Assembly: GCF_900091475.1 (NCBI RefSeq)
Contig: NZ_FMIB01000002.1
Coordinates: forward strand, 3,596,001 to 3,660,000
Reading direction: 5' to 3'
Length of the DNA stretch: 64,000 nt
Origin: Micromonospora chersina
GTDB lineage: Bacteria > Actinomycetota > Actinomycetes > Mycobacteriales > Micromonosporaceae
Part shown: positions 1 through 64,000 of the stretch, piece after piece
Layout of the letters: each line of letters starts with the position of its first letter
How positions within the stretch are numbered: the first letter of the stretch is position 1
Program-made: the position numbers and the translations under genes
Notes under the pieces: model-generated
The model's input: only the letters and a program-made list of their open reading frames with translations
What the model was told of the DNA's origin: nothing
Database searches by the model: none

Positions 1-471
1 GGTTGTCAGCCCGATGGGAGCCCGGCCCGGGACCCCGCCTCGACCGGCGGCGCTCCGGCTGCCGGCGCTCCGGGTGTCGGGGCCCCGGCCGCCGGTGGCG
101 GCGTGCCGGGTGGTGGCGTCCAGGCCGGTGGTGGCGGTCCGCCTGGCGGCGTCCAGGCGGGTGGTGACCGTCGGGGCACTGCCCTTCCGCTGCCGGCCGG
201 GGCGGTCGGGGTGCCTGTCCGGCTCGCCGAGCCGGCCGCACTGGCCGTGCTCCGCCCCGGCGCCCGGGTTGACCTGCTGGTCGTACCGGCCGGCGGGGCG
301 ACGGGAACGGCCACCCTGCTCGCGCCGCGGGCGCTCGTCCTCGACGTGGTGGGCGCGGCCGGGGCGGTGGACGGCTCCTCGGCGCTCTACCTGGCGCTCC
401 GCCCCGAGCAGGCCCAGCGGGCGGTCGGCCTGCCCGAGGGCAGCCGCTTCGCCGTGGTGGTCCGCGAATGA
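1..471 (+). CDS. SAF-domain protein (CpaB/RcpC-like), 5' end cut
   Basis: Reading frame 1 is open from the first base, so the start lies outside the window. The visible N-terminal part is a low-complexity Gly/Pro/Ala linker with repeated GGGVQAGG-like units. The last ~95 residues look like the C-terminal half of Flp-pilus CpaB/RcpC proteins: a hydrophobic strand pattern around VDLLVVP, then ALVLDV, then a segment ending in GSRFAVVVRE. CpaB/RcpC proteins belong to the tad/Flp pilus assembly group, but no other pilus gene is visible here, so the role is unproven. Confidence 0.6.
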   Translation, partial: GCQPDGSPARDPASTGGAPAAGAPGVGAPAAGGGVPGGGVQAGGGGPPGGVQAGGDRRGTALPLPAGAVGVPVRLAEPAALAVLRPGARVDLLVVPAGGATGTATLLAPRALVLDVVGAAGAVDGSSALYLALRPEQAQRAVGLPEGSRFAVVVRE

Positions 472-535
472 CCCGGTCGGTCGGGGCGGCCTTGTCCGCC
501 GGGGGCCCGGAACCTTCGCTCGCGGCGCAGGCGGG

Positions 536-712
536 TCAGTCCCAGTGCGGGGGGCGCTCGGCGAGCAGCCAGTCCTCGTTGCCGTAGGACCGCTCGCCCC
601 AGCCACGGTCGGTGTCGTCGGTGGTCTGCTCGGGCAGCACCACGAAGTCTTCGCTGAGGTCGACCACGCGGTCGTCGTCGCCGCGCGGGACACGGATGCC
701 GGGATCGCTCAC
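536..712 (-). CDS. small acidic hypothetical protein
   Basis: A 58-residue ORF starting at GTG 712, rich in Asp/Glu and aromatic residues (ends ERPPHWD). No membrane segment, signal peptide or known motif is visible. The frame also stays open upstream, but the upstream peptide is Arg/Pro-rich and looks like a shadow of the GC-rich spacer, so the short start is preferred. It stands alone, convergent with the gene at the left edge. I do not recognise a function. Confidence 0.55.
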   Translation of the reverse strand: MSDPGIRVPRGDDDRVVDLSEDFVVLPEQTTDDTDRGWGERSYGNEDWLLAERPPHWD

Positions 713-978
713 GAGCGGCAAGGATACCGCCGGAAGGACACCAGTTCGACCGTCGCGGGGCGAACGCCCGGCACGGCGGGCCGTCCGGGTGCGGCAGGCC
801 TCGGGCGCGGCGGGCCGCCCGGCGCAGCAGGCCGGGTCCGAGCCGGGCGGCACGCCGGGGGTCCGCGCGGGGCGGCAGGCCGGGGGCTCCGCGCGGTGCG
901 GCAGGCGGGGCCCGCGTGTAGACCCGGCCCGTCGCGTCGGACGGCCGACCGGCCCGGGCGTTGGTAGCGTCGGACGGC

Positions 979-1608
979 GTGACGACGCCGAGCGGTGGCA
1001 GCCCTGAGGACGAGACCTGGCGACGCCCGGACCAGCCGGCCGGCGAGGCCCCGGCGCCCGGCACCCACCGACCGGAGCCGGCGACCGGCAGCGACCAGCC
1101 CGACGGTTCGAACACTGAAGAACCCGGGCCCGGTAGCTCATCCGGCGGCGAAGCCGGGTCCGGTGGCTCGGCCGGCGGCGTCGCTATGGACCCGGAGGCC
1201 AGCCCCTGGTCGCGCGCCGGCCACACCGACAACCCGTGGGCGAGGCCCGGCCAGGGTGCCGCCTCGACCGGAGGCTGGCCCGGTCAGGCTGCTCCGACCG
1301 GAGGCTGGCCCGGTCAGGTCGCCCCGGCCGGTGGCTGGCCGCAGCAGCCCGCTGGGGCAGGCGGCTGGGGCCCGGGTGGCGCGCCGGGTGGCTACGCCGG
1401 GCCGCCGCCGACCATCCCACCGCCGCCGGGTTGGCGCCCGCCGGTGCACGTGCGGCCCACGCCGCCCCGCCAGCTCCCGGCGCAGGACATGGCCGCCATG
1501 GACCAGGCCGAGGGACGGGCCCAGCGGCTCACCTACGGCATCGGCGCCGTCGTCGGCGTCGTGCTGGTGCTGCTCACCTGCCTGCTCTGCTCGCGCCTGC
1601 TCTTCTGA
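979..1608 (+). CDS. proline/glycine-rich protein with one C-terminal membrane anchor
   Basis: 209 residues: an acidic Pro/Gly/Ser-rich cytoplasmic region, then imperfect GGWPGQ repeats (about residues 95-125), then a single hydrophobic helix (VVGVVLVLLTCLLC) at the very C-terminus. The layout suggests a tail-anchored protein with a disordered N-terminus. GTG 979 is chosen because a TAGCGT box lies 9 nt upstream, giving a plausible leaderless start; a TTG at 961 in the same frame is the alternative. No enzymatic motif is visible. Confidence 0.65.
   Translation: MTTPSGGSPEDETWRRPDQPAGEAPAPGTHRPEPATGSDQPDGSNTEEPGPGSSSGGEAGSGGSAGGVAMDPEASPWSRAGHTDNPWARPGQGAASTGGWPGQAAPTGGWPGQVAPAGGWPQQPAGAGGWGPGGAPGGYAGPPPTIPPPPGWRPPVHVRPTPPRQLPAQDMAAMDQAEGRAQRLTYGIGAVVGVVLVLLTCLLCSRLLF
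1266..1345 (+). repeat. 30-nt in-frame tandem repeat
   Basis: GAGGCTGGCC begins at 1271 and again at 1301, with nearly identical flanks, and a third degenerate copy follows at about 1331. The unit encodes TGGWPGQAAP-type decapeptides inside the gene at 979-1608. It is coding, not a CRISPR or intergenic repeat. Confidence 0.8.
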
Positions 1609-1651
1609 GCCGGCCGAACACCGCTGATCCGAGCACCCGGCCGGAACGAAG

Positions 1652-2140
1652 TCAGACGATGCCGCTCCAGACCATCTTCGCCCCGCTGTCACCGGTCAGG
1701 TAGACGTACATGAGCGCGAAGACGGCAAGCACGACCACCACGCCGGTGAGCACCAGGGGCAGCCAACGGGGCAGGTCACGGGTTCGGGGCAGGCCGCTGG
1801 TCACCAGCAGCAGGAGGAGCGCCGCGACGGCCAGCCCGACGGTGAACCAGAGCAGGTTCTCGCCGTACTCGGAGTGTTCGTGGATCTTCTGGAGGCCCTC
1901 GGGCGGGTAGCCCCGCTTGCGGAGCACCTCCTCCAACTCCTCGCCGGACTCCGTCGCCACCCAGGCGATGATGGGGGTGAGCACGGCGAGGACCGCCACC
2001 GCCCAGCCCATGCGAGGCCGCCAGCGGGGCAGCACCCCGTACGCGACGGAGAGCAACGCCAGCAGCGGCACCAGCACCACGGCGGCGTGTACGACCAGGA
2101 CGTGGCCCGGCAGGCCGTTGACTTCCCTGAACACCGACAC
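1652..2140 (-). CDS. DUF2231-like four-helix membrane protein
   Basis: 162 residues with four hydrophobic segments (about 15-38, 45-62, 95-115 and 130-150). A charged loop lies between helices 2 and 3 (EELEEVLRKRGYPPEGLQKIHEHSEYGE). A conserved N-terminal HVLVVHAAVV stretch and an internal His in the loop resemble the DUF2231 family of small membrane proteins, some of which bind haem; that function is not shown here. ATG 2140 fits the start of the first helix. It is transcribed away from the Fur-type regulator. Confidence 0.7.
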   Translation of the reverse strand: MSVFREVNGLPGHVLVVHAAVVLVPLLALLSVAYGVLPRWRPRMGWAVAVLAVLTPIIAWVATESGEELEEVLRKRGYPPEGLQKIHEHSEYGENLLWFTVGLAVAALLLLLVTSGLPRTRDLPRWLPLVLTGVVVVLAVFALMYVYLTGDSGAKMVWSGIV

Positions 2141-2308
2141 CTCCGGCGAGTGGACGGGATCGCGCGGTCAGCGTACGACGTGATGATCCGCCGTCGCCGT
2201 TCCGTACATCGACACACGCACGTGTGCCCGGCGTGGTTCACCTGTGGCCCCGGCCACCCGCGGTCACGCTCGCTTGTCGGCCCGGGGGCACCGTGCTGTC
2301 ATGGACGC

Positions 2309-2737
2309 ATGTCCACCGGTGAGGAGCTGCTCCGGTCGAGGGGCCTTCGGGTCACCCGACCGCGCCTCGCCGTGCTGGACGTGCTGGCCGCCGGCGGTCA
2401 CCTGGAGGTCGACGAGATCACCCGCCGGGTCCGCGAGCGCCTCGACTCGGTCTCCACCCAGGCCGTCTACGACGTGCTCGGCGCGCTGTCGCGGGCCGGG
2501 CTGTCCCGGCGGATCGAGCCGGCCGGCAGTCCCGCGCGGTACGAGGCCCGCGTCGGGGACAACCACCACCACGTGGTGTGCCGGGGCTGCGGCGAGATCG
2601 CCGACGTGGACTGCGCCACCGGCGACGCCCCGTGCCTCGACCCGAACGTGTCGCACGGCTTCGAGGTGGACGAGGCGGAAGTGACCTTCTGGGGCCTCTG
2701 CCCGGCCTGCCAGGCCCGCCGCTCCGCCGACGACTGA
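2309..2737 (+). CDS. Fur-family metalloregulator
   Basis: 142 residues, the usual Fur length. An N-terminal winged helix (about 5-80, with STQAVYDVLGALSRAGL as the recognition region) is followed by the dimerisation/metal domain. HHH at 86-88 with Cys91-x2-Cys94 and a second pair Cys131-x2-Cys134 match the structural zinc site and the regulatory site of FurA/PerR-type proteins. ATG 2309 is chosen because the family starts within a few residues of the first helix. The target is not obvious; no katG lies beside it, and the gene downstream is a DUF2236 oxygenase. Confidence 0.85.
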   Translation: MSTGEELLRSRGLRVTRPRLAVLDVLAAGGHLEVDEITRRVRERLDSVSTQAVYDVLGALSRAGLSRRIEPAGSPARYEARVGDNHHHVVCRGCGEIADVDCATGDAPCLDPNVSHGFEVDEAEVTFWGLCPACQARRSADD

Positions 2738-2790
2738 CGGCTGCGGCTCGGGGACGGCCTGGTGTGCCCGGCGCGTGGCACTCTTGGGCG

Positions 2791-3642
2791 GTGGATTCCG
2801 ATGACCTCGGCCTGTTCGGTCCGGGTTCGGTCACGTGGAAGGTGCACGAGGAGCCGATCCTGATCGTCGCCGGCCTGCGTTCGCTCTACCTCCAGGCGCT
2901 GCACCCCCGCGCGATGGCCGGCGTGGCGCAGAACAGCAACTACAAGTCCGACGCCTGGGGCCGGCTGATCCGCACGGCCACCTACGTGGCGACGACGATC
3001 TACGGCACCACCGCCGAGGCGGAGGCGGCCGGCCGGCGGCTGCGGACGCTGCACGCCCGGATGCGCGCCACCGACCCGTTCACCGGCGAGCAGTTCCGGA
3101 TCGACGATCCCGACCTGCTGCGCTGGGTGCACGTCACCGAGGTCGAGTCGTTCGTGAGCACCGCACGCCGGGCCGGCCTCGCGCTGACCGACGACGAGGT
3201 GGACGGCTACTACACCGAGCAGCGCCGGGCGGCGGCCCTGGTCGGGCTGGACCCGGCCGACGTGCCGGGCACCGCCGCCGAGGTGGCCGACTACTACCGC
3301 CGGGTCCGGCCCGAGCTGCGGATGACGAAAGAGGCGGCCGAGACGGCGCTCTTCCTGACCGCCCCGCCGATCCCGTGGAAGCTCAGCCTGCCGGTGAAGC
3401 TGGGCCTGCACCTCGGCCCGCCACGCTGGGCGTACCTGGGGATCGCCGGCACGGCGCTGGCGCTGCTGCCGGGCTGGGCCCACCGGCTGTACGGCGGCCT
3501 CGGCCTGCCCACCACCGCGCTCTCGGCGGACCTGAGCGTGCGCGCGCTGCGACTGGCTCTCGCGGCGGTGCCGCGCCGCTACCGGGAGGGCCCGTTGCAG
3601 CAGGCCGCCAAGGAGCGCGCCGCCCGCCTCGCCGCCGCCTGA
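2791..3642 (+). CDS. DUF2236 (MpaB/Lcp-like) oxygenase-type protein
   Basis: 283 residues. The LQALHPRAMAGVAQNSNY stretch near residue 35, WVHVTEVESF near 115 and the EVADYYRRVRPEL region are typical of the DUF2236/MpaB family, haem-containing oxygenase-like proteins related to latex-clearing protein. The histidines in the ALHP and WVH motifs are candidate haem ligands. GTG 2791 gives the conserved VDSDDLGLFGPGSVTWKVHEEP beginning. It lies 53 nt after fur on the same strand, so co-transcription is possible. Confidence 0.75.
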   Translation: MDSDDLGLFGPGSVTWKVHEEPILIVAGLRSLYLQALHPRAMAGVAQNSNYKSDAWGRLIRTATYVATTIYGTTAEAEAAGRRLRTLHARMRATDPFTGEQFRIDDPDLLRWVHVTEVESFVSTARRAGLALTDDEVDGYYTEQRRAAALVGLDPADVPGTAAEVADYYRRVRPELRMTKEAAETALFLTAPPIPWKLSLPVKLGLHLGPPRWAYLGIAGTALALLPGWAHRLYGGLGLPTTALSADLSVRALRLALAAVPRRYREGPLQQAAKERAARLAAA

Positions 3643-3690
3643 CTCCCCGGCCACCCGATCGCGACCGCGCTGCCCGCCGGCGCGGGCGGG

Positions 3691-4626
3691 TCAGTCCTGG
3701 TCGGCGGCCGGCTCGGCGGGGCGCTCCACGGCCGCCCACGGGTCCTTGCCGGGGGCCTGCGCGCCGGCCGGGCAGGTGCGCCGGTAGTCGCACCAGCCGC
3801 AGCGTGGCCCCGGCTCGGTGGGGAACGCCGTGTCGGGGTCGGCCCCGTCGGCGACGGCCCGCTCGGCGGCCATGATGTCCCGGGCGGTGTCCTCGGCGCG
3901 GGTGAGCTGCCGCTGCAACGACTCCGGGCTGTGCTCGTGCGCGGCGACCGTGCCGGTGGGCAGGTGGTGCAGCTCGACCCGGCGGCACGGGCGGCGGAAG
4001 ACCCGCTCGGCCGCGTACGCGTAGAGCGCGAGGGCCTGCGAGCCGCGCGCGTCGTCGCTGTCCAGCCCGGTGCGGCCGGTCTTGTAGTCGACGATGACCA
4101 GCTCGGGCCGGCCGTCGGGGCCGGGGCGGGAGTCGATCCGGTCGGTGCGGCCGTTGAAGGCGAGCACCGCGGTCTTCACGGCGACCACCCGCTCCACCCC
4201 GACCGGCTCGTCGGCCGGGTCGAGCCCCGCCACGTAGGACTCCAGCCAGGACAGCGCCCGCCGGAAGGCGTCCCGCTCCTGCTCGTCGTCGCGGTAGCCC
4301 TCGCGCACCCAGGTGCCCTTGAGCAGGGTGGCCAGCACCTCGGGGCGGCGGCGGTCGGGGGCCAGCGCGTACCAGTTCTTCAGGGCGGTGTGGACGCTGG
4401 CGCCGAGCGAGTTGTGCGCCCACGGCGGGCCCTTGGGCGGCGCGGGGCGGTCCACGTACGAGTAGCGGTAGCGGCGGGGGCAGTCGGCGTAGGCGCCGAG
4501 CTTGCTGGGCGTGCAGACGAAGAGCCGTTCCGGCATGCCCTCGAAACCGAGCTGCTCGGCCTGCTCGGCGCGTGGCCGGGGTGGCCGGCCGCCGGTGGGT
4601 CGCCCGGTCGGGGAGGGTCGTCGCAC
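3691..4626 (-). CDS. RecB-like PD-(D/E)XK nuclease
   Basis: 311 residues. It begins with a basic, Pro-rich lead (~30 residues). SKLGAYADCPRRYRYSYVDRP supplies the first Cys. The nuclease core has GRTDRID and VIVDYKTG (the D and E/D-x-K residues), followed by a QL/YA helix. A C-terminal Cys-x2-Cys-x5-Cys cluster (CGWCDYRRTC) completes a four-cysteine set typical of [4Fe-4S] RecB/AddB/Cas4-type exonucleases. This stand-alone actinobacterial form is usually annotated as a PD-(D/E)XK superfamily protein; a DNA-repair role is inferred. It lies 43 nt upstream of nothing on its strand; marC precedes it in the same direction. Confidence 0.85.
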   Translation of the reverse strand: MRRPSPTGRPTGGRPPRPRAEQAEQLGFEGMPERLFVCTPSKLGAYADCPRRYRYSYVDRPAPPKGPPWAHNSLGASVHTALKNWYALAPDRRRPEVLATLLKGTWVREGYRDDEQERDAFRRALSWLESYVAGLDPADEPVGVERVVAVKTAVLAFNGRTDRIDSRPGPDGRPELVIVDYKTGRTGLDSDDARGSQALALYAYAAERVFRRPCRRVELHHLPTGTVAAHEHSPESLQRQLTRAEDTARDIMAAERAVADGADPDTAFPTEPGPRCGWCDYRRTCPAGAQAPGKDPWAAVERPAEPAADQD

Positions 4627-4668
4627 GCCTGAGATCCTGCCACCTCCGTACGACAGCGCCGCGACGGC

Positions 4669-5283
4669 TCAGCCCATGGTGAGGTACTGCGTGACGAACG
4701 CGGCGATGGCGTCGGCGATGAGCTGCACGGCGATGGCGGCCAGCAGCAGGCCGGCGATCCGGGTGAGCACCTCGATCCCGCCGGGCCGGAGGACCTTGAC
4801 GATGCCGCCGGAGAAGCGCAGCACCACCCAGACCGCGACCATGACCGCGACGATCGCGGCGGCGATGGCGAGGTAGTCGGTGAAGCCGCCGGCCTGCTGC
4901 ACGAAGAGCATGGTGGCGACGATGGCGCCGGGACCGGCCAGCAGCGGGGTGCCCAGCGGCACCAGCGCGATGTTGGAGGTGGCCTGCTGGTTCGGGTCGT
5001 CGGACTTGCCGGTCAGCAGCTCCAGGGCGACGAGGATCAGCAGCAACCCGCCGGCGGCCTGCAACGCGGGAAGGTCGACGTGCAGGTAGGCCAGGATCGT
5101 CTGGCCGGCCACGGCGAACACCACGATCACGCCGAGCGCCAACGCGACGGCCTGCCAGGCGGCCCGGTTCCGGTCGCGGGCGGCCAGCGGGCCGGTCAGC
5201 GCGAGGAAGATGGGCATCATGCCGGGCGGGTCGACGATCACCAGCAGGGTCACGAAGACCTCGCCGAAGAGCTTGAGATCCAC
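4669..5283 (-). CDS. MarC-family inner membrane protein
   Basis: 204 residues with six hydrophobic helices. The signature VIVDPPGMMPIFLALT near the N-terminus, repeated later as LLAGPGAIVATMLF, is the inverted-repeat hallmark of the MarC/UPF0056 family. The family is membrane-embedded and of uncertain function; the old link to multiple antibiotic resistance is not supported. Full length, with no oddities. It lies just upstream of the nuclease gene on the same strand. Confidence 0.85.
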   Translation of the reverse strand: MDLKLFGEVFVTLLVIVDPPGMMPIFLALTGPLAARDRNRAAWQAVALALGVIVVFAVAGQTILAYLHVDLPALQAAGGLLLILVALELLTGKSDDPNQQATSNIALVPLGTPLLAGPGAIVATMLFVQQAGGFTDYLAIAAAIVAVMVAVWVVLRFSGGIVKVLRPGGIEVLTRIAGLLLAAIAVQLIADAIAAFVTQYLTMG

Positions 5284-5310
5284 CCGGACACGGTAGCCGC
5301 GCCGCCGGAA

Positions 5311-5327
5311 CGCTTCAGCCTGAAGCG
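5311..5327. terminator. short hairpin over the PHP gene stop codon
   Basis: CGCTTCA and TGAAGCG form a 7-bp stem with a 3-nt GCC loop. The stop codon of the PHP gene lies in the left arm (plus-strand view). There is no U-tract. It is a weak candidate terminator. Confidence 0.4.
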
Positions 5328-6175
5328 ACCGGGGTCACCCCCCGAGCCAGCTCGACGATCCGCTCGTACGCCTCCACCCCGGTGGTGAACGCGCCGAGCC
5401 GGACGGTCTTGTGCGTGCCGTGGAAGTCCGATGATCCGGTGACCAGCAGCCCCAGCTCGGCGGCGAGCGCGCGGACGTGCTCCCGCTCGGCCGGGCTGTG
5501 GTCCTCGTGGTCGGCCTCCAGGCCGGCCAGGCCGGCAGCGGCCAGCTCCACGATCAGCTCGTCGGGGACGATCCGGCCGCGGCGGCTGGCCCGGGGGTGG
5601 GCGAAGACCGGCACCCCGCCGGCCGCCCGGACCAGCGCCACGGCCCGGAACACGTCGATGTCCTCCTTGGGCAGCCGGTACCGCTCCCCCAGCCAGCGCG
5701 GACCGAACGCCTCGGTGGTGGTGGCGACCAGCCCGGCCCGGATCAGCGCCTGGGCGATGTGGGGCCGGCCGACGGTGCCGCCGGCCGCGCCGGCCAGGAT
5801 CTCGGACCAGCTCACCCGGATCCCGTCGGCCTGGAGCAGCCGCACGATGCGCTCGCCGCGTTCCTCCCGGGCGCGCCGGACCCGGGCCAGCTCGGCGACC
5901 AGCTCCGGCTCGGTCGGGTCGAAGAGGTACGCGAGCAGGTGCAGCGGGATCGCCGGCTCGACGCCGAACCAGCGGCAGGAGAGTTCGGCGCCCCGGACCA
6001 GGGTGAGGCCGCGCGGCAGGGCGGCGACCGCCGGCTCCCAGCCGGCCGTGGTGTCGTGGTCGGTGAGCGCCACGACGTCGAGACCGGCCTCGGCGGCGGC
6101 CCGGACCAGCTCGGCGGGGCCGAGGGTGCCGTCGCTGGCGGTGGAGTGGGTGTGCAGGTCGATCCGGGCGCTCAC
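5315..6175 (-). CDS. PHP-domain phosphoesterase
   Basis: 286 residues. The metal-binding motifs of PHP phosphoesterases are present in order: DLHTHSTASDG (residues 5-15), TDHDTTAG, an E in GAELSC, the FAHP motif about two thirds along, and GSSDFHG near the end. The arrangement matches the YciV/RNase AM group (nucleoside 3',5'-bisphosphate or 5'-end oligonucleotide phosphatases) rather than DNA polymerase or HisK. GTG 6175 begins VSARIDLHTHS, so little could precede it. A 7-bp hairpin (5311-5327) covers its stop codon. Confidence 0.85.
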   Translation of the reverse strand: MSARIDLHTHSTASDGTLGPAELVRAAAEAGLDVVALTDHDTTAGWEPAVAALPRGLTLVRGAELSCRWFGVEPAIPLHLLAYLFDPTEPELVAELARVRRAREERGERIVRLLQADGIRVSWSEILAGAAGGTVGRPHIAQALIRAGLVATTTEAFGPRWLGERYRLPKEDIDVFRAVALVRAAGGVPVFAHPRASRRGRIVPDELIVELAAAGLAGLEADHEDHSPAEREHVRALAAELGLLVTGSSDFHGTHKTVRLGAFTTGVEAYERIVELARGVTPVASG

Positions 6176-6201
6176 CCCGCCGACGCTACCGCCCCGCGCG
6201 A

Positions 6202-7467
6202 TCAGGAGCGGGTGTCGCCCACCACCACGGGCCGCTCGCCCGGGGCCACCCCGTCGAGCGCCGAGGCGGTGGGACGCTCGCCGGCCAGCACCTGCTCGGG
6301 CCGGACCCGGACCAGGCCGCCGGTGGCGTCGACGTGCAGGGCCGCGCCGCTGCGGGTCCAGGCCACCGCCCCGGCGACCGCCGGGCCGGCGGGGTGGGTC
6401 GCGGCGGCGGTGCCGAGGTTGGCCAGGTCGACCAGCAGGGCGCTCCGGCGGGCGGTGTTGAGCAGCAGCCACCGCCCGTCGGCGGAGACTCCGCCGAGGC
6501 CGTCGGTGGCCAGGGCCGTCCCGCAGCCGGTGCGGACCGGGGTGAGGCCGTGGGCCGGGTCGAGCAGGCCCACGCAGGGCTGCCGGGGCGTGCCGGTGGA
6601 GACCAGGCCGACCACCCGGCCGTCGGGCAGCGCGCCGTAGACGGCGAGCACGTCCGGGTTCGCCGCGCCGGGCACCCCGCCCTCCGCCCGCCGCCAGACG
6701 CTGACCCCGCCCCGCTCGGGCTGCCGGACCAGGATGGCGTCGCCGGCGAAGCCGACCGGCGTCGCGCCCGCCGGGGCCGCCGCCCGGCTGAAGGCCAGGA
6801 GCTGGCCGCCCACCACGGCGGCGGCCTGCAGGTAGGGACCGTCGCGCCAGGCGACCTGCCGCCCGTCGGGGGAGACCACCACGGCGTCCGCCCCGGCGAG
6901 CAGCACCTGCGGCGCGCTGCCGTTGGGCGGCACCCACCAGAGGGTACGGCCGGCCGGGGTGACCGCCGAGGTGACCAGCCAACCGCCGTAGTCGGGGACC
7001 CGCTGCGCCCGGTCGACGGCGCTCACCCCGGTCAGCTCCCGGCGTTCACCCCCGCTGGTGTCCAGCGACGAGCCGACGATGAGGTCCAGCTCGGCGCGGA
7101 CCGGGCCCTTCCCGGGCGCCGGGGTCGAGGCGGTGGGCAGCGGGGAGGCCGAGAAGCCGCGCGGGTCACCGAGCACCACTGTGGGCGTGCCGCCCTGCCC
7201 GCCCGGGCCGCCGAGCTGGGCCATGCCGGTGGTGACCAGCACGGTCGCCACCCCGGCCAGGGCGAGCCCGGTCAGGGTGCGGCGCCGGCCGGTGCGCCGG
7301 GCCCGCCGGAGCACCGCGCCGGCCGGGTCGGCGGCGAGCGGCCGGGGCGTGGCGACGCGACCGGCCAGCGTCTGCCGCAGCGCCCGCTCCAGCTCGTCCT
7401 CGGTCACGGGGAATGGACGCTCCGGGCCGCCCGTCCGGTTGTCGCAGGACTCCGGCGTGCGTGTCAT
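6202..7467 (-). CDS. membrane-anchored beta-propeller protein, likely partner of the ECF sigma factor
   Basis: 421 residues. The N-terminal ~70 residues (DELERALRQTLAGRV, then a basic stretch) lead to one transmembrane helix (about 75-95). The rest is extracytoplasmic, with repeated WD40/TolB-like blades (for example VVSPDGRQVAWRDG and GVSADGRWLLLNT). The start ATG overlaps the sigma factor stop by 4 nt (ATGA), so translation is coupled. A cytoplasmic head, one membrane helix and an outer sensor domain right after an ECF gene fit an anti-sigma role, but no zinc HxxxCxxC motif is visible. The role is inferred. Confidence 0.75.
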   Translation of the reverse strand: MTRTPESCDNRTGGPERPFPVTEDELERALRQTLAGRVATPRPLAADPAGAVLRRARRTGRRRTLTGLALAGVATVLVTTGMAQLGGPGGQGGTPTVVLGDPRGFSASPLPTASTPAPGKGPVRAELDLIVGSSLDTSGGERRELTGVSAVDRAQRVPDYGGWLVTSAVTPAGRTLWWVPPNGSAPQVLLAGADAVVVSPDGRQVAWRDGPYLQAAAVVGGQLLAFSRAAAPAGATPVGFAGDAILVRQPERGGVSVWRRAEGGVPGAANPDVLAVYGALPDGRVVGLVSTGTPRQPCVGLLDPAHGLTPVRTGCGTALATDGLGGVSADGRWLLLNTARRSALLVDLANLGTAAATHPAGPAVAGAVAWTRSGAALHVDATGGLVRVRPEQVLAGERPTASALDGVAPGERPVVVGDTRS

Positions 7468-8150
7468 CGGGACTCCACCGGCACGGACGCGACGGATCGT
7501 GCCGGTGTCGGGTCGGCGGGGACCGCGGCCGGCCGGACGACCGGCGGCACCGGGGCGGGCGGCGGCGCGGCGGCGGGCTGCCGGAGCACCCGCGGCGGCG
7601 TACGCGGCGCGGGCGGGGCGGCCTTCTCCTCCGGCTCGACCGGCAGGCCGAGGGCGGCCTCGGAGCCGAGCCGGCGGCGCAGCGTGTTCAGCGCCCGGGA
7701 GGTCTGGCTCTTCACGGTGCCCGGGGAGATCTCCAGCAGCGCGGCGGTCTGCGCCTCGGACATGTCCTCGTAGAAGCGGAGCACCAGCACGGCCCGCTGC
7801 CGCGCCGGGAGCGCCTGGAGGTGCCGCCACAGGGCGTCCCGGTCGAGCTGCTGCTCGATCTCGTCGACACCGGCCCGCTCGGGCAGCACCTCGGTCGGGC
7901 GCTCGCCGTGCCACCGGCGGCGCCACCAGCTCGTCGAGGTGTTGACCAGGACCCGGCGGGCGTACGGCTCGAGGGCGTCGATCCCACCGAGGCGCTTCCA
8001 GGCCAGGTAGGTCTTGGTCAGCGCGGTCTGGAGCAGGTCCTCGGCCGTGGCCCAGTCACCGGCCAGCAGGTACGCGGTGCGCAGCAGGGCGCCGGAGCGG
8101 GCCGCGACGAAGTCGCGGAACTCCTCCTCCAGCGGATCCCTGTTCGCCAC
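7464..8150 (-). CDS. ECF sigma factor, SigE family
   Basis: 228 residues. Region 2 is EFRDFVAARSGALLRTAYLLAGDWATAEDLLQ and region 4 is LPARQRAVLVLRFYEDMSEAQTAALLEISPGTVKSQTSRAL. The core ends near residue 165 and is followed by an unusual ~60-residue Pro/Ala-rich tail. GTG 8150 is chosen because GGAGG sits 5 nt upstream; the GTG at 8156 lies inside that ribosome site. The 'SigE family' name used for actinobacterial ECFs is not the same as M. tuberculosis SigE. It is followed, with a 4-nt overlap, by the membrane propeller protein. Confidence 0.88.
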   Translation of the reverse strand: MANRDPLEEEFRDFVAARSGALLRTAYLLAGDWATAEDLLQTALTKTYLAWKRLGGIDALEPYARRVLVNTSTSWWRRRWHGERPTEVLPERAGVDEIEQQLDRDALWRHLQALPARQRAVLVLRFYEDMSEAQTAALLEISPGTVKSQTSRALNTLRRRLGSEAALGLPVEPEEKAAPPAPRTPPRVLRQPAAAPPPAPVPPVVRPAAVPADPTPARSVASVPVESR

Positions 8151-8252
8151 GCTCACCTCCGCACCCGGTCCTGCCTGGCAGGTTCCCACGCCGGACGGGG
8201 CCGGGTCGACGGCAAATGGTGCGCAGTTCCTCCGATGTTCGGACGAAAAGTT

Positions 8253-9128
8253 TCAGGCGCCGTCGTCGGCCTTCGCCTCGTCGGCCTCCTTGCCCAACCG
8301 CGCCTCGACGGCCTGCGGCTCGTACATCTCTTCGACGACACGCAGGTAGAGCTCGTTCGGGTTGGGCAGGTTCTTGATCTCGCGGAGCGCCTGCTCCTGA
8401 CCGGCCGACTCCAGCACGAAGGTGCCGTAGTTGAGCGCGCGGCCGGTCGGGGTCTGCTCGTACTTCATGTCGGTGACCCGGACCAGCGGCATCATGGCCA
8501 CCCGGCGGGTGATGATCCCGTTGACCACCATGACCCGCTTGTTGGTGAGGATGAAGCGGTCGTACCACCAGTCGGCGACCCGCCAGGCGACCCAGCCCAT
8601 CACGGCGAACCAGAGCAGCACCGCGACGGTGGTCAGCGCCCCGACGTCACGCCCGGCCAGGAAGCCGGAGAGGTAGCCGAGCACGAAGGTCGCCGCGATG
8701 CCGACGACGATCGGAGTGGAGAGGTGGATCCAGTGCCGCTTCCACTCGCCCCGGTAACGCTCCGTGGGGAAGAGGTAACGCGCGACCAGCGAGCTGGGCT
8801 CGTCCTCCAGCGGCAGGACCCGGCGGGGGGCCATGCCGGAGGCGTCGGCGCGCAGGCCGGCCAGCTCGGCCTCGGAGATCTGGGGATTCTGGTAGCCGGA
8901 CTCGGGGTCGCGGATCCAGGCGCGGCCGGACCGCCCCTCCCCGGCGAACCCCGGCCCGTCGCCGAACGCGGCGTCGTCCGAAAGGGAGGGACCACTGCCG
9001 TAGCCGGAACCCGAGCCGAAGCCCGGGCCGTCGTCGGGGTCGATCCGCGGGATCGGCTCGGTGTCGCGCTCCCGGCGTTCCCGGTCGGGATCGTCGGGGT
9101 CGAAGGGTGGACCGGAGGGGCTTCCCAT
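8253..9128 (-). CDS. PH-domain (YdbT/bPH2) membrane protein
   Basis: 291 residues. An acidic Gly/Pro/Ser-rich disordered N-terminus (~95 residues) precedes two closely spaced membrane helices (about 135-180). These are followed by a bacterial PH domain with the family's sequence DRFILTNKRVMVVNGIITRRVAMMPLVRVTDMKYEQTP (broken here: DRFILTNKR then VTDMKYEQ). PH-domain proteins of this kind are membrane-associated and of unknown role. It lies just downstream of the 52-residue gene on the same strand, with a 6-nt gap. Confidence 0.8.
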   Translation of the reverse strand: MGSPSGPPFDPDDPDRERRERDTEPIPRIDPDDGPGFGSGSGYGSGPSLSDDAAFGDGPGFAGEGRSGRAWIRDPESGYQNPQISEAELAGLRADASGMAPRRVLPLEDEPSSLVARYLFPTERYRGEWKRHWIHLSTPIVVGIAATFVLGYLSGFLAGRDVGALTTVAVLLWFAVMGWVAWRVADWWYDRFILTNKRVMVVNGIITRRVAMMPLVRVTDMKYEQTPTGRALNYGTFVLESAGQEQALREIKNLPNPNELYLRVVEEMYEPQAVEARLGKEADEAKADDGA

Positions 9129-9134
9129 CGGTGG

Positions 9135-9293
9135 CTAGGCGACCAGGTTGGTGAAGAAGTCGCCGAAGCCCTGCGCGATGTCCATGATGCCGCCACCGAG
9201 AGACTTGAACACGTCGGCGGCGGAGTTCGGCCGGTAGGCGATGAAGAAGATCAAGAATGCGAGGCCGGCCCAGGTGAGGACCTTCTTGACCAT
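9135..9293 (-). CDS. 52-residue conserved actinobacterial membrane peptide
   Basis: ATG 9293 to TAG 9135. The peptide starts MVKKVLTWAGLAFLIFFIAY, a short basic lead and one membrane helix, followed by a Gly-rich amphipathic tail ending in DFFTNLVA. AGAGGA lies 9 nt upstream of the ATG, a good ribosome site. The codon pattern is strongly GC3-biased. Similar small proteins beside PH-domain genes are familiar from other actinomycetes, but no function is known. It is short and easily missed. Confidence 0.8.
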   Translation of the reverse strand: MVKKVLTWAGLAFLIFFIAYRPNSAADVFKSLGGGIMDIAQGFGDFFTNLVA

Positions 9294-9411
9294 AGCGGGC
9301 CATCCTCTCGCGCGGAGCCGGGTCCGTTTGTCGCAGCGGCACCCAGAGTATCAGCATGGTGTCGTACAGTGAATATCTGCGTCTGTTCTCCGACTCGCCG
9401 GTGCCGGCCGG

Positions 9412-10110
9412 TCAGGCCCGCCCGTGCAGGTACGGAGATGGTGCGCCGTACACGAGTTCGGGCGGTGTCCACTCGGTGAGGTCGTGCAGCACGACTTCTT
9501 CCGCGAGGAGGTGACCCGCACTCGCCGGCCAGGCTATCGCATGGAGCCACATTCCCCGAGCCTCGCCGGCGTACGCGCTTCGATCCGTCGGCGAATTCAC
9601 AAGCCACAGTGGAGTGGGATGGCCTCCCACCCGGATCTTGGCGTGCGGCACCCGCTCGGGATGACCAGGGCCGGGATCGGAGAGCGCCTCCGCCACCTCG
9701 GGCCCCGGATCGGGGCCGGGGAGGCCCGCGAGGCGGGAACCGAGCCCGACACCCGGCTCCTCGGCGACGAAGAGCAGGTCGGCCGGTCCACCGTCGAGCG
9801 GGGCCGGACCGGCGCAGGCCACCGCGGTGGCGCGCACCCCGGACCGGTCGTCCCCCACCCAGGCCACACCGGTCAGCGTCCACCCGGTCGGCAGCGGCCA
9901 CGGGCACCAGAGCGGCACCCCGGGCTGCCCGGCCGGATCGGTGTCGGCGGCCACCCGCTCCACCACGCTCGCCATGATCTCGGCGCCGATGTGCTCCGGC
10001 ACGTGCAGGGGCGGCACCGGACCGCAGCGCAGGCACCGGTACTCACCGTGCATCAGGTCCGGCTCCCGGACCGGGCCCGCGCACCTCGGACAACTCACCG
10101 CGACACTCAC
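9412..10110 (-). CDS. DUF6758-like zinc-ribbon protein
   Basis: 232 residues. It begins VSVAVSCPRCAGPVREPDLMHGEYRC, with two Cys-x2-Cys pairs (CPRC and CLRC) forming an N-terminal zinc ribbon. A long alpha/beta region with WPLPTGWTLTGVAWVGDD and several Pro/Gly-rich loops follows. The layout matches an actinobacteria-specific family of unknown function (DUF6758, by memory). GTG 10110 starts just before the zinc ribbon; the frame stays open to 10197, but that extension looks non-conserved. Confidence 0.65.
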   Translation of the reverse strand: MSVAVSCPRCAGPVREPDLMHGEYRCLRCGPVPPLHVPEHIGAEIMASVVERVAADTDPAGQPGVPLWCPWPLPTGWTLTGVAWVGDDRSGVRATAVACAGPAPLDGGPADLLFVAEEPGVGLGSRLAGLPGPDPGPEVAEALSDPGPGHPERVPHAKIRVGGHPTPLWLVNSPTDRSAYAGEARGMWLHAIAWPASAGHLLAEEVVLHDLTEWTPPELVYGAPSPYLHGRA

Positions 10111-10230
10111 GTCTTCACCGTCACCCGGGACCGGCGGGGCGTCAAGCCGAGCGGGCGGACGCGCCCCGGGATTTCCGTCCGTCGGCGGAACCGACATCGG
10201 AATTCCCGCGGAGCGGCGAGGTCGGCGCGC

Positions 10231-10854
10231 TCAGTCCGGGGGTGGTCCGGCGTACTCCCGGATCCAGGCGTGCATGGCGATCCCGCTGGCCACGCCCGCG
10301 TTGATCGAGCGGGTGGAGCCGTACTGGGCGATCGAGAAGAGCTGGCCGCACGCGGCCCGCGCGACGTCGGAGAGCCCCGGCCCCTCCTGGCCGAAGAGCA
10401 GCACGCAGCGCCGCGGCAGGGTGCTCGTCTCCAGCGGCTTGGAGCCGGGCAGGTTGTCGATGCCGACCACCGGCAGCCGCTCCCCGGCCGCCCAGGCCAC
10501 GAACTCCTCGATCGTCGGGTGGTGCCGGACGTGCTGGTAGCGGTCGGTCACCATGGCGCCCCGTCGGTTCCACCGCCGCCGCCCCACGATGTGCACCTCG
10601 GCGGCGAGGAAGGCGTTGGCGTTGCGCACGACAGTGCCGATGTTGAAGTCGTGCTGCCAGTTCTCGACGGCCACGTGGAAGTCGTGCCGGCGCCGGTCCA
10701 GGTCGGCCACCACGGCCTCGCGTCGCCAGTAGCGGTAGCGGTCCACCACGTTGCGCCGGTCGCCCTGCGCGAGCAGCTCCGGGTCGTAGCGCGGGTCGTC
10801 CGGCGGGTCCCCGGGCCAGGGCCCCACACCCACGTCGAGCTGGTCGTCGGTCAC
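10231..10854 (-). CDS. SpoU/TrmH-family RNA 2'-O-methyltransferase
   Basis: 207 residues, a compact SPOUT enzyme. The three knot motifs are visible: motif 1 DFNIGTVVRNANAF, motif 2 LLFGQEGPGLS, and motif 3 IAQYGSTRSINAGVASGIAMHAW. Motif 1 Asn-Ile-Gly-x3-Arg carries the catalytic Arg, and motifs 2-3 bind S-adenosylmethionine. The substrate (a tRNA or rRNA ribose) cannot be told from the sequence. GTG 10854 precedes a variable acidic lead. Confidence 0.85.
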   Translation of the reverse strand: MTDDQLDVGVGPWPGDPPDDPRYDPELLAQGDRRNVVDRYRYWRREAVVADLDRRRHDFHVAVENWQHDFNIGTVVRNANAFLAAEVHIVGRRRWNRRGAMVTDRYQHVRHHPTIEEFVAWAAGERLPVVGIDNLPGSKPLETSTLPRRCVLLFGQEGPGLSDVARAACGQLFSIAQYGSTRSINAGVASGIAMHAWIREYAGPPPD

Positions 10855-10979
10855 GGTCTGAAGAGGGTACGGCCCGAAGTGTCGGACCTGCGGGACCGGG
10901 TGTCGGGTGTCCGGCGGCGCGCGGGACAGCCGATCCGGCGGCGGGCCACCTACGCTCCACTCGGAAACGGGGGTGCACC

Positions 10980-11627
10980 GTGCGGACGTGGTGTGGGTGG
11001 AAGGTGACGGCGGCCCTGCTGGCGAGCGTGGTGGCGACGGGCTGCGCGCCGACCGCCGAGCCGGGGGGTGGAGCGACCACGGTCGCCGCCCAGGGCGGGA
11101 GCACCGCCGCCGGGCCGGGCCCGGGACCGTGGCCCAACCCCAGCGCGTCGCCCCTGGAGCGGGTGCTGCGCACCGGCATGCGGATCGGTGACGACGAGCT
11201 GCTGCTCAGCCCCTCCCGCGACCACATCGTCGACACCGCATGGTTCGACACCCGCACCGGCCGCTACCACGAACTCCCTGAGGACGAGAACTTCCGCTCG
11301 GCGCTCGGCGGCGATCGGGCCCTGCCCTTGTTCGAGGTACGCGAACGACCCGACGCGGACGGCCGGCTGATCACGTACGGCTTCGCCTCGACGCGGGTGA
11401 GCCGGGCGACCATCGCCCAGCCGGGCTACCCGACCACCACCCTCGCGCTGGCGCCGTGGGGCGGGGACGACCCCTCGACGCTGTTCTGGGCCGCCCGCCC
11501 GGGCCGGCCACTGACCGCGGAGCTGTCCACCGACCAGCGCGCCGTCTGCACGCTCTACGGCGCGACGGGACAGGTGATCGCCCGGCTGACGCTGGCCGAG
11601 CCACGCTTCGAGCCGAAGGGCGGCTGA
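10980..11627 (+). CDS. putative lipoprotein
   Basis: 215 residues. A signal peptide (RTWCGWKVTAALLASVVATGC) ends in a lipobox (V-A-T-G-C) with the lipidation Cys near residue 22. A disordered Pro/Gly/Ser linker and a globular domain with no motif I recognise follow. GTG 10980 has a GGGGG ribosome site 6 nt upstream. It is monocistronic, convergent with the hypothetical gene at 11663. Function unknown; likely anchored to the outer face of the membrane. Confidence 0.7.
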   Translation: MRTWCGWKVTAALLASVVATGCAPTAEPGGGATTVAAQGGSTAAGPGPGPWPNPSASPLERVLRTGMRIGDDELLLSPSRDHIVDTAWFDTRTGRYHELPEDENFRSALGGDRALPLFEVRERPDADGRLITYGFASTRVSRATIAQPGYPTTTLALAPWGGDDPSTLFWAARPGRPLTAELSTDQRAVCTLYGATGQVIARLTLAEPRFEPKGG

Positions 11628-11662
11628 CCGCCCGGCCCGCGCCCGACGCGTGGCGGCACCGG

Positions 11663-12154
11663 TCAGCGGAGGTCCAGGGCGCCGGCGAGCCGGTCGAGGA
11701 AGCGCCGGTCGGCGGGGCTCGGCGGGGTACCACCGGCCCGGCACACCCGGGCCGCCACCGATTCCACCCACTGCCGGTACGCCGCCGAGTCGGCCGGGTC
11801 GGCGCGGCGCCGGAGCACCCGTACCGTGGCCCGGGCGGCGGCGAGCAGGTCGACCAGGTCGGTGAGGCGCTCGTCCCGCTCGGCGGCGCCGTCGTGGCGG
11901 GCGTAGATCGCGGCGACCACGGCCCGGATCAGGTCGCTGTCGAAGGCCCGGCCGGCCGCGACCGCGTCCAGCCCGGCGAGCCCGGCGGCGACGCCGCGCG
12001 GCGGGCGGCCCGGACCGGGTGAGGCGGCGGCGACGAGGACCCGGCCCGGCAGGTCGGTCAGCAGGTCCCACTCCGCCGCGGAGTAGACGGCGGTGGTCAG
12101 CGGTGCGGCACGGCGGCCGGCAGAGGGCGGCTCTCCGGCGACGGAGCGGCTCAT
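11663..12154 (-). CDS. hypothetical protein, alanine/arginine-rich helices
   Basis: 163 residues, predicted mostly helical (for example LVDLLAAARATVRVLRRRADPADSAAYRQWVESVAARV). No signal peptide, membrane helix or catalytic motif is seen. Its helical C-terminus resembles small actinobacterial proteins of unknown function. Its ATG overlaps the stop of a short leader ORF by 4 nt (ATGA). Confidence 0.6.
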   Translation of the reverse strand: MSRSVAGEPPSAGRRAAPLTTAVYSAAEWDLLTDLPGRVLVAAASPGPGRPPRGVAAGLAGLDAVAAGRAFDSDLIRAVVAAIYARHDGAAERDERLTDLVDLLAAARATVRVLRRRADPADSAAYRQWVESVAARVCRAGGTPPSPADRRFLDRLAGALDLR

Positions 12155-12234
12155 GCCGAAGCTCCACTCCGCTCCGCGGCGCCATGAGCCACCGACGCGC
12201 TGAGCCTGATGATTCGCTCGCTGCGCTCGCTCAT
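12151..12234 (-). CDS. short leader ORF made by an MSERSERII-type repeat
   Basis: ATG 12234 opens a 27-codon ORF starting MSERSERIIRLSASVA. Its TGA (12153-12151) overlaps the ATG of the next gene. The DNA ATGAGCGAGCGCAGCGAGCG is a GAGCG/CAGCG repeat that I recall as common at gene starts in Micromonospora and relatives. Whether the peptide is made, or the repeat only supplies a start codon, cannot be told. No clear ribosome site precedes it. Confidence 0.4.
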   Translation of the reverse strand: MSERSERIIRLSASVAHGAAERSGASA

Positions 12235-12270
12235 CGCGGGACCTCCGGCGTCAGCATATGCCCCGGAACG

Positions 12271-12313
12271 GGAAAAGGGCCCCTTCCCCGCGGATCGGAA
12301 AAGAGGCCCTTCC
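12271..12313. repeat. two copies of a 17-nt AAGGGCCCCTT-like repeat
   Basis: GGAAAAGGGCCCCTTCC (12271-12287) and GGAAAAGAGGCCCTTCC (12297-12313) lie 26 nt apart just downstream of the MaoC gene. Each is an imperfect dyad. Such GGCC-centred repeats are frequent in Micromonospora intergenic DNA (from memory). They could act as a terminator for the MaoC gene. Confidence 0.55.
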
Positions 12314-12328
12314 GGGCGTACGTGAAGG

Positions 12329-12844
12329 TCAGCGCGGCTCGGGGAAGCTGGGCCGCTCGGGGTCGACGCCCTCGGGCAGCGCGGCGGCCGCGTACTCCTT
12401 CTTGGGGACCATGACCTTGCGGCGGAACACGCAGACGAGCGTGCCGTCCTGGTTGTAGCCCCGGGTCTCCACCGCCACCACGCCGCGGTCCGGCTTCGAG
12501 GAGGACTCCCGCTTGTCCAGCACGGTGGTCTCGCCGTAGATGGTGTCGCCGTGGAAGGTCGGGGCGACGTGCCGCAGCGACTCGATCTCCAGGTTCGCGA
12601 TCGCCTTGCCGCTGACGTCCGGCACCGACATGCCGAGCAGCAGCGAGTAGATGTAGTTGCCGACCACCACGTTGCGCTTGAACTGGCTCGCCGACTCGGC
12701 GTAGTGGGCGTCCATGTGCAGCGGGTGGTGGTTCATGGTGAGCAGGCAGAAGAGGTGGTCGTCGTACTCGGTGACCGTCTTGCCGGGCCAGTGCCGGTAG
12801 ACCGCGCCGACCTCGAACTCCTCGTAGTAGCGGCCGAACTGCAT
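12329..12844 (-). CDS. MaoC-family dehydratase, probable mesaconyl-CoA hydratase
   Basis: 171 residues, a single hot-dog fold. The hydratase region YDDHLFCLLTMNHHPLHMDAHYA contains the catalytic Asp/His pair pattern (D-x-N-x-x-H) of MaoC enzymes. SLRHVAPTFHGDTIYGETTVL and RGYNQDGTLVCVFRRKVMVPKK follow. The sequence resembles the mesaconyl-C1-CoA hydratase of the actinobacterial ethylmalonyl-CoA pathway, and a matching acyl-CoA dehydrogenase and HpcH lyase lie 9-12 kb away. AAGGA lies before ATG 12844. A 20-nt dyad (12888-12907) lies 44 nt upstream. Confidence 0.75.
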   Translation of the reverse strand: MQFGRYYEEFEVGAVYRHWPGKTVTEYDDHLFCLLTMNHHPLHMDAHYAESASQFKRNVVVGNYIYSLLLGMSVPDVSGKAIANLEIESLRHVAPTFHGDTIYGETTVLDKRESSSKPDRGVVAVETRGYNQDGTLVCVFRRKVMVPKKEYAAAALPEGVDPERPSFPEPR

Positions 12845-12887
12845 CCTTGTCCCCTTCGACGGGCGGCGATGGAGTTCGGCACAGCAT

Positions 12888-12907
12888 GCCTTACCGCTTG
12901 TTAAGGC
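12888..12907 (-). promoter_or_regulatory. TetR-type operator candidate upstream of MaoC
   Basis: GCCTTACCGCTTGTTAAGGC has 8-nt half-sites GCCTTACC and GTTAAGGC around a 4-nt centre, with one mismatched pair. It lies 44 nt before the MaoC start. It shares the pattern CTnAnCGCTnGnTnAG with the dyad at 22581-22598 before the acyl-CoA dehydrogenase. Confidence 0.45.
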
Positions 12908-13390
12908 GGTGTGCGGGGCGTTGCCGGTGTGGAAAAGTCACACCCGGACCGACCCGGGTGGAGACGCAATGAGCGGCGGGGCCCTCCCCGGCACCCGCCG
13001 CCCACGCTCTGATGCGAGAGATTCTGCCGTACGGCGGTACTGTATCGACAGAGACGGACGTCACATTTATCTTTTCGTAACACTACGGGCAGTGACGGAA
13101 GCTCACTCCACAAGCGATCTCCGGCGGCCGGATCGCCGCTTGTCAGGCGTCAAGTTACCGATTCGTAGCTCGCACGCAGAGTGATCTTCCTGGAAGCGCT
13201 CCCATCACGTCCCGTCACGCAAATGCGTCGTGCACTTGCGTTCCGCAGGGGCGGGGAAACAGACTTCGTTCGATGCGTCGCAGCGTCACCGTGATGCTGC
13301 GCAGCGTTTCGTCGCGCACGTCACGGGAATGCGGAGGCATCCACCCTGGTTCCACGGGACGTAGGCAATCCGCGCTGATCGGAGAGTGCA
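12908..13390. other. divergent spacer before thioredoxin, no gene seen
   Basis: Together with the MaoC leader this makes 546 nt without a convincing gene. GC is visibly lower at 13060-13180 (CACATTTATCTTTTCG near 13070). The frames are Arg-rich, short and lack ribosome sites. The region holds a CebR-like palindrome (13191-13204), the inverted repeat ACGCAA/TTGCGT around 13218-13247, and presumably the thioredoxin promoter. Confidence 0.6.
13191..13204. promoter_or_regulatory. CebR/LacI-type palindrome
   Basis: TGGAAGCGCTCCCA matches the Streptomyces CebR operator TGGGAGCGCTCCCA at 13 of 14 positions. It lies 187 nt before thioredoxin. No sugar-uptake gene is near, so it may be a chance match or a different LacI-family site. 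Confidence 0.35.
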
Positions 13391-13759
13391 ATGGCAACGG
13401 TTGAGCTGACCACGGCCAACTTCGACGAGGTGACCGAACGCGACGGCATCGTCCTGCTCGACTTCTGGGCGGACTGGTGCGGCCCGTGCAAGCGCTTCGC
13501 CCCCGTCTACGAGCGCTCGTCCGACAAGCACCCGGACATCGTGTTCGGCAAGGTCGACACCGAGGCGCAGCAGGAGCTGGGCGCCAAGTTCAACATCAGC
13601 TCGATTCCGACGGTGATGGCGATCCGCGACGGCGTGATCGTCTACGCCCAGCCGGGCGCCCTGCCGGAGTCGGCGCTGGAGAACCTGATTGAGCAGGTCC
13701 AGCAGCTCGACATGGACGACGTCCGCAAGAAGCTGGCCGAGCACGGCCACAAGCACTGA
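13391..13759 (+). CDS. thioredoxin
   Basis: 122 residues, full length. WCGPCK at 29-34 is the redox site, and Ile72-Pro73-Thr74 holds the cis-proline. The fold order (LLDFWADWCGPCKRFAPVYE, then VFGKVDTE, then SIPTVMAIRDG) is canonical. A short extra C-terminal tail ends in HGHKH. It reduces disulfides in the cytosol using a thioredoxin reductase, which is not in the window. GGAGAG precedes ATG 13391. A strong hairpin terminator follows at once. Confidence 0.92.
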   Translation: MATVELTTANFDEVTERDGIVLLDFWADWCGPCKRFAPVYERSSDKHPDIVFGKVDTEAQQELGAKFNISSIPTVMAIRDGVIVYAQPGALPESALENLIEQVQQLDMDDVRKKLAEHGHKH

Positions 13760-13775
13760 GCCGACCGGCTCCGAC

Positions 13776-13814
13776 ACACCGGCCGGGTCCCCACCGCGGG
13801 GACCCGGCCGGTGT
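13776..13814 (+). terminator. 17-bp hairpin after thioredoxin
   Basis: Perfect 17-nt arms (13776-13792 and 13798-13814) surround a 5-nt ACCGC loop, followed by CGTTTC. The stem is very GC-rich. It insulates thioredoxin from the HTTM genes downstream. Confidence 0.85.
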
Positions 13815-13918
13815 CGTTTCGCCTGCCCGGGACGCCCGGAAAGAGCGATACGGGCAGCGAGGAATGGACGACGGACCGACGCCGTCCGGACATGTTTCTC
13901 CCGTATCGTCACGAGCCG

Positions 13919-14359
13919 ATGGAGACCTTGACCACCCGCGGGCGTGCCGTCCGACTGGGCGCCACGCTGCTCGGGCTGGCGCTGCTCCTGCTCGGCACCG
14001 TGCGCGGCACCGACGACGACTTCCCGTTCGGGCCGTTCCGGATGTACTCCACCTCCGACCCGGCGGACGCGCCCGCCCCCGACACCCGGGTCGAGGGCGT
14101 GGACCGGACCGGCGCCGTGGTGCCGCTCGGCCAGGACGCCACGGGCATCCGGCGCGCCGAGATCGAGGGCCAGCAGGACCGCTACGCCGCCGACCCGAGC
14201 CTGCTGCGCCGGGTCGCCGAGGCGTACGCCGAGCGCCACCCCGCCGCCCCCGGCCTGGTCGAGGTCCGCATCGTGGTCCGCTGGTACGACATCCAGGGCG
14301 GCCGCCCGACCGGCCGCTGGACCGATCGCACCGCCGTACGCTGGGAGACCGCCCCGTGA
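13919..14359 (+). CDS. single-helix membrane protein of the HTTM pair
   Basis: 146 residues. A basic start (METLTTRGRAVRLGAT), one membrane helix (about 12-30), then an outer domain with DDFPFGPFRMYSTSDPADAPAP and EVRIVVRWYDIQGGRPTGRWTDRTAVRWE. The FPFGPFRMYS segment recalls small proteins encoded next to HTTM genes. ATG 13919 is preferred because TATCGT lies 9 nt upstream; ATG 13892 is the alternative. Its stop overlaps the HTTM start by 4 nt (GTGA), so the two are translated together. Confidence 0.7.
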   Translation: METLTTRGRAVRLGATLLGLALLLLGTVRGTDDDFPFGPFRMYSTSDPADAPAPDTRVEGVDRTGAVVPLGQDATGIRRAEIEGQQDRYAADPSLLRRVAEAYAERHPAAPGLVEVRIVVRWYDIQGGRPTGRWTDRTAVRWETAP

Positions 14360-15246
14360 CCGGCTGGCTGACCGAGGCGGTCCCGCGCGGCCGGGTGGCC
14401 GCCTTCCGCACCCTGGTCTACCTCTTCGTCGCCGCCGACCTGGTGGTCTTCACCCCCTGGGTCCGCACCCGGGTCGACGTGCCCGGCGACCTCTACCAGC
14501 CCCTGCTGATCGGCCGGCTGCTCCCGCTGCCCACCCCCACGTCGGCCCTGGTCGGCGTGATCTTCTGGGTGCTGTTGGCCGTCTCCCTGCTCGCCGCCAC
14601 CGGCCGGGCGCCCCGGCTGCTCGGCTGGACGGTCTTCGCCCTCTACTTCGAGTGGATGATCGTCGCGATGAGCTACGGCAAGGTCGACCACGACCGGTTC
14701 GGCCTGCTCGTCGCGCTGGCCGTGCTGCCGACCGCCGGGCGGGCCCGGCACGGCGACCCGACCCGCACCCAGGCGGGCGGTTGGGCGCTGCGGGTCACCC
14801 AGATCGCGGTGATCTGCACCTACTTCCTGGCCGCCTGGGCCAAGTTCCGCTTCGGCGGCCTGGACTGGGCCACCGGCTCGGTCCTGGCCCGGGCGATCAT
14901 CCGGCGCGGCACGGACCTGGCCGACGTGATCGCCCAGGTGCCGCACCTGCTGATCGTCGCCCAGTTCGGCATCCTGGCCTTCGAGCTGCTCAGCCCGGTG
15001 GTGTTCCTGCTGCCCGAGCGGTGGCGGCTGGCCACGGTCGGCTTCTTCTACTCGTTCCACCTGGTGACCATCGCGACGATCACCATCTCGTTCGCCCCGC
15101 ACCTGGCGGCCATGACCAGCTTCCTGCCCCTGGAGAAGGTGCGCCCGGTGCTCTGGCTCCGGCGCCCGCTCACCCGCCGCCGCGACCCCGCGGGCGGGGA
15201 GAGCACCCCGGTCGCCGGCCCCGAGCCGGCCGTCGACCCCGCCTGA
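14356..15246 (+). CDS. HTTM-domain (vitamin K carboxylase-like) membrane protein
   Basis: 296 residues with about seven membrane helices. YFEWMIVAMSYGKVDHDRFGLLVALAVLP and KFRFGGLDWATGSVLARAI, with FYSFHLVTIATI near the end, are typical of HTTM proteins, distant homologues of vitamin K-dependent gamma-carboxylase. The reaction in bacteria is unknown. It is coupled to the gene before it and converges on a DUF393 thiol protein, a partner type I recall as common for HTTM genes. Confidence 0.8.
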   Translation: MTGWLTEAVPRGRVAAFRTLVYLFVAADLVVFTPWVRTRVDVPGDLYQPLLIGRLLPLPTPTSALVGVIFWVLLAVSLLAATGRAPRLLGWTVFALYFEWMIVAMSYGKVDHDRFGLLVALAVLPTAGRARHGDPTRTQAGGWALRVTQIAVICTYFLAAWAKFRFGGLDWATGSVLARAIIRRGTDLADVIAQVPHLLIVAQFGILAFELLSPVVFLLPERWRLATVGFFYSFHLVTIATITISFAPHLAAMTSFLPLEKVRPVLWLRRPLTRRRDPAGGESTPVAGPEPAVDPA

Positions 15247-15289
15247 GGCCCCGCCGCCGGCTCACGCGTCCGGCGGACCGGGAGTCCGG

Positions 15290-15709
15290 TCAGGAGGTCG
15301 GGCCGGGCCGGCCGGTGGGGCCGTAGAGGCGCTCCCGGGCCTCCTGCGGCAGGGCGCATGCGGCCGTGCCGCCGGGCAGCCGGTGCCGGTTGCGGGCCAC
15401 CCACCGGTACGCGGGCCAGGCCGCCGCCCGCACCGGCGGGAAGCGCAGCCCGGCGCCGGCGACCCGCCAGGCCGGCCCGCTTTCGCCGAGCAGCCTGGCG
15501 ATGGCGTCGGGACCGGCGGCGCGGGAGCCGTCGGCGCCCACCCACTGCACCGCCTCCTCGCACTCGGCCTCCGTCAGCCCCAGCGCCGCCAGATCGGCGA
15601 ACTGCCAGGGGACCACGCGGGCGCCGGTGGGGATCCGGCGCTCGATGAACTGCGCGCAGCGGGTGCAGAACGCGCAGTCGCCGTCGTAGACGAAGGTCGA
15701 CGTCTCCAT
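15290..15709 (-). CDS. DCC-family thiol-disulfide oxidoreductase (DUF393)
   Basis: 139 residues. YDGDCAFCTRCAQFIERR at the N-terminus contains the DxxCxxC motif (Asp9, Cys12, Cys15) with a further Cys18, the mark of the DUF393/DCC family. FADLAALGLTEAECEEAVQWVGADG and GPDAIARLLGESG follow the family layout. ATG 15709 lies 8 residues before the motif. DCC proteins often accompany HTTM genes; here the two are convergent neighbours. The redox partner is unknown. Confidence 0.85.
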   Translation of the reverse strand: METSTFVYDGDCAFCTRCAQFIERRIPTGARVVPWQFADLAALGLTEAECEEAVQWVGADGSRAAGPDAIARLLGESGPAWRVAGAGLRFPPVRAAAWPAYRWVARNRHRLPGGTAACALPQEARERLYGPTGRPGPTS

Positions 15710-15776
15710 GCCTCCATCCTGCACCCCGGCGGTCCCACTCCGGTGGCCGGTGTCCGGCGGGTCACTTGCGCTTCGT

Positions 15777-15792
15777 TCGTACGCATGTTCGA
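15777..15792. promoter_or_regulatory. SOS (LexA) box
   Basis: TCGTACGCATGTTCGA matches the mycobacterial/actinobacterial SOS box TCGAAC-N4-GTTCGA at 11 of 12 specified positions. It ends 9 nt before ATG 15802 of the radical SAM gene and lies 67 nt before the divergent DUF393 gene. It argues against the upstream TTG (15766) as start of the radical SAM gene. Confidence 0.7.
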
Positions 15793-15801
15793 ATGAAGCA
15801 C

Positions 15802-17838
15802 ATGCGCTGGGACAACCTCTCCGCTCCCCCGGACGAGGGGACTCCCGACGGGGCAGCGCCAGCGACTCCACCCCTGCCGCTGGCGCTCCCCGGCGCGATC
15901 GCCCGCACGTTCGACACCCCCGGCTTCGCCGGCATGACGTTCTACGAGGTGCGCGCCAAGTCGATCATCAACCGGGTGCCGGGCCAGTCCCGCGTCCCGT
16001 TCGAGTGGACGATCAACCCCTACCGGGGCTGTTCCCATGCCTGCGTTTACTGCGTTTCCGGTGACACACCGATCCTCATGGCCGACGGCCGCACCAGACC
16101 GATCAGCGAGCTGGAGGTCGGCGACCGTATCTACGGCACCGAGCGGCGCGGGGCCTACCGGCACTACGTGGTGACCACGGTGCTCGCCAAGTGGTCGACG
16201 GTGAAGCGGGCCCACCGGGTCACCCTGGAGGACGGCACCACGCTTGTCGCCAGCGGTGACCACCGGTTTCTCACCGAGCGCGGCTGGAAGCACGTGACCG
16301 GCAGCATGCGGGGTGGCGACCGGCGGCCCTACCTCACCACCCGCAACCGGCTGCTCGGGACCGGCCGGTTCGCGTCCGCACCGAAGCGCTCCGCCGACTA
16401 CCGGCGGGGCTATCTCTGCGCCCTGGTCCGCGACGCCGGCCACCCGGGCAGCCGCTTCCGGCTGGCCACCGCCGAGGAGGAGGCCCTCGCGCGCGCCGAG
16501 CGGTTCCTCGCCGACGCCGGCATCCGCACCGAGCGGATGCCCGGCCCGCCGGTCCGCGCCGGCCGCCGGTCGACGACCGCGATCCGCACCAGCCGACCCG
16601 GCGACGCCGAGGCGGTCGCCGAGCTGATCCGCCCGGCGGACGAGCCGACGGACGACTGGTGGCTGGGCCTCCTCGCCGGCACCTTCGACGCCGCCGGCAG
16701 CTGCCGGCGGGGCGTGTTCCGGATCAGCGTCGGCGACGACGAGAGCCGCGACCGGGCGGGCGCCGCCCTGGACCGGTTCGGCTTCCGGTGGATGCTCGAC
16801 GACCCGGGCACGCTCAACCGGGCACCCCAGCTCCGGCTGACCGGCGGCCTGCCGGAGCGGTTGCGCTTCTTCCACCTCACCGACCCGGCCGTCACCAGCA
16901 GGCGCTCGATCGAGGGCATGGCGCTCAAGTGCCGGGCCCGACTGCGGGTGGCCGCCATCGAGGACCTCGGGCTGGAGCTGCCGCTGTGGGACATCACCAC
17001 CGGCACCGGCGACTTCATCGCCAACGGGGTGGTCAGCCACAACTGCTTCGCCCGCAACACGCACACCTACCTCGACCTCGACCCGGGCGCGGACTTCGAC
17101 CGGAAGGTGATCGTGAAGGTCAACGCCGGTGAGCTGGTCCGCCGGGAGCTGGCCGCCCCGAAGTGGCGCGGCGCGCACATCGCCATGGGCACCAACGTGG
17201 ACTGCTACCAGCGGGCCGAGGGGCGCTACCGGCTCATGCCCCAGATCATCGAGGCGCTGCGCGACTTCGCCAACCCGTTCTCGATCCTGACCAAGGGCAC
17301 ACTCCTGCTGCGCGACCTGCCACTGCTGCGCCAGGCCGCCGAGGTGACCCGGGTCGGGCTGTCCTACTCGGTGGGTTTCGTGGACGAGGCGCTCTGGCGG
17401 GCCGTCGAGCCCGGCACACCGAGCCCGCGCCGCCGCCTCGACGCCGTACGCCAGCTCACCGACGCGGGCTTCTCCGTCGGCGTGCTCATGGCGCCGATCC
17501 TGCCGGGGCTCAGCGACGACGACGAGTCCGTCGACGCCACGGTGGCCGCGATCGCCGCCTCCGGGGCCACCAGCGTCACCCCACTGCCGCTGCACCTGCG
17601 CCCCGGCGCCCGCGAGTGGTACGCGCGCTGGCTGGCCCGGGAGTTCCCGCACCTGGTCCCCCGCTACCGACAGCTCTACCAGGCCGGGGCGTACGCGCCG
17701 CAGGCATACCAGCGGGAGGTGACCGCGCGGGTGCGGATGGCGGCCCGCCGGCACGGGCTGCACCGGGGCGAGGCCGGCGACAACCGTCAGCTGCCCGAGG
17801 CGCCCGCCCCGGTGGCCGAGCAGCTCTCCCTGCTGTAG
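15802..17838 (+). CDS. intein-containing Rv2578c/SPL-like radical SAM protein
   Basis: 678 residues before splicing and ~347 after. The extein begins MRWDNL as in Rv2578c-type proteins. It has FYEVRAKSIINRVP, then NPYRGCSHACVY with Cys77 and Cys81 of CX3CX2C. The third cluster cysteine is replaced by intein Cys1 (residue 84), and after splicing Cys415 takes its place (CFARNTHTYLDLD). GTNVDCYQRAE and LSYSVGFVD continue the barrel. The family is related to spore photoproduct lyase; its reaction is unknown. Unspliced protein cannot build its [4Fe-4S] cluster. ATG 15802 follows an SOS box; ATG 15793 is the alternative. Confidence 0.88.
   Translation: MRWDNLSAPPDEGTPDGAAPATPPLPLALPGAIARTFDTPGFAGMTFYEVRAKSIINRVPGQSRVPFEWTINPYRGCSHACVYCVSGDTPILMADGRTRPISELEVGDRIYGTERRGAYRHYVVTTVLAKWSTVKRAHRVTLEDGTTLVASGDHRFLTERGWKHVTGSMRGGDRRPYLTTRNRLLGTGRFASAPKRSADYRRGYLCALVRDAGHPGSRFRLATAEEEALARAERFLADAGIRTERMPGPPVRAGRRSTTAIRTSRPGDAEAVAELIRPADEPTDDWWLGLLAGTFDAAGSCRRGVFRISVGDDESRDRAGAALDRFGFRWMLDDPGTLNRAPQLRLTGGLPERLRFFHLTDPAVTSRRSIEGMALKCRARLRVAAIEDLGLELPLWDITTGTGDFIANGVVSHNCFARNTHTYLDLDPGADFDRKVIVKVNAGELVRRELAAPKWRGAHIAMGTNVDCYQRAEGRYRLMPQIIEALRDFANPFSILTKGTLLLRDLPLLRQAAEVTRVGLSYSVGFVDEALWRAVEPGTPSPRRRLDAVRQLTDAGFSVGVLMAPILPGLSDDDESVDATVAAIAASGATSVTPLPLHLRPGAREWYARWLAREFPHLVPRYRQLYQAGAYAPQAYQREVTARVRMAARRHGLHRGEAGDNRQLPEAPAPVAEQLSLL
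16051..17043 (+). mobile_element. intein with degenerate LAGLIDADG endonuclease
   Basis: 331 residues (84-414 of the precursor). It begins CVSGDTPILMADG (block A), has a block B with GDH (His154), and ends WDITTGTGDFIANGVVSHN (blocks F and G), with Cys as the +1 residue. All splicing residues (Cys1, His154, His413-Asn414, Cys+1) are present. Between them GYLCALVRDAG (203-213) and LLAGTFDAAG (290-299) look like the two LAGLIDADG helices. The acidic residues are Asp211 and Asp296, but both motifs are degenerate, so endonuclease activity is doubtful. Confidence 0.9.
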
Positions 17839-17849
17839 CCGGGACCGCC

Positions 17850-17855
17850 TACGAT
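17850..17855 (+). promoter_or_regulatory. -10 box of a leaderless start
   Basis: TACGAT lies 6 nt before GTG 17862, so the transcript would start at or next to the GTG. It is one of about ten such arrangements in the window. Confidence 0.5.
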
Positions 17856-17861
17856 TCGCCC

Positions 17862-18653
17862 GTGCGGGAGATCATCGTTGCTGCGCTGCGCCGCCAGCGG
17901 GCCAGCGCACTGATGGCACCTGCCGTGGGTTTCGGCGGTGGGTTGCTCTCCCAGTGGGCGGGCTCGGCCGGCGGAGCCGTCGGCCTGCTGGCCGTGGTCC
18001 CGCCCGTCCTTCTCGTCGTCCTGGCAGTCAGGGATCTGCTGCGCCGGCCGGGCACCGCGCAGTTGCGCGTCGACGAGACCGCCCGCGCCTTCTTCTCGCC
18101 GCCGAACCGGGCCCTCACCGTCCCGCCGATCCTGTGCGGGTGGTTCGCGTTCATGGCGGTCGACAGCGGGCACCGGGCCGGTCACGACCCTCTCCGGTGG
18201 ACGCTTGTCGCCGCGTACGTCGTGCTCGGCGTCGCGATCACGGCCGGGCAGTGGCGGCGGTTGCCGTTCGTCACGCTGACCGCGGCGGGCGTCACCTGCG
18301 GCGCCCCGCGTCCGCTGGCCGTCGTGCCGTGGGAGGCACTCGGCACGGAGATGCCGGTCGGGCCGGGTGCGGCGGGCCGCTACCTCCGGCTGCCGATCGT
18401 CCGGCCGGAACTGGTCCGCCGGGCCGGCCGGTGGCCACGAACGGGCGTCCTCGTGCCGGTCCGGGAGCTGACCGTCGCCCCGGCGCTCCTGGCCGCGGCC
18501 ATCCAGCATTACGCCACCCATCCGCAGCACCGGGCGGCCATCGGCTCCCCGGCGGAGTACGACCGGCTCCGGCACGCACTCACGGGCGGGTCCGCTGAGC
18601 GTGCAGCCCTGACGCGCCGCGCTCTCCCGGTCGGCGACGGCCGGCCGGGCTAG
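17862..18653 (+). CDS. hypothetical membrane protein
   Basis: 263 residues. Two hydrophobic stretches near the start (about 18-50) and two more around 85-125 suggest four membrane helices. A cytoplasmic PH-like region (FVTLTAAGVTCGAPRPLAVVPWEAL) and a helical tail follow. Its layout parallels the genes at 19149 and 20615, which also combine helices with a short domain that ends in a -VPW or -IPW turn. GTG 17862 follows TACGAT, so it is probably leaderless. Function unknown. Confidence 0.65.
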   Translation: MREIIVAALRRQRASALMAPAVGFGGGLLSQWAGSAGGAVGLLAVVPPVLLVVLAVRDLLRRPGTAQLRVDETARAFFSPPNRALTVPPILCGWFAFMAVDSGHRAGHDPLRWTLVAAYVVLGVAITAGQWRRLPFVTLTAAGVTCGAPRPLAVVPWEALGTEMPVGPGAAGRYLRLPIVRPELVRRAGRWPRTGVLVPVRELTVAPALLAAAIQHYATHPQHRAAIGSPAEYDRLRHALTGGSAERAALTRRALPVGDGRPG

Positions 18654-18662
18654 GCTCGGGGA

Positions 18663-19070
18663 ATGCGTTCCGCCCAGCAGATCCTCGCCGACTCCGCCGT
18701 GATCGCCGTCGTGGGCGCGTCCCGCGACCCGGGCAAGGCCGCGCACCGCGTACCGCTGGAGATGCAGCGGCACGGCTGGCGGATCATCCCGGTGAACCCG
18801 ACCGTGGACGAGCTGTTCGGCGAGAAGGCGTACCCGACGCTCGCCGACATCCCGCACCCCGTCGATCTGGTCGACGTGTTCCGCCCGGCCGCGGACGCCG
18901 TCGAGGTGGTCCGGCAGGCGGTGGCGATCGGCGCGCCGGCGGTCTGGTTGCAGCTCGGGATCTTCTCGGCCGAGGCGCGACGGATCGCCGAGGAGGCGGG
19001 CATCGACTACGTCGAGGACCGCTGCCTCATCATCGAGCGCGCCGCTGCGGGGCTCTCGCGCAGGAACTGA
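18663..19070 (+). CDS. CoA-binding domain protein (YccU type)
   Basis: 135 residues, one Rossmann domain. IAVVGASRDPGKAAHRVPLEMQRHGWRIIPVNPT, then YPTLADIPHPVDLVDVFRP and APAVWLQLGIFSAEA, match the stand-alone CoA_binding_2 family (YccU/HcgX-like). The family binds CoA in the cytosol, role unknown. TAGGCT overlaps the stop of the previous gene and lies 5 nt before ATG 18663, so an independent leaderless transcript is likely. Confidence 0.85.
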   Translation: MRSAQQILADSAVIAVVGASRDPGKAAHRVPLEMQRHGWRIIPVNPTVDELFGEKAYPTLADIPHPVDLVDVFRPAADAVEVVRQAVAIGAPAVWLQLGIFSAEARRIAEEAGIDYVEDRCLIIERAAAGLSRRN

Positions 19071-19148
19071 GACACCGGACGCGCCCGGCTCACGGGCACG
19101 CCGGATCGGGGGACGGCGGCACTGGCGGCCGCCGCGTACCCTCCGGGC

Positions 19149-19907
19149 GTGTCCCTTCCAGGTTCGGGGGTAGGGCCGGTGCGATCCGGCCCCGACGAGC
19201 TCTGGTCCCGGCGGCTGCTCGCCCTGCTGGCAGGCACGGCGGTGGCCGTGGCGACCGCCCGCGGGCTGCTCGCGCTGGATGCGTCCGACCTGACCCAGTT
19301 TCGCGGCCAGGTGTGGATGGTGACCGCGGTGCACCTGGCGCAGCAGCACTGGCGGCCACGCCGGACCGGCCGGCTGCGCTGGCGGTCCCGGGTGGTCGGA
19401 CGGCACGGCACGGAGCCCGGGCTGGTGGCCCGGCGGTCCACGGCGGGCTGGCTGCGGCTGACCGCCGATCTGGCCCTGGGGTCGGTGGTGACGCTCGGCG
19501 TCGCCTCGCTGCTGCCAGACCGTTGGCGGTGGGTGGAGGTGGGGCGACCGGTGCTGCTGGCGGCCGTGGCCCTCGGCCTGGGCTGGGCCGTCTACCGAGA
19601 GGTCCGGTTCACCGGCCGGCTCGCGTTGACCGCGAGCGGAATCCGGGACGGTGGGGAGTGGTATCCGTGGTCGGAGATCCGGGAGGCCCGACCGAACTCC
19701 CGGAAGCGGGAGGACGGCGTGTGGCTGCGTCTCGATCCGGGCCGGCTCCTGCCGCAGGTGGTCGGCGGGCGCGACGTGACAGTGTCGGACGAGCGGCTGC
19801 TGGCCGCGATCGAGCGATTTCGCGCCGCGCCGGAGGCGCTGGCGGTGGGGCTGCCGGTGACCCCGCCGGAACCGGCCTCATCGTCGGACGGGCGGTTGCC
19901 GGCCTGA
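19149..19907 (+). CDS. hypothetical membrane protein with PH-like tail
   Basis: 252 residues. Hydrophobic stretches occur at about 22-42 and 100-140. A C-terminal domain has LTASGIRDGGEWYPWSEIREARP and DVTVSDERLLAAIERFRA. The turn with YPWSEI resembles the IPWSAV of the gene at 20615 and the VPWEAL of the gene at 17862, suggesting one family of membrane PH-like proteins. TACCCT lies 6 nt before GTG 19149. Its last 30 nt overlap the 3' end of the TetR gene on the other strand. Confidence 0.65.
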   Translation: MSLPGSGVGPVRSGPDELWSRRLLALLAGTAVAVATARGLLALDASDLTQFRGQVWMVTAVHLAQQHWRPRRTGRLRWRSRVVGRHGTEPGLVARRSTAGWLRLTADLALGSVVTLGVASLLPDRWRWVEVGRPVLLAAVALGLGWAVYREVRFTGRLALTASGIRDGGEWYPWSEIREARPNSRKREDGVWLRLDPGRLLPQVVGGRDVTVSDERLLAAIERFRAAPEALAVGLPVTPPEPASSSDGRLPA

Positions 19908-20522
19908 CCCGTCACGGTTGACGGCCCCGGGTGGGGGCTCGGGGCCGAAAAGCAGGTCGAGTTGGGTGTCGAGGGCGGCCAGGGCGGTCTCCGGCGGGTA
20001 GTGACCGCCGAGCAGGTAGATGCCGAGCCCCTCCATCACCGCCAGCAACCCGACCGCGGCCCGCTCCGGGTCCACCCTCGAGGGGGCTCCGGAACGGATC
20101 AGGCCGGCGATGAAGTCCAGCAGCCCGGCTGTCTCGTCGTGCAGCGCGGCGGCGACGGCCGGGCGTACGGCGGTGTAGGCCAGGAACGCCAGCGCCACGC
20201 GGCCGTCGGCTCGGCGCTCCTCGTCGAGCGGCAGCAACTCGGCCAGCATGGTCCGCAGCAGCTCGCGCGGTGCCGGTGCCTCCCCGAGCGCCGCGATGGC
20301 CCGGGTCACCCGCGCCTCGTTGCGGTCGCGGACCACGGCGAGCGCGAAGGTCATCATCTCGTCGCGGGTGCGGAAGTAGTGCTGCACCATCCCGGAGCTG
20401 ACGCCGGCCGCGGCCGCCACGTGCCGAAGGCTGACCGCCTCCAGGCCCTGCTCGGCCGCGACCCGCATGAGCGCGTCCGCGATCAGCGCGCGGCGCTCCC
20501 GGTGATCGACCCGCTTCGGCAT
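19878..20522 (-). CDS. TetR-family regulator
   Basis: 214 residues. An N-terminal HTH (ALIADALMRVAAEQGLEAVSLRHVAAAAGVSSGMVQHYFRTRDEMMTFAL, here in pieces) is followed by a helical ligand-binding domain. The PSRVDPERAAVGLLAVMEGLGIYLLGGHYPPETALAALD segment resembles BetI/AcrR-type members. It is divergent from the membrane gene at 20615, with a TTGCA/TGCAA dyad between them, so it probably represses that gene and itself. The ligand is unknown. Confidence 0.85.
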   Translation of the reverse strand: MPKRVDHRERRALIADALMRVAAEQGLEAVSLRHVAAAAGVSSGMVQHYFRTRDEMMTFALAVVRDRNEARVTRAIAALGEAPAPRELLRTMLAELLPLDEERRADGRVALAFLAYTAVRPAVAAALHDETAGLLDFIAGLIRSGAPSRVDPERAAVGLLAVMEGLGIYLLGGHYPPETALAALDTQLDLLFGPEPPPGAVNRDGSGRQPPVRR

Positions 20523-20578
20523 CCACCCATGCTTTCACAATACGACTGCATTGACACGTCGCCCGGCCAGCGTTTACG

Positions 20579-20595
20579 TTGCAACTGCAATGCAA
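20579..20595. promoter_or_regulatory. candidate TetR operator
   Basis: TTGCAACTGCAATGCAA has TTGCA/TGCAA arms with a nested TTGCA-AC-TGCAA, and a further TGCATTG lies 25 nt to the left. It sits between the TetR gene start (20522) and the divergent gene (20615), where an operator is expected. Confidence 0.5.
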
Positions 20596-20614
20596 ACGGA
20601 AGGGTGGGCGGGAG

Positions 20615-21265
20615 ATGGCAGGCGTCGACGTGGTCCGGCTGGCTCGCCGCGCGGTCGCGTACGAGTGGGGCATGTGGCGCAGCCTGGCCCGATGGGTCCT
20701 GCGACGGCCCTACCCGGTGGCGCCCGGCGCGGAGACGTTCTCCTACGTCGGCGTGGTGCAGCCGATCCTCGGCGTGTTCATCGCGCTGTCGACAATCGAG
20801 ATCCCGGTCCTCGACCTGATCCTCAGGCACACCGTCGGCTGGCCCACGGTCCGGCATGCCGCCATCGGGCTCGGCGTCTGGGGCGTGCTGTGGATGGTGG
20901 GACTGCTCGCCAGCCTGCGGATCCACCCGCACGTCGCCGACGACACCGGCCTGCGGATCCGCAACGGCGCCTCGCTGGACGTCACGATCCCGTGGAGTGC
21001 GGTCGCCCGGGTAGAGGCGCGCTACCGGTCACTGCCGTCCAGCCGAGCCGTCCAGTACGACCCGGACGACCCCACGGTGCTGAACCTCGGCGTAGGCAGC
21101 CAGACCGCGGTGGACGTGATGCTGCGAGAACCCCTGTCGGTACCCCTACCAAAGGGACCGAGCACACCGGTGAAAGAAATCCGCCTCTACGCCGACGACC
21201 CAAAGGCACTGGTGACCCGCGCCCGCCGGCACCTCCCCGCGCCGGACCCCACCCAGCCCCGTTGA
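20615..21265 (+). CDS. membrane protein next to TetR
   Basis: 216 residues. An amphipathic start (VDVVRLARRAVAYEWGMWRSLARW) precedes two membrane helices (about 50-70 and 78-100). A cytoplasmic PH-like domain follows (LRIRNGASLDVTIPWSAVARVEAR, then KEIRLYADDPKALVTRARRHL). ATG 20615 directly follows GGGAG. The stop codon TGA (21263-21265) lies inside the left arm of a large inverted repeat. It is probably controlled by the divergent TetR. Exact function unknown. Confidence 0.7.
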   Translation: MAGVDVVRLARRAVAYEWGMWRSLARWVLRRPYPVAPGAETFSYVGVVQPILGVFIALSTIEIPVLDLILRHTVGWPTVRHAAIGLGVWGVLWMVGLLASLRIHPHVADDTGLRIRNGASLDVTIPWSAVARVEARYRSLPSSRAVQYDPDDPTVLNLGVGSQTAVDVMLREPLSVPLPKGPSTPVKEIRLYADDPKALVTRARRHLPAPDPTQPR

Positions 21266-21320
21266 TCAAGAAGTTCGCGTCAGCGGAACGGCCGGATCCG
21301 ACGCGAACTTCTTGATCAAC
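21261..21320. terminator. 21-bp inverted repeat between convergent genes
   Basis: Perfect 21-nt arms at 21261-21281 and 21300-21320, each containing TTGATCAAGAAG or its complement, surround an 18-nt loop. The left arm holds the stop codon of the gene at 20615. I recall very similar GTTGATCAAGAAGTT repeats scattered in Micromonospora genomes. It probably acts as a bidirectional terminator for this gene and the acyl-CoA dehydrogenase. Confidence 0.8.
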
Positions 21321-21346
21321 ACGGGGGTCGGGCGGGTCTCAGGGCG

Positions 21347-22543
21347 TCAGAGCTTGTACTCCTTCAGGAGGCCTCGGCTGATGATGGTCTTCTGGATCTC
21401 CGAGGTGCCCTCGCCGATGAGCAGGAACGGCGCCTCGCGCATCAGCCGCTCGATCTCGTACTCCTTGGAGTAGCCGTAGCCGCCGTGGATGCGGAACGCC
21501 TCCTGGACGACCTCGGCGCAGTACTCGGAGGCCAGCAGCTTGGCCATCCCGGCCTCGACGTCGTTGCGCTGGCCGGCGTCCTTCAGCCGGGCCGCGTTGA
21601 CCATGAGGCCGTGCGCCGCCTCGATCTTCGTGCCCATCTCGGCGAGCTTGAACGCGACCGCCTGGTGCTTGGCGAGCGGCTGGCCGAAGGTGCGGCGCTG
21701 CTGGGCGTACGCGACGGCCAACTCGAAGGCGCGGATGGAGATGCCGCAGGCGCGGGCGGCCACGTTGACCCGGCCGACCTCGATGCCGTCCATCATCTGG
21801 TAGAAGCCGCGGCCCACCTTGTCCTCGCCGCCGAGCACGGCGGAGGCGGGGACGGTGACGCCGTCGAGCACCATCTCGGTGGTCTCGACGCCCTTGTAGC
21901 CCATCTTGTCGATCTTGCCGGGGATGGTCAGGCCGGGGGCGGTCTCGCCGAAGCCGGGCTCCTTCTCCAGCAGGAAGGTGCTCATGTTGCCGTAGACCGA
22001 GTCGGCCCCGGTGTCGGTCTTGACCAGGGTGGCGACCACCGACGAGTACGCGCCGTTGGTCAGCCACATCTTCTGGCCGTTGAGCACGTAGTTGTCGCCG
22101 TCGCGGACCGCCTTGGACTTGATCGCCGAGACGTCCGAGCCGCACTCGGGCTCCGACATCGAGAAGGCGCCGCGCACCTCGCCGGTGGCCATCCGCGGCA
22201 GCAGCCGGGCCTTCTGGTCGGCCGAGCCGTGCTGGGAGATCAGGTACGCCACGATGAAGTGGGTGTTGACGATGCCGGAGATCGACATCCAGCCCCGGGA
22301 CAGCTCCTCCACCACGAGGGCGTAGGTCAGCAGGGACTCGCCGAGACCGCCGTACTCCTCGTCGATGGTGAGGCCGAACAGCCCCATCTCCCGCATCCCG
22401 TCGAGGATGTCGGTGGGGTACTCGTCGGCGTGCTCCAGCCGCTGGGCGTGCGGGATGATCTCCTTGTCGGCGAACTCCCGTACCGTTTCCAGGATCGACC
22501 GCTGCACATCGGTCAGGCCGGGCGTCTGGGCGAGTCGGGCCAT
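21347..22543 (-). CDS. acyl-CoA dehydrogenase, possibly methylsuccinyl-CoA dehydrogenase
   Basis: 398 residues, full length. GAFSMSEPECGSDVSAIKSKA and MWLTNGAYSS are FAD/substrate loops, and IHGGYGYSKEYEIERLMREAPFLLIGEGTSEIQKTII is the C-terminal signature. The catalytic Glu of short/medium-chain enzymes would lie in the REAPF-IGEGTSEIQ segment. With the MaoC hydratase and HpcH lyase nearby it could be the methylsuccinyl-CoA dehydrogenase of the ethylmalonyl-CoA pathway; branched-chain acyl-CoA oxidation is the alternative. A dyad lies 37 nt upstream. Confidence 0.85.
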   Translation of the reverse strand: MARLAQTPGLTDVQRSILETVREFADKEIIPHAQRLEHADEYPTDILDGMREMGLFGLTIDEEYGGLGESLLTYALVVEELSRGWMSISGIVNTHFIVAYLISQHGSADQKARLLPRMATGEVRGAFSMSEPECGSDVSAIKSKAVRDGDNYVLNGQKMWLTNGAYSSVVATLVKTDTGADSVYGNMSTFLLEKEPGFGETAPGLTIPGKIDKMGYKGVETTEMVLDGVTVPASAVLGGEDKVGRGFYQMMDGIEVGRVNVAARACGISIRAFELAVAYAQQRRTFGQPLAKHQAVAFKLAEMGTKIEAAHGLMVNAARLKDAGQRNDVEAGMAKLLASEYCAEVVQEAFRIHGGYGYSKEYEIERLMREAPFLLIGEGTSEIQKTIISRGLLKEYKL

Positions 22544-22580
22544 CTCAGCCTCCGGGGGATCGGCGCACTACTCGTGGGTA

Positions 22581-22598
22581 ACTGAACGCTGGGTCAGT
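22581..22598 (-). promoter_or_regulatory. TetR-type operator candidate upstream of acyl-CoA dehydrogenase
   Basis: ACTGAACGCTGGGTCAGT has half-sites ACTGAAC and GGTCAGT around a 4-nt centre, with one mismatched pair. It lies 37 nt before the dehydrogenase start. It shares CTnAnCGCTnGnTnAG with the site before the MaoC gene. Confidence 0.45.
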
Positions 22599-22725
22599 AT
22601 CGGGCCCGGGACCGGCGGAGCCAAGGTGACCAGTCCACACAACCGCTGTGAAAAGGTTCACCGCTGCGGGTAGCGTCCGCAAGAGAGAGGGCCGTCGACC
22701 TGCGAGGCGAGGGGGCGAGGAGGGC

Positions 22726-23184
22726 GTGAGCCAACCACCCGGTGAGCCGGACCAGCCACCGTCGCCGTACGAGCCGCCCACCTACGGCCAGCCTTACGGG
22801 GAGCCGCAGCAGCCGTACGGGCAGCCGCAGCAGCAGCCGCACTGGGGGCACCAGCCGCCCGGCGGTGCCCAGCCGCCCTACGCCCCGCAGCCCCCGTACG
22901 GCCAGTACGGGCCGCCCGGGCCCGGACCGCAGCCGCCGCGCGGCGGCGGGCCGAACGTGCTCGCCATCCTGTCGCTGGTCCTCGCCTTCGTGTTCGCCCC
23001 GGCCGGCATCGTCTGCGGCCACCTGGCCAAGCGGCAGATCCGGCAGACGGGCGAGGAGGGCGACCAGCTCGCCACCTGGGGGCTGATCCTCAGCTACGTC
23101 TTCACCGGGATCGGCCTGCTGGTCTGCTGCGGCTGGATCGGCCTCGCCTTCTGGGCCAACTCGGACAACGGCCGCGGCTACTGA
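22726..23184 (+). CDS. DUF4190 membrane protein with Pro/Gln/Tyr-rich N-terminus
   Basis: 152 residues. The first ~85 residues are PYGQPQQP-type repeats; two helices follow (LAILSLVLAFVFAPAGIVCGHLAKRQI and LILSYVFTGIGLLVCCGWIGLAFW). GHLAKRQIRQTGEEGDQLA between the helices is the DUF4190 mark. GTG 22726 has a GAGGAGGG ribosome site. It is a paralogue of the gene at 24193, the two flanking the SDR gene. Confidence 0.8.
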   Translation: MSQPPGEPDQPPSPYEPPTYGQPYGEPQQPYGQPQQQPHWGHQPPGGAQPPYAPQPPYGQYGPPGPGPQPPRGGGPNVLAILSLVLAFVFAPAGIVCGHLAKRQIRQTGEEGDQLATWGLILSYVFTGIGLLVCCGWIGLAFWANSDNGRGY

Positions 23185-23187
23185 CGG

Positions 23188-23943
23188 TCAGCGGAACTCG
23201 GCCTCGCGGACGCTGTTGCCGCCGTCGACCACAAGCATCTGCCCGGTGATGTAGGAGGCGGCCGGCGAGCAGAGGAAGGCGATGGCCGCGGCCACCTCGT
23301 CCGGCGTGCCGGGGCGGCCAACCGGGGTGCCGAGACCCTGCTTGATCTCGACCATCGTGGACGCCGCCGTGTGGATGATCCCCGGCGCCACCGCGTTGAC
23401 GGTCACCCCGTCGGCGATCATCTCCATGGCCAGCGCCCGGGTCAGCCCCACCACGCCGGCCTTCGCGGCGGCGTACGCGGCCTCGGTGGGCAGCGCGTTG
23501 ACCGGCCCGGCGGTCGCGGCCAGGTTGACGATGCGCCCCCAGCCCCGCTCGGCCATCCCGCCGATGAACGCGCGGCTGCACAGGAACGCGGTGGTCAGGT
23601 TCCGGTCGATCTCGCCACGCCACTCGTCGTAGGTCAGCTGCGCCACCGGCCGGAGCACCTCCGGGCTGGCCCGGCTGGCCAGGCCGGCGTTGTTGACGAG
23701 CACCTCGACGTCGCCGAGCTGCTCGGCCACGGCGTCGGCGAGCGCGCCCACCTCGGACTCGTCGGTGAGGTCGGCGACGAAGCCGGTGACCCCCAGCTCG
23801 CCGGCCCGGTCGTGGATCCGCCGGGTGGTGGAGACGATCGCCACCCGGGCGCCCAGGTCGGCCAGGCGGCGGGCGGTCGCGTACCCGATGCCGTCGGGAC
23901 TGCCCGCGCCGGTGACAAGCGCGACCCGGCCGTCCAGGCGCAT
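23188..23943 (-). CDS. short-chain dehydrogenase/reductase (FabG type)
   Basis: 251 residues. [19 protein letters not shown] is the NAD(P) site, then NNAGLA, a catalytic Ser in [10 protein letters not shown], and [20 protein letters not shown] with the Tyr-x3-Lys pair. PGIIHTA and [28 protein letters not shown] finish the classical SDR. ATG 23943 begins the fold; an in-frame ATG at 24078 with a weak ribosome site would add a 45-residue basic lead. Its stop is 4 nt from the stop of the convergent DUF4190 gene, inside a small CTGAC/GTCAG palindrome. Confidence 0.85.
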
Positions 23944-24192
23944 GGTGGCCGGCTCTTCGAGCGGTGCCGGCTGGTCCTGGTCGGCGGAGCCGGTCGGGCC
24001 GCCGACGCGCGGCCGGCGCACCAGGCCCGGCCGGCTGACGTCCCGTCGCGACCGACCGCCGCGCGCGTCAAGTGCCATGCCGCGATCCTGCCCGTTGTGG
24101 ACGTCCCGGGCAACGCGGCACCCGGAAAGGGGGTCCTGCGACTTGCGCGCCGATGGCTACCCTGACCGCACCACGTCCATGGAGATGATCTG

Positions 24193-24759
24193 ATGACCTA
24201 TCCCCCAGCGCCCGGTGGTTGGCACGACCCGTCGACGGCGGCCGGACCGCAGTCGAGCCCGCCGGCCGACCCGACGCTGCCGATGGCCGGCAACCCCATC
24301 CCGGCCCAGCCGACCTCGGCGGACCCGTACTCGCCCGCCGACCCGTACGCCGGCATGAAGTCCGGCGACCCGTACGCCGCCCCCGGCTACCCGCCGGCCG
24401 GCACGCCCTACGCCGCGCCGGGCTACCCGACGCCCGGCGACCCGTACGCGGCGGCCGGCTACCCCGCGCCGGCGTACCCCGCCTACGCGCCCCCGTCCAG
24501 CAAGACGAACTCCCTGGCCATCGTGGCGCTGGTGCTCTCGCTGATCGGCTTCACCTCCTGCATCACCGCCCCGATCGGCGCGATCATGGGCCACGTCGCC
24601 CGCAAGCAGATCCGGGAGACCGGCGAGCAGGGCGAGGGCATGGCGAAGGCGGCCATCATCGTGGGCTGGATCCTCACCGCATTCCTGGTGGCGCTGATCA
24701 TCTTCTACGTCGTGATGATCGTGATCGCCGTCAACTCGGACAGCTCCAGCGGCTACTGA
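24193..24759 (+). CDS. DUF4190 membrane protein with PYAAPGYP repeats
   Basis: 188 residues. The N-terminal ~100 residues repeat DPYAAPGYPPAG-like units. Two helices with GHVARKQIRETGEQGEGMAKA between them match DUF4190 and the paralogue at 22726. It ends in SDSSSGY, like the paralogue's SDNGRGY. Possibly a small surface-envelope protein. A 15-bp hairpin follows. Confidence 0.8.
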   Translation: MTYPPAPGGWHDPSTAAGPQSSPPADPTLPMAGNPIPAQPTSADPYSPADPYAGMKSGDPYAAPGYPPAGTPYAAPGYPTPGDPYAAAGYPAPAYPAYAPPSSKTNSLAIVALVLSLIGFTSCITAPIGAIMGHVARKQIRETGEQGEGMAKAAIIVGWILTAFLVALIIFYVVMIVIAVNSDSSSGY

Positions 24760-24763
24760 CGTG

Positions 24764-24797
24764 GACGGGCCGCCCCGGTCGGCCGGGGCGGCCCGTC
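24764..24797. terminator. 15-bp hairpin between convergent genes
   Basis: Perfect 15-nt arms (24764-24778 and 24783-24797) surround a TCGG tetraloop, between the DUF4190 gene and the convergent HpcH gene. There is no U-tract; it is a likely bidirectional terminator. Confidence 0.8.
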
Positions 24798-24815
24798 GCG
24801 GTCAGCGTCCCGCGG

Positions 24816-25772
24816 TCACTCCGACGGCGGGGTGAACGAGGAGGTGCGGCTCATCCCGGCGGCCCGGCCCTTGGCCGCGATCACCAGCGCCATCTTGCGC
24901 GACGCCTCGTCGATCATCTCGTCGCCGAGCATCACGGCGCCGAGCTTCCCGCCCGCCTCCGAGGTGTAGTAGTCGTACGCGTCGAGGATCAGTTCGGCGT
25001 GGTCGTAGTCGTCCTGGGCCGGGGAGTAGACCTCGTTGGCCGCGTCGATCTGGCCCGGGTGCAGCACCCACTTGCCGTCGAAGCCGAGCGCCGCGGAGCG
25101 CTTGGCCACCTCACGGAACGCGTCCACGTCCCGGATCTGGAGGAACGGGCCGTCGATGGCCTGCTTGTCGTGCATCCGGGCGGCCATGAGGATCCGCATG
25201 AGGATGTAGTGGTAGGGGTCGCCCGGGTAGTCCGGGATCAGCGCGCCGACCACCAGCGACTTCATGTTGATCGAGGCCATGAAGTCGGCCGGGCCGAAGA
25301 TGATCGTCTCGACCCGGGGCGAGGCGGCCGCGATGGCGTCGACGTTGACCAGGCCCGCCGCGTTCTCGATCTGCGCCTCGATGCCGATCCGGCCGACCTC
25401 CAGGCCGAGCGTCTTCTCGATCTGGGTGAGCAGCAGGTCCAGCCAGTGCACCTGCTCGGCGTTCTGGACCTTCGGCAGCATGATGCAGTCCAGGTTGGCG
25501 CCGGCGCCCTCGACCACCTCGATGACGTCGCGGTAGGTCCACGGCGTGGTCAGGTCGTTCACCCGGACCACCCGGGTCTTGCCGGCCCAGTCGCCCTCGT
25601 TCAGCGCGGCGACGATGTTCTTGCGGGCGTCCGGCTTGGCCAGCGGCGCGACCGCGTCCTCCAGGTCGAGGAAGACCTGGTCGGCGGGGAGGCCCTGGGC
25701 CTTGCCGAGCATCTTGACGCTGGAGCCGGGTACCGCGAGGCAGGACCGGCGGGGGCGACCGACTGCGGCCAT
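24816..25772 (-). CDS. HpcH/HpaI (CitE-like) aldolase, probable malyl-CoA/methylmalyl-CoA lyase
   Basis: 318 residues. RSCLAVPGSSVKMLGKAQGLPADQVFLDLEDAVAP starts the barrel with its metal-binding Glu/Asp. DCIMLPKVQNAEQV, IGIEAQIENAAGLVNVDAI and FGPADFMASI follow, then KWVLHPGQIDAANEVYSP. These match the beta-methylmalyl/malyl-CoA lyase group of Streptomyces ethylmalonyl-CoA pathways. GGAAGGAGC precedes ATG 25772. With MaoC (12.3 kb) and the acyl-CoA dehydrogenase (21.3 kb) it forms a dispersed set. Confidence 0.8.
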   Translation of the reverse strand: MAAVGRPRRSCLAVPGSSVKMLGKAQGLPADQVFLDLEDAVAPLAKPDARKNIVAALNEGDWAGKTRVVRVNDLTTPWTYRDVIEVVEGAGANLDCIMLPKVQNAEQVHWLDLLLTQIEKTLGLEVGRIGIEAQIENAAGLVNVDAIAAASPRVETIIFGPADFMASINMKSLVVGALIPDYPGDPYHYILMRILMAARMHDKQAIDGPFLQIRDVDAFREVAKRSAALGFDGKWVLHPGQIDAANEVYSPAQDDYDHAELILDAYDYYTSEAGGKLGAVMLGDEMIDEASRKMALVIAAKGRAAGMSRTSSFTPPSE

Positions 25773-25877
25773 GGATGCGCTCCTTCCAGCGTCCGGCGGG
25801 CACGCCGACGCCACCACGTGAAAGACGAGAACTTAACGATCCCAAAGGGCGTTGTGACGCCACGGTAACCTCGTGCC

Positions 25878-26723
25878 GTGACCGGGGTGAATGGACCTGT
25901 GGAAGATCTCACTGAGCGGCGGACCGTGGTGGTGACCGGCGCCAGCTCGGGCATCGGACTGGCCGCCGCGGTCGACCTGGCGGGCCGCGGCGACCGCGTG
26001 GTACTTGTCGGCCGGGATCCGGCCCGGCTGCGCGCCGCCGGGGAACGGGTGCGCGAGTGCTGCGGCGAGCAACCCGAGCTGTTCCGCGCCGACTTCGCCG
26101 TGCTGGACGACGTACGCGGGCTCGCCGAGCGGCTGCGCGCCGCGTACGACCGGATCGACGTGCTGGCCAACAACGCCGGGGCGATCGTGCTCCAGCCCGT
26201 CACCACGGTCGACGGCTTCGAGCTGAGCATGCAGGCCAACCACCTCGCGCCGTTCCTGCTCAGCAACCTGCTGCGGGACCGGATCGGCCGGATGGTGGTG
26301 ACCGCGTCGGGCGCGCACCGCAGCGGGGCGCTCGACCCGGACGACCTCAACGCCGCGCTGCGCCGCTACCGGCCGATGCGCGCGTACGGCACCAGCAAGC
26401 AGGCGAACATCCTGTTCACCGCCGAGGCGGCCCGGCGCTGGCCGGAGGTGCCGGCGTACTCGTTCCACCCGGGAGTGGTGCGGACCCGGTTCGGCAACGA
26501 CAGCCGGCTGGTCGCGCTCGGCATGCGGCTGCTGCCGTTCCGCAGCCCGGAGCGCGGCGCGGAAACCCTGGTCTGGCTGGCCAACCAGGACCCGGCCCGG
26601 CTGGTCGACGGCGGCTACTACGCCGACCGGCGACTCCGCCGGCCGCTGCCCAAGGCGGCCGACCCGGCCCTCGCCGCCCGGCTCTGGACCGCCAGCGCCA
26701 AGGCCGTCGGCATCGACGCCTGA
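25878..26723 (+). CDS. SDR family protein (retinol dehydrogenase-like)
   Basis: 281 residues. VVVTGASSGIGLAAAVDLAGRGDRVVLVGRD, NNAGAIV and TASGAH, then YGTSKQANILF (Tyr-x3-Lys), follow the SDR order. The FHPGVVRTRFG segment and a long C-terminal region fit the retinol/protochlorophyllide-reductase-like group. TAACCT lies 6 nt before GTG 25878, so it is likely leaderless. The substrate is unknown. Confidence 0.8.
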   Translation: MTGVNGPVEDLTERRTVVVTGASSGIGLAAAVDLAGRGDRVVLVGRDPARLRAAGERVRECCGEQPELFRADFAVLDDVRGLAERLRAAYDRIDVLANNAGAIVLQPVTTVDGFELSMQANHLAPFLLSNLLRDRIGRMVVTASGAHRSGALDPDDLNAALRRYRPMRAYGTSKQANILFTAEAARRWPEVPAYSFHPGVVRTRFGNDSRLVALGMRLLPFRSPERGAETLVWLANQDPARLVDGGYYADRRLRRPLPKAADPALAARLWTASAKAVGIDA

Positions 26724-26772
26724 ACCGTCGCCGGGTCCGCCCGCCGGGTCGTCCGCTGCCATACTCCGCCGC

Positions 26773-27489
26773 ATGACCGAGCACGAGGGACCGACCCTGC
26801 ACGTCGGCGGCGCCGACGACGAGCTGGCCGCCCGGATCGACCGGGAGCTGACCGCCTTCAACAACGCCGCCACGGGCGCCACCGACGAGGCCGACCTGAC
26901 GGTGCGCGTCGTCGACCCGGACGGTGGGCTGGTGGCCGGGCTGACCGGGTGGACCTGGGGCGGCCGGGCCGGGATCAACACCGTGTGGGTGCGGGCGGAC
27001 CGCCGCCGCGAGGGTTGGGGCGGCCGGCTGCTGGACGCCGCCGAGGAGGAGGCCCGGCGGCGCGGCTGCACCGAGATCTCGGTGGCCTCGTTCTCCTTCC
27101 AGGCGCCGGACTTCTACCGCCGGCACGGCTACACCGACACCGGCATCCGGGACGGCATCCCGGGCGGCCACGTCGACCACCACTTCTGGAAGCCGCTCGT
27201 CGAGGACCCGGCCGGGGTGCTCCGGGTCGTCGCCCTGGTCGACCTGAGCGCCGACCCGGAGGCCGGCCGGCGGTACGAGGACGACGTGCTGGCCCTGCTC
27301 GGGCGGCACGGCGGGCGGCTGGAGCGGCGGCTGCGTACCGGGGACGGGCGGACCGAGGTGCACGTGATCCGGTTCGCGGCGCGGGCCGGCTACGACGCGT
27401 TCCTTGTCGACCCGGAGCGGGTGGCGCTGCGGGAGGCGCTGGGCGACGCCGCCCCCACCACCCAGGTCCTCGACGTCCACGACGTCTGA
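26773..27489 (+). CDS. GNAT acetyltransferase fused to a ~90-residue C-terminal domain
   Basis: 238 residues. The first ~145 form a GNAT: NTVWVRADRRREGWGGRLLDAAEEEARRRG is the acetyl-CoA loop, then ISVASFSFQAPDFYRRHGY. The rest (RVVALVDLSADPEAGRRYEDDVLALLGRHGGRLERRLRTGDGRTEVHVIRF, in pieces) looks like a small ferredoxin-fold/DUF1330-type domain. The fusion is the odd feature. ATG 26773 is preceded by a TAC-rich box. Neighbouring genes give no hint of the substrate. Confidence 0.7.
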   Translation: MTEHEGPTLHVGGADDELAARIDRELTAFNNAATGATDEADLTVRVVDPDGGLVAGLTGWTWGGRAGINTVWVRADRRREGWGGRLLDAAEEEARRRGCTEISVASFSFQAPDFYRRHGYTDTGIRDGIPGGHVDHHFWKPLVEDPAGVLRVVALVDLSADPEAGRRYEDDVLALLGRHGGRLERRLRTGDGRTEVHVIRFAARAGYDAFLVDPERVALREALGDAAPTTQVLDVHDV

Positions 27490-27578
27490 GCCGAATTCCC
27501 TTCCTTCCCTCACTCCATCACGGCCGGCCGGCGGGAACAAGACTTGATCTTGCGGCTGACCGCGCGCAGGGTCGAGGC

Positions 27579-28223
27579 ATGGACTTCGATCCGCTCGCCA
27601 CCGCGCGCCGGGCCCTCTGGATCGGTGGCGCCCAGTGGGCCGGCAAGACGACCCTGGCCGTCACGCTCGCGCTGCGCCACGGGCTGACCGCCTACCTCTA
27701 CGACAGGCACGACGCCCGGGGGCACGAGGACCGGCGGGTGGCCGAACGGGTCCGCCGCGGCGATCCGCCCGCCGGGCCCGACCCGGACGCGGTTTGGGTG
27801 GACCTCGCCCCGGAGCGGATGGCGGTCGAGACGCTGGCCGGTTTCCCAGGCCGGTTCGCCTGGGTGCTGGACGACCTCAGCGCGCTGGTCAGCGGCCGCC
27901 GGGTGGTCGCCGAGGGTTGGGGGCTGCGGCCGGAACTCGTCGCGCCGGTCGTCGAGTCGACCGGGCAGATGGTGGTGCTGGCGCCGACGCCGGAGTTCCG
28001 CGCGTACCAGGTGGAGCGGCTGCCGCGGGCGAGAGCGCGCCATCCCCGGGTCCGCGACCCGGAGCGGGCCTGGCGCAACCAGATCGCCCGCGACGAACTG
28101 GTCGCGGCAGACGCCGTGGCCCGGGCCCGGGACCTGGGGATCCGGGTGGTCGAGGTGGACGGGAGCCGGGACGCGGAGGAGGTCTTCGCGCTGGTGGCCG
28201 ACCACTTCGCGGCGTACCTCTGA
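27579..28223 (+). CDS. P-loop NTPase, kinase-like
   Basis: 214 residues. GAQWAGKTT (17-25) is a Walker A at the very start. YLYDRHDARGHEDRRVAER resembles a phosphoryl-acceptor region of small-molecule kinases. WVLDDLSALV is a possible Walker B. C-terminal IRVVEVDGSRDAEEVFALVADHF is typical of nucleoside or shikimate-kinase-like proteins. The substrate is unknown. It ends 4 nt before the stop of the convergent permease gene. Confidence 0.7.
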   Translation: MDFDPLATARRALWIGGAQWAGKTTLAVTLALRHGLTAYLYDRHDARGHEDRRVAERVRRGDPPAGPDPDAVWVDLAPERMAVETLAGFPGRFAWVLDDLSALVSGRRVVAEGWGLRPELVAPVVESTGQMVVLAPTPEFRAYQVERLPRARARHPRVRDPERAWRNQIARDELVAADAVARARDLGIRVVEVDGSRDAEEVFALVADHFAAYL

Positions 28224-28226
28224 GCG

Positions 28227-30392
28227 TCACTCGGCCACGTGGACCGGGACGGTGGTGACCACCACGCCGGGCAGCGCCCGCAGGGCGGCGCGGAGCCGCT
28301 GCTCGACGCGGCTGTGCAGGGGGCGGTGCCAGCGGCGGCGGAGCACCACCTCCGGCACGATCACGGTCAGCGTGAGCTCGGGCCGGGTGGTGTGCAGCGC
28401 CTCCAGGTAGTGCGCCAGCGGCCCGATCACCGCCCGGTACGGCGACACGATCGTCTCCAGCCGCAGGTGGTCGCCCCATGCCTGCCACTGCTCGCGGAAA
28501 CGGTCCGCCTCGACCTCCTCCGGGGCGATGTGCACGGCCAGCGTGGGCTGGCCCAGCGACGCCGCGTACGCCAGGGCCCGTAGCGACGCCCGGTTCAGCC
28601 GGGCCACCGGCACGACGACCAGGTGGCGTACCTCCTGGGGTAGCTCCTCGCGCTCGGCGGACGCGGCGGGCCCGGACGGCGTGGGCGGCTGCAGCGCCAG
28701 GGCGCGGTGCAGCGTGGCGTAGTGCCGGTGGATCCGCCGGAACAGCAGCACCAGCAGCGGCACCGCGACCACCACGACCCAGGCGCCCTCGCTGAACTTG
28801 GCCACGGCGGCGGTGATCAGCACCAACGCGGAGAGCGTCGCGCCGACGGCGTTGAGCGCCAGCCGGCGGTGCCAGCCCGGCCCGCGGTGGCGGCGCCAGT
28901 GCACCACCATGCCGGCCTGGGACAGGGTGAAGGCGAGGAAGACGCCGACGGCGTAGAGCGGGATCAGCCGTTCCGTGTGCCCGCCGAACGCGACGAAGAC
29001 GACCCCGGCGGTGACCGAGAGGGCGACCAGGCCGTTGCTGAACGCCAGCCGGTCACCCATGTGCAGGAACCGGCGGGGGGTGTGGCCGTCCCGGGCCATG
29101 AAGAAGAGCAGGCGGGGGAAGTCGTTGAACGCGGTGTTCGCCGCCAGCAGCAGGATGAGCGCGGTGGTGGCCTGGAGGAACGCGTACCAGGGTCCGGTCG
29201 GGAAGGTCACCCGGCCGAGCTGGGAGAGCAGCGTCTCGCCCGGCCGCGGGACCAGGCCGTCCAGGTGGATCAGCCCGACCAGGCCGGCGAAGAGGGTGAC
29301 CAGCATGGCGACCATCCAGCCCAGCGTGGTGCGGGCGTTGCGCCACTCGGTGGGCCGGAAGGCGGGGACGGCGTTCGACACCGCCTCGATGCCGGTCATC
29401 GACACCGCGCCGGAGGAGAACGCGCGCAGCACCAGCAGCAGGCCCAGCCCTTCGGCGGCCGGCACCGGCGGCGGCGACACGGGCGCGAAGCCCCGCCCCG
29501 CCGCCCGCGCGTAGCCGACCACCAGCACCGCGAGGACCGCGACCACGAAGGCGTACGTGGGCAGGACGAAGAGGTTTCCGGCGGTGCGCACGCCACGCAG
29601 GTTGCCCGCGAGCAGCACGGCGATCACCAGCACACCGAGCGGCACGGTGACCGGGGTGAGGCCGGGCACCGCCGAGGTGACCGCGTGCACGCCGGCCGCC
29701 ACCGACACCGACACGGTCAGCACGTAGTCGAGCATGAGCCCGGCCGCCGCCGCCAGTCCCGGGGTACGGCCCAGGTTGTCGCCGGCCACGATGTACGAGC
29801 CGGCGCCGTGCGGGTAGGCGGGGATGGTCTGCCGGTAGGACAGCCCGACCGCGATCATCAGCACCACCAGCAGGGCGGCCAGCGGCAGGGACAGCCCGAG
29901 CGCGGCGCTGCCGGCCAGCACCAGGACGCTCACCAGCGCCTCCGGCCCGTACGCCACCGAGCTGAGCAGGTCGGAGGAGAGCACGGGCAGGGCGACCAGC
30001 TTGCGCATCCGCTCGTAGAGCACCGAGGCGCTGGAGAGCGGCGGGCCGAACAGCGTCCGGCGGGCCCGGGAGAGCAGCCGCCCGGCCCGCGAGCCGGGCA
30101 GATGGGCCGGCTCGCTGGCGACCAGCTCCCCCGGCTCCTCGACGGTGAACATCTCGATGGGCGCGAACCGGCCGAACCGGGTCGGTCGTGGGGCCCGCCC
30201 GCTGCGCCCGAGGGTCGGGTCGACGGGCAGGTCGTCCGGGTCGCGCGGCTCCCGCCAGCGCTCACCGATCCGGCTGAGGGCCGCACGCTCCTCGATGCCG
30301 AGCGGCGGCAGCTCGGCCGACGGGGTGACGATCGTCCCCCGCTCGTCCGCGTCGTCGTGCTCCCCTGCCGCCCCCACCCTCCGCACTTTCAC
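28227..30392 (-). CDS. APC-superfamily permease (amino acid/cation type)
   Basis: 721 residues. A ~110-residue hydrophilic N-terminus precedes about 12 membrane helices. SDLLSSVAYGPEALVSVL and YPHGAGSYIVAGDNLG, then SSGAVSMTGIEAVSNAVPAF, are APC/DUF-type permease motifs. A cytoplasmic USP-like domain (~190 residues, RHLVVVPVARLNRASLRALAYAASLG) follows. Such N- and C-extended APC proteins are common in actinomycetes; the substrate is not known. GTG 30392 is chosen, with a TTG at 30425 as alternative. It is 40 nt downstream of the EamA gene on the same strand. Confidence 0.75.
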   Translation of the reverse strand: MKVRRVGAAGEHDDADERGTIVTPSAELPPLGIEERAALSRIGERWREPRDPDDLPVDPTLGRSGRAPRPTRFGRFAPIEMFTVEEPGELVASEPAHLPGSRAGRLLSRARRTLFGPPLSSASVLYERMRKLVALPVLSSDLLSSVAYGPEALVSVLVLAGSAALGLSLPLAALLVVLMIAVGLSYRQTIPAYPHGAGSYIVAGDNLGRTPGLAAAAGLMLDYVLTVSVSVAAGVHAVTSAVPGLTPVTVPLGVLVIAVLLAGNLRGVRTAGNLFVLPTYAFVVAVLAVLVVGYARAAGRGFAPVSPPPVPAAEGLGLLLVLRAFSSGAVSMTGIEAVSNAVPAFRPTEWRNARTTLGWMVAMLVTLFAGLVGLIHLDGLVPRPGETLLSQLGRVTFPTGPWYAFLQATTALILLLAANTAFNDFPRLLFFMARDGHTPRRFLHMGDRLAFSNGLVALSVTAGVVFVAFGGHTERLIPLYAVGVFLAFTLSQAGMVVHWRRHRGPGWHRRLALNAVGATLSALVLITAAVAKFSEGAWVVVVAVPLLVLLFRRIHRHYATLHRALALQPPTPSGPAASAEREELPQEVRHLVVVPVARLNRASLRALAYAASLGQPTLAVHIAPEEVEADRFREQWQAWGDHLRLETIVSPYRAVIGPLAHYLEALHTTRPELTLTVIVPEVVLRRRWHRPLHSRVEQRLRAALRALPGVVVTTVPVHVAE

Positions 30393-30432
30393 GGAATCGG
30401 GTCGGGCGGGGGGCACTTTCCGCAAAAGCGGG

Positions 30433-31389
30433 TCAGTCGGTCAGCGGGGAGGGGTCGGCGGGCACCGGGACCGGCTCGGCGCGGCGGCCGGCCCGGGCCC
30501 CGCCGAGGATGACGACGGCGACGCCGGCCAGCAGCAGACCCAGCCCGGGCAGGGCCAGCGTGCGGGGCAACTGGCCCAGCCAGACCCAGCCGATCAGCGC
30601 CGCCCCGGGCGCCTCCAGCAGGATCAGCACGCTGACCGTGGTGGCCGAGACCCGGTGCAGGGCGTAGTTGAACATCGAGTGGCCGAGCAGTTGGGCGCCG
30701 GCCACCAGGCCGAGGATCGCCAGCCAGGTGGCGCCGTCGTAGCCGTGCAGGCGTACCCCGCCGGCCAGGCAGACCACCAGCAGGATCGCGGCGCAGACCC
30801 CGTAGCAGATGGTGGTGTAGGTGGTGGTGCTGATGCTCGCCCGGGCGCGCTCGCCGAAGGCGGTGTAGACCGCCGCGAACATGCCGCCGGCGACCGCCAG
30901 CAGGTCGCCCGTGAAGGCCCGGCCGGAGACGCTGAAGTCGGCGCCGGTGGCCAGCGCCGCACCGAGTACCGCGACCGCGATGCCGGCCCAGACCGCCGCG
31001 GGCAGTCGCCGCCCCTGCCACCGGGCGATGAGCCCCTGCCAGACCGGCTGGGTGGCGCCCAGCGCGGTCGCCGCGGCCACCGAGGTGAGCTGCGCGCTCG
31101 GCATCCAGGTGGCGAAGTGGGCGGCCAACGCCACCCCGGAGAGTACGCAGTACAGCCCCTCCCGCCGGCCCGCGCCGACCGTCAGCGCCCGGAACTCGGC
31201 CCGCCGCCGGGTCAGCGAGACCGGCCCGAGCACGGCCAGCGAAAGGACGTTGCGCCAGAAGGCGATGGCCAGGGCCGGCGCGGCGGCGAACGCGACCAGC
31301 GGCGCCGAGGACGAGACGGCGGCGACGGCCAGCGCGAGCGCGCCGACGGTCAGCGCGTCGAGCGGTGGGCGGTGCGGAGGGTGGGACAC
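30433..31389 (-). CDS. EamA/DMT-family transporter
   Basis: 318 residues with ten hydrophobic helices in two similar halves, as in the drug/metabolite transporter family. FWRNVLSLAVLGPVSL and ATALGATQPVWQGLIARW, then LLEAPGAALIGWVWLGQLP, are the family positions. The substrate cannot be predicted. GTG 31389 is preferred over a TTG at 31398. It is probably co-transcribed with the permease downstream. Confidence 0.8.
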   Translation of the reverse strand: MSHPPHRPPLDALTVGALALAVAAVSSSAPLVAFAAAPALAIAFWRNVLSLAVLGPVSLTRRRAEFRALTVGAGRREGLYCVLSGVALAAHFATWMPSAQLTSVAAATALGATQPVWQGLIARWQGRRLPAAVWAGIAVAVLGAALATGADFSVSGRAFTGDLLAVAGGMFAAVYTAFGERARASISTTTYTTICYGVCAAILLVVCLAGGVRLHGYDGATWLAILGLVAGAQLLGHSMFNYALHRVSATTVSVLILLEAPGAALIGWVWLGQLPRTLALPGLGLLLAGVAVVILGGARAGRRAEPVPVPADPSPLTD

Positions 31390-31494
31390 GGGGAGCAATA
31401 CTCACACGCCCTCCGACACCACGGACCGTCAGCACTCCGTTACGATCATGCGCGTCCCGGCGATCCCCCCTCGACGCCCGGAGGCAGTTCCCCC

Positions 31495-32190
31495 ATGCCC
31501 AGGTACCAGGCGGTGCTGTTCGACTTCTTCGGCACGCTGACCCGCTGCGTCCAGCGCGGGTCCGCCCACCGCACCATCGCCGAGCTGCTCGGCTGCCCCA
31601 CCGAGACCCTGATCGACGTGCTCGACCGCAGCTACTACCAGCGCGCCAGCGGGCGGTTCGGCAACGCCGAGGCGACCCTGCGCTGGGTCTGCGGCCAGGC
31701 CGGCGTGCATCCGTCCGACGAGGCGGTACGCGCCGCCGTCGCCTCCCGCCACCGGGCGGTACGCGCCGACACCCGGCTGCGCGCCGAGGCGGTGCCGGTG
31801 CTGGCCGCGCTGCGCGGTCAGGGCGTCCGCACCGGCCTGATCAGCGACTGCACGCACGAACTGCCGGCGTTCCTGCCCCAGTTGGCGGTCGCGCCGCTGC
31901 TCGACGTGCGGGTCTTCTCGGTGCAGGTCGGGCGGTGCAAGCCCGACTCGGCGCTCTACCTGGCCGCCTGCCACCGGCTCGACCTCACCCCGGCCGACTG
32001 CCTCTACGTGGGCGACGGCGGCAGCCAGGAACTCACCGGCGCCGAGCGGGCCGGCATGACGGCGGTCCGGCTGGCCGCCCCGGACCTGACCGGCCACATG
32101 GTCTTCAACGCCGACCACGGCTGGGACGGCCCTGCGCTCACCTCGCTCACCGAGGTGCTCGACCTGCTCGACCCGGTCGGCGTCGGCTGA
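31495..32190 (+). CDS. HAD-family hydrolase
   Basis: 231 residues. FDFFGTLT with Asp10 as nucleophile starts the HAD core. GLISDCTH is motif II, KPDSALYLAACHRLDL holds the motif III Lys, and YVGDGGSQELTGAERAGMTAVRL is motif IV. The +2 residue after Asp10 is Phe instead of the second Asp of phosphatases, so the phosphoryl chemistry may differ (as in dehalogenase-like HADs). GGAGG lies ~10 nt before ATG 31495. Confidence 0.8.
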   Translation: MPRYQAVLFDFFGTLTRCVQRGSAHRTIAELLGCPTETLIDVLDRSYYQRASGRFGNAEATLRWVCGQAGVHPSDEAVRAAVASRHRAVRADTRLRAEAVPVLAALRGQGVRTGLISDCTHELPAFLPQLAVAPLLDVRVFSVQVGRCKPDSALYLAACHRLDLTPADCLYVGDGGSQELTGAERAGMTAVRLAAPDLTGHMVFNADHGWDGPALTSLTEVLDLLDPVGVG

Positions 32191-32217
32191 CCGGCCGGCG
32201 GTGACGGGGGCGGCGGC

Positions 32218-32733
32218 TCAGCGGCGGCGGACCTTGTGGAGCCGGAACGGCTTGCGGGTGGCGCGGACCACCGGCGCCTCCCGGGGCTGCTCGGCCAGCG
32301 ACCCGGCCGGCAGGTCGGCGCCGGTCAGCGCGGTGCCCGCCGGACTCAGCCGGTTCAGGGCACAGCCCTCGGCCGCCCAGCGGGCCACCAGGTCGGCGGA
32401 GGGGCCGGAGGCGTTCAGCCGCTTCGCGGCGACCAGCGGCGCGGCGTTCTCCCACTCCTCGGTGCCCGGCCGCAGCCGGGTCACCCGGGCCGGCCAGGTC
32501 ACGATCCGGCCGCCGTGGTCGCCGCGCAGGGTCACGTCCGCCTCGGCGGCGTCGGCCAGGCCGGGGGCGGACTGCTCGCCCGGGCCGGTCACCACCAGCA
32601 GCGCGCCGTCGAGCGGCAGGCACCACAACGCGTACGCCGGCCCGCCGGCCACCGACACCCAGGCGACCGCGGCCTTCTTCACGGCCTCGTCCACCAGGGG
32701 CGGCGTCACCCGCTCGTCCACCTCGTCGCTCAC
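32218..32733 (-). CDS. hypothetical protein
   Basis: 171 residues, alpha/beta. AWVSVAGGPAYALWCLPLDGALLVVTGPGEQ resembles the split-barrel of pyridoxamine-phosphate-oxidase-like proteins, but no flavin-binding residue can be assigned. GGGAGGAT lies 8 nt before GTG 32733. It is the gene after PhzF on the same strand. Function unknown. Confidence 0.6.
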   Translation of the reverse strand: MSDEVDERVTPPLVDEAVKKAAVAWVSVAGGPAYALWCLPLDGALLVVTGPGEQSAPGLADAAEADVTLRGDHGGRIVTWPARVTRLRPGTEEWENAAPLVAAKRLNASGPSADLVARWAAEGCALNRLSPAGTALTGADLPAGSLAEQPREAPVVRATRKPFRLHKVRRR

Positions 32734-32769
32734 TCCGGCATCCTCCCGCATCCCGGCCCGAAAGGGTGC

Positions 32770-33639
32770 TCAGCCCACGAAGGGCGGGACGGCGATCTCG
32801 CCCCGGGCCACCGGCATCACGTGGCCGGCGACCGTCGCGCCCACCGCCACCCCGCCGGCGGCGGTCACCGTGCAGGCCAGCGCGGACGGCCGGTTGATCT
32901 CGATGCCCTGGCGGACCGCGTACTCGGAGCGGCCCTCGCCGGGCAGCAGCCCGCTGGCCACCAGCCAGACGCCCAGGCCCAGGGCGGCCGAGCCGGTCGC
33001 CGGGTCCTCCGGCACGCCGAGGCCCGGCACGAACACGCGGGCGTGCGCGGTTTGCGAGTCGGCGTCCCAGGAGAAGACGCTGACGTGCTCCACGCCGTAC
33101 CGCTCCGCAGCCGCCGTGTTCACCCGCGCGCGGGCCACCGCGTCGGGGCGCACCGGGAGGTAGGGGAACTCCAGGCCGCAGCCGGCGACCCGGGGCGCCG
33201 GGCCGGCATGATCGGCGGCGGTGAGGCCGGCCATCTCCAGCAGCGGCTCCGGGTCGAGTTCGGGCCCGAGGGTCGGGGTGCCGCCGGTGAGCGTCGCGCC
33301 GGTGGGGGTGACCTCGATGGGCAGCACGCCGGCGCCGCACTCCTGGGTGATCCTGCCCACATCGAACAGACCCCGCCGGCTCGCGGTCACCGCGGCGCCC
33401 ACGCTGGGGTGCCCGGCGAACGGCAGTTCCTCGACCGGGGTGAAGATCCGCGCCCGGTACGTCGCCCCGACCTGCGTGGGCGGCAGCACGAACACCGTTT
33501 CCGACAGGTTGAACTCCACCGCGAGCGCCTGCATCTGCTCGGTGGCGAGCCCTTCCGCGCCGAACACCACGGCCAGCGGATTGCCGGCGAACGGGCGGTC
33601 GGTGAAGACGTCCACGATCTCGTACGCCAAGGTCGACAT
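32770..33639 (-). CDS. PhzF-family isomerase/epimerase-like protein
   Basis: 289 residues, two PhzF half-barrels. EIVDVFTDRPFAGNPLAVVF begins the protein, and Glu47 in VEFNLSETVFV matches the catalytic Glu of PhzF. FTPVEELPFAGHPSVGAA and DPATGSAALGLG are the twin strand motifs. PhzF itself acts in phenazine synthesis; most family members have unknown roles, and there is no phenazine cluster here. The promoter region overlaps that of the divergent MgtE-like gene. Confidence 0.85.
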   Translation of the reverse strand: MSTLAYEIVDVFTDRPFAGNPLAVVFGAEGLATEQMQALAVEFNLSETVFVLPPTQVGATYRARIFTPVEELPFAGHPSVGAAVTASRRGLFDVGRITQECGAGVLPIEVTPTGATLTGGTPTLGPELDPEPLLEMAGLTAADHAGPAPRVAGCGLEFPYLPVRPDAVARARVNTAAAERYGVEHVSVFSWDADSQTAHARVFVPGLGVPEDPATGSAALGLGVWLVASGLLPGEGRSEYAVRQGIEINRPSALACTVTAAGGVAVGATVAGHVMPVARGEIAVPPFVG

Positions 33640-33659
33640 GTTGATAAACACTAGGCCCT

Positions 33660-33665
33660 TAGGCT
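33660..33665 (+). promoter_or_regulatory. -10 box of a leaderless start, overlapping divergent promoter
   Basis: TAGGCT lies 7 nt before GTG 33673. On the minus strand TAGTGT lies 8 nt before the PhzF ATG at 33639, so the two promoters lie within ~25 bp of each other. Confidence 0.5.
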
Positions 33666-33672
33666 GGTGCCC

Positions 33673-34959
33673 GTGAGCACGCCGAACCGGGTCTACATCG
33701 CTCGACTCGCCGGAGTCGCCGTCTTCGACCCGAACGGCGACCAGGTGGGCCGGGTCCGGGACGCCGTGGCCCGGATGCGGCCGACGCAACGCCCGCCCGA
33801 GGTGGTGGGCCTGGTGGCCGAGATGCCGATGCGGCGTCGCATCTTCCTCTCCATCAACCGGATCACCTCCATCGACCCGGACGCCGTGGTGCTCGGCAGC
33901 GGCACCCTCAACCTGCGCCGGTTCGAGAAGCGCCCGAACGAGCTGCTGGTGCTCCAGGAGCTGCTGGACCGGCGGGTCCAGCTGGACACCGGGCAGGCCG
34001 GCTCGGTGGTCGACGTGGCCATGGAGAGCAGCCGCGGCGGCGAGTGGGCACTGACCCGGGTCGCCGTCCGCGAGCAGACCAGCCGGCTGGCCCGCCGCGG
34101 CCACCTGCACCAGGTGGAGTGGGACCGGGTCCGTGGTCTCGGCGGTCTCGCCGACAGCCGGGGCACGGCCAACCTGCTCGCCGTGCTGGAGGACATGCGC
34201 CCGGCCGACCTGGCCAACGCCCTCCAGGACCTGCCCGACGCCCGGCGCAACGAGGTGGCCGCCGCGCTGGACGACGAGCGCCTCGCCGACGTGCTCGGCG
34301 AACTGCCCGAGCACGACCAGGTGGAGATCCTGGCCGCGCTGGACCGGGAACGCGCCGCGGACGTGCTGGAGGAGATGGACCCGGACGACGCGGCCGACCT
34401 GCTCAACGAGCTGCCCCCGCCGGAGCAGGATGTGCTGCTCGACCTGATGGAGCCCGACGAGGCCACCCCGGTCCGCCAGCTGCTGCGCTACGCCTCCGGC
34501 ACCGCCGGCAGCGTCATGACCTCCGAGCCGGTGATCCTGCCGCCGGACGCCACGGTGGCCGAGGCGCTGGCCCGGATCCGCGAGCCGCAGCTCTCCCCCG
34601 CCGTGGCCGCGCAGGTCTTCGTGACCCGCGCCCCGCTCACCACGCCCACCGGCCGCTATCTGGGCATGGTCCACTTCCAGGCGCTGCTCCGCGAGCCCCC
34701 GGCCGACCTGCTCGGCGGTGTCGTCGTCAACGACATAGACCCGCTGCGGCCGACCACCCCGCTGCCCGAGATAACCCGCCGGATGGCCACGTACGACCTG
34801 GTCGCCATGCCCGTGGTGGACCGGAGCATGCGGCTGGTCGGCGCGGTGACCGTGGACGACGTGCTGGACCACTCGCTGCCACGCGACTGGCGGGACCGGG
34901 ACGCCATGACCGGCGCGCCGGCCGACGACGATGCGCCGCTGGACGGCGACAATGGCTGA
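33673..34959 (+). CDS. MgtE N-domain/CBS protein without membrane channel
   Basis: 428 residues and soluble. Two PRC-barrel-like segments (about 5-55 and 88-150) are followed by an MgtE_N domain (LEDMRPADLANALQDLPDARRNEV, then EMDPDDAADLLNELPPPEQD). A CBS pair follows (VMTSEPVILPPDATVAEALARI; LVAMPVVDRSMRLVGAVTVDDVLDH). The MgtE channel helices are missing. The next gene, overlapping by 8 nt, is a DUF1003 membrane protein, so the pair may act together; I recall Rv1232c/Rv1231c as the same pair. GTG 33673 follows TAGGCT by 7 nt. Confidence 0.82.
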   Translation: MSTPNRVYIARLAGVAVFDPNGDQVGRVRDAVARMRPTQRPPEVVGLVAEMPMRRRIFLSINRITSIDPDAVVLGSGTLNLRRFEKRPNELLVLQELLDRRVQLDTGQAGSVVDVAMESSRGGEWALTRVAVREQTSRLARRGHLHQVEWDRVRGLGGLADSRGTANLLAVLEDMRPADLANALQDLPDARRNEVAAALDDERLADVLGELPEHDQVEILAALDRERAADVLEEMDPDDAADLLNELPPPEQDVLLDLMEPDEATPVRQLLRYASGTAGSVMTSEPVILPPDATVAEALARIREPQLSPAVAAQVFVTRAPLTTPTGRYLGMVHFQALLREPPADLLGGVVVNDIDPLRPTTPLPEITRRMATYDLVAMPVVDRSMRLVGAVTVDDVLDHSLPRDWRDRDAMTGAPADDDAPLDGDNG

Positions 34960-35560
34960 CCAGCGACGGACCGAGCGGCTGGACCAGCCCCGGGCGCCCC
35001 GGGGCCTCCGGCTGCCCCGGATCGACGCGGAGACCTTCGGCCGCTGGTCGGAGGGGATCGCCCGGGGCATGGGCACCGCGAACTTCATCGTCTACATGAC
35101 GCTGGTGATCGCCGCCTGGTTCGCCTGGAACACCCTGGCACCGGCCGACCTGCGCTTCGACCCGTACACGTTCACCTTCCTGACCCTGGTGCTCTCCCTC
35201 CAGGCCTCGTACGCGGCCCCGCTGATCCTGCTCGCGCAGAACCGGCAGGCCGACCGGGACCGGATCGCGCTGGAGGAGGACCGGCGGCGGGCCACCATGC
35301 AGAAGGCCGACACGGAGTACCTGGCCCGGGAGATCGCCGCCCTGCGCATCGCCATGGGTGAGGTGGCGACCCGGGACTTCCTCCGCTCCGAACTGGCCCG
35401 GCTGGCCGAGGAGCTGGACGAGGCGGCCGAGCGGCGGCGGAAGCTGGAGCGGCGGCAGCAGGAGCGGGAGGCCCGGCGGCAGGCCGGCGCGGAGCCGCTC
35501 GACGAGCCCCGCGACGACCTCGACGGCGACTTCGCGCACGACGGCCACTTCGAGAGCTGA
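34952..35560 (+). CDS. DUF1003 membrane protein
   Basis: 202 residues. Two closely spaced helices (about 45-65 and 75-95: ANFIVYMTLVIAAWFAW; FLTLVLSLQASYAAPLILLAQN) precede a long charged coiled coil (RQADRDRIALEEDRRR, then the LDEAAERRRKLERRQQERE region). ATG 34952 overlaps the MgtE-like gene by 8 nt. The QNRQ after helix 2 is typical of DUF1003. An Mg-linked role is inferred from the partner. Confidence 0.85.
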   Translation: MADQRRTERLDQPRAPRGLRLPRIDAETFGRWSEGIARGMGTANFIVYMTLVIAAWFAWNTLAPADLRFDPYTFTFLTLVLSLQASYAAPLILLAQNRQADRDRIALEEDRRRATMQKADTEYLAREIAALRIAMGEVATRDFLRSELARLAEELDEAAERRRKLERRQQEREARRQAGAEPLDEPRDDLDGDFAHDGHFES

Positions 35561-35578
35561 CCCGGCCCGGAACGTATT

Positions 35579-35617
35579 GAACGCCGCGCGCCTCAAGGGG
35601 CCAGGCGAGCGGCGTTC
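35579..35617 (+). terminator. imperfect hairpin after the MgtE-like/DUF1003 pair
   Basis: GAACGCCGC and GCGGCGTTC form a 9-bp outer stem. An inner CGCCT/AGGCG stem continues it after one G:A mismatch, with a 9-nt loop. It lies 19 nt after the stop at 35560 and before Mrp. Confidence 0.65.
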
Positions 35618-35721
35618 GCGCCGATCGTCCCACTTCCCGGCACGCCCCGTCCACCCCTCGGGCGGCCATCGATTCGCTCACACCGGCCCCCGCCAGCGGC
35701 GGGCGCCGATGACCACCGACG

Positions 35722-35727
35722 TAGCAT
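35722..35727 (+). promoter_or_regulatory. -10 box of a leaderless mrp
   Basis: TAGCAT lies 7 nt before ATG 35735, after a 105-nt spacer that follows the hairpin. Confidence 0.5.
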
Positions 35728-35734
35728 TGCGGGC

Positions 35735-36883
35735 ATGTCAGCACCCGTCAGCACCGTCTCCGACGCGATCCAGGCCGCCCTGGCCACCGTCAACGACCCG
35801 GAGATCCGTCGGCCGATCACCGAGCTCGGCATGGTCCGTTCCGCCGTGGTCGGCGACGACGGCGTGGTCCGGGTGGAGCTGCTGCTCACCGTGGCCGGCT
35901 GCCCGCTGAAGGACAAGCTGCGCACCGACATCACCGCCGCCGTCGCGGCGGTGCCCGGCGTGACCGGCGTCGAGATCGAGTTCGGCGTGATGAGCCCGGA
36001 GCAGCGGCAGGAACTCCAGTCGAAGCTGCGCGGCGGCGGGGCCACCGCCGAGCCGGTCATCCCGTTCGCCCAGCCCGGCTCCCGCACCCGCGTCTACGCG
36101 GTCGCCAGCGGCAAGGGCGGCGTCGGCAAGTCCAGCGTCACGGTCAACCTGGCCGCCGCGCTGGCCGCCCGCGGCCTCTCGGTCGGTGTCGTGGACGCCG
36201 ACATCTACGGCCACTCGGTGCCCCGGATGCTCGGCGCCGACGGCGCGCCCACCCGCGTCGAGGACATGATCATGCCGCCGCAGTCGCACGGCGTGAAGGT
36301 GATCTCGATCGGCATGTTCACCCCGGGCAACGCGGCAGTCGTGTGGCGCGGCCCGATGCTGCACCGGGCGCTCCAGCAGTTCCTCGCCGACGTCTACTGG
36401 GGCGACCTCGACGTCCTCCTGCTCGACCTGCCCCCGGGCACCGGCGACATCGCGATCTCCGTGGCGCAGCTGCTGCCGAACGCGGAGATCCTTGTCGTCA
36501 CCACCCCGCAGGCGGCCGCCGCCGAGGTGGCCGAGCGGGCCGGCGCCATCGCGCTCCAGACCCACCAGCGGGTGGTCGGCGTGATCGAGAACATGTCCTG
36601 GCTGGAGCTGCCCGACGGCTCCCGGATGGAGGTCTTCGGCGCCGGCGGCGGCGAGGCCGTCGCCGAGTCGCTGACCCGGACCATCGGCGCGCAGGTGCCG
36701 GTGCTGGGGCAGATCCCGATGGACACCCGGGTCCGCGAGGGCGGCGACGCCGGCACCCCGATCGTGCTGGCCCAGCCGGACGCCCCGGCCGCCCGGGCGC
36801 TGGTGCAGGTCGCCGACCGGCTCGCGGTGCGCCGCGAGTCCCTGCTCGGCAAGCCCCTGGGTCTCAAGCCCGCCGGCCGCTGA
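35735..36883 (+). CDS. Mrp/ApbC iron-sulfur cluster carrier ATPase
   Basis: 382 residues. A DUF59 domain (about 8-85) precedes the ParA-type ATPase. ASGKGGVGKSSVTVNLAAALA (Walker A, residues 124-133; the variant GKGGVGKS) and VVDADIYGHSVPRMLG follow, then LLLDLPPGTGDIAISVAQ. The CxxC of Mrp, expected before the C-terminus, is not seen, and the region near VIENMSWLELPDG lacks it, so cluster binding may differ. The usual Rv1229c-type product. TAGCAT suggests a leaderless start. Confidence 0.85.
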   Translation: MSAPVSTVSDAIQAALATVNDPEIRRPITELGMVRSAVVGDDGVVRVELLLTVAGCPLKDKLRTDITAAVAAVPGVTGVEIEFGVMSPEQRQELQSKLRGGGATAEPVIPFAQPGSRTRVYAVASGKGGVGKSSVTVNLAAALAARGLSVGVVDADIYGHSVPRMLGADGAPTRVEDMIMPPQSHGVKVISIGMFTPGNAAVVWRGPMLHRALQQFLADVYWGDLDVLLLDLPPGTGDIAISVAQLLPNAEILVVTTPQAAAAEVAERAGAIALQTHQRVVGVIENMSWLELPDGSRMEVFGAGGGEAVAESLTRTIGAQVPVLGQIPMDTRVREGGDAGTPIVLAQPDAPAARALVQVADRLAVRRESLLGKPLGLKPAGR

Positions 36884-36900
36884 CCCTTCGCACGGTTTCC

Positions 36901-36937
36901 ACCGACCCTCTTCGGCCCACGGCCGAGGGGGGTCGGT
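36901..36937. terminator. 16-bp hairpin between mrp and tatB
   Basis: ACCGACCCTCTTCGGC (36901-36916) pairs with GCCGAGGGGGGTCGGT (36922-36937), with two G:U pairs and a 5-nt loop. It lies between the convergent mrp and tatB genes and may stop both. Confidence 0.7.
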
Positions 36938-36949
36938 CCCGTTACGGGG

Positions 36950-37372
36950 TCAGGTGGCGTCGTCGTAGGAGGGGCGGGGGGCCGGCGCCGGGGCGCCGCC
37001 GGTGGCGGTGGCCGGGCGGGCGCCGTTGGTGCGCAGGTCGGCCGCCTTCGCCACGTCCTTCAGCTCCTCGTGCACGCCGGTGACGTCCGAGCGCAGGTTG
37101 TCGTACATGCTCTGGAGCGGCTTCCGGAGGGCCTGCTCGTCCTCCTCGCTGAGCAGGTGCTTCCGGATGAACGCCTTGGGGTGCAGGTCCTCCAGCTGGA
37201 TGTCCGTGCCCAGCTCGCGGCTCAGGTCACCGGTGGCGTTCCGGGCCATGTTGCGCAGGTTGCGGACCATCCGGAGGCCGTCGTTGATCACCGTGGGCAG
37301 CCGGTCACCGAAGATCAACAGTGCCAGGAGCAGCAGCGCGCCGATCTCCCACCAGTTCAGGTTCTCGAACAC
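36950..37372 (-). CDS. tatB: TatB, twin-arginine translocase subunit
   Basis: 140 residues. The N-terminal FENLNWWEIGALLLLALLIFGDRLP is the TatB membrane helix with its conserved Glu, Phe-Gly and Pro. An amphipathic helix (VINDGLRMVRNLRNMARNAT) and a variable acidic/Pro tail follow. TatB recruits Tat precursors at the membrane, such as the protein at 58165-59961. GTG 37372. It lies next to htrA on the same strand, as in Rv1223-Rv1224. Confidence 0.9.
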   Translation of the reverse strand: MFENLNWWEIGALLLLALLIFGDRLPTVINDGLRMVRNLRNMARNATGDLSRELGTDIQLEDLHPKAFIRKHLLSEEDEQALRKPLQSMYDNLRSDVTGVHEELKDVAKAADLRTNGARPATATGGAPAPAPRPSYDDAT

Positions 37373-37446
37373 TCCGGCCTCCTCGTGGCGGTGTCAGGGC
37401 AAGACTACGCACGTCAGGTGGCCGACGGGGAGGGGGTGCGGGGTCC

Positions 37447-38742
37447 CTACTTGGCGTCTGCGGCGAGCGTCACCGAGGCGTTCTGCCGATTCGACCCGCG
37501 CCGGTACTCCACCGTCACCACCGAGCCCGGGGCGTACTTGCGGACCAGCGCCACCAGATCGGTCGGATCGTTCATGGGGTGCCCGTCCAGCCGGAGCACC
37601 ACGTCGCCGGTGCGCAGCCCGGCGGCCGCGGCCGGACCGGCCGGCTCGACGCCGTTGAGGCGTACGCCGCCGCCGCTCACGCCGGTGCCGCCCACCTGGG
37701 CGCCGATCACCGTACGGCGGGCCTTGCCGGTGCCGATGATGTCCTCGGTGACGCGCTTCGCCTGGTTGATCGGGATGGCGAAGGCGAGCCCGATGTTGCC
37801 GGCCTCCTGGCCGTCCGCGACCAGCGACTTGATCGTCGAGTTCACACCGACCACCCGGCCGGCCCCGTCGACAAGCGGGCCGCCGGAGTTGCCGTGGTTG
37901 ACGGCCGCGTCGGTCTGGATCGCCGCGTAGTAGCGGGTCGGCCCGCCCGGCTCGCCGGCCATCATGGTCCGGTCCAGCGCGCTGACGATGCCGGCGGTGA
38001 CCGTGTTGGCCAGGGAGAGCGGCGAGCCGACGGCGAGCACCGGGTCGCCCACGGCGAGCGCGTCGGAGTCGCCGAACTCCACCGGCTTCAGCCCGCTCCG
38101 GTTCACCTTGATCACCGCGATGTCCGACTCCGGGTCCTGCCCGACCACGGTGCCCGGTGCCGTGCTGCCGTCGGTGAAGACGACCGTCGCCTTGCCGGGG
38201 CCGCCCGCGACCACGTGGTCGTTGGTGACGATGTGCCCGTCGGCGCTCACCACGAAGCCGGAGCCCTCGCTGGTGCCGCCGAGGCTGGCCACCCGGACGG
38301 TCACCACGCTGGGCAGCACCTTCTCGGCGACCCCGGCCAGCGACTCGGGCTTGCGCTGGGCGAGCGCGGGAGCCTGACCGGACTGCGCCCCGAGCGTCGG
38401 CACGGCCCCACCGCCGCGCAGGAAGGCGTAGGTCAGGGCGCTGCCGAGCGAGCCGGCGAGCAGGGCGGTGATCAGCGAGACCAGCACCACCTGGCGGAGC
38501 CCCGGCCGGGTCGGCGCGTCCGGGTCGGTCACCGGTTCCGGCTCGCCGCTCCCGGTGACCGGGCCGGCCGGGACCACCACGGCCGCCGGCGCGTACGGGT
38601 CGCGCCACGGGTCGGCGAGCGCGTCGGACCACCAGGGCGAGGTCGTGGCGCCCCCGGCGCCCTGCGGGGGCTGCCCGGGCGCCGGCCCACCCGCCGGTGG
38701 CGGGCTCCCGCCGGGCTGGCGCCAGTCCCAGCCGTCGGTCAC
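37447..38742 (-). CDS. HtrA/DegP-type membrane serine protease
   Basis: 431 residues. A Pro/Gly-rich cytoplasmic lead (~80) precedes one membrane helix (about 84-108). The trypsin fold has His176 (VTNDHVV), Asp207 (ESDIAVI) and Ser286 (HGNSGGPL). A single PDZ domain (VEPAGPAAAAGLRTGDVVLRLDG) ends the protein. It handles misfolded proteins outside the membrane. GTG 38742 has GGGAGG 9 nt upstream. Same order as htrA-tatB in mycobacteria, but without the sigE-rseA genes before it. Confidence 0.9.
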   Translation of the reverse strand: MTDGWDWRQPGGSPPPAGGPAPGQPPQGAGGATTSPWWSDALADPWRDPYAPAAVVVPAGPVTGSGEPEPVTDPDAPTRPGLRQVVLVSLITALLAGSLGSALTYAFLRGGGAVPTLGAQSGQAPALAQRKPESLAGVAEKVLPSVVTVRVASLGGTSEGSGFVVSADGHIVTNDHVVAGGPGKATVVFTDGSTAPGTVVGQDPESDIAVIKVNRSGLKPVEFGDSDALAVGDPVLAVGSPLSLANTVTAGIVSALDRTMMAGEPGGPTRYYAAIQTDAAVNHGNSGGPLVDGAGRVVGVNSTIKSLVADGQEAGNIGLAFAIPINQAKRVTEDIIGTGKARRTVIGAQVGGTGVSGGGVRLNGVEPAGPAAAAGLRTGDVVLRLDGHPMNDPTDLVALVRKYAPGSVVTVEYRRGSNRQNASVTLAADAK

Positions 38743-38922
38743 GTCGGTGCCTCCCAGTCCGTCCCCCACGCCCGCGCCGGAGGGCCGGCGGAGCCGACCG
38801 TGCCGCACGGGACTCCGTCCAGGATTGCACGGATGCCCCGCGTGGAGTCAGGGGTTGCCGCGCGTGATCGTCCGAGGGCGGACTCGCGGCTGCGCCCGCC
38901 GCGGCACGCCTCTAGGCTCTCA

Positions 38923-39615
38923 GTGCCAACCGACCCCTCGCACCAGTCCGCCCGGAGGTGTCCCATCGCCACGGTCGCCGGCTCCGGCAACTCGACCGCG
39001 CAGGCGCTCCAGTTCGCCGAGTCGTACGTCACCGAGGACCTCGTGCTGCGGACGGCCCGCGCCCTCGCCCACGAGGTGGGCGTGGACGCGGTGACGCCGG
39101 GCGCCGGGGCCGCGCTGCGCCTGCTCGCCGCCGCCGGGAACGCCCGGGCCGTGGTGGAGATCGGCACCGGCACCGGGGTGAGCGGGGTCTGGCTGCTCCG
39201 CGGTATGCGCCCCGACGGGGTGCTCACCACGATCGACGTGGAGGTCGAGCACCAGCGCATCGCCCGGCGGCTGTTCCAGGAGGCGGGTTTCGCGTCGGGG
39301 CGTACCCGGATCATCACCGGGCGGGCCCTCGACGTGCTGCCGCGGCTCGCGGACGGCGCCTACGACCTGGTCTTCGTCGACGCCGAGGCGACCGGCTTCG
39401 CCGCCTGCGTGGACGCCGCGCTGCGGCTGCTGCGCCCCGGCGGGGTGCTCGCGCTCAACGGCGCCCTGGCCGGCGGCCGGATCGGCGACCCGGCCGCCCG
39501 CGACGTGGAGACGGTGACCGTGCGGGAGACCATCAAGGCGATCCGCGAGTCGGAGCACTGGGTGCCGGCGCTGCTGCCCGTCGGGCACGGCCTGCTCGCC
39601 GCCGTGAAGGGCTGA
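38923..39615 (+). CDS. O-methyltransferase (SAM-dependent, class I)
   Basis: 230 residues from GTG 38923. VVEIGTGTGVSGVWLLRGM is the SAM site, and GRALDVLPRLADGAYDLVFVDAEA and LRLLRPGGVLALNGALAGGR follow, as in Rv1220c-like methyltransferases. The start is uncertain. GTG 38923 lies 4 nt after TAGGCT. A strong GGAGG at 38954-38958 instead points to ATC 38965 (IATVAGSGNSTAQ), with no ATG/GTG/TTG between. The core needs NSTAQALQFAESYVTED, so the later GTG at ~39043 is too late. Confidence 0.8.
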   Translation: MPTDPSHQSARRCPIATVAGSGNSTAQALQFAESYVTEDLVLRTARALAHEVGVDAVTPGAGAALRLLAAAGNARAVVEIGTGTGVSGVWLLRGMRPDGVLTTIDVEVEHQRIARRLFQEAGFASGRTRIITGRALDVLPRLADGAYDLVFVDAEATGFAACVDAALRLLRPGGVLALNGALAGGRIGDPAARDVETVTVRETIKAIRESEHWVPALLPVGHGLLAAVKG

Positions 39616-39635
39616 CCGTCCCGCCCGGTCAGCCC
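39609..39635. terminator. 10-bp hairpin holding both stop codons
   Basis: GGGCTGACCG and CGGTCAGCCC form a perfect 10-bp stem with a 7-nt loop. Both the TGA of the methyltransferase and the TCA (stop, minus strand) of the aminopeptidase lie in the stem. Confidence 0.7.
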
Positions 39636-41131
39636 AGCGTGGCCAGCCATCGCAGCAGCCCGCGGACGCCCCAGCCGGTGGCGCCCTTGACCAGCTCGCC
39701 GTGCACGTCGTCCGACCAGGAGGGGGCGGACATGTCCACGTGCACCCAGCGGTCGCGGAGGTCACCCGTGAACTCGCGGAGGAAGAGCGCGGCCACCACC
39801 GAGCCGGCGCCCAGGGCCGGGGAGCTGTGCAGGTCGGCGATCTCGCTGCCCAGGTACTCGACGTAGTCGTCGGCCAGCGGCATCCGCCAGGCCCGCTCAC
39901 CGGCCGCCGTGATCGCGGCCAGCAGGTCGGCTGCCAGGTCGTCGTTCTCGCTGTAGAGGGCGGCGTGCCGCTTGCCCAGGGCCACGGCGTTCGCACCGGT
40001 CAGGGTCGCCAGGTCGACAAGCAGGTCGGGCTTCAGCTCCCGGACGGCGTACGCCATGGCGTCGGCGAGCACCAGCCGGCCCTCCGCGTCGGAGTTGGTG
40101 CTCTCGCTGGTCAGGCCGCCGTAGTGGCGGACGATGTCGCCGGGGCGGAACGCCGAGCCGCTGACCATGTTCTCGGCGAGCGGGGCCAGCGTGGTGACCC
40201 GCACCGGCAGCCCCAGCGCGGCGGCGCCCAGGGTGGCGGTGACCACCGCGGCGGCGCCGGCCATGTCCTTGCGCATCAGCTTCATGGCCGGCACCGGTTT
40301 GATCGAGATGCCGCCGGTGTCGAAGGTGATGCCCTTGCCGACCAGCACCACGTGGGTACGCGCCCCGGCCGGCCGCCAGTCCAGCTCGACCAGGCGGGGG
40401 CCGCTCGCCGAGCCGCCGCCGACGGCCAGGATGCCGCCGAAGCCCTCGGCCGCCAGTTCCTCCGGGCCGCGCACCCGCAGGTGCAGGTCGGCACGGCCGG
40501 ACGCGGCGGAGGCCACCTGGGCGGCGAACCACTCCGGGTTCTTGGTGGACGAGGGGGTGTTGGTCAGGTCCCGGGCCAGCCGCGTCATCTCGGCGGTGGT
40601 CCGGGCGGTGTCCAGGGTCGGCGCGAGCGCCTCCGGGTCCCCGACCACGACGTCCACCTCGGCCAGGGCGGGCGTGCCGCCGGCCTCGGTCAGTCGGTAG
40701 CGGTAGGAGCCGAGCAGCAGCCCCTCGGCCAGGCCGCGCAGCGCCTCCGCGGCAGCCTCGCCCGGCAGCGCGATCGTGATATGCGTCTCATCCTTGGCCA
40801 CCCGCGCCAGCGCCGCGCCGGCGGCCCGCCAGTCGTGCTCGTCGCCGGCGCCGACGCCGAGCAGCCAGAGCCGCGCCGGGGTGCCACCGGGGCGCAGGTG
40901 CTCCCGCACCTCGCCGGCGGCGCCGGTGAGCCGGGCGGCCGGCAGCAGCGCCACCGCCTCGGTCCGGACGTCGTCGCCGGGCGGGGCGGCGGTGGGGACC
41001 AGCGCGGCCGGGCCGTCCGGCCCTGCGGGACGAATGGGCAGGACGAGGGTGTCGGGCCGCGCGGGCCCGCTCACCAGACGAATGGCCAGCACGCTGGACC
41101 GTACCTCCGAAGACTGCTCGAATCGGGACAC
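39629..41131 (-). CDS. M17 leucyl aminopeptidase
   Basis: 500 residues, the family length. The metal/catalytic motifs VGKGITFDTGGISIKP, then KLMRKDMAGAAAV and ENMVSGSAFRPGDIV, then NSDAEGRLVLADAM (NSDAEGR for the usual NTDAEGR) and LATLTGANAVALG, are present. It removes N-terminal residues and may be hexameric. GTG 41131 is used; an upstream GTG at 41167 lies inside a hairpin. The gene converges with the methyltransferase gene. Confidence 0.9.
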   Translation of the reverse strand: MSRFEQSSEVRSSVLAIRLVSGPARPDTLVLPIRPAGPDGPAALVPTAAPPGDDVRTEAVALLPAARLTGAAGEVREHLRPGGTPARLWLLGVGAGDEHDWRAAGAALARVAKDETHITIALPGEAAAEALRGLAEGLLLGSYRYRLTEAGGTPALAEVDVVVGDPEALAPTLDTARTTAEMTRLARDLTNTPSSTKNPEWFAAQVASAASGRADLHLRVRGPEELAAEGFGGILAVGGGSASGPRLVELDWRPAGARTHVVLVGKGITFDTGGISIKPVPAMKLMRKDMAGAAAVVTATLGAAALGLPVRVTTLAPLAENMVSGSAFRPGDIVRHYGGLTSESTNSDAEGRLVLADAMAYAVRELKPDLLVDLATLTGANAVALGKRHAALYSENDDLAADLLAAITAAGERAWRMPLADDYVEYLGSEIADLHSSPALGAGSVVAALFLREFTGDLRDRWVHVDMSAPSWSDDVHGELVKGATGWGVRGLLRWLATLG

Positions 41132-41156
41132 TTTGCCGCTCACCGGCCGATGAAGG

Positions 41157-41189
41157 CCCTGAGCCACCGGCTCAGCCGGTGGCTCAGGG
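41157..41189 (-). terminator. 16-bp perfect inverted repeat
   Basis: CCCTGAGCCACCGGCT and AGCCGGTGGCTCAGGG are perfect 16-nt arms around a single C. It lies between the DUF3117 gene and the aminopeptidase gene, so it likely ends the DUF3117 transcript. It argues for the aminopeptidase start at 41131. Confidence 0.75.
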
Positions 41190-41237
41190 TAGGAGGAACC
41201 GTTCGCACGGCGGACGCCGCGCGAACCGCTCCTCGAA

Positions 41238-41405
41238 TCAGCCGGCGGCCGCCTTCAGCGCGTCACCCAGCGCGGTGGCCTCGTCGGGAGTCATCTCGAC
41301 GACGAGCCGGCCACCACCCTCCAGCGGGACCCGCATGACGATGCCCCGGCCCTCCTTGGTGACCTCCAGCGGACCGTCGCCCGTCCGCGGCTTCATCGCC
41401 GCCAT
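41238..41405 (-). CDS. DUF3117 protein
   Basis: 55 residues: MAAMKPRTGDGPLEVTKEGR, then GIVMRVPLEGGGRLVVEMTPDEATALGDAL. This is the small, very conserved actinobacterial DUF3117 family (Rv1211-like, from memory). GGGGAG lies 6 nt before ATG 41405. No function is known. It stands alone with its own hairpin terminator. Confidence 0.88.
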   Translation of the reverse strand: MAAMKPRTGDGPLEVTKEGRGIVMRVPLEGGGRLVVEMTPDEATALGDALKAAAG

Positions 41406-41595
41406 GTTGTCTCCCCTCAGACCTACACCAGGGTCGGTGGGTTGCCCCACAGCCACTTCGTCATGACCACCCGCAACCGTCGCGGGGGCGTCGACTGATG
41501 ATTTTCCCTGATGAACACCGCCGGACCCAAACCGAAGCAGCATTGATGTAACAGCATCTAGCTTATCTCGGATAGGCCTGTCACAATGTGCGGTC

Positions 41596-42414
41596 ATGCA
41601 GGCACGGTCGGCACTCTTCGACCTGTACGGCGACCACCTCCGGGCGAGGGGTGGCCGCGCACCGGTCGCCGCCCTGGTCAAGCTGCTGGCGCCGCTCGGG
41701 ATCGCGCCACCGGCGGTCCGCACCGCGGTCTCCCGCATGGTCCGCCAGGGCTGGCTCGAACCGCTGCGGCTCGCCTCCGGACCCGGATATTCGATCACAC
41801 CGAAGGCGGCCCGGAGACTCGACGAGGCGGGCGCCCGGATCTACCGCACCGGCCGGCACGCCTGGGACGGCCGCTTCGACCTGCTCGTGCTGGAGGCGCC
41901 CGCGTCCCGGCGGGAGCGGCAGCGGCTCGCCGCCAACCTGACCTACCTCGGCTACGGCACGCTGGACGACTGCACCTGGGTGGCGACCCGGCCGGGCGAG
42001 GACGTCGACGTGCTGCTCGCCGAGGCCGGGGTGCGCTACGAGCGGTTCACCGCCGCGCACGCCGCCGGCACCCCGGGCGCCATGGGGGTGGTCCGCCGCG
42101 CCTGGGACCTGGCCGAGATCGGCCGCGCCTACGAACGGTTCGTCGCCGAGCAGAAGCCGTTGCTCACCGGGGTCACCGTGCGCAGCAGCGACGAGGAGGC
42201 GTACGCGGCCCGGTTCCGGCTCGTGCACGCGTGGCGTACCTTCCTGTTCCGGGACCCGCAGCTGCCACCGGCGCTGCTCCCCGAGCGCTGGCCGGGCAGC
42301 AGCGCCGCCAGTTTCTTCGACCGGCACGCCGCCCGGCTACGGCCGGCCGCCGACCGGTACGTGGAGCACTGCCTCGACGCCGGCAACCGCCTAGCCCGAC
42401 AGAAGGGTCGTTAG
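41596..42414 (+). CDS. PaaX-family transcriptional regulator
   Basis: 272 residues. The N-terminal winged helix (ALVKLLAPLGIAPPAVRTAVSRMVRQGWLEPLRLASG, in pieces) and the middle PaaX domain (WDGRFDLLVLEAPASRRERQRLAANLTYLGYGTLDDCTW, in pieces) are typical. The C-terminal LVHAWRTFLFRDPQLPPALLPERWPG closes the family pattern. PaaX represses phenylacetate catabolism and is released by phenylacetyl-CoA. It ends 3 nt before the enoyl-CoA hydratase, forming an operon, with no other paa genes seen. Confidence 0.88.
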   Translation: MQARSALFDLYGDHLRARGGRAPVAALVKLLAPLGIAPPAVRTAVSRMVRQGWLEPLRLASGPGYSITPKAARRLDEAGARIYRTGRHAWDGRFDLLVLEAPASRRERQRLAANLTYLGYGTLDDCTWVATRPGEDVDVLLAEAGVRYERFTAAHAAGTPGAMGVVRRAWDLAEIGRAYERFVAEQKPLLTGVTVRSSDEEAYAARFRLVHAWRTFLFRDPQLPPALLPERWPGSSAASFFDRHAARLRPAADRYVEHCLDAGNRLARQKGR

Positions 42415-42417
42415 AAC

Positions 42418-43209
42418 GTGACCGAGCCGCTGCTCGTCGACCGCACCGACGCCGTCGTCACCGTGACGCTGAACCGCCCGACGGCGATGAACTCGCTCGA
42501 CGTGGCGCTCAAGGAGGCGCTCCGGGACACCCTCGCCGAGCTGGAGGCCGACCGGTCCTGCCGGGCCGTCGTGCTGGCCGGCGCGGGCGGCTCGTTCAGC
42601 GCCGGGCAGGACCTGCGGGAGCACGTGCAGACCCTGGAGTCCGCCGACGCCGACCCGCTGGGCACCGTGCGGGCCCACTACAACCCGATCGCCGCCCGGC
42701 TGGCCAACCTGCCCAAGCCGGTGGTCGCCGCGGTCCGGGGCATGGCCGCCGGGGCCGGCGCCTCGCTGGCGTTCCTCGCCGACTTCCGCATCGGCGGCCC
42801 GAAGACCCGGTTCCTCATGGCCTTCGCCGGGGTCGGGCTGGCCGCCGACACCGGCGCCTCCTGGACGCTGCCCCGGCTGGTCGGCCACGCCAAGGCCGTC
42901 GAGCTGCTGATGCTCGCCGAGCCGGTGGGCGCCGAGGACGCCTGCCGGCTGGGCCTGCTCACCCGGCTGGTGGACGACGACGAGAAGGTGCTCCCGGCCG
43001 CGCAGGAGCTGGCCGCCCGGCTCGCCGCCGGCCCGACCGTCGCGTACGGGGCGATCAAGCGGCAGCTCTCCATCGCCGACGCCGGCACCCTGGCCGACGC
43101 GCTGGCCGCCGAGGCCCAGGCCCAGGCGATCTGCGGCGCCACCGCCGACCACCGGGCCGCCACCATGGCCTTCGTGAACAAGCAGAAGCCGGTCTTCGAG
43201 GGCCGCTGA
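42418..43209 (+). CDS. enoyl-CoA hydratase/isomerase, PaaG-like
   Basis: 263 residues, crotonase fold. AGAGGSFSAGQDLREHV is the oxyanion-hole strand, and VAAVRGMAAGAGASLAFLADFRIGG and LAADTGASWTLPRLVG carry the second motif. The tail RAATMAFVNKQKPVFEGR is typical. A PaaG-type role in phenylacetate breakdown fits the PaaX gene 3 nt upstream. GTG 42418. Its stop is in a hairpin shared with the convergent gene. Confidence 0.85.
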   Translation: MTEPLLVDRTDAVVTVTLNRPTAMNSLDVALKEALRDTLAELEADRSCRAVVLAGAGGSFSAGQDLREHVQTLESADADPLGTVRAHYNPIAARLANLPKPVVAAVRGMAAGAGASLAFLADFRIGGPKTRFLMAFAGVGLAADTGASWTLPRLVGHAKAVELLMLAEPVGAEDACRLGLLTRLVDDDEKVLPAAQELAARLAAGPTVAYGAIKRQLSIADAGTLADALAAEAQAQAICGATADHRAATMAFVNKQKPVFEGR

Positions 43210-43224
43210 CCCGTCGCCGGGTCA
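43207..43224. terminator. 7-bp hairpin holding both stop codons
   Basis: TGACCCG-TCGC-CGGGTCA. The stop of the hydratase (43207-43209) and the stop of the minus-strand gene (43222-43224) lie in the two arms. Confidence 0.5.
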
Positions 43225-43845
43225 GTCGTCCTCCTCGGGATCCTGGTTCGCCTCGGCGCCCAGCACGAACGCCTGCATGGCCAGCTCGTCGCCGGACGGC
43301 GAGACGAAGGCGGGCAGCTCGCGCGGGCCCAGCTCCTGCACGTAGGACCAGAAGAGCCGGACCGCCTCGGCGGGTGAGGCCGCCTCGATCGGCAGGTCGA
43401 GGCTGACCAGCCAGGAGCGGCGGGCCGGCGGCGGGCCGATGCGGTCGGCCAGCTCGCGGAAGCGGGCCGGGTCGAGCCCGGTCACCGGCCCGCCGAGGGC
43501 CAGGCCGGGCACCGGCACCGGCTCGTCGAGCACCCGCCGGGTGTACGTCACCACGAGCACCCCCGGACCGGCCTCGGACTGCGGGTCGTCCGGGTCCTCC
43601 CGGACCTCGCCGGTGGCCGACGCGACCCGGCCGAGCCCCACCAGCCGCAGCGGCTCGTCGACAAGCACCGCGACCGGGTCACCGGGGCGGGGCCGGACGG
43701 CCGAGTCCAGGCCGGTGAGCTCCAGCGCGTCGTGGTGCACGAGCCGCTCGGCCTCGTAGCGCTCGGCGGGCAGCAGCACCGCCCAGGCGCCCGGCGCGGT
43801 GCCGCCCTCGATCGTCCCGCTCGTCCGCGGCTCGGTGTCGGTCAT
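43222..43845 (-). CDS. hypothetical protein
   Basis: 207 residues. An alpha/beta protein with no recognised motif; GAWAVLLPAERYEAERLVHHDALELTG near the start and RSWLVSLDLPIEAASPAEAVRLFWSYVQELGPRELPAFVSPSGDELAMQAFVLG (in pieces) near the end. The last part reads like a small domain also found in DUF-type proteins next to tag in actinomycetes. It lies 48 nt after tag on the same strand. Function unknown. Confidence 0.65.
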   Translation of the reverse strand: MTDTEPRTSGTIEGGTAPGAWAVLLPAERYEAERLVHHDALELTGLDSAVRPRPGDPVAVLVDEPLRLVGLGRVASATGEVREDPDDPQSEAGPGVLVVTYTRRVLDEPVPVPGLALGGPVTGLDPARFRELADRIGPPPARRSWLVSLDLPIEAASPAEAVRLFWSYVQELGPRELPAFVSPSGDELAMQAFVLGAEANQDPEEDD

Positions 43846-43893
43846 GTCCCAATCCCATCACGCCGGACCGGGGCCGGTCCCGCCGCGTCCGGG

Positions 43894-44478
43894 TCACGCC
43901 CCGGGACGGTCGCGGACCACGTGGCAGCCGGCGAGGTGGTCGTCGACCATGCCGGTGGCCTGCATGAGCGCGTAGGCCGTGGTGGGGCCGACGAACCGGA
44001 AGCCGCTCTTCTTGAGGGCCTTGGCCATCGCCGTGGACTCCGGGGTGAGCGCCGGCACCTCGCCGAACGACCGCGGCCGGGCCGCCCGGGGCGGCGGCGC
44101 ATAGGACCAGAGCAGCGCGGAGAGGCCGTCGGGCAGGGCCAGGGCCGCCCGGGCGTTGGCGATGGCCGCCTCGACCTTGGCCCGGTTGCGGACGATCCCG
44201 GCGTCGGCCAACAGCCGGGCCACGTCGGCCTCGCCGTAGCCGGCGACCTTCTCGATCCGGAACTCGTCGAAGGCGAGCCGGAACGCGGGCCGCTTGCGCA
44301 GGATGGTCAGCCAGGACAGGCCGGACTGGAACGCCTCCAGGGTCAGCCGCTCGTAGAGCGCGTCGTCGCCGCGCAGCGGCCGGCCCCACTCCTCGTCGTG
44401 GTAGACGGCGTAGTCCGGGGTGCTCGCTCCCCAGGCGCAGCGGGGCAGCCCGTCGGCGCCGGTCACCAGGTCAGTCAC
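43894..44478 (-). CDS. tag: DNA-3-methyladenine glycosylase I (Tag)
   Basis: 194 residues. RCAWG (Cys14), YHDEEWG (His27), and DHLAGCHVV (His181, Cys185) are the four zinc ligands of TAG. EWGRPLRGDDALYERLTLEAFQSGLSWLTILRKRP carries the 3-methyladenine pocket. It removes 3-methyladenine from DNA. GTG 44478 has a TACCGT box 7 nt upstream, so its own leaderless transcript is possible. It sits in the Rv1210 (tagA)-like position behind a DivIVA-like gene. Confidence 0.9.
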   Translation of the reverse strand: MTDLVTGADGLPRCAWGASTPDYAVYHDEEWGRPLRGDDALYERLTLEAFQSGLSWLTILRKRPAFRLAFDEFRIEKVAGYGEADVARLLADAGIVRNRAKVEAAIANARAALALPDGLSALLWSYAPPPRAARPRSFGEVPALTPESTAMAKALKKSGFRFVGPTTAYALMQATGMVDDHLAGCHVVRDRPGA

Positions 44479-44525
44479 GCCGTACACGGTAGGCCAGGCC
44501 ACCGACAGCGTCCGGCGGCCGGCGG

Positions 44526-45023
44526 TCAGGGCAGCCGGCCCTGCTCCACCAGCCGGGCGAACTTCTTGAGCGCCTGGGTCAGGCTGAACTTCGAGCCGGG
44601 CCAGAGCACCGGCCAGGCGACCCGGCCGGCCGCCCCGCCGGGCAGGTGGAACCACTCGTGCCAGACCACCTGGGTCCGGTCCCGCCCCAGTGGGGTGCAG
44701 CGCAGCACGCCGGGGCCGCGCAGCAGCCGGCCGCAGTGCACCACCCCGACCTCGTACGGCGCGTCCACCCGGACCACCCGCATCTCGTCGCGGAGCACGG
44801 CGGGGCCGAGCGCGGTGACCGCCTCGACCAGGCTTCCCTCGCCGCCGTCCCCCTCGACCACCCGGACGGTGGTGAGCGGGATCCAGTCGGACTGCCGCTC
44901 CCAGGCGGTCAGCGCGGCGAACACCCGCTCGGCAGGCGCCTTGACGATCACCGTGGCGGTGACCTCGGCGGCCCCGCGCTGCGCCGCCTCGGCGAAGCCG
45001 GCGCCGCCGTCGGAGCCGGTCAC
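44526..45023 (-). CDS. SRPBCC (polyketide cyclase-like) protein
   Basis: 165 residues. VTATVIVKAPAERVFAALTAWERQSDWIPLTTVRVV begins the START fold, and VVRVDAPYEVGVVHCGRLL follows. The C-terminal helix LTQALKKFARLVEQG closes the pocket. SRPBCC proteins bind small lipids or ligands; the ligand is unknown. GTG 45023 overlaps the DivIVA-like stop by 4 nt (GTGA), so it is translationally coupled. Confidence 0.75.
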   Translation of the reverse strand: MTGSDGGAGFAEAAQRGAAEVTATVIVKAPAERVFAALTAWERQSDWIPLTTVRVVEGDGGEGSLVEAVTALGPAVLRDEMRVVRVDAPYEVGVVHCGRLLRGPGVLRCTPLGRDRTQVVWHEWFHLPGGAAGRVAWPVLWPGSKFSLTQALKKFARLVEQGRLP

Positions 45024-45751
45024 GCGGACTCCGAGCGGACCACCGGCCCACGGTCCCGTTCGGCGTCGTCGTCGCTGTCGGCGTCGCGGGCGCCGTCGGC
45101 GGTCGGGTCGGTGTCGGGTGCGGGCTCGGCGGTCGGGTCGCGGTCGGTGGCGGTGGTGGGCGGCCGGAGGCCCACCTCGGGCGGGGTGTGGTCGACCGGG
45201 GCCGCCACGGGGGCGATCGGGGCCGGCCCGCCGGTGGCGGCCACCGGGGCGGGCGTGGACGGCAGCGTGGCCACGTCCTCGACGGCGGCGGCGGCCGGGG
45301 CCTCCGCCACGCCGGCCTCGGCGGTGAGCGGCTCGGCTGTCGACGGCTCGGCGGCCGGCGGGTCGGTGGGAACGTCGGCCTCCGAACCGGCCGCCGCGGC
45401 CTCGGCACGGGCCCGGCGCAGGGCGTCGGCCTCCTCGATCCGGCCCTCGCGGAGCGCGGCGTTCTCGGCCTCCAGCACACCGATCAGCTCGGACTTGTAG
45501 CCGATGTCGTACGCGGCCCGGCGCAGCGCCGCGTCGACCTGGGCCATCCGGTAGCCGCGGAGTGCGGTGTCGAAGCGCACCTCGGCGACGTCCGACTCGT
45601 CGAGCGGGCGGCTGCCCGGCAGGGGCACGGCCCGCCCGTCCGGCTCGGCCGGTGTCAGGCCCGGGTCCCGCCCGGAGACCAGCACCGTCACCCCGAACAC
45701 CACCGCCGCGACGACCAGCGCGACGACCAAGAGGAGCAGAACCTCACCCAT
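45020..45751 (-). CDS. DivIVA-domain membrane protein
   Basis: 243 residues. One N-terminal helix (VLLLLVVALVVAAVVFGVTVLV, about 4-25) is followed by a DivIVA-type motif (FDTALRGYRMAQVDAALRRAAYDIG). A short coiled coil (ELIGVLEAENAALREGRI) and a long acidic Pro/Ala/Thr tail follow. It resembles Rv1209-like proteins, encoded between gpgS and tagA in mycobacteria. Role inferred as envelope-linked. It is divergent from folP2. Confidence 0.75.
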   Translation of the reverse strand: MGEVLLLLVVALVVAAVVFGVTVLVSGRDPGLTPAEPDGRAVPLPGSRPLDESDVAEVRFDTALRGYRMAQVDAALRRAAYDIGYKSELIGVLEAENAALREGRIEEADALRRARAEAAAAGSEADVPTDPPAAEPSTAEPLTAEAGVAEAPAAAAVEDVATLPSTPAPVAATGGPAPIAPVAAPVDHTPPEVGLRPPTTATDRDPTAEPAPDTDPTADGARDADSDDDAERDRGPVVRSESA

Positions 45752-45868
45752 GGGGAGATCGTGGCATGCGGGGCGGGATCGGGCGAGCCCTCCGCCGCCT
45801 CCGATCGGAATCGACCGGCGGGATAGCGTCGGGGGCGACCGGGGCGGATCGGCGATGCGGAGGCGGGA

Positions 45869-46738
45869 ATGACCGGGGCGCTGCGGCTCGGCGGGCGGAC
45901 CTTCTCCCCCGGCGAGCTGGTGGTGATGGCGATCGTCAACCGCACGCCGGACTCGTTCTTCGACCGGGGCGCCACGTTCGCCCAGGACAGCGCGCTGCGC
46001 GCGGTCGAGCGGGCGGTGACCGAGGGCGCCGAGATCATCGACATCGGCGGGGTGAAGGCCGGGCCGGGCGACGAGGTCGACGTGACGGAGGAGATCCGCC
46101 GCACCGTGGACACCATCGCCGCGGTCCGGGCCGCCTTCCCGGACGTGGTGATCTCGATCGACACCTGGCGCGCCGAGGTGGCGGTGGAGGCGGTGGCGGC
46201 CGGTGCCGACCTGCTCAACGACACCTGGTCGGGCGCGGATCCCGCGCTGGCCCGGGTCGCCGCGGCGACCGGCGCCGGGCTGGTCTGCTCGCACGCGGGC
46301 GGGCTCACCCCGCGGACCCGGCCGCACCGGGCCGCGTTCGACGACGTGGTGGCCGACGTCGTCGCGACGGTCACCGGCCTCGCCGACCGGGCGGTGGGCC
46401 TCGGCGTACGGCGGGACGGCATCCTCATCGACCCGGCGCACGACTTCGGCAAGAACACCCGGCACTCGTTGGAGATCACCCGGCGGCTGGGCGAGCTGAC
46501 CGACACGGGCTGGCCGCTGCTTGTCGCCCTGTCGAACAAGGACTTCATCGGCGAGACGCTGGACCTGCCGGTGCCGGACCGGCTGGAGGGCACCCTGGCC
46601 GCCACCGCGGTCTCGGCCTGGCTGGGAGCGCGGGTGTTCCGCGCCCACCAGGTCCGCGAGACCCGCCGGGTGCTGGACATGGTGGCCACGATCCGGGGGG
46701 ACCGGCCGCCGGCCCTCACCCGGCGCGGGCTGGCCTGA
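45869..46738 (+). CDS. dihydropteroate synthase paralogue, FolP2 type
   Basis: 289 residues, TIM barrel. MAIVNRTPDSFFDRGATFAQD (loop 1), IIDIGGVKAGPGDEVDV (loop 2), ISIDTWRAEVA and NDTWSGADP, then DPAHDFGKNTRHSLEITR are DHPS motifs. The sequence is of the FolP2 (Rv1207) kind, a paralogue reported to lack dihydropteroate synthase activity. Substrate and role are uncertain. GGAGGCGGGA precedes ATG 45869. A 5-codon ORF (45855-45872) ends in an ATGA overlap with it. Confidence 0.82.
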   Translation: MTGALRLGGRTFSPGELVVMAIVNRTPDSFFDRGATFAQDSALRAVERAVTEGAEIIDIGGVKAGPGDEVDVTEEIRRTVDTIAAVRAAFPDVVISIDTWRAEVAVEAVAAGADLLNDTWSGADPALARVAAATGAGLVCSHAGGLTPRTRPHRAAFDDVVADVVATVTGLADRAVGLGVRRDGILIDPAHDFGKNTRHSLEITRRLGELTDTGWPLLVALSNKDFIGETLDLPVPDRLEGTLAATAVSAWLGARVFRAHQVRETRRVLDMVATIRGDRPPALTRRGLA

Positions 46739-46751
46739 GCCGGGTCAGGCC
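46732..46751. terminator. 7-bp hairpin holding both stop codons
   Basis: GGCCTGA-GCCGGG-TCAGGCC. The folP2-type stop (46736-46738) and the nuoA stop (46745-46747, minus strand) both lie in the stem. Confidence 0.5.
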
Positions 46752-47122
46752 CAGCGGAGGATGTTCCGGCGCCAGGCGTAGAGGATGCCGAGCGCCACCA
46801 CGGCGACGAAAACGCCCATCTCCACCACCGTGGTCACGCCGAACCCGGGCCGGTCGAAGATCAGCGCCCAGGGGAAGAGGAAGACCGCCTCCACCGCGAA
46901 GAGCACGTAGAGGTAGGCGTAGACGTAGTAGCGGATCTGCATCTGCGCCCAGTCGCCGCCGACCGGGTCGAGACCGCACTCATACGTGGCCCGCTTGCCC
47001 CAGGGATCAGCCGGACGGCCGGGACGTAACACCCGATTGGCTGAGAACGCCGTAACGAAGAAGAGCACGGCGGCCAGCAGCAGGAGACCGAGCGTGGCGT
47101 ACGACCCGAGGTAACCGGTCAC
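46745..47122 (-). CDS. nuoA: orphan NADH-quinone oxidoreductase subunit A
   Basis: 125 residues, three helices. TYECGLDPVGGDWAQMQIRYYVYAYLYVLFAVEAVFLFPWA is the strongly conserved NuoA core (in pieces), and FFVTAFSANRVLRPGRPADPWGKRA precedes it. GTG 47122. NuoA lies in the membrane arm near the quinone site. No nuoB-N genes follow: the next gene downstream is convergent folP2. It is thus a lone subunit, 1.9 kb from korAB. Whether it joins complex I is unclear. Confidence 0.88.
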   Translation of the reverse strand: MTGYLGSYATLGLLLLAAVLFFVTAFSANRVLRPGRPADPWGKRATYECGLDPVGGDWAQMQIRYYVYAYLYVLFAVEAVFLFPWALIFDRPGFGVTTVVEMGVFVAVVALGILYAWRRNILRWA

Positions 47123-47251
47123 GGTCGGGAGCCTACCGGGCCGGTCGTCACGACACCCGAAACACGTTACGTATTTGTTTCCTCGCGGGACTAGTGCTCG
47201 AAGGCAACTGTTGTCAAATAATGAGACCTCACTGAGCGTCACGGAGGACAG

Positions 47252-48700
47252 ATGGCCCGCCCCCGCGTACGGCCTGCTCGGCGCGCCGCGCTCCGAGGTG
47301 CCCCCGCCCTGCTCGTACCCGCACTGATCGCCGGCTTCGCGGCGGCCGTCGCGGTGGCGCCGACGTGGGCGGCGGCCTCGCCGACCGTGACCGGGGTGGT
47401 CCAGGCGGCCGAGCCGGGCGACCCGGGCGAGCCGGTCGGCGAGCCCGGCACCGACCCGACCGAGCCGACGCCGACCGTGGACCCCACGACGACGGAGCCG
47501 GTGCCGACCACCCCGCCGCCGACCGAGGAGGCGCCGCCGACCACGCCGCCGGCACCGACCACCACCGCGCCGGCGCCCGTGCCGACGACCACGGCGCCCG
47601 CCGAACCGGTGCCCACCACCACGTCGCCGACCACCACGGCGCCCGCTCCCCCGCCGGTCGGGCCACCGCCCGCCGTGCCGCCGGGCCAGCCGGCCCAGCC
47701 GGCCGGCAGCCCGCTCGGGGTGCGGGTCACCACCGAGGACGTCGTGCTGACCCCCGCCTACTGGAACGCGGACAGCACGGTCACCACGCTGCGGGTGACG
47801 GTGGCCAACACCGGCGGCCGGACGGAGCGGATCCGCCTCGGCTACACCCTGCCGGCCGGCCTGACCGACGCCGGCACGCCCGGCTGCGCGTCCGCCGGGG
47901 GCGGTAGTCACGTCTGCGGCGAGTGGACCGCCGCCCCGGGCGCCCGGTTCCGTGCCTCGATCCGGGTCCGGGTCGCGGGCGCCGCCTGGCGGTCCATGCC
48001 GCTGAGCGGGTCGGTCCAGGTCACCGCCACCGCCCCGGGGGTGACCGGCACGGCCGGCGACGACGAGGGCTTCGCGGTGCTCTTCCCGCCCGGGCCGCCG
48101 GTGCCCGGCATCTCGCTCCGCGCCGACGAGCTGGTCTTCGACATCAGCGGCGCGCCGAGCACCCTGGCGGTCCGCCTCGGGAACACCGGCAAGGTCGACG
48201 CCGCGGGCCGGGTCGACGTGGTCCTTCCCGAGGGGGTCACCGTCAGCGGGCCGCCGGCCGGCTGCACGGCGGCGGCCCCGGACCGCACCCGGTGCGAGCT
48301 GGGCAGCGTGCCGGCCGGCCACACCGTCACCCTGAGCCTGCCGGTGGCCGCCTCGGCGGAGGCCCAGCGCCGCGCGCCCCTGGCCGGCGCGGTGGTCGGG
48401 CGGCTCGACCCGCGCAGCGGGCGGGACCGGCAGGTGCAGATGACGTTCCGGATCACCGCCGCGGCCGCGCTGGCGACCCCGGCGGTCGGCGCGCCGGCCC
48501 CGACCGGGTCGCAGGGCGTGGTGGCCGCCGCCGGTGAGACCACCGACGACGGCGCCGGCTCGGTACACCGGACGGCGCTCACCCTGATCGGGGTCTCCGG
48601 GCTGCTGGTGGTGCTGGCGCTGGCCCTGGCCACCACGTCGCTGCGCCGCCGCATGGGCGCCCCGGCGACCGACCCGGTCGTCCGCCCCGCCGAGGAATGA
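47252..48700 (+). CDS. surface-anchored stalk protein
   Basis: 482 residues. A signal peptide (basic start, then LLVPALIAGFAAAVAVAPTWAAA, cleaved near residue 43) precedes a ~110-residue Thr/Pro-rich stalk. Two Ig-like/adhesin-type domains follow (EDVVLTPAYWNADSTVTTLRVTVANTGGRTERI, then ISLRADELVFDISGAPSTLAVRLGNTGKVD; both DUF11-like). A membrane helix (LIGVSGLLVVLALALATTSL) and a basic tail end it. There is no LPXTG. GGAGGA precedes ATG 47252. Likely an envelope protein of unknown partner. Confidence 0.75.
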   Translation: MARPRVRPARRAALRGAPALLVPALIAGFAAAVAVAPTWAAASPTVTGVVQAAEPGDPGEPVGEPGTDPTEPTPTVDPTTTEPVPTTPPPTEEAPPTTPPAPTTTAPAPVPTTTAPAEPVPTTTSPTTTAPAPPPVGPPPAVPPGQPAQPAGSPLGVRVTTEDVVLTPAYWNADSTVTTLRVTVANTGGRTERIRLGYTLPAGLTDAGTPGCASAGGGSHVCGEWTAAPGARFRASIRVRVAGAAWRSMPLSGSVQVTATAPGVTGTAGDDEGFAVLFPPGPPVPGISLRADELVFDISGAPSTLAVRLGNTGKVDAAGRVDVVLPEGVTVSGPPAGCTAAAPDRTRCELGSVPAGHTVTLSLPVAASAEAQRRAPLAGAVVGRLDPRSGRDRQVQMTFRITAAAALATPAVGAPAPTGSQGVVAAAGETTDDGAGSVHRTALTLIGVSGLLVVLALALATTSLRRRMGAPATDPVVRPAEE

Positions 48701-48987
48701 GTCGCGGAGGAGTCGGGCCGGTTGCGGTGATCTGAATTACGGGCCGCGGTACTAAACGCCGCAAAGCCGGGCATACACCGGCCCGATCAGGTCCCATACG
48801 TCGGACCTCCACCAAGGTTGCCCTAACGGACCGACGTAGGCTCTGACGTGAGAAATGGAGCGGGCCGAGCCAGCGACGGACGGCCTGCGGCAGCAGCGCG
48901 TCTAGGAGGGCACGTGGCCGGGCAAGGCGGGGTCACCATCACGTTCAGCCGCCCGTGCGACGGCGCTCAGCGAAGCGAGGTACGGGC
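48701..48987. other. korA leader region
   Basis: About 290 nt between the stalk gene and korA. It holds AT-richer promoter-like DNA (GATCTGAATTACGG; CGCCGCAAAG), TAGGCT at 48837-48842, a leader ORF from GTG 48848, and AGGAGGG at 48904-48910 before an internal GTG 48914 in the same frame. No longer gene is seen. Confidence 0.55.
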
Positions 48988-48991
48988 GTGA
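48848..48991 (+). CDS. leader ORF of korA
   Basis: GTG 48848, 5 nt after TAGGCT, opens a 47-codon ORF that ends in TGA 48989-48991, overlapping the korA GTG by 4 nt (GTGA). A second in-frame GTG (48914) has AGGAGGG before it and would give 25 residues. The peptide (VRNGAGRASDGRPAAAARLG, then ITFSRPCDGAQRSEVRA) matches nothing I know. It may only couple translation into korA. Confidence 0.45.
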   Translation: MRNGAGRASDGRPAAAARLGGHVAGQGGVTITFSRPCDGAQRSEVRA

Positions 48992-50827
48992 CCAAGCAGA
49001 TCCGTCAACTGGACCGGGTGGTCATCCGGTTCGCCGGCGACTCCGGCGACGGCATGCAGCTCACCGGCGACCGGTTCACCTCGGAGACGGCGCAGCTGGG
49101 CAACGACATCTCCACGTTGCCCAACTTCCCCGCCGAGATCCGCGCCCCCGCAGGCACCCTGCCGGGCGTGTCGAGCTTCCAGGTGCACTTCGCCGACTAC
49201 GACATCCTGACCCCCGGCGACGCGCCGAACGTGCTTGTGGCCATGAACCCGGCCGCGCTCAAGGCCAACCTCACCGACCTGCCGCGCGGGGCCGACATCA
49301 TCGTCAACACCGACGAGTTCACCCGGCGCAACCTGGCCAAGGTGGGCTACGCGACCAGTCCGCTCGAGGACGACTCGCTCGCCGGCTACGTGGTGCACCC
49401 GGTCGCGCTGACCTCGATGACGATCGGCGCGCTGGCCGAGCACGAGGTGTCCAAGAAGGACGCCGAGCGGGCCAAGAACATGTTCGCGCTCGGCCTGCTG
49501 AGCTGGATGTACTCGCGCCCGTACGAGTCGACGCTGCGCTTCCTGGAGCGCAAGTTCGCCGCCCGCCCCGAGCTGGTCGCGGCGAACGTGGCGGCCTTCC
49601 GGGCCGGCTGGAACTTCGGCGAGACCACCGAGGACTTCTCCGTCCGCTACGAGGTCAAGCCGGCGAAGATGCTGCCGGGCACCTACCGGAACATCACCGG
49701 CAACGCCGCGCTGTCGCTGGGTCTGGTGGCCGCCGGGGTCCGCTCCGGGCTGCCGGTCTTCCTCGGCGCGTACCCGATCACCCCGGCCTCGGACATCCTG
49801 CACGAGCTGAGCAAGCACAAGAAGTTCGGCGTGGTCACCATGCAGGCCGAGGACGAGATCGCCGCGGTCGGCGCGGCGCTGGGCGCCTCGTACGGCGGCT
49901 CGCTCGGCATCACCACCACCAGCGGCCCGGGCGTGGCGCTCAAGAGCGAGACCATCTCCCTGGCCGTGGCGCTGGAGCTGCCGCTGGTCATCGTCGACGT
50001 GCAGCGGGCGGGGCCGTCCACCGGCATGCCGACCAAGACCGAGCAGGCCGACCTGAACATGGCCCTGTACGGCCGGCACGGCGAGGCCCCGGTCGCGGTG
50101 ATCGCGCCGAAGTCGCCGGCGGACTGTTTCCACGCGGCCCTGGAGGCGGCGCGGATCGCGCTGACCTACCGCACCCCGGTGCTGCTGCTGTCGGACAACT
50201 ACGTGGCCAACGGCTCCGAGCCGTGGCTGCTGCCGGACGTGGAGAGCCTGCCCGACCTGCGGGTCGAGTTCGCCACCCGGCCCAACGGCGAGGACGGCAC
50301 GACCTTCCTGCCGTACCTGCGCGACCCGGAGACGCTCGCCCGGCCGTGGGCCATCCCGGGCACCCCGGGGCTGGAGCACCGGATCGGCGGCCTGGAGAAG
50401 GCCGACAAGACCGGCGACATCTCGTACGACCCGGCGAACCACGACTTCATGGTGCGCACCCGGGCGGCCCGCATCGAGACCATCCCGGTGCCGGACGTCG
50501 AGGTGGAGGACCCGGACGGCGACGCCCGGGTGCTGGTGCTCGGCTGGGGCTCGACGTACGGCCCGATCGGCGCCGCCTGCCGGGGCCTGCGGCAGCGCGG
50601 GCTGTCCATCGCCCAGGCGCACCTGCGCCACCTGGCCCCGATGCCGGCAAACCTCGGCGAGGTGCTGCGCGCGTACGACCGGGTGGTCATCCCCGAGATG
50701 AACCTCGGCCAGCTCGCCCACGTGATCCGGGCGAAGTACCTGGTCGACGCGATCGGCTACAACCAGGTCCGCGGCCTGCCGTTCACCGCCGCCGAGCTGG
50801 AGACGATGCTGGAAGAGGTCCTGAAGA

Positions 50828-50835
<8 letters not shown>
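48988..50835 (+). CDS. korA: 2-oxoacid:ferredoxin oxidoreductase, alpha/gamma subunit (KorA)
   Basis: 615 residues, fused gamma-alpha. The gamma half has VVIRFAGDSGDGMQLTGDRFTSETA and PNFPAEIRAPAGTLPGVSSFQ. The alpha half has [47 protein letters not shown] (in pieces) and STGMPTKTEQADLNMALYGRHGE. It carries out CoA-dependent oxidation of 2-oxoglutarate with ferredoxin. GTG 48988 has GAGG ~9 nt before it. It overlaps korB by 8 nt. A leader ORF ends at its start. Confidence 0.9.
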
Positions 50836-51862
<1,027 letters not shown>

Positions 51863-51882
51863 CCCGTCCCTGACGACAGCCG

Positions 51883-51922
51883 AAAGGGCGGGCCGTTCCC
51901 CGAGGGGGACGGCCCGCCCTTT
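51883..51922. terminator. 19-bp hairpin with U-tract after korB
   Basis: AAAGGGCGGGCCGTTCCCC (51883-51901) pairs with 51904-51922 with one G:U, followed by TTCC. The A- and T-tracts on either side suit both strands, ending korB and the azoreductase-type gene. Confidence 0.85.
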
Positions 51923-51932
51923 TCCGATGGGC

Positions 51933-52580
51933 TCAGGCCGCGGCCGAGGCCGGCACCCACAGTTCGTCGATGGCCCGCTCGGCGGCGGCGAGGCTCTGCT
52001 CGTGCAGCGGGATCAGCTCGGTCATGGCCGGGTTGACCGGGGCGAGGGTCAGCTCGGCCGAGATGAAGCGCGGCTCCAGGCCGGTCATGGACAGGCCGTG
52101 CGGGAGCCAGGGCTCGGCGTGGTCCCAGCCCTCGCGCGGGGTGCCGGGGCCGTAGCCGCCGCCCCGGCTGCCCAGCACGATGAACTCGCGACCGCCGAGG
52201 AGGCCGGCGCCGGTGGCCGGGTCGTACGCGATGCCGGGCGCGATGAGGTGGTCGACCCAGGTCTTCACGCTGCTCGGCGCGCCGTAGTTGTAGAGCGGGA
52301 GGCCGAGCAGGATCGTGTCGGCCCGCCGCACCTCGTCCACCAGCCGCTCGCTGAGCTGCCAGGACTCGCGCTGCGCCGGGGTGTGCTGCTCGGCCGGCAC
52401 CATCCGGGCCAGGCCACCGGCCTCGTCCAGGTGCGGTAGCGGCTCCCGGCCGAGGTCGCGGTAGGTGACCGTGCCGCCTGGGTGGGCGGCGCGCCACGCG
52501 GCGGCGGCGCGGGCGGTGAGGCGCCGGCTGACCGAGTGCTCGCCCCGGATGCTCGAGTCGATGTACAACAGGTGTGCCAT
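51933..52580 (-). CDS. FMN-dependent NADH-azoreductase-like flavoprotein
   Basis: 215 residues, flavodoxin fold. LLYIDSSIRGEHSVSRRLTARAAAAWR is the phosphate-binding N-terminus, and LLGLPLYNYGAPSSVKTWVDHLIAPGIAYD is the FMN loop, then VLGSRGGGYGPGTPREGWDH. It matches AzoR/quinone reductases. It is divergent from a MarR regulator, a typical pair for quinone or electrophile stress. GGAGGG lies before ATG 52580. Confidence 0.85.
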   Translation of the reverse strand: MAHLLYIDSSIRGEHSVSRRLTARAAAAWRAAHPGGTVTYRDLGREPLPHLDEAGGLARMVPAEQHTPAQRESWQLSERLVDEVRRADTILLGLPLYNYGAPSSVKTWVDHLIAPGIAYDPATGAGLLGGREFIVLGSRGGGYGPGTPREGWDHAEPWLPHGLSMTGLEPRFISAELTLAPVNPAMTELIPLHEQSLAAAERAIDELWVPASAAA

Positions 52581-52651
52581 TTGGTTAACCCTCCACGGAT
52601 CGTTTGTGTAGCGCCAACCATTTATAGCAGGCCGATGTTCCACGCCGTGCG

Positions 52652-52657
52652 TAAACT
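52652..52657 (+). promoter_or_regulatory. -10 box of the leaderless MarR gene
   Basis: TAAACT lies 7 nt before ATG 52665. The gap to the azoreductase start also contains GGTTAACC (52583-52590) and AACCA repeats that could be MarR sites. Confidence 0.5.
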
Positions 52658-52664
52658 GGGTCAC

Positions 52665-53147
52665 ATGGCAGCCGTACCGGTCGAGGAGTCGGAGCACCGC
52701 TCCGGGCCCCTGCTCGACCACCTGGCCCGGCGGATGCGGCTCCGGTCGGAGTCGGTGCTGGCGCCCCTCGGGCTGCGCCCCCGGCACCTCGTCGCGCTCA
52801 CCGTGCTGCGGGACTCGGACGGCATCAGCCAGCAGGGGCTGGCCGGCACGCTCCAGATCGACGGCACGAACGTGGTCGGGCTGCTCAACGACCTGGAGGC
52901 GGAGGGGCTGGTCGAGCGGCGACGCTCACCCGAGGACCGCCGCCGGCACGTGGTGAGCCTCACCGGGGCGGGCACGAAGCGGCTCCGCGAGGCCGAGTGC
53001 GCCCTCGCCGCCGCCGAGGAGGAGGTGCTCGGCGCGCTGGAGCCGGCCGAGCGGGACACGCTCTACGAACTGCTCCGCCGGGCGACCAGCGGCCGCCCGA
53101 TCAACTGCGCCGAGGCGTCCGGGGACGAGCCGGACACCACCTGCTGA
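52665..53147 (+). CDS. MarR-family regulator
   Basis: 160 residues. The winged helix has SVLAPLGLRPRHLVALTVLRDSDGISQQGLAGTLQIDGTNVVGLLNDLEAEGLVERRRSPEDRRRHVVSLT (in pieces), with the D-x-R-R wing. Cys at 150 and 160 near the end could be redox sensors, which is unproven. ATG 52665 follows TAAACT by 7 nt; ATG 52635 is an alternative. It likely controls the divergent azoreductase. Confidence 0.85.
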   Translation: MAAVPVEESEHRSGPLLDHLARRMRLRSESVLAPLGLRPRHLVALTVLRDSDGISQQGLAGTLQIDGTNVVGLLNDLEAEGLVERRRSPEDRRRHVVSLTGAGTKRLREAECALAAAEEEVLGALEPAERDTLYELLRRATSGRPINCAEASGDEPDTTC

Positions 53148-53177
53148 CGCCGGGCAGCCGGCCGGCTCGGGGGAAGG

Positions 53178-54191
53178 TCAGACCGTCGCCGCGGACTGCG
53201 GCCGGTCGTCACGCACGTGGACCAGCATGTCGCCGGTCTCGATCACCGCGCCGGCCTTGTCGTTCAGCGTGACCACCTTGCCCCGGCGGACCAGGGCGAT
53301 GACCAGGGACTCCAACTCGCGGGGAGACCGGCCCACCTCGCTGCGCTCGGCGGAGCGCATGGCCAGCGCCATGCCCTGACCCGGGGTGAGCAGGTCCTCC
53401 ACCACGTCGATCAGCGGCGGGGCGGAGGTGGAGAGGCCGAGCAGCCGGCCGGCCGTCGCCGACGAGACGATCACGTGGTGCGCCCCGCTCTGCTTGAGCA
53501 GCGGCGCGTTCTCCGCCTCCCGGACCGCCGCGATGATCCGCACCTGGCCGGCGGTGAGCTGCCGGACGGTCAGCGCCACCAGCACCGAGGCGTCGTCACT
53601 GTCCGTCGCGATGATGACCGCCTTGGCGGTGCGGACGTGCGCCTCCTCCAGCACCGAGGAACGGGTCGCGGAGCCCTCGATGGCGACCAGCCCGGCCGAG
53701 GTGGCCTGCCGCAGCGCGGCGCCGCTCCGCTCGACCACCACGATCTTGGACTTGTCGAGGCCGTTCTCCAGCAGCGCGGAGACGGCGCTGCGGCCCTTGG
53801 TGCCGTAGCCGCAGATGATGACGTGGTCCTTCACGACTCTCCTCCACCGCGCCAGGCGACGGCCGGTCCGGTACTGCTCGGTCAGGACTTCCAGGGTGGT
53901 GCCGACCAGGATGATCAGGAAGAGCACCCGGGCGGGGGTGACGAACAGGACGTTCACCAGGCGCGCCGAGGCGGCGGCCGGGGTGATGTCGCCGTAGCCC
54001 GTGGTGGAGAGCGAGACCACCGCGTAGTAGAAGCAGTCGAGGAGGGTCAGGCCGTCCTCGTTCACGTCGCGGTAGCCGTCGCGGTCGATCCAGACCGCCG
54101 CCACCACGGCGAGGACCAGACCCAGGGCGGCGAGCAGGCGCAGACTCAGCGCGCTCAGCGGCCCCCGCCGTTGCGCGGGAAAATGGATCAC
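53178..54191 (-). CDS. two-helix potassium-channel protein with RCK domain
   Basis: 337 residues. Helix 1 (LRLLAALGLVLAVVAAVWI) is followed by a pore loop with STTGYGDIT (the GYG filter near residue 65) and a second helix (VLFLIILVGTTLEVL). A Rossmann RCK/TrkA-N domain (VKDHVIICGYGTKG) and a TrkA-C-like end follow. It probably conducts or gates K+. GTG 54191 overlaps an 11-codon leader ORF by 4 nt (GTGA). Confidence 0.85.
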   Translation of the reverse strand: MIHFPAQRRGPLSALSLRLLAALGLVLAVVAAVWIDRDGYRDVNEDGLTLLDCFYYAVVSLSTTGYGDITPAAASARLVNVLFVTPARVLFLIILVGTTLEVLTEQYRTGRRLARWRRVVKDHVIICGYGTKGRSAVSALLENGLDKSKIVVVERSGAALRQATSAGLVAIEGSATRSSVLEEAHVRTAKAVIIATDSDDASVLVALTVRQLTAGQVRIIAAVREAENAPLLKQSGAHHVIVSSATAGRLLGLSTSAPPLIDVVEDLLTPGQGMALAMRSAERSEVGRSPRELESLVIALVRRGKVVTLNDKAGAVIETGDMLVHVRDDRPQSAATV

Positions 54192-54223
54192 CGTCGGCCC
54201 TGCTCCGCCACCGTCGCCTGCAC
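54188..54223 (-). CDS. 11-codon leader ORF of the channel gene
   Basis: GTG 54223 lies 6 nt after TATGTT (54235-54230, minus strand). The peptide VQATVAEQGRR ends in TGA 54190-54188, which overlaps the channel GTG by 4 nt. It looks leaderless and may reinitiate into the channel gene. Confidence 0.45.
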   Translation of the reverse strand: MQATVAEQGRR

Positions 54224-54373
54224 GCCCACAACATAGCGGGTACGCCGGGATCCGGCCTGCCGGGGCGACGATCACCCGGGCGGGTGCACCACAGGTAAGG
54301 ATCTCGTCACATCCATCGCCGTCGTGGCGGGTGAGACTCGGGGAATCGACAGTCCTGAGGAGGGAGAACCCGG

Positions 54374-55558
54374 ATGCGGACACGTACGGCACTGGCCACG
54401 GGGGGCGTGGCGCTCGGGATGCTGCTGGCCGGCGCGGCACCGGCGGTGGCGAGCCGTCCGGACGACCGGCCGACGCCCCGGCGGACCGAGGCGACCCGGA
54501 CACCCCGGCCGAAGCCCACCGCCTCACCATCGCCGACCAGCACACCGCCACCGACCACCGCCCCGTCGCCGACCGGCACGCCCTCCCCGACGGGCTCACC
54601 GACCGCCACCACACCGGCACCGATGCCGACGGCGGATCGGAGCGTCGTCGTGCTGCCGTCGCTCGACGGCCTCAGCACCTCGGCGTCCGACGTCAACGGG
54701 CAGGGGGTGGTGGTCGGGTCGGCCCAGCTGGCCAGCGGCTACTGGCACGCGGTGCGCTGGGTGGACGGCGGAATCGAGGACCTGGGCACCCTGGGCGGGC
54801 TGAACAGCCAGGCCGAGGCCATCGACGAGCAGGGCCGCATCGTGGGCACCAGCCAGGACGCCACGGGCGCGAGTCACGCGGTCGCCTGGGTGGACGGGAA
54901 GATCCAGGACCTCGGCCTCACCGGCGGGATCTTCTCCATCGCGTACGACACGGCCGGCGACCGGGTGGTCGGCGTCTACAACGTCACCGACAGCTTCTCC
55001 GGCCGCCGGGCCTTCGTCCGTACCGGCGACACGGAGGTCACCATCGACGTGCCGCCGGGAGCGAGCGCGACCGCCGTGAACGAGGCGGGGACGGTCGCGG
55101 GCACCTACGGCTGGCAGGACTGGGACGATCCGGCGCCCGACGACTACCAGGCGTTCGTCTGGCGGGACGGGGTGACCCGACCACTCGGCACCCTGGGTGG
55201 GGCCACCAGCACGGCGAACGGCATCAACGACCTCGGCCAGGTGGTCGGCACCAGTTGGACCGCCGACGGTGTGTTCGCCGCCTTCTTCTGGGACGGCTCG
55301 GCGATGCGCCGGCTGGCCACCACCGCCGTCTCCCCCACCGCCCAGGCTGTCAACGACGCGGGCCTGGTGATCGGGACCGAGGGCCACGGCGACCGGGCGA
55401 TGATCTGGCCCGACCCGTCGGCGAGCTCGCAACTGCTTCCGTTGCCGAGCGACGCGGTGGGCAGCCGGGCGATAAACGTGAACGACCAGGGCGTGATCGT
55501 CGGCCAGGTGGACTACCTCTCGCCGAGCTGGCACGGCCGGGCGGTGGTCTGGCGCTGA
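54374..55558 (+). CDS. secreted HAF-repeat beta-propeller protein
   Basis: 394 residues. Signal peptide MRTRTALATGGVALGMLLAG, ending AVA|S near residue 26; a ~60-residue Thr/Pro/Ser linker follows. Then there are repeated HAF-type blades (GIEDLGTLGGLNSQAEAIDEQGRIVG; GVTRPLGTLGGATSTANGINDLGQVVG; and similar). HAF-repeat proteins are extracellular and of unknown function. GGAGGGAG precedes ATG 54374. It is monocistronic. Confidence 0.8.
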   Translation: MRTRTALATGGVALGMLLAGAAPAVASRPDDRPTPRRTEATRTPRPKPTASPSPTSTPPPTTAPSPTGTPSPTGSPTATTPAPMPTADRSVVVLPSLDGLSTSASDVNGQGVVVGSAQLASGYWHAVRWVDGGIEDLGTLGGLNSQAEAIDEQGRIVGTSQDATGASHAVAWVDGKIQDLGLTGGIFSIAYDTAGDRVVGVYNVTDSFSGRRAFVRTGDTEVTIDVPPGASATAVNEAGTVAGTYGWQDWDDPAPDDYQAFVWRDGVTRPLGTLGGATSTANGINDLGQVVGTSWTADGVFAAFFWDGSAMRRLATTAVSPTAQAVNDAGLVIGTEGHGDRAMIWPDPSASSQLLPLPSDAVGSRAINVNDQGVIVGQVDYLSPSWHGRAVVWR

Positions 55559-55667
55559 GCCCGGAGGGGCCCGGTCGGCGGCACGGGGGCCGACCGGGCC
55601 GGTCTCCGTCGCCGGGACGGGGCATGATGGGGACGTCCGAGGGGACGACGACCGCGAGGAGGCCCGC

Positions 55668-56240
55668 ATGTCGTTGCTGCGACGGGTGATCGGCGGGGTG
55701 CTCCGCCGCGTACGCCTGCGTCAGGGCCGCACCCTGCGCGAGGTGGCGCTGGCCGCCGGCGTCTCCCTGCCCTACCTCTCCGAGGTGGAACGCGGCCGCA
55801 AGGAGGCCTCCTCCGAGGTGCTGGCGGCGATCTGCCGCGCCCTCGGGATCCATTTGTCCGACCTTCTCGAAGAGGCCCGCGACGAGCTGCGCCGGGTCGA
55901 GCGGCGGGCGCCGGTGGCCTCCGGGGTGACGCTGGCCCGGCTCGACCGGGTGCCGGCCACCCGGACCGGGCCGCAGCTCCGGGTCGGCGGGCCGCGGCTG
56001 CACGCCACCCGGCGGCCGGTCGCACCGACCCCGCTGCTCGGCGGGACGCTGCGGCTGCCGGGCGCCGCGCCCGCACCGGTCGGCCCGGACCTCGGTTACG
56101 CCTCCCCCACCGTGTTCGGCACCGGCACCCGCATCTGGCTGATCCCCTCCGTGCCGGCCGCCCGCCACCGTCCGCGTACCTCCGTCACGCTGGCCCGGCG
56201 GCAGGCCCGGGCCGGCCGGCGGAGGCTGGCCGCCGCGTAG
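55668..56240 (+). CDS. XRE-family regulator, ClgR/PopR-like
   Basis: 190 residues. The first ~70 residues are an XRE HTH (RRVRLRQGRTLREVALAAGVSLPYLSEVERGRKEASSEVLAAICRALGIHLSDLL, in pieces), as in ClgR. The rest is Arg/Pro-rich and variable. It is followed by clpP after 136 nt, the layout of Clp-protease regulators of actinomycetes (ClgR activates clpP1P2; PopR governs clpP3P4 in Streptomyces). It may regulate this clpP. GAGGAGG precedes ATG 55668. Confidence 0.75.
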   Translation: MSLLRRVIGGVLRRVRLRQGRTLREVALAAGVSLPYLSEVERGRKEASSEVLAAICRALGIHLSDLLEEARDELRRVERRAPVASGVTLARLDRVPATRTGPQLRVGGPRLHATRRPVAPTPLLGGTLRLPGAAPAPVGPDLGYASPTVFGTGTRIWLIPSVPAARHRPRTSVTLARRQARAGRRRLAAA

Positions 56241-56376
56241 GCCCGCCTGGTTCTGCCCACGGCGGATCTGCCCGGGGCAGAAACGCTGGGCCGCGGGGTG
56301 CCGCCCGCCGGAGGCTGGAGACCGCCGGTTGCCGGGCGGTCCCTCGCCCACCGGCGGCACGGAGGGTGGTCAGGTC

Positions 56377-56970
56377 ATGGGATACGGCATCTGGATGCTG
56401 GACGAGGGGCAGCCGACCCTCGGCGACCGGGTCTTCGAGCGGCTGCTCAAGGAGCGGATCATCTTCCTCGGCACCGAGGTCACCGACGCCTCGGCCAACC
56501 AGATCTGCGCGCAGATCCTGCTGCTGGCCGCCGAGGACCCGGAGCGGGACATCTTCCTCTACATCAACTCGCCCGGCGGCTCGGTCAGCGCCGGGATGGC
56601 CGTCTACGACACCATGCGGTACGTCAAGAACGACGTGGCGACGCTGGCCCTCGGCATGGCCGGCTCGATGGGGCAGTTCCTGCTCTGCGCGGGCGCGGCG
56701 GGGAAGCGGTTCGCGCTGCCGCACTCGCGGGTGATGATGCACCAGCCGTCCGGCGGGATGGGCGGCACGGCCGCCGACATCACCATCCAGGCGGAGAACA
56801 TGCTGCACGTGAAGCGCACCATGCAGGAGCTGATCGCCCGGCACAGCGGGCACACGCTGGACGAGATCCAGCGCGACTGGGACCGGGACCGGTGGTTCAC
56901 CGCCGAGCAGGCCCGCGACTACGGCCTGATCGACCAGGTGGTCACCCGGGCGGAGCAGCTGCCGGGCTGA
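56377..56970 (+). CDS. clpP: ATP-dependent Clp protease proteolytic subunit
   Basis: 197 residues. Ser97 (GMAGSMGQ), His122 (MMHQPSGG) and Asp171 (DRDRWF) form the triad, with the numbering of E. coli mature ClpP. LYINSPGGSVSAGMAVYDTM is the oxyanion strand. There is no long propeptide. It is a lone copy, not a clpP1P2 pair, without clpX nearby, beside an XRE regulator. ATG 56377 is chosen; GGAGGG lies ~12 nt upstream. Confidence 0.9.
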   Translation: MGYGIWMLDEGQPTLGDRVFERLLKERIIFLGTEVTDASANQICAQILLLAAEDPERDIFLYINSPGGSVSAGMAVYDTMRYVKNDVATLALGMAGSMGQFLLCAGAAGKRFALPHSRVMMHQPSGGMGGTAADITIQAENMLHVKRTMQELIARHSGHTLDEIQRDWDRDRWFTAEQARDYGLIDQVVTRAEQLPG

Positions 56971-56988
56971 GGTGCGGCCGTGAACGGG

Positions 56989-57018
56989 GGCGGCCGGCGG
57001 GTGATCCCGCCGGCCGCC
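56989..57018. terminator. 13-bp hairpin after clpP
   Basis: Perfect arms 56989-57001 and 57006-57018 surround a TGAT loop, between the convergent clpP and the protease gene. Confidence 0.8.
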
Positions 57019-57032
57019 GGTCGTGCGTCGGC

Positions 57033-57911
57033 TCAGGGCAGGTCGACGAACTCGTCGAGGAAGTCCCGCGCGGTCGGGGCGTCCAGCCGGTACGCCACGT
57101 TCGTGGCGTAGCAGGGGCCGTCGCCGGTGATGGTGGTGGCGGCCAGCACCCGCCGGCCGTCGAGGGTGACGAAGTTCGGGCCGCCGGAGTCGCCGTAGCA
57201 GGCGCCGCCGTAGCCGCGGCTCTCGTTCATGGCCAGCCGCACCCAGGTCTTGTTGAGGGCGTCGAAGCCGACCTCGGCCTTGTTGCGGACACCGCCGCCG
57301 GGATGGGTCTGCCCGCCCGGCCCGCGTGTGGCCTCCTCGGTGCCGTAGCCGGCGACCACCCAGGTCGCGGCGTCCAGCGCGCGGGAGCCCAGCGCGTCGA
57401 GCTGGCCGGCGGCGGGCAGCGTCGCCGGGGTGAACGGCCACCGCTTCGCCAGCTCGGCGGCCTGGCCGTCGGAGAACTCGATGACCGCGATGTCGTGCGC
57501 GTCGGCGGAGTTGCCGGGGTAGTCCGGACTGGTGTGCTCGGTGCCCTCGACGCCGACCGCGGCGGCGGTCTGCGCCGGGGTCAGCCCCGCGGCCTTGGCC
57601 GCGTCGAGCGCGCCCTGCACGTCCTGGGCCAGCGAGACGTAGAAGCGCACGCCGGGCGACCAGTCGGTGGTGCAGTGCGCGGCGGTGAGGAAGGTGTTCC
57701 GGTCGACCATCGTGCCGGAGCAGTACCAGTCGATGGTCTCCGAGACACCGTCGCCGTCGCGGTCCCAGAGGGCCAGCATGGCACCGACCTCGGTGCGCTC
57801 CGGCGCGGGCTGGGCGTTGTAGGTGTTGATGGCCGATGCCGGCGCGGCGCCGGCCAGGACCGCCGCGACGGCCGCGGTGGTCAGGGAGGCGAGAAGTGCG
57901 GAACGACGCAA
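57033..57911 (-). CDS. secreted trypsin-like serine protease
   Basis: 292 residues. Signal peptide RRSALLASLTTAAVAAVLAG, ending ASA|I near residue 27. Triad His79 (TAAHC), Asp140 (AHDIAVIE) and Ser242 (CYGDSGGP). Only a few Cys are present. It starts at TTG 57911, supported by GGAGGA 6 nt upstream. Probably secreted and self-standing, with no inhibitor gene nearby. Confidence 0.85.
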   Translation of the reverse strand: MRRSALLASLTTAAVAAVLAGAAPASAINTYNAQPAPERTEVGAMLALWDRDGDGVSETIDWYCSGTMVDRNTFLTAAHCTTDWSPGVRFYVSLAQDVQGALDAAKAAGLTPAQTAAAVGVEGTEHTSPDYPGNSADAHDIAVIEFSDGQAAELAKRWPFTPATLPAAGQLDALGSRALDAATWVVAGYGTEEATRGPGGQTHPGGGVRNKAEVGFDALNKTWVRLAMNESRGYGGACYGDSGGPNFVTLDGRRVLAATTITGDGPCYATNVAYRLDAPTARDFLDEFVDLP

Positions 57912-58118
57912 AGAGTCCTCCGGTGCAGGATCTGGTGGCGGGACCAGGCGGCGGCCGGTGCCGGACGCGCCCCCTCGATCGCGTCCGTCACCCCCTCACG
58001 GGTGGCCGCGATGCCGCCGGTCCTCGATGTACGCGAGCCTATGACCGGCATTCCCGCCGCGCACGGGATGACGGGTGCAGCGTGTTCGGGCGAATTCTTG
58101 TTACACCTCGGGGGTCAC
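57912..58118. other. spacer upstream of the protease gene, no gene seen
   Basis: About 200 nt of GC-rich DNA with an AT-richer patch at 58088-58107 (GCGAATTCTTGTTACACC). It is the promoter region of the protease and lies below the terminator of the beta-helix gene. Nothing coding is seen. Confidence 0.5.
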
Positions 58119-58150
58119 CCCCGGCCGACCGCGTGCACGGCCGGCCGGGG
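58119..58150 (-). terminator. 13-bp hairpin after the beta-helix gene
   Basis: CCCCGGCCGACCG (58119-58131) pairs with 58138-58150 with one A:C mismatch, around CGTGCA. It lies just downstream of the gene that ends at 58165. Confidence 0.65.
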
Positions 58151-58164
58151 TCCTGGTCGGCGGA

Positions 58165-59961
58165 TCAGGGGTAGCTGACCACCGGGCTGGTGCCGTACGA
58201 GCCGACGACCGGGGTGCCGGCCTCGTTGACGGTGCGCTCGATGCCGCCGCTGCCGTCCAGGAAGACGGTGATGGCGTCGTGGAACCGCACGCCGGCCCGG
58301 CGCGGCGCCTCGATGGCCCGGTCGCAGCGGATGTCCACCTTCTGGTTGAAGTACGAGTAGACCCCCAGCCCCCACGCCTCGTGCTCGCGCACGTGGTCGG
58401 CGACCTTGTACGAGGCCCAGCCGTTGCCGGTCGGGCTGCGCCAGGCCGCCTGGCTCGGCGGGTCGTAGGGCAGCTCGCTCTGGTAGAAGACGGTCCGGCC
58501 GCGCTCGCCGTTCCAGATCGTCTGCCAGCGCTGGTAGTGCTCGACGAAGAGCCCGTACGCGGTCACGTCGTCCCCGTTGACCACCACTCCGGTGTCGGCC
58601 GTGTTGACGGTCCACCCGATGGTGCCGGGCTTGCCGTGGTCGCCGCGCCACGCCCAGATGTTGTCGATGAGGGTGTGCCGGCTGTTCACCACCAGGCTGG
58701 TCACCGCCCGGCCCGCGTACGGACCGCCGATGCGGAAGAAGACGTCCTGGAGCGAGATCGGGTCGGTGGCGTGCGACCGGTGGCTGTTGCGCTTGCCGAC
58801 CTCGACGAGCACCTCCGACTCGACCGGCCCGGCGTCGACAAGCACCCCGGCGATCCGGACGCCGTCGACGTCCTCGATCCGCAGGGCGGCGTCGCCGGTG
58901 GTCGGTGCGAGGCTGGGCATGCCGAGGCCGAGCACGACGGTGTCCGGGTGCTTGACCCGCAGCGCCCGGTCCAGGTGGTAGACGCCCGGGGTGAGCAGCA
59001 GGTGCCGGCCCGGCCGGGAGAGCTCCTGGTTGATCCGCCTGGCCGAGTCGGTGGGCTTGGCGATGAAGAAGTCGGAAAGCGGCAGCGACGGCACCGGCGG
59101 GGCGCCGACGCCCCAGGTGGTGCCGGCGGTGTCGCGGCGCAGCCGGGGCACGGCCACCCGCCAGCAGCCCTCGCCGTCCACGAAGAGGTACGGCTTCTCC
59201 CGGGTCACCGGGCTGGTCGCCAGCGTGGTGTACGGCGGGTTCGGGAAGCCCTGCGCGGGTGCGCCGACGACACCGGAGAAGACCTGGTTCCAGACCCCGT
59301 TGGTCCAGTCGCCGCCGAGTTCGCTGTCCCGGGTCAGCCACTGCTGCTGGGAGCCGTTGATGGTGATGCCGTCCACCTTGGAGTCGGCGATGTAGCCGCC
59401 GCTGGAGTAGCCGCCGTTGCCGGGCTCCAGCCAGAGGATGCCCTTGATGTGTACGCGGCGCATCGGGGACGCCTGGGAGACCGCCCACTGGTTCGACCAG
59501 TCGGTCGGGCTGACGGCGAGGTTCTCCGCCGAGCGCCAGAAGTTGGTGAGCGCGGAGATGCCGGCCTGGGAGTTCGGGTCGGGCTGGCCGATCACCCGCA
59601 CCGCGCCGTGGATCTCCACGTCGTCGGGGTGCGCGCCGAGGCCGGCCACTGTGGTGTAGTAGCCGAGCCGGGCGTTCACCTCGTACCGGCCGGGCTTGAA
59701 CAGCACGGCGTACCTGTCGAAGCCCATCTCATTGTGCTCCTGGGCGGCGAACAGCCGGTCCAGGGTGGACTGGATCTCCTCGACGGGAGTGGCCGGGTCG
59801 TACACGAAGACGTTGGGGCCGAAGTCGGGCTCGGCGGCGGTGTCGTCGCCGGCCGGGGACGCGGCGGCGGACGTGGCCGGAAGCCCGAGGGCGGTGACCG
59901 ACGCCGCCGAGGCGGCGGTGAGGGCGAGGAAGCGGCGGCGGGAGGGGTCGAGTGGTCTCAT
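58165..59961 (-). CDS. Tat-exported right-handed beta-helix protein
   Basis: 598 residues. SRRRFLALTAASAASVTALG is a twin-arginine signal (Arg7-Arg8-Arg9-Phe). The mature part has VFVYDPATPVEEIQSTLDRLFAAQE and repeated helix-like turns (VHIKGILWLEP, GYIADSKVDGITINGS, VTSLVVNSRHTLIDNIWAW). It resembles pectate-lyase-like proteins often mis-called adenylyl cyclase. The substrate is unknown, probably a polysaccharide. A hairpin lies at its 3' end. Confidence 0.75.
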   Translation of the reverse strand: MRPLDPSRRRFLALTAASAASVTALGLPATSAAASPAGDDTAAEPDFGPNVFVYDPATPVEEIQSTLDRLFAAQEHNEMGFDRYAVLFKPGRYEVNARLGYYTTVAGLGAHPDDVEIHGAVRVIGQPDPNSQAGISALTNFWRSAENLAVSPTDWSNQWAVSQASPMRRVHIKGILWLEPGNGGYSSGGYIADSKVDGITINGSQQQWLTRDSELGGDWTNGVWNQVFSGVVGAPAQGFPNPPYTTLATSPVTREKPYLFVDGEGCWRVAVPRLRRDTAGTTWGVGAPPVPSLPLSDFFIAKPTDSARRINQELSRPGRHLLLTPGVYHLDRALRVKHPDTVVLGLGMPSLAPTTGDAALRIEDVDGVRIAGVLVDAGPVESEVLVEVGKRNSHRSHATDPISLQDVFFRIGGPYAGRAVTSLVVNSRHTLIDNIWAWRGDHGKPGTIGWTVNTADTGVVVNGDDVTAYGLFVEHYQRWQTIWNGERGRTVFYQSELPYDPPSQAAWRSPTGNGWASYKVADHVREHEAWGLGVYSYFNQKVDIRCDRAIEAPRRAGVRFHDAITVFLDGSGGIERTVNEAGTPVVGSYGTSPVVSYP

Positions 59962-60055
59962 CTGCCTGCCTGTTCGGTGATGGGGTACGGAGAGCGCTCT
60001 CTGGGCGTTCCTACCGCATCGACACCGATCCCGCCAGACTCGGCCGGTTCCGGAA

Positions 60056-60412
60056 CTAGCCCCGGGCGTCGTACCGGGCGCGGGCGGCCTCGACCTCGAC
60101 GAGGTGGGTGGTGGCCCACGCCTCCAGGCCGGCCACCAGGTCCAGGAGGCTGCGGCCGAGATCGGTGAGGGCGTAGTCCACCCGGGGCGGCACGCTGGCG
60201 TGCACCGTGCGGGTGACGATGCCGTCCCGTTCCAGGCCGCGCAGGGTCTGGGTGAGCATCTTCTGGCTGATCCCGTCGACCCGCTCGGCCAGCTCGCCGT
60301 AGCGCTTGTCGCCGCCGGCGAGGGTGAGCACGATCAGCACGCTCCACCGGTCGCCGATCCGGTCGAGGACCTTCCGGCTGCCGCAGTTCCGGTTGAACGG
60401 GTCGGCCTGCAT
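60056..60412 (-). CDS. HxlR-family regulator
   Basis: 118 residues. RNCGSRKVLDRIGDRWSVLIVLTLAGGDKRYGELAERVDGISQKMLTQTLRGLERDGIVTR (in pieces) is the HxlR winged helix. Cys10 is in the position of the redox Cys of YodB/HypR-type members. It is divergent from the NmrA-like gene, with a CCAACGGGAA/TTCCCGTTGG repeat between. It probably responds to quinones or aldehydes. Confidence 0.85.
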   Translation of the reverse strand: MQADPFNRNCGSRKVLDRIGDRWSVLIVLTLAGGDKRYGELAERVDGISQKMLTQTLRGLERDGIVTRTVHASVPPRVDYALTDLGRSLLDLVAGLEAWATTHLVEVEAARARYDARG

Positions 60413-60459
60413 GTCGTCACTCTCTTTCAGTGCGTACCGAACTTCAAGGTGCCTACTCT

Positions 60460-60493
60460 CCAACGGGAAGTAAGCCGCCGGTGTTCCCGTTGG
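60460..60493. promoter_or_regulatory. inverted repeat between HxlR and NmrA genes
   Basis: CCAACGGGAA (60460-60469) and TTCCCGTTGG (60484-60493) are perfect 10-nt arms around 14 nt. They lie 48 nt from the HxlR start and 41 nt from the NmrA-like start, so an HxlR operator is likely. Confidence 0.6.
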
Positions 60494-60533
60494 CGTGGGA
60501 AGAAGTTGTTGTCGCCACCAACAGGGAGTGCTC

Positions 60534-61379
60534 ATGTCCATCGTCGTCACCGGCGCCACCGGTCACCTCGGTCGCCTCATCGTCGAAGCGCTGCTCGACC
60601 GGGGCGTGCCCGCCGGCCAGATCGTGGCGCTCGGCCGCGACGTCGACCGGCTCGCCGGCCTCGCCGAGCGGGGAGTGGTCACCCAGCGGGCCGACTACGA
60701 CGACCCCGGGTCGCTCCAGGCGGCCTTCGCGGGCGCCGAGAAGCTGATGTTCGTCTCCGGCAGCGAGGTCGGCAAGCGGCTGGTGCAGCACGGCAACGTG
60801 GTCACCGCCGCGAAGGAGGCCGGCGTCCGCCTGGTCGTCTACACCAGCATCGCGAACGCCGACACCTCCAGCCTGGTCCTCGCCGCCGAGCACAAGGCGA
60901 CCGAGCAGCTGATCCGCGACTCCGGCCTGCCGTACGTGTTCCTGCGCAACAGCTGGTACCTGGAGAACTACACCGGCCAGCTCCCCACGTACCTCCAGCA
61001 CGGGGTGGCGGGCGCGGCGGGTGACGGGCGGGTCAGCGCCGCCACCCGCGCGGACTACGCCGCGGCCGCCGCCGAGGTGCTCACCGCCGAGGGCCAGGCC
61101 GGAAAGGTGTACGAGCTGGGCGGCGCGCCCTTCACCCTCACCGAACTGGCCGCCGAGATCTCCCGGCAGACCGGCGGCACGGTCAGCTACCTCGACCTGC
61201 CCGTGGACAAGTACACCGAGCTGCTGGTCGCGGCCGGCCTGCCCGAGGGGTACGCGGCCGTGCTCGCCGACGGCGACCGGGGCCTCGCCCAGGGCGAGCT
61301 GGAGGTCGGCGACGACCTGGCCAGGCTGCTCGGCCGCACGCCGACCACGCTCGCAGAGGCGATCCGCGCCGCCCTCTGA
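60534..61379 (+). CDS. NmrA/QorB-like NAD(P)H-binding oxidoreductase
   Basis: 281 residues. VTGATGHLGRLIVEALLDRG is the NAD(P) site, and YTSIANADTSSLVLAAEHKATEQLIRDSGLPYVFLRN follows (in pieces). VSAATRADYAAAAAEVLTA and YELGGAPFTLTELAAEI complete the atypical SDR pattern. The QorB type reduces quinones. It is probably controlled by the divergent HxlR. Confidence 0.85.
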   Translation: MSIVVTGATGHLGRLIVEALLDRGVPAGQIVALGRDVDRLAGLAERGVVTQRADYDDPGSLQAAFAGAEKLMFVSGSEVGKRLVQHGNVVTAAKEAGVRLVVYTSIANADTSSLVLAAEHKATEQLIRDSGLPYVFLRNSWYLENYTGQLPTYLQHGVAGAAGDGRVSAATRADYAAAAAEVLTAEGQAGKVYELGGAPFTLTELAAEISRQTGGTVSYLDLPVDKYTELLVAAGLPEGYAAVLADGDRGLAQGELEVGDDLARLLGRTPTTLAEAIRAAL

Positions 61380-61387
61380 CGCCCGGC

Positions 61388-61424
61388 CCTGACCGCCGTC
61401 CGACTCTCCGGGGCGGCGGTCAGG
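61388..61424. terminator. 11-bp hairpin between convergent genes
   Basis: CCTGACCGCCG and CGGCGGTCAGG form 11 bp with a 15-nt loop. The stop of the HAD gene (61420-61422, minus strand) lies in the right arm. Confidence 0.65.
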
Positions 61425-62196
61425 CCGGCTCGGCCCGCAGCTTCACCAGGTCGTCGACGAGAGCCTCCACGTAGTCGGCCGTCTCCTCCCAGCGGGTGAC
61501 CGCCACGCAGCGGATGCCCATGTCCTTCACCGGGTAGTCGTTGCCGCCCTCGTCCAGCCGGTCACCGACGAAGAGCACGTTGTCGGTCTTCAGGTCCAGG
61601 CACTCCAGCAGCTTCCGCATGCCGTACGCCTTGTCCACGCCCTTGCGGGTGACGTCGATGGAGGTCGAGCCGCCACCGCGGACCTCCAGGTCGGGCAGCT
61701 TCGCGGCGACCGCATCGCGGAGCCGCTTCTTCTTGCTGCCGTCCGGGTCCCAGCCGTACTTCTCGGCCGGCGGGGCGGACTGGCCCAGCGCCGAGAAGGT
61801 GATCTGGCTGCCCCGGTCCTCGATGATGTCGCCCCAGGTCTTCGGCTCCCACAGGTCGAGGGCCTGCGCCGACTCGGTGAGCGCCGCGACGACCCGGGCC
61901 TTGTCGGCCTCGCTCAGGTCCTCGGCGTAGACCTGCCGCCAGTCGCCGTCGGACCAGCGGTAGTAGCGGGTGCCGCAGGTCGGCATCAGGTGCAGGCGGC
62001 CGCGCTGCTCCTCGGTCAGGTCCAGGTGGGCCAGCACCTGCATCTCGAACTGCTCGAAGCGGCCACCGGAGATGATCAGCACGTCCACCTCGGTGAGCAG
62101 GTGGCCGAGGAGTTCCGCCATCCGACGATCGATCTGGGACTTGGAAACCGCCAGGGTGTCGTCCAGGTCGAACGCCACCACTCGAAGATCGTTCAC
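61420..62196 (-). CDS. HAD-superfamily phosphatase, HAD-IIB type
   Basis: 258 residues. VVAFDLDDTLAVSKSQI (Asp10, Asp12) is motif I, IISGGRFEQFEMQVLAHL is motif II, DKAYGMRKLLECL has motif III, and LFVGDRLDEGGNDYPVKDMGI is motif IV. The cap with GTRYYRW resembles phosphomannomutase/sucrose-phosphatase proteins. Substrate unknown. GTG 62196 is used, as an upstream in-frame stretch to 62412 looks non-coding. Confidence 0.78.
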   Translation of the reverse strand: MNDLRVVAFDLDDTLAVSKSQIDRRMAELLGHLLTEVDVLIISGGRFEQFEMQVLAHLDLTEEQRGRLHLMPTCGTRYYRWSDGDWRQVYAEDLSEADKARVVAALTESAQALDLWEPKTWGDIIEDRGSQITFSALGQSAPPAEKYGWDPDGSKKKRLRDAVAAKLPDLEVRGGGSTSIDVTRKGVDKAYGMRKLLECLDLKTDNVLFVGDRLDEGGNDYPVKDMGIRCVAVTRWEETADYVEALVDDLVKLRAEPA

Positions 62197-62410
62197 GAAG
62201 TACCACCATGTCGTCGCGGGCAGGCCAGGACTAGCAGGGTACCGACGAAGACCATCCGGCACCCGCGAGCCCCGATCGTCACCCCACGCGGCACCCCGAT
62301 CGCAGGCTATCGCCTTCTTTCCCGCCGGCCTTCCGGAACGGCCGCCGAAGAGCCGCCGGCCGGCGGAAACCCGTTGGACAGCGCCGGGATCGACGACGAT
62401 CGTGGGCGCC

Positions 62411-63148
62411 ATGCGTCAGGAGGAGATCTGGGACGCCGAGACGGCCCAGCGCTACGACACACCGGGCAGCGGGATGTTCGCGCCGGAGGTCCTCGGGCCC
62501 ACCGTGGACCGCCTCGCCGCCCTCGCCGGCGACGGCCGCGCGCTCGAGTTCGCCGTCGGCACCGGCCGGGTGGCCGTGCCGCTCGCGGAACGCGGCGTGC
62601 CGGTGACCGGGATCGAGCTGTCCGCACCGATGGTCGAGCAGCTCCGGACGAAGGTCGACGAGGCGACCATCCCCGTGGTCGTCGGCGACATGGCCACCGC
62701 CACGGCGCCCGGCGAATACACGCTGGTCTACCTGGTCTACAACACCATCTCCAACCTGCTCGACCAGGCCGAACAGGTCGCCTGCTTCCGCAACGCGGCC
62801 CGCCACCTGCGGCCGGGCGGGCGGTTCGTGATCGAGCTGTGGGTGCCCGAGCTGCGCAAACTGCCTCCCGGGCAGGAGGCCGTGGTGTGGTGCGCCGAGC
62901 CCGGCTACATCGGCCTGGACACGTACGACGTGCTGCGCCAGCAGGTCGTGTCCCACCACTTCCGGTTCGGCGAGGGCCGCGAGGCGCGGCTGGGCCGCAG
63001 CCCGCACCGCTACATCTGGCCGGCCGAGCTGGACCTCATGGGCCAGCTCGCCGGATTCGAACTGGAGGCTAGGCACGCGGACTGGTCCGGGGCGGAGTTC
63101 ACGGCCGAGTCCCGTTCCCACGTCTCCGTCTACCGCCTGCCCGGCTGA
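62411..63148 (+). CDS. class I SAM-dependent methyltransferase
   Basis: 245 residues. RALEFAVGTGRVAVPLAERGVPVTGIELS is the SAM site, VVVGDMATATAPGEYTLVYLVYNTISNL is motif II-III, and FRNAARHLRPGGRFVIELW follows. The substrate is unknown. ATG 62411. Its last 50 nt overlap the SRPBCC gene on the other strand. Confidence 0.8.
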   Translation: MRQEEIWDAETAQRYDTPGSGMFAPEVLGPTVDRLAALAGDGRALEFAVGTGRVAVPLAERGVPVTGIELSAPMVEQLRTKVDEATIPVVVGDMATATAPGEYTLVYLVYNTISNLLDQAEQVACFRNAARHLRPGGRFVIELWVPELRKLPPGQEAVVWCAEPGYIGLDTYDVLRQQVVSHHFRFGEGREARLGRSPHRYIWPAELDLMGQLAGFELEARHADWSGAEFTAESRSHVSVYRLPG

Positions 63149-63599
63149 CCAACGCCTCGGCCAGGAAGACGTTCCGGCGGGCGATCAGCCGGCGCAGGTA
63201 CGGCCGCAGGACGACGCGGGCGACCAGGGCGCCGGCCGGTCCCATCGGGGCGCCGAACTCGATGCGGTCGCGCATGATCGTGACCGACGGGTCGGCGGGG
63301 TCGGGCGCGAAGAGGTGCTCGTGGCGCCAGCGCGCGAACGGGCCGCTGGTCTGCTCGTCCACGAACCGGTGCGGCCGCTGGTGGTCGGTGATCCGCACGG
63401 TCATGCGCCACGGCAGGCCGAAGTGCCGCGCCTGCCAGGTGACGACGTCGCCGGCCGAGAGGCGGCCGGTCGTGACGCCTCCGGTCGCGCGCTCGCCGCT
63501 GGCGCCCATCGACGTGGTGTGCAGGTCGACGTCCAGACAGGCGTCGAAGACGGCCTCGGGGGTGGCACTGACCCTCGTGGTCAGGTCGATACGCGGCAC
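63099..63599 (-). CDS. SRPBCC-family protein
   Basis: 166 residues. LTTRVSATPEAVFDACLDVDLHTTSM starts the fold, VTWQARHFGLPWRMTVRITDHQRPHRFVDEQ follows, and HEHLFAPDPADPSVTIMRDRIEF is the rear strand. It resembles cell-division-inhibitor-like SRPBCC proteins. GTG 63599. Its 3' end overlaps the methyltransferase by 50 nt, antisense. Confidence 0.75.
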   Translation of the reverse strand: MPRIDLTTRVSATPEAVFDACLDVDLHTTSMGASGERATGGVTTGRLSAGDVVTWQARHFGLPWRMTVRITDHQRPHRFVDEQTSGPFARWRHEHLFAPDPADPSVTIMRDRIEFGAPMGPAGALVARVVLRPYLRRLIARRNVFLAEALVSRAGGRRRRGNGTRP

Positions 63600-63614
63600 G
63601 CGGCCACCCTAAGC

Positions 63615-63663
63615 GCCCACGCGCCGCGCGCCCGCCCCCCTGGTCGAGGACGGGCGCGTGGGC
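63615..63663 (-). terminator. long-loop inverted repeat after the ArsI-like gene
   Basis: GCCCACGCGCC and GGCGCGTGGGC form 11 bp with a 27-nt loop. It lies between the ArsI/CadI-like stop (63672) and the SRPBCC start. The long loop makes it a weak call. Confidence 0.4.
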
Positions 63664-63671
63664 CTCGCGTG

Positions 63672-64000
63672 TCAGCAGCAGCTTCCGGCGGCTCCGGCCG
63701 CGGCGGGCTCCTTGTCGGCGGCCGGGGTGCAGCAGGCACTCTCGGTCGCCTTCTCGAGCTGCCCGGAGTCGGCCTTGACGGTGTAGACCTCCCACGGCTC
63801 GTTGCCGGGGCCGCGCACCCACACCTTGTCCTGGAGGGCGTAACAGCACTCGGTGTCGTTCTCCTCCAGCGTGATCAGGCCGGAGTCGGTGAGGCGCCTG
63901 GTCGCGGCGTTGACCTCGTCGGTGCTGAACACCTCGACGCCGAGGTGGTCCATGACCGTGGGCTGGTCGGCCTCACCTTCGAGGAGGACGAGCTTCAGCG
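63672..64000 (-). CDS. ArsI/CadI-like VOC-fold metalloenzyme, 5' end cut
   Basis: The frame is open to the window edge, so the start is missing. LKLVLLEGE, MDHLGVEVFSTDEVNAATRRL, then ENDTECCYALQDKVWVRGPGNEPWEVYTV match ArsI C-As lyase and the cadmium-induced CadI protein. The Cys-Cys pair of ECCYA is the metal/arsenic site. A Cys-rich tail (ACCTP, GSCC) follows. In ArsI families an ArsR gene is usually next, which would lie outside the window. Confidence 0.85.
   Translation of the reverse strand, partial: LKLVLLEGEADQPTVMDHLGVEVFSTDEVNAATRRLTDSGLITLEENDTECCYALQDKVWVRGPGNEPWEVYTVKADSGQLEKATESACCTPAADKEPAAAGAAGSCC

Follow-up and report, generated by a model that had tools for sequence, protein, structure and literature searches.

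We find that a radical SAM gene of Micromonospora chersina very probably carries a self-splicing intein from a widespread mobile family, whose single site is the codon of the third [4Fe-4S] cysteine in Rv2578c-type radical SAM genes, and that this copy is probably now inherited vertically. The gene lies within the 64,000-nucleotide stretch of DNA analyzed here, hereafter the window, and occupies positions 15802..17838 of the forward strand, on which its parts described below also lie. Numbered from ATG 15802 (ATG 15793 is an alternative start of the same frame), it encodes a precursor of 678 residues and a spliced product of 347 residues. The N-extein (15802..16050; 83 residues) ends in C77-SHA-C81-VY, supplying cluster cysteines 1 and 2, with Cys81 at position -3. 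The intein (16051..17043; 331 residues, Cys1 to Asn331, precursor residues Cys84-Asn414) follows, and the C-extein (17044..17838) opens with CFARN, whose first residue, Cys415, is Cys+1 and becomes the third cluster cysteine once spliced. The original prediction had placed an intein inside a radical SAM protein at 16051-17043, which our analysis confirms to the base, and its claim that the insertion falls exactly at the third cysteine of CX3CX2C agrees with the flanking motif, C77-SHA-C81-VY-C, interrupted immediately before its last cysteine. The splicing residues that it listed as intact (Cys1, His154, His413-Asn414 and Cys+1) are likewise correct in precursor numbering.

The intein comprises three parts, with limits set by hand. 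An N-terminal splicing (Hint) part (16051..16326, intein residues 1-92), placed by the TIGR01445 match and column counts, contains the block B sequence S-G-D-H71, in which His71 is precursor His154. A degenerate LAGLIDADG endonuclease domain (16387..16905, residues 113-285), whose model matches are I-DmoI-like, has Ala at catalytic-acid positions 129 and 215. A C-terminal splicing part (16927..17043, residues 293-331) bears block F Asp314 and His330-Asn331. These are the residues of a Class 1 intein, save that block B reads Ser-x-x-His instead of Thr-x-x-His, a substitution found in 231 of 233 distinct inteins of the family. The protein scores 914 bits against the NCBIfam model NF038136, an intein-containing Rv2578c family radical SAM protein (cut-off 700; model positions 1-574 of 574), 529 bits against NF038135 (cut-off 430) and 27.6 bits against TIGR01445 intein_Nterm (cut-off 24.5). 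TIGR01443 intein_Cterm is slightly below its cut-off (14.7 versus 15.6), and neither the Hint nor the intein models of Pfam reach their gathering scores. The NF038136 and TIGR01445 scores, together with one common site in 233 distinct inteins, rule out a chance resemblance. The radical SAM assignment follows from CX3CX2C, present in both the precursor and the joined extein, and from PF04055 (45.7 bits versus 29.5).

An AlphaFold2 model of the precursor (71 rows, mean pLDDT 83.2, pTM 0.60) is predicted to combine Hint, LAGLIDADG and radical SAM folds; the 50 listed PDB hits include the TliVMA and PI-SceI inteins, I-DmoI and, at rank 50 (E 7.5e-5), spore photoproduct lyase 4fhg. No second intein N-terminal region was found in this genome when searched at E <= 0.1. 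Elsewhere in the genome, a 1456-residue frame that may encode another Hint-domain protein weakly matches the Hint part (G000:C2:6009434-6009676, locus L002; E 1.8e-4). The family of intein-containing Rv2578c proteins that the original prediction had mentioned does exist, as NF038136; the window's intein is a member of this already catalogued family and by itself adds little. Host family and whole-model match are common to both; the window's member differs in its dead-looking endonuclease, and the model's name is silent on mobility and regulation.

In all, 282 inteins, 233 of which are distinct, were extracted from 322 proteins and loci. Extraction demanded CX3CX2C with its last Cys, a penultimate His, then N/Q/D, and C/S/T at +1. 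Cys1, the block-B His, block-F Asp314, His330, Asn331 and Cys+1 are retained in all 233; the invariance of Cys1 and His330 is by construction of the extraction, that of the block-B His and Asp314 is a free observation, and that of Asn331 and Cys+1 is nearly free. In the three occupied and four empty alleles printed, the flanks join exactly at the cysteine codon. Among 28 loci sampled outside the class, although a few are actually from the class itself, the intein sits at the motif in 21, the site is empty in two, and five have a different upstream motif; in four of these five, what looks like an intein begins at the same cysteine. The original prediction had made its reading depend on the frame being conserved in homologues, and the survey bears this out, with the intein at one site across genus, class and phylum. 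Seven loci of family group f58 (L221-L227) use the same intein site. The extein of one of them (L221, 500 residues) scores 232 bits for the PA0069 family (cut-off 360) versus 145 for Rv2578c (cut-off 430), below both. Elsewhere in the spliced product, Cys137 (NVDCYQ in the window) is invariant in 20 intein-free relatives; several more distant members have NTDPYQ in its place, and the family as a whole therefore does not share this cysteine.

The distribution of the intein is patchy. Among 121 Micromonospora genomes, 42 carry it, 70 are empty as called from match coordinates, one has a gene fragment and eight lack a match better than 1e-40. Of the 42, 36 have a best E of 0 (one frameshifted at the junction) and six are split, shortened or frame-broken. 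The intein-family cut-off is exceeded in 31 of 394 genomes of the class and 14 of 396 of the phylum. On the extein tree (FastTree, 169 rows), at least 27 changes occur among full, mini and empty states. Mini-inteins of 143-189 residues make up 29 of the 233 distinct inteins, and all 12 genomes of group g88 listed with a match possess one of 152 residues, a retention that function could explain too. Inteins are clearly closer than exteins in just 2/190 intact pairs and 3/325 dead pairs, suggesting that few of the sampled inteins jumped very recently. Taken as sequence patterns, the distribution, the state changes and the decay of the endonuclease fit a selfish element. Two loci, L041 (Micromonospora yasonensis) and L170 (genome G092), share the same break in the intein frame just after Cys1; the gene looks disrupted there, with sequencing error as the alternative. 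At L162 (genome G058), the search recovered the radical SAM gene only as a 3' fragment.

Endonuclease status was called intact or dead from two alignment columns. Of the 233 distinct inteins, 161 have Asp and 13 have Glu at position 129, where 25 rows are gapped; an acid (Glu or Asp) occupies position 215 in 104 of the 204 that possess the second motif. In the window both positions are Ala, the neighboring residue 128 being Asp, and the acid that marks an active endonuclease is missing from both LAGLIDADG motifs. For 46 Micromonospora inteins, of which 20 are intact and 26 dead, the Nei-Gojobori method gives a median endonuclease-domain dN/dS of 0.226 for intact pairs (n=190), 0.595 for dead pairs (n=325), 0.554 for mixed pairs and 0.555 for the window's clade (n=120, from 16 rows including one intact), where the purifying selection seen in intact relatives is not found. 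The corresponding medians are 0.148, 0.226, 0.237 and 0.167 for the splicing domain, and 0.151, 0.155, 0.167 and 0.113 for the extein, and the ratio of intein to extein dS is 1.79 in intact pairs, 1.32 in dead pairs and 1.15 in the window's clade. The endonuclease of the window looks dead given the Ala at both acid positions and the relaxed constraint on the domain, and we read its intein as being in a vertical, decaying phase.

The intact residues suggest a conventional route, in which Cys1 would attack, the chain would pass to Cys+1 and Asn331 would cyclize. Cys+1 would then serve as the third ligand of a restored CX3CX2C in the spliced enzyme. With an intact endonuclease, the element would cleave empty alleles and insert a copy of itself; the window's lineage appears to have lost the catalytic acids, after which the intein would be inherited vertically and kept because splicing failure would destroy the enzyme. 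Redox regulation is possible within this scheme, yet unnecessary for it.

The main interest lies with the relatives of the window, which carry a synonymous footprint around the insertion site that is new here. In the five closest pairs, empty and occupied alleles are less identical beside the site. The share of G/C-ending codons in 53 empty Micromonospora alleles is 0.679 in the 20 codons around the site versus 0.949 elsewhere, and in 20 alleles with intact inteins it is 0.767 versus 0.953. The drop is slight or absent in alleles with dead inteins (0.910 versus 0.961, n=26), mini-inteins (0.926 versus 0.939, n=29) and the empty alleles of groups f21 (0.890 versus 0.957, n=20) and f2 (0.838 versus 0.884, n=17); the window itself has 0.85 versus 0.96. 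A general cause in translation or cluster loading is unsupported, as f21 empties, mini-inteins and dead alleles drop little or not at all. A few other empties also have fewer G/C-ending codons in the zone (g22, n=2; g31, n=3; two unclassified, n=2).

In nearest pairs, each sequence being used once, we compared synonymous mismatch up to 10 codons from the site with that in the rest of the gene. Within Micromonospora, the zone exceeds the rest in 24/26 empty pairs (0.34 versus 0.16), 10/10 intact pairs (0.33 versus 0.15) and 20/20 empty-intact pairs (0.40 versus 0.14). Dead pairs of the genus lean upward without significance (0.21 versus 0.14; 8 of 13 up, 5 down), and there is no significant excess in mini pairs (4/12; 0.16 versus 0.20) or f21 pairs (5/9; 0.24 versus 0.25). 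The zone is sharply bounded at about codons -10 to +15, and these 25 codons rank highest of 216 windows along the gene in exposed pairs, versus rank 45 in dead, mini, f21 and f2 pairs. By the example of exposed relatives, where this is the zone of high synonymous divergence, the presumed endonuclease target in the window would comprise a left part of 10 codons (16021..16050) and a right part of 15 codons (17044..17088).

The simplest reading of these sequence patterns is that a circulating active endonuclease may favor target-spoiling synonymous changes, with codon usage relaxing back after its death. Stated in full, intein-free Micromonospora alleles would escape the endonuclease through synonymous changes in the iron-sulfur motif and the endonuclease would follow, a codon-level arms race where amino acids cannot change, leaving a footprint, some 20-25 codons long, that would fade after endonuclease death, as in the window's lineage; we give this reading an even chance. 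The footprint could instead come from co-converted donor flanks or error-prone break repair, with no selection for resistance, an alternative that we consider plausible but lean against, while conversion tracts probably do contribute. In a well-supported clade of 26 rows, AGA occupies codon +4 in 16/16 empty versus 2/9 intact-intein alleles, as flank conversion on homing would give. Independent-pair tests, moreover, come down to five pairs on well-supported branches, too few for significance. Beyond Micromonospora the footprint also fails to replicate: elsewhere in the class, intact inteins have six pairs up and six down and dead inteins 9/7, while the counts are 7/4 for other empties of the family, 6/1 for f2 empties (p 0.12), 2/2 each for f39 and f58 empties, 1/2 for f58 inteins, and 7/3 for inteins outside the class (f58 included). 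On the other side, allele shuffling within a genus should not raise the divergence of pairs that are already distant, and yet in distant pairs the zone exceeds the rest in empty (0.48 versus 0.29) and intact alleles (0.40 versus 0.28), compared with 0.31 versus 0.28 in dead ones. The sharp limits of the zone also argue against conversion or repair, as does the concentration of AGA within it in empty alleles (24 of 112 Arg codons, versus 6 of 1422 outside). Outside the class, 22 of 25 inteins show a lower share of G/C-ending codons in the zone, with a mean difference of -0.19. In Micromonospora, a G/C-ending share of 0.75 or less is found in 38/53 empty and 11/20 intact alleles, a difference that is not significant (p 0.26); AGA occupies codon +4 in 24/53 empty versus 2/20 intact alleles (p 0.006, taken without phylogenetic control).

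Escape by synonymous change has partial parallels in known systems. Homing-cycle theory, as far as the available portions of PMC3229294 describe it, models an empty allele of lower susceptibility and treats escape as costly to the host because the motif is conserved. Its empty, active and dead states are also present in the family described here; in Micromonospora, unlike in that theory, escape would be synonymous. With the WHO homing elements of yeasts, target genes that differ in sequence resist a LAGLIDADG-type nuclease (PMC7282813), as proposed here for the Micromonospora empties, although in that yeast system the element adjoins the gene and resistance arrives with the element, according to the same partial source. 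The available portions of PMC3229294, PMC7282813, PMC10643990, PMC4071816 and PMC1508164, which concern the homing cycle and target resistance, report no such synonymous footprint. Nor do the titles among the matches listed for target resistance, which does not disprove its existence elsewhere.

The original prediction went further, proposing that splicing acts as a switch linked to redox or DNA damage; the intein itself is confirmed, and that interpretation as a whole is partly supported, the switch being unproven. Its premise, that the unspliced precursor cannot assemble the cluster, is not secure: Cys1 itself fills the third place, so the precursor still reads CX3CX2C. The AlphaFold2 model gives no confident geometry at this motif (residues 77-80, 417-422 and 424-429 have pLDDT <50). 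The DNA-damage link is based only on the name 'DNA repair photolyase' carried by some homologues and on the resemblance of the fold to that of spore photoproduct lyase. The MoaA of P. abyssi, itself a radical SAM host, makes a redox role possible by analogy. The intein of that protein is described as redox-trapped by a native Cys-3/Cys1 disulfide (PMC10663303, PMC3922620, in the parts available). Like the window's intein, it has a -3 Cys that can pair with Cys1, as Cys81 and Cys84 (CX2C) could; the host there is an archaeal MoaA, and the likeness lies in this pair. Two mycobacterial inteins are actinobacterial like the window's: M. smegmatis DnaBi1 is described as an oxidative-stress sensor whose splicing is inhibited by oxidants (PMC6195587), and SufB, an Fe-S assembly protein, has a mycobacterial intein (PMC8891592), each according to the sections available. 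DnaBi1 differs in being class 3, with its disulfide, Cys48-Cys118, inside the intein (PMC6195587, same sections).

By this precedent, an oxidized Cys81/Cys84 disulfide would block the first step of splicing, holding an oxygen-sensitive enzyme as precursor until conditions become reducing, which we regard as unlikely here. Both cysteines are in the window and in every extracted intein, though extraction required them, and genes for a DCC1-type thiol oxidoreductase and a thioredoxin are nearby. However, Cys-3 is fixed by the cluster motif regardless, empty alleles included; no intein Cys beyond Cys1 is conserved (the best other column reaches 150/233, and Cys1 is the sole Cys in 32/233), and an extra conserved cysteine as a built-in switch was rejected on the same 233 distinct inteins. 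The DCC1 neighbor is not tied to the intein, occurring at 15/24 empty, 16/39 full and 1/5 mini loci with enough flank, and was rejected as a partner since it adjoins empty alleles too; and 70 of the 121 genomes of the genus have the gene with no intein at all. Nothing in these comparative data therefore singles out regulation. A trap in which CX3CX2-Cys1 of the precursor binds a cluster or other metal, blocking Cys1 so that splicing reports iron-sulfur status, is most improbable: all three cysteines are in the unspliced chain, with Cys1 standing in for the third, but the loop is of low confidence in the model. Just upstream of the gene, positions 13391-15712 of the window encode a thioredoxin, a protein that narrowly misses the HTTM threshold, and a DCC1-like thiol-disulfide oxidoreductase. 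Among the literature matches listed for Rv2578c, intein with radical SAM, intein with MoaA and intein with photolyase, none concerns this intein by title.

With its Cys-3/Cys1 pair, the window's protein offers a second radical SAM enzyme in which the redox-switch idea can be tested, and the reading of the footprint as escape is testable with short DNA duplexes. The survey yields a genus in which one intein at an Fe-S ligand occurs in empty, intact, dead and mini states, together with comparison groups. If the footprint is indeed one of escape, it would answer how a host resists a homing element that is aimed at an unchangeable motif.
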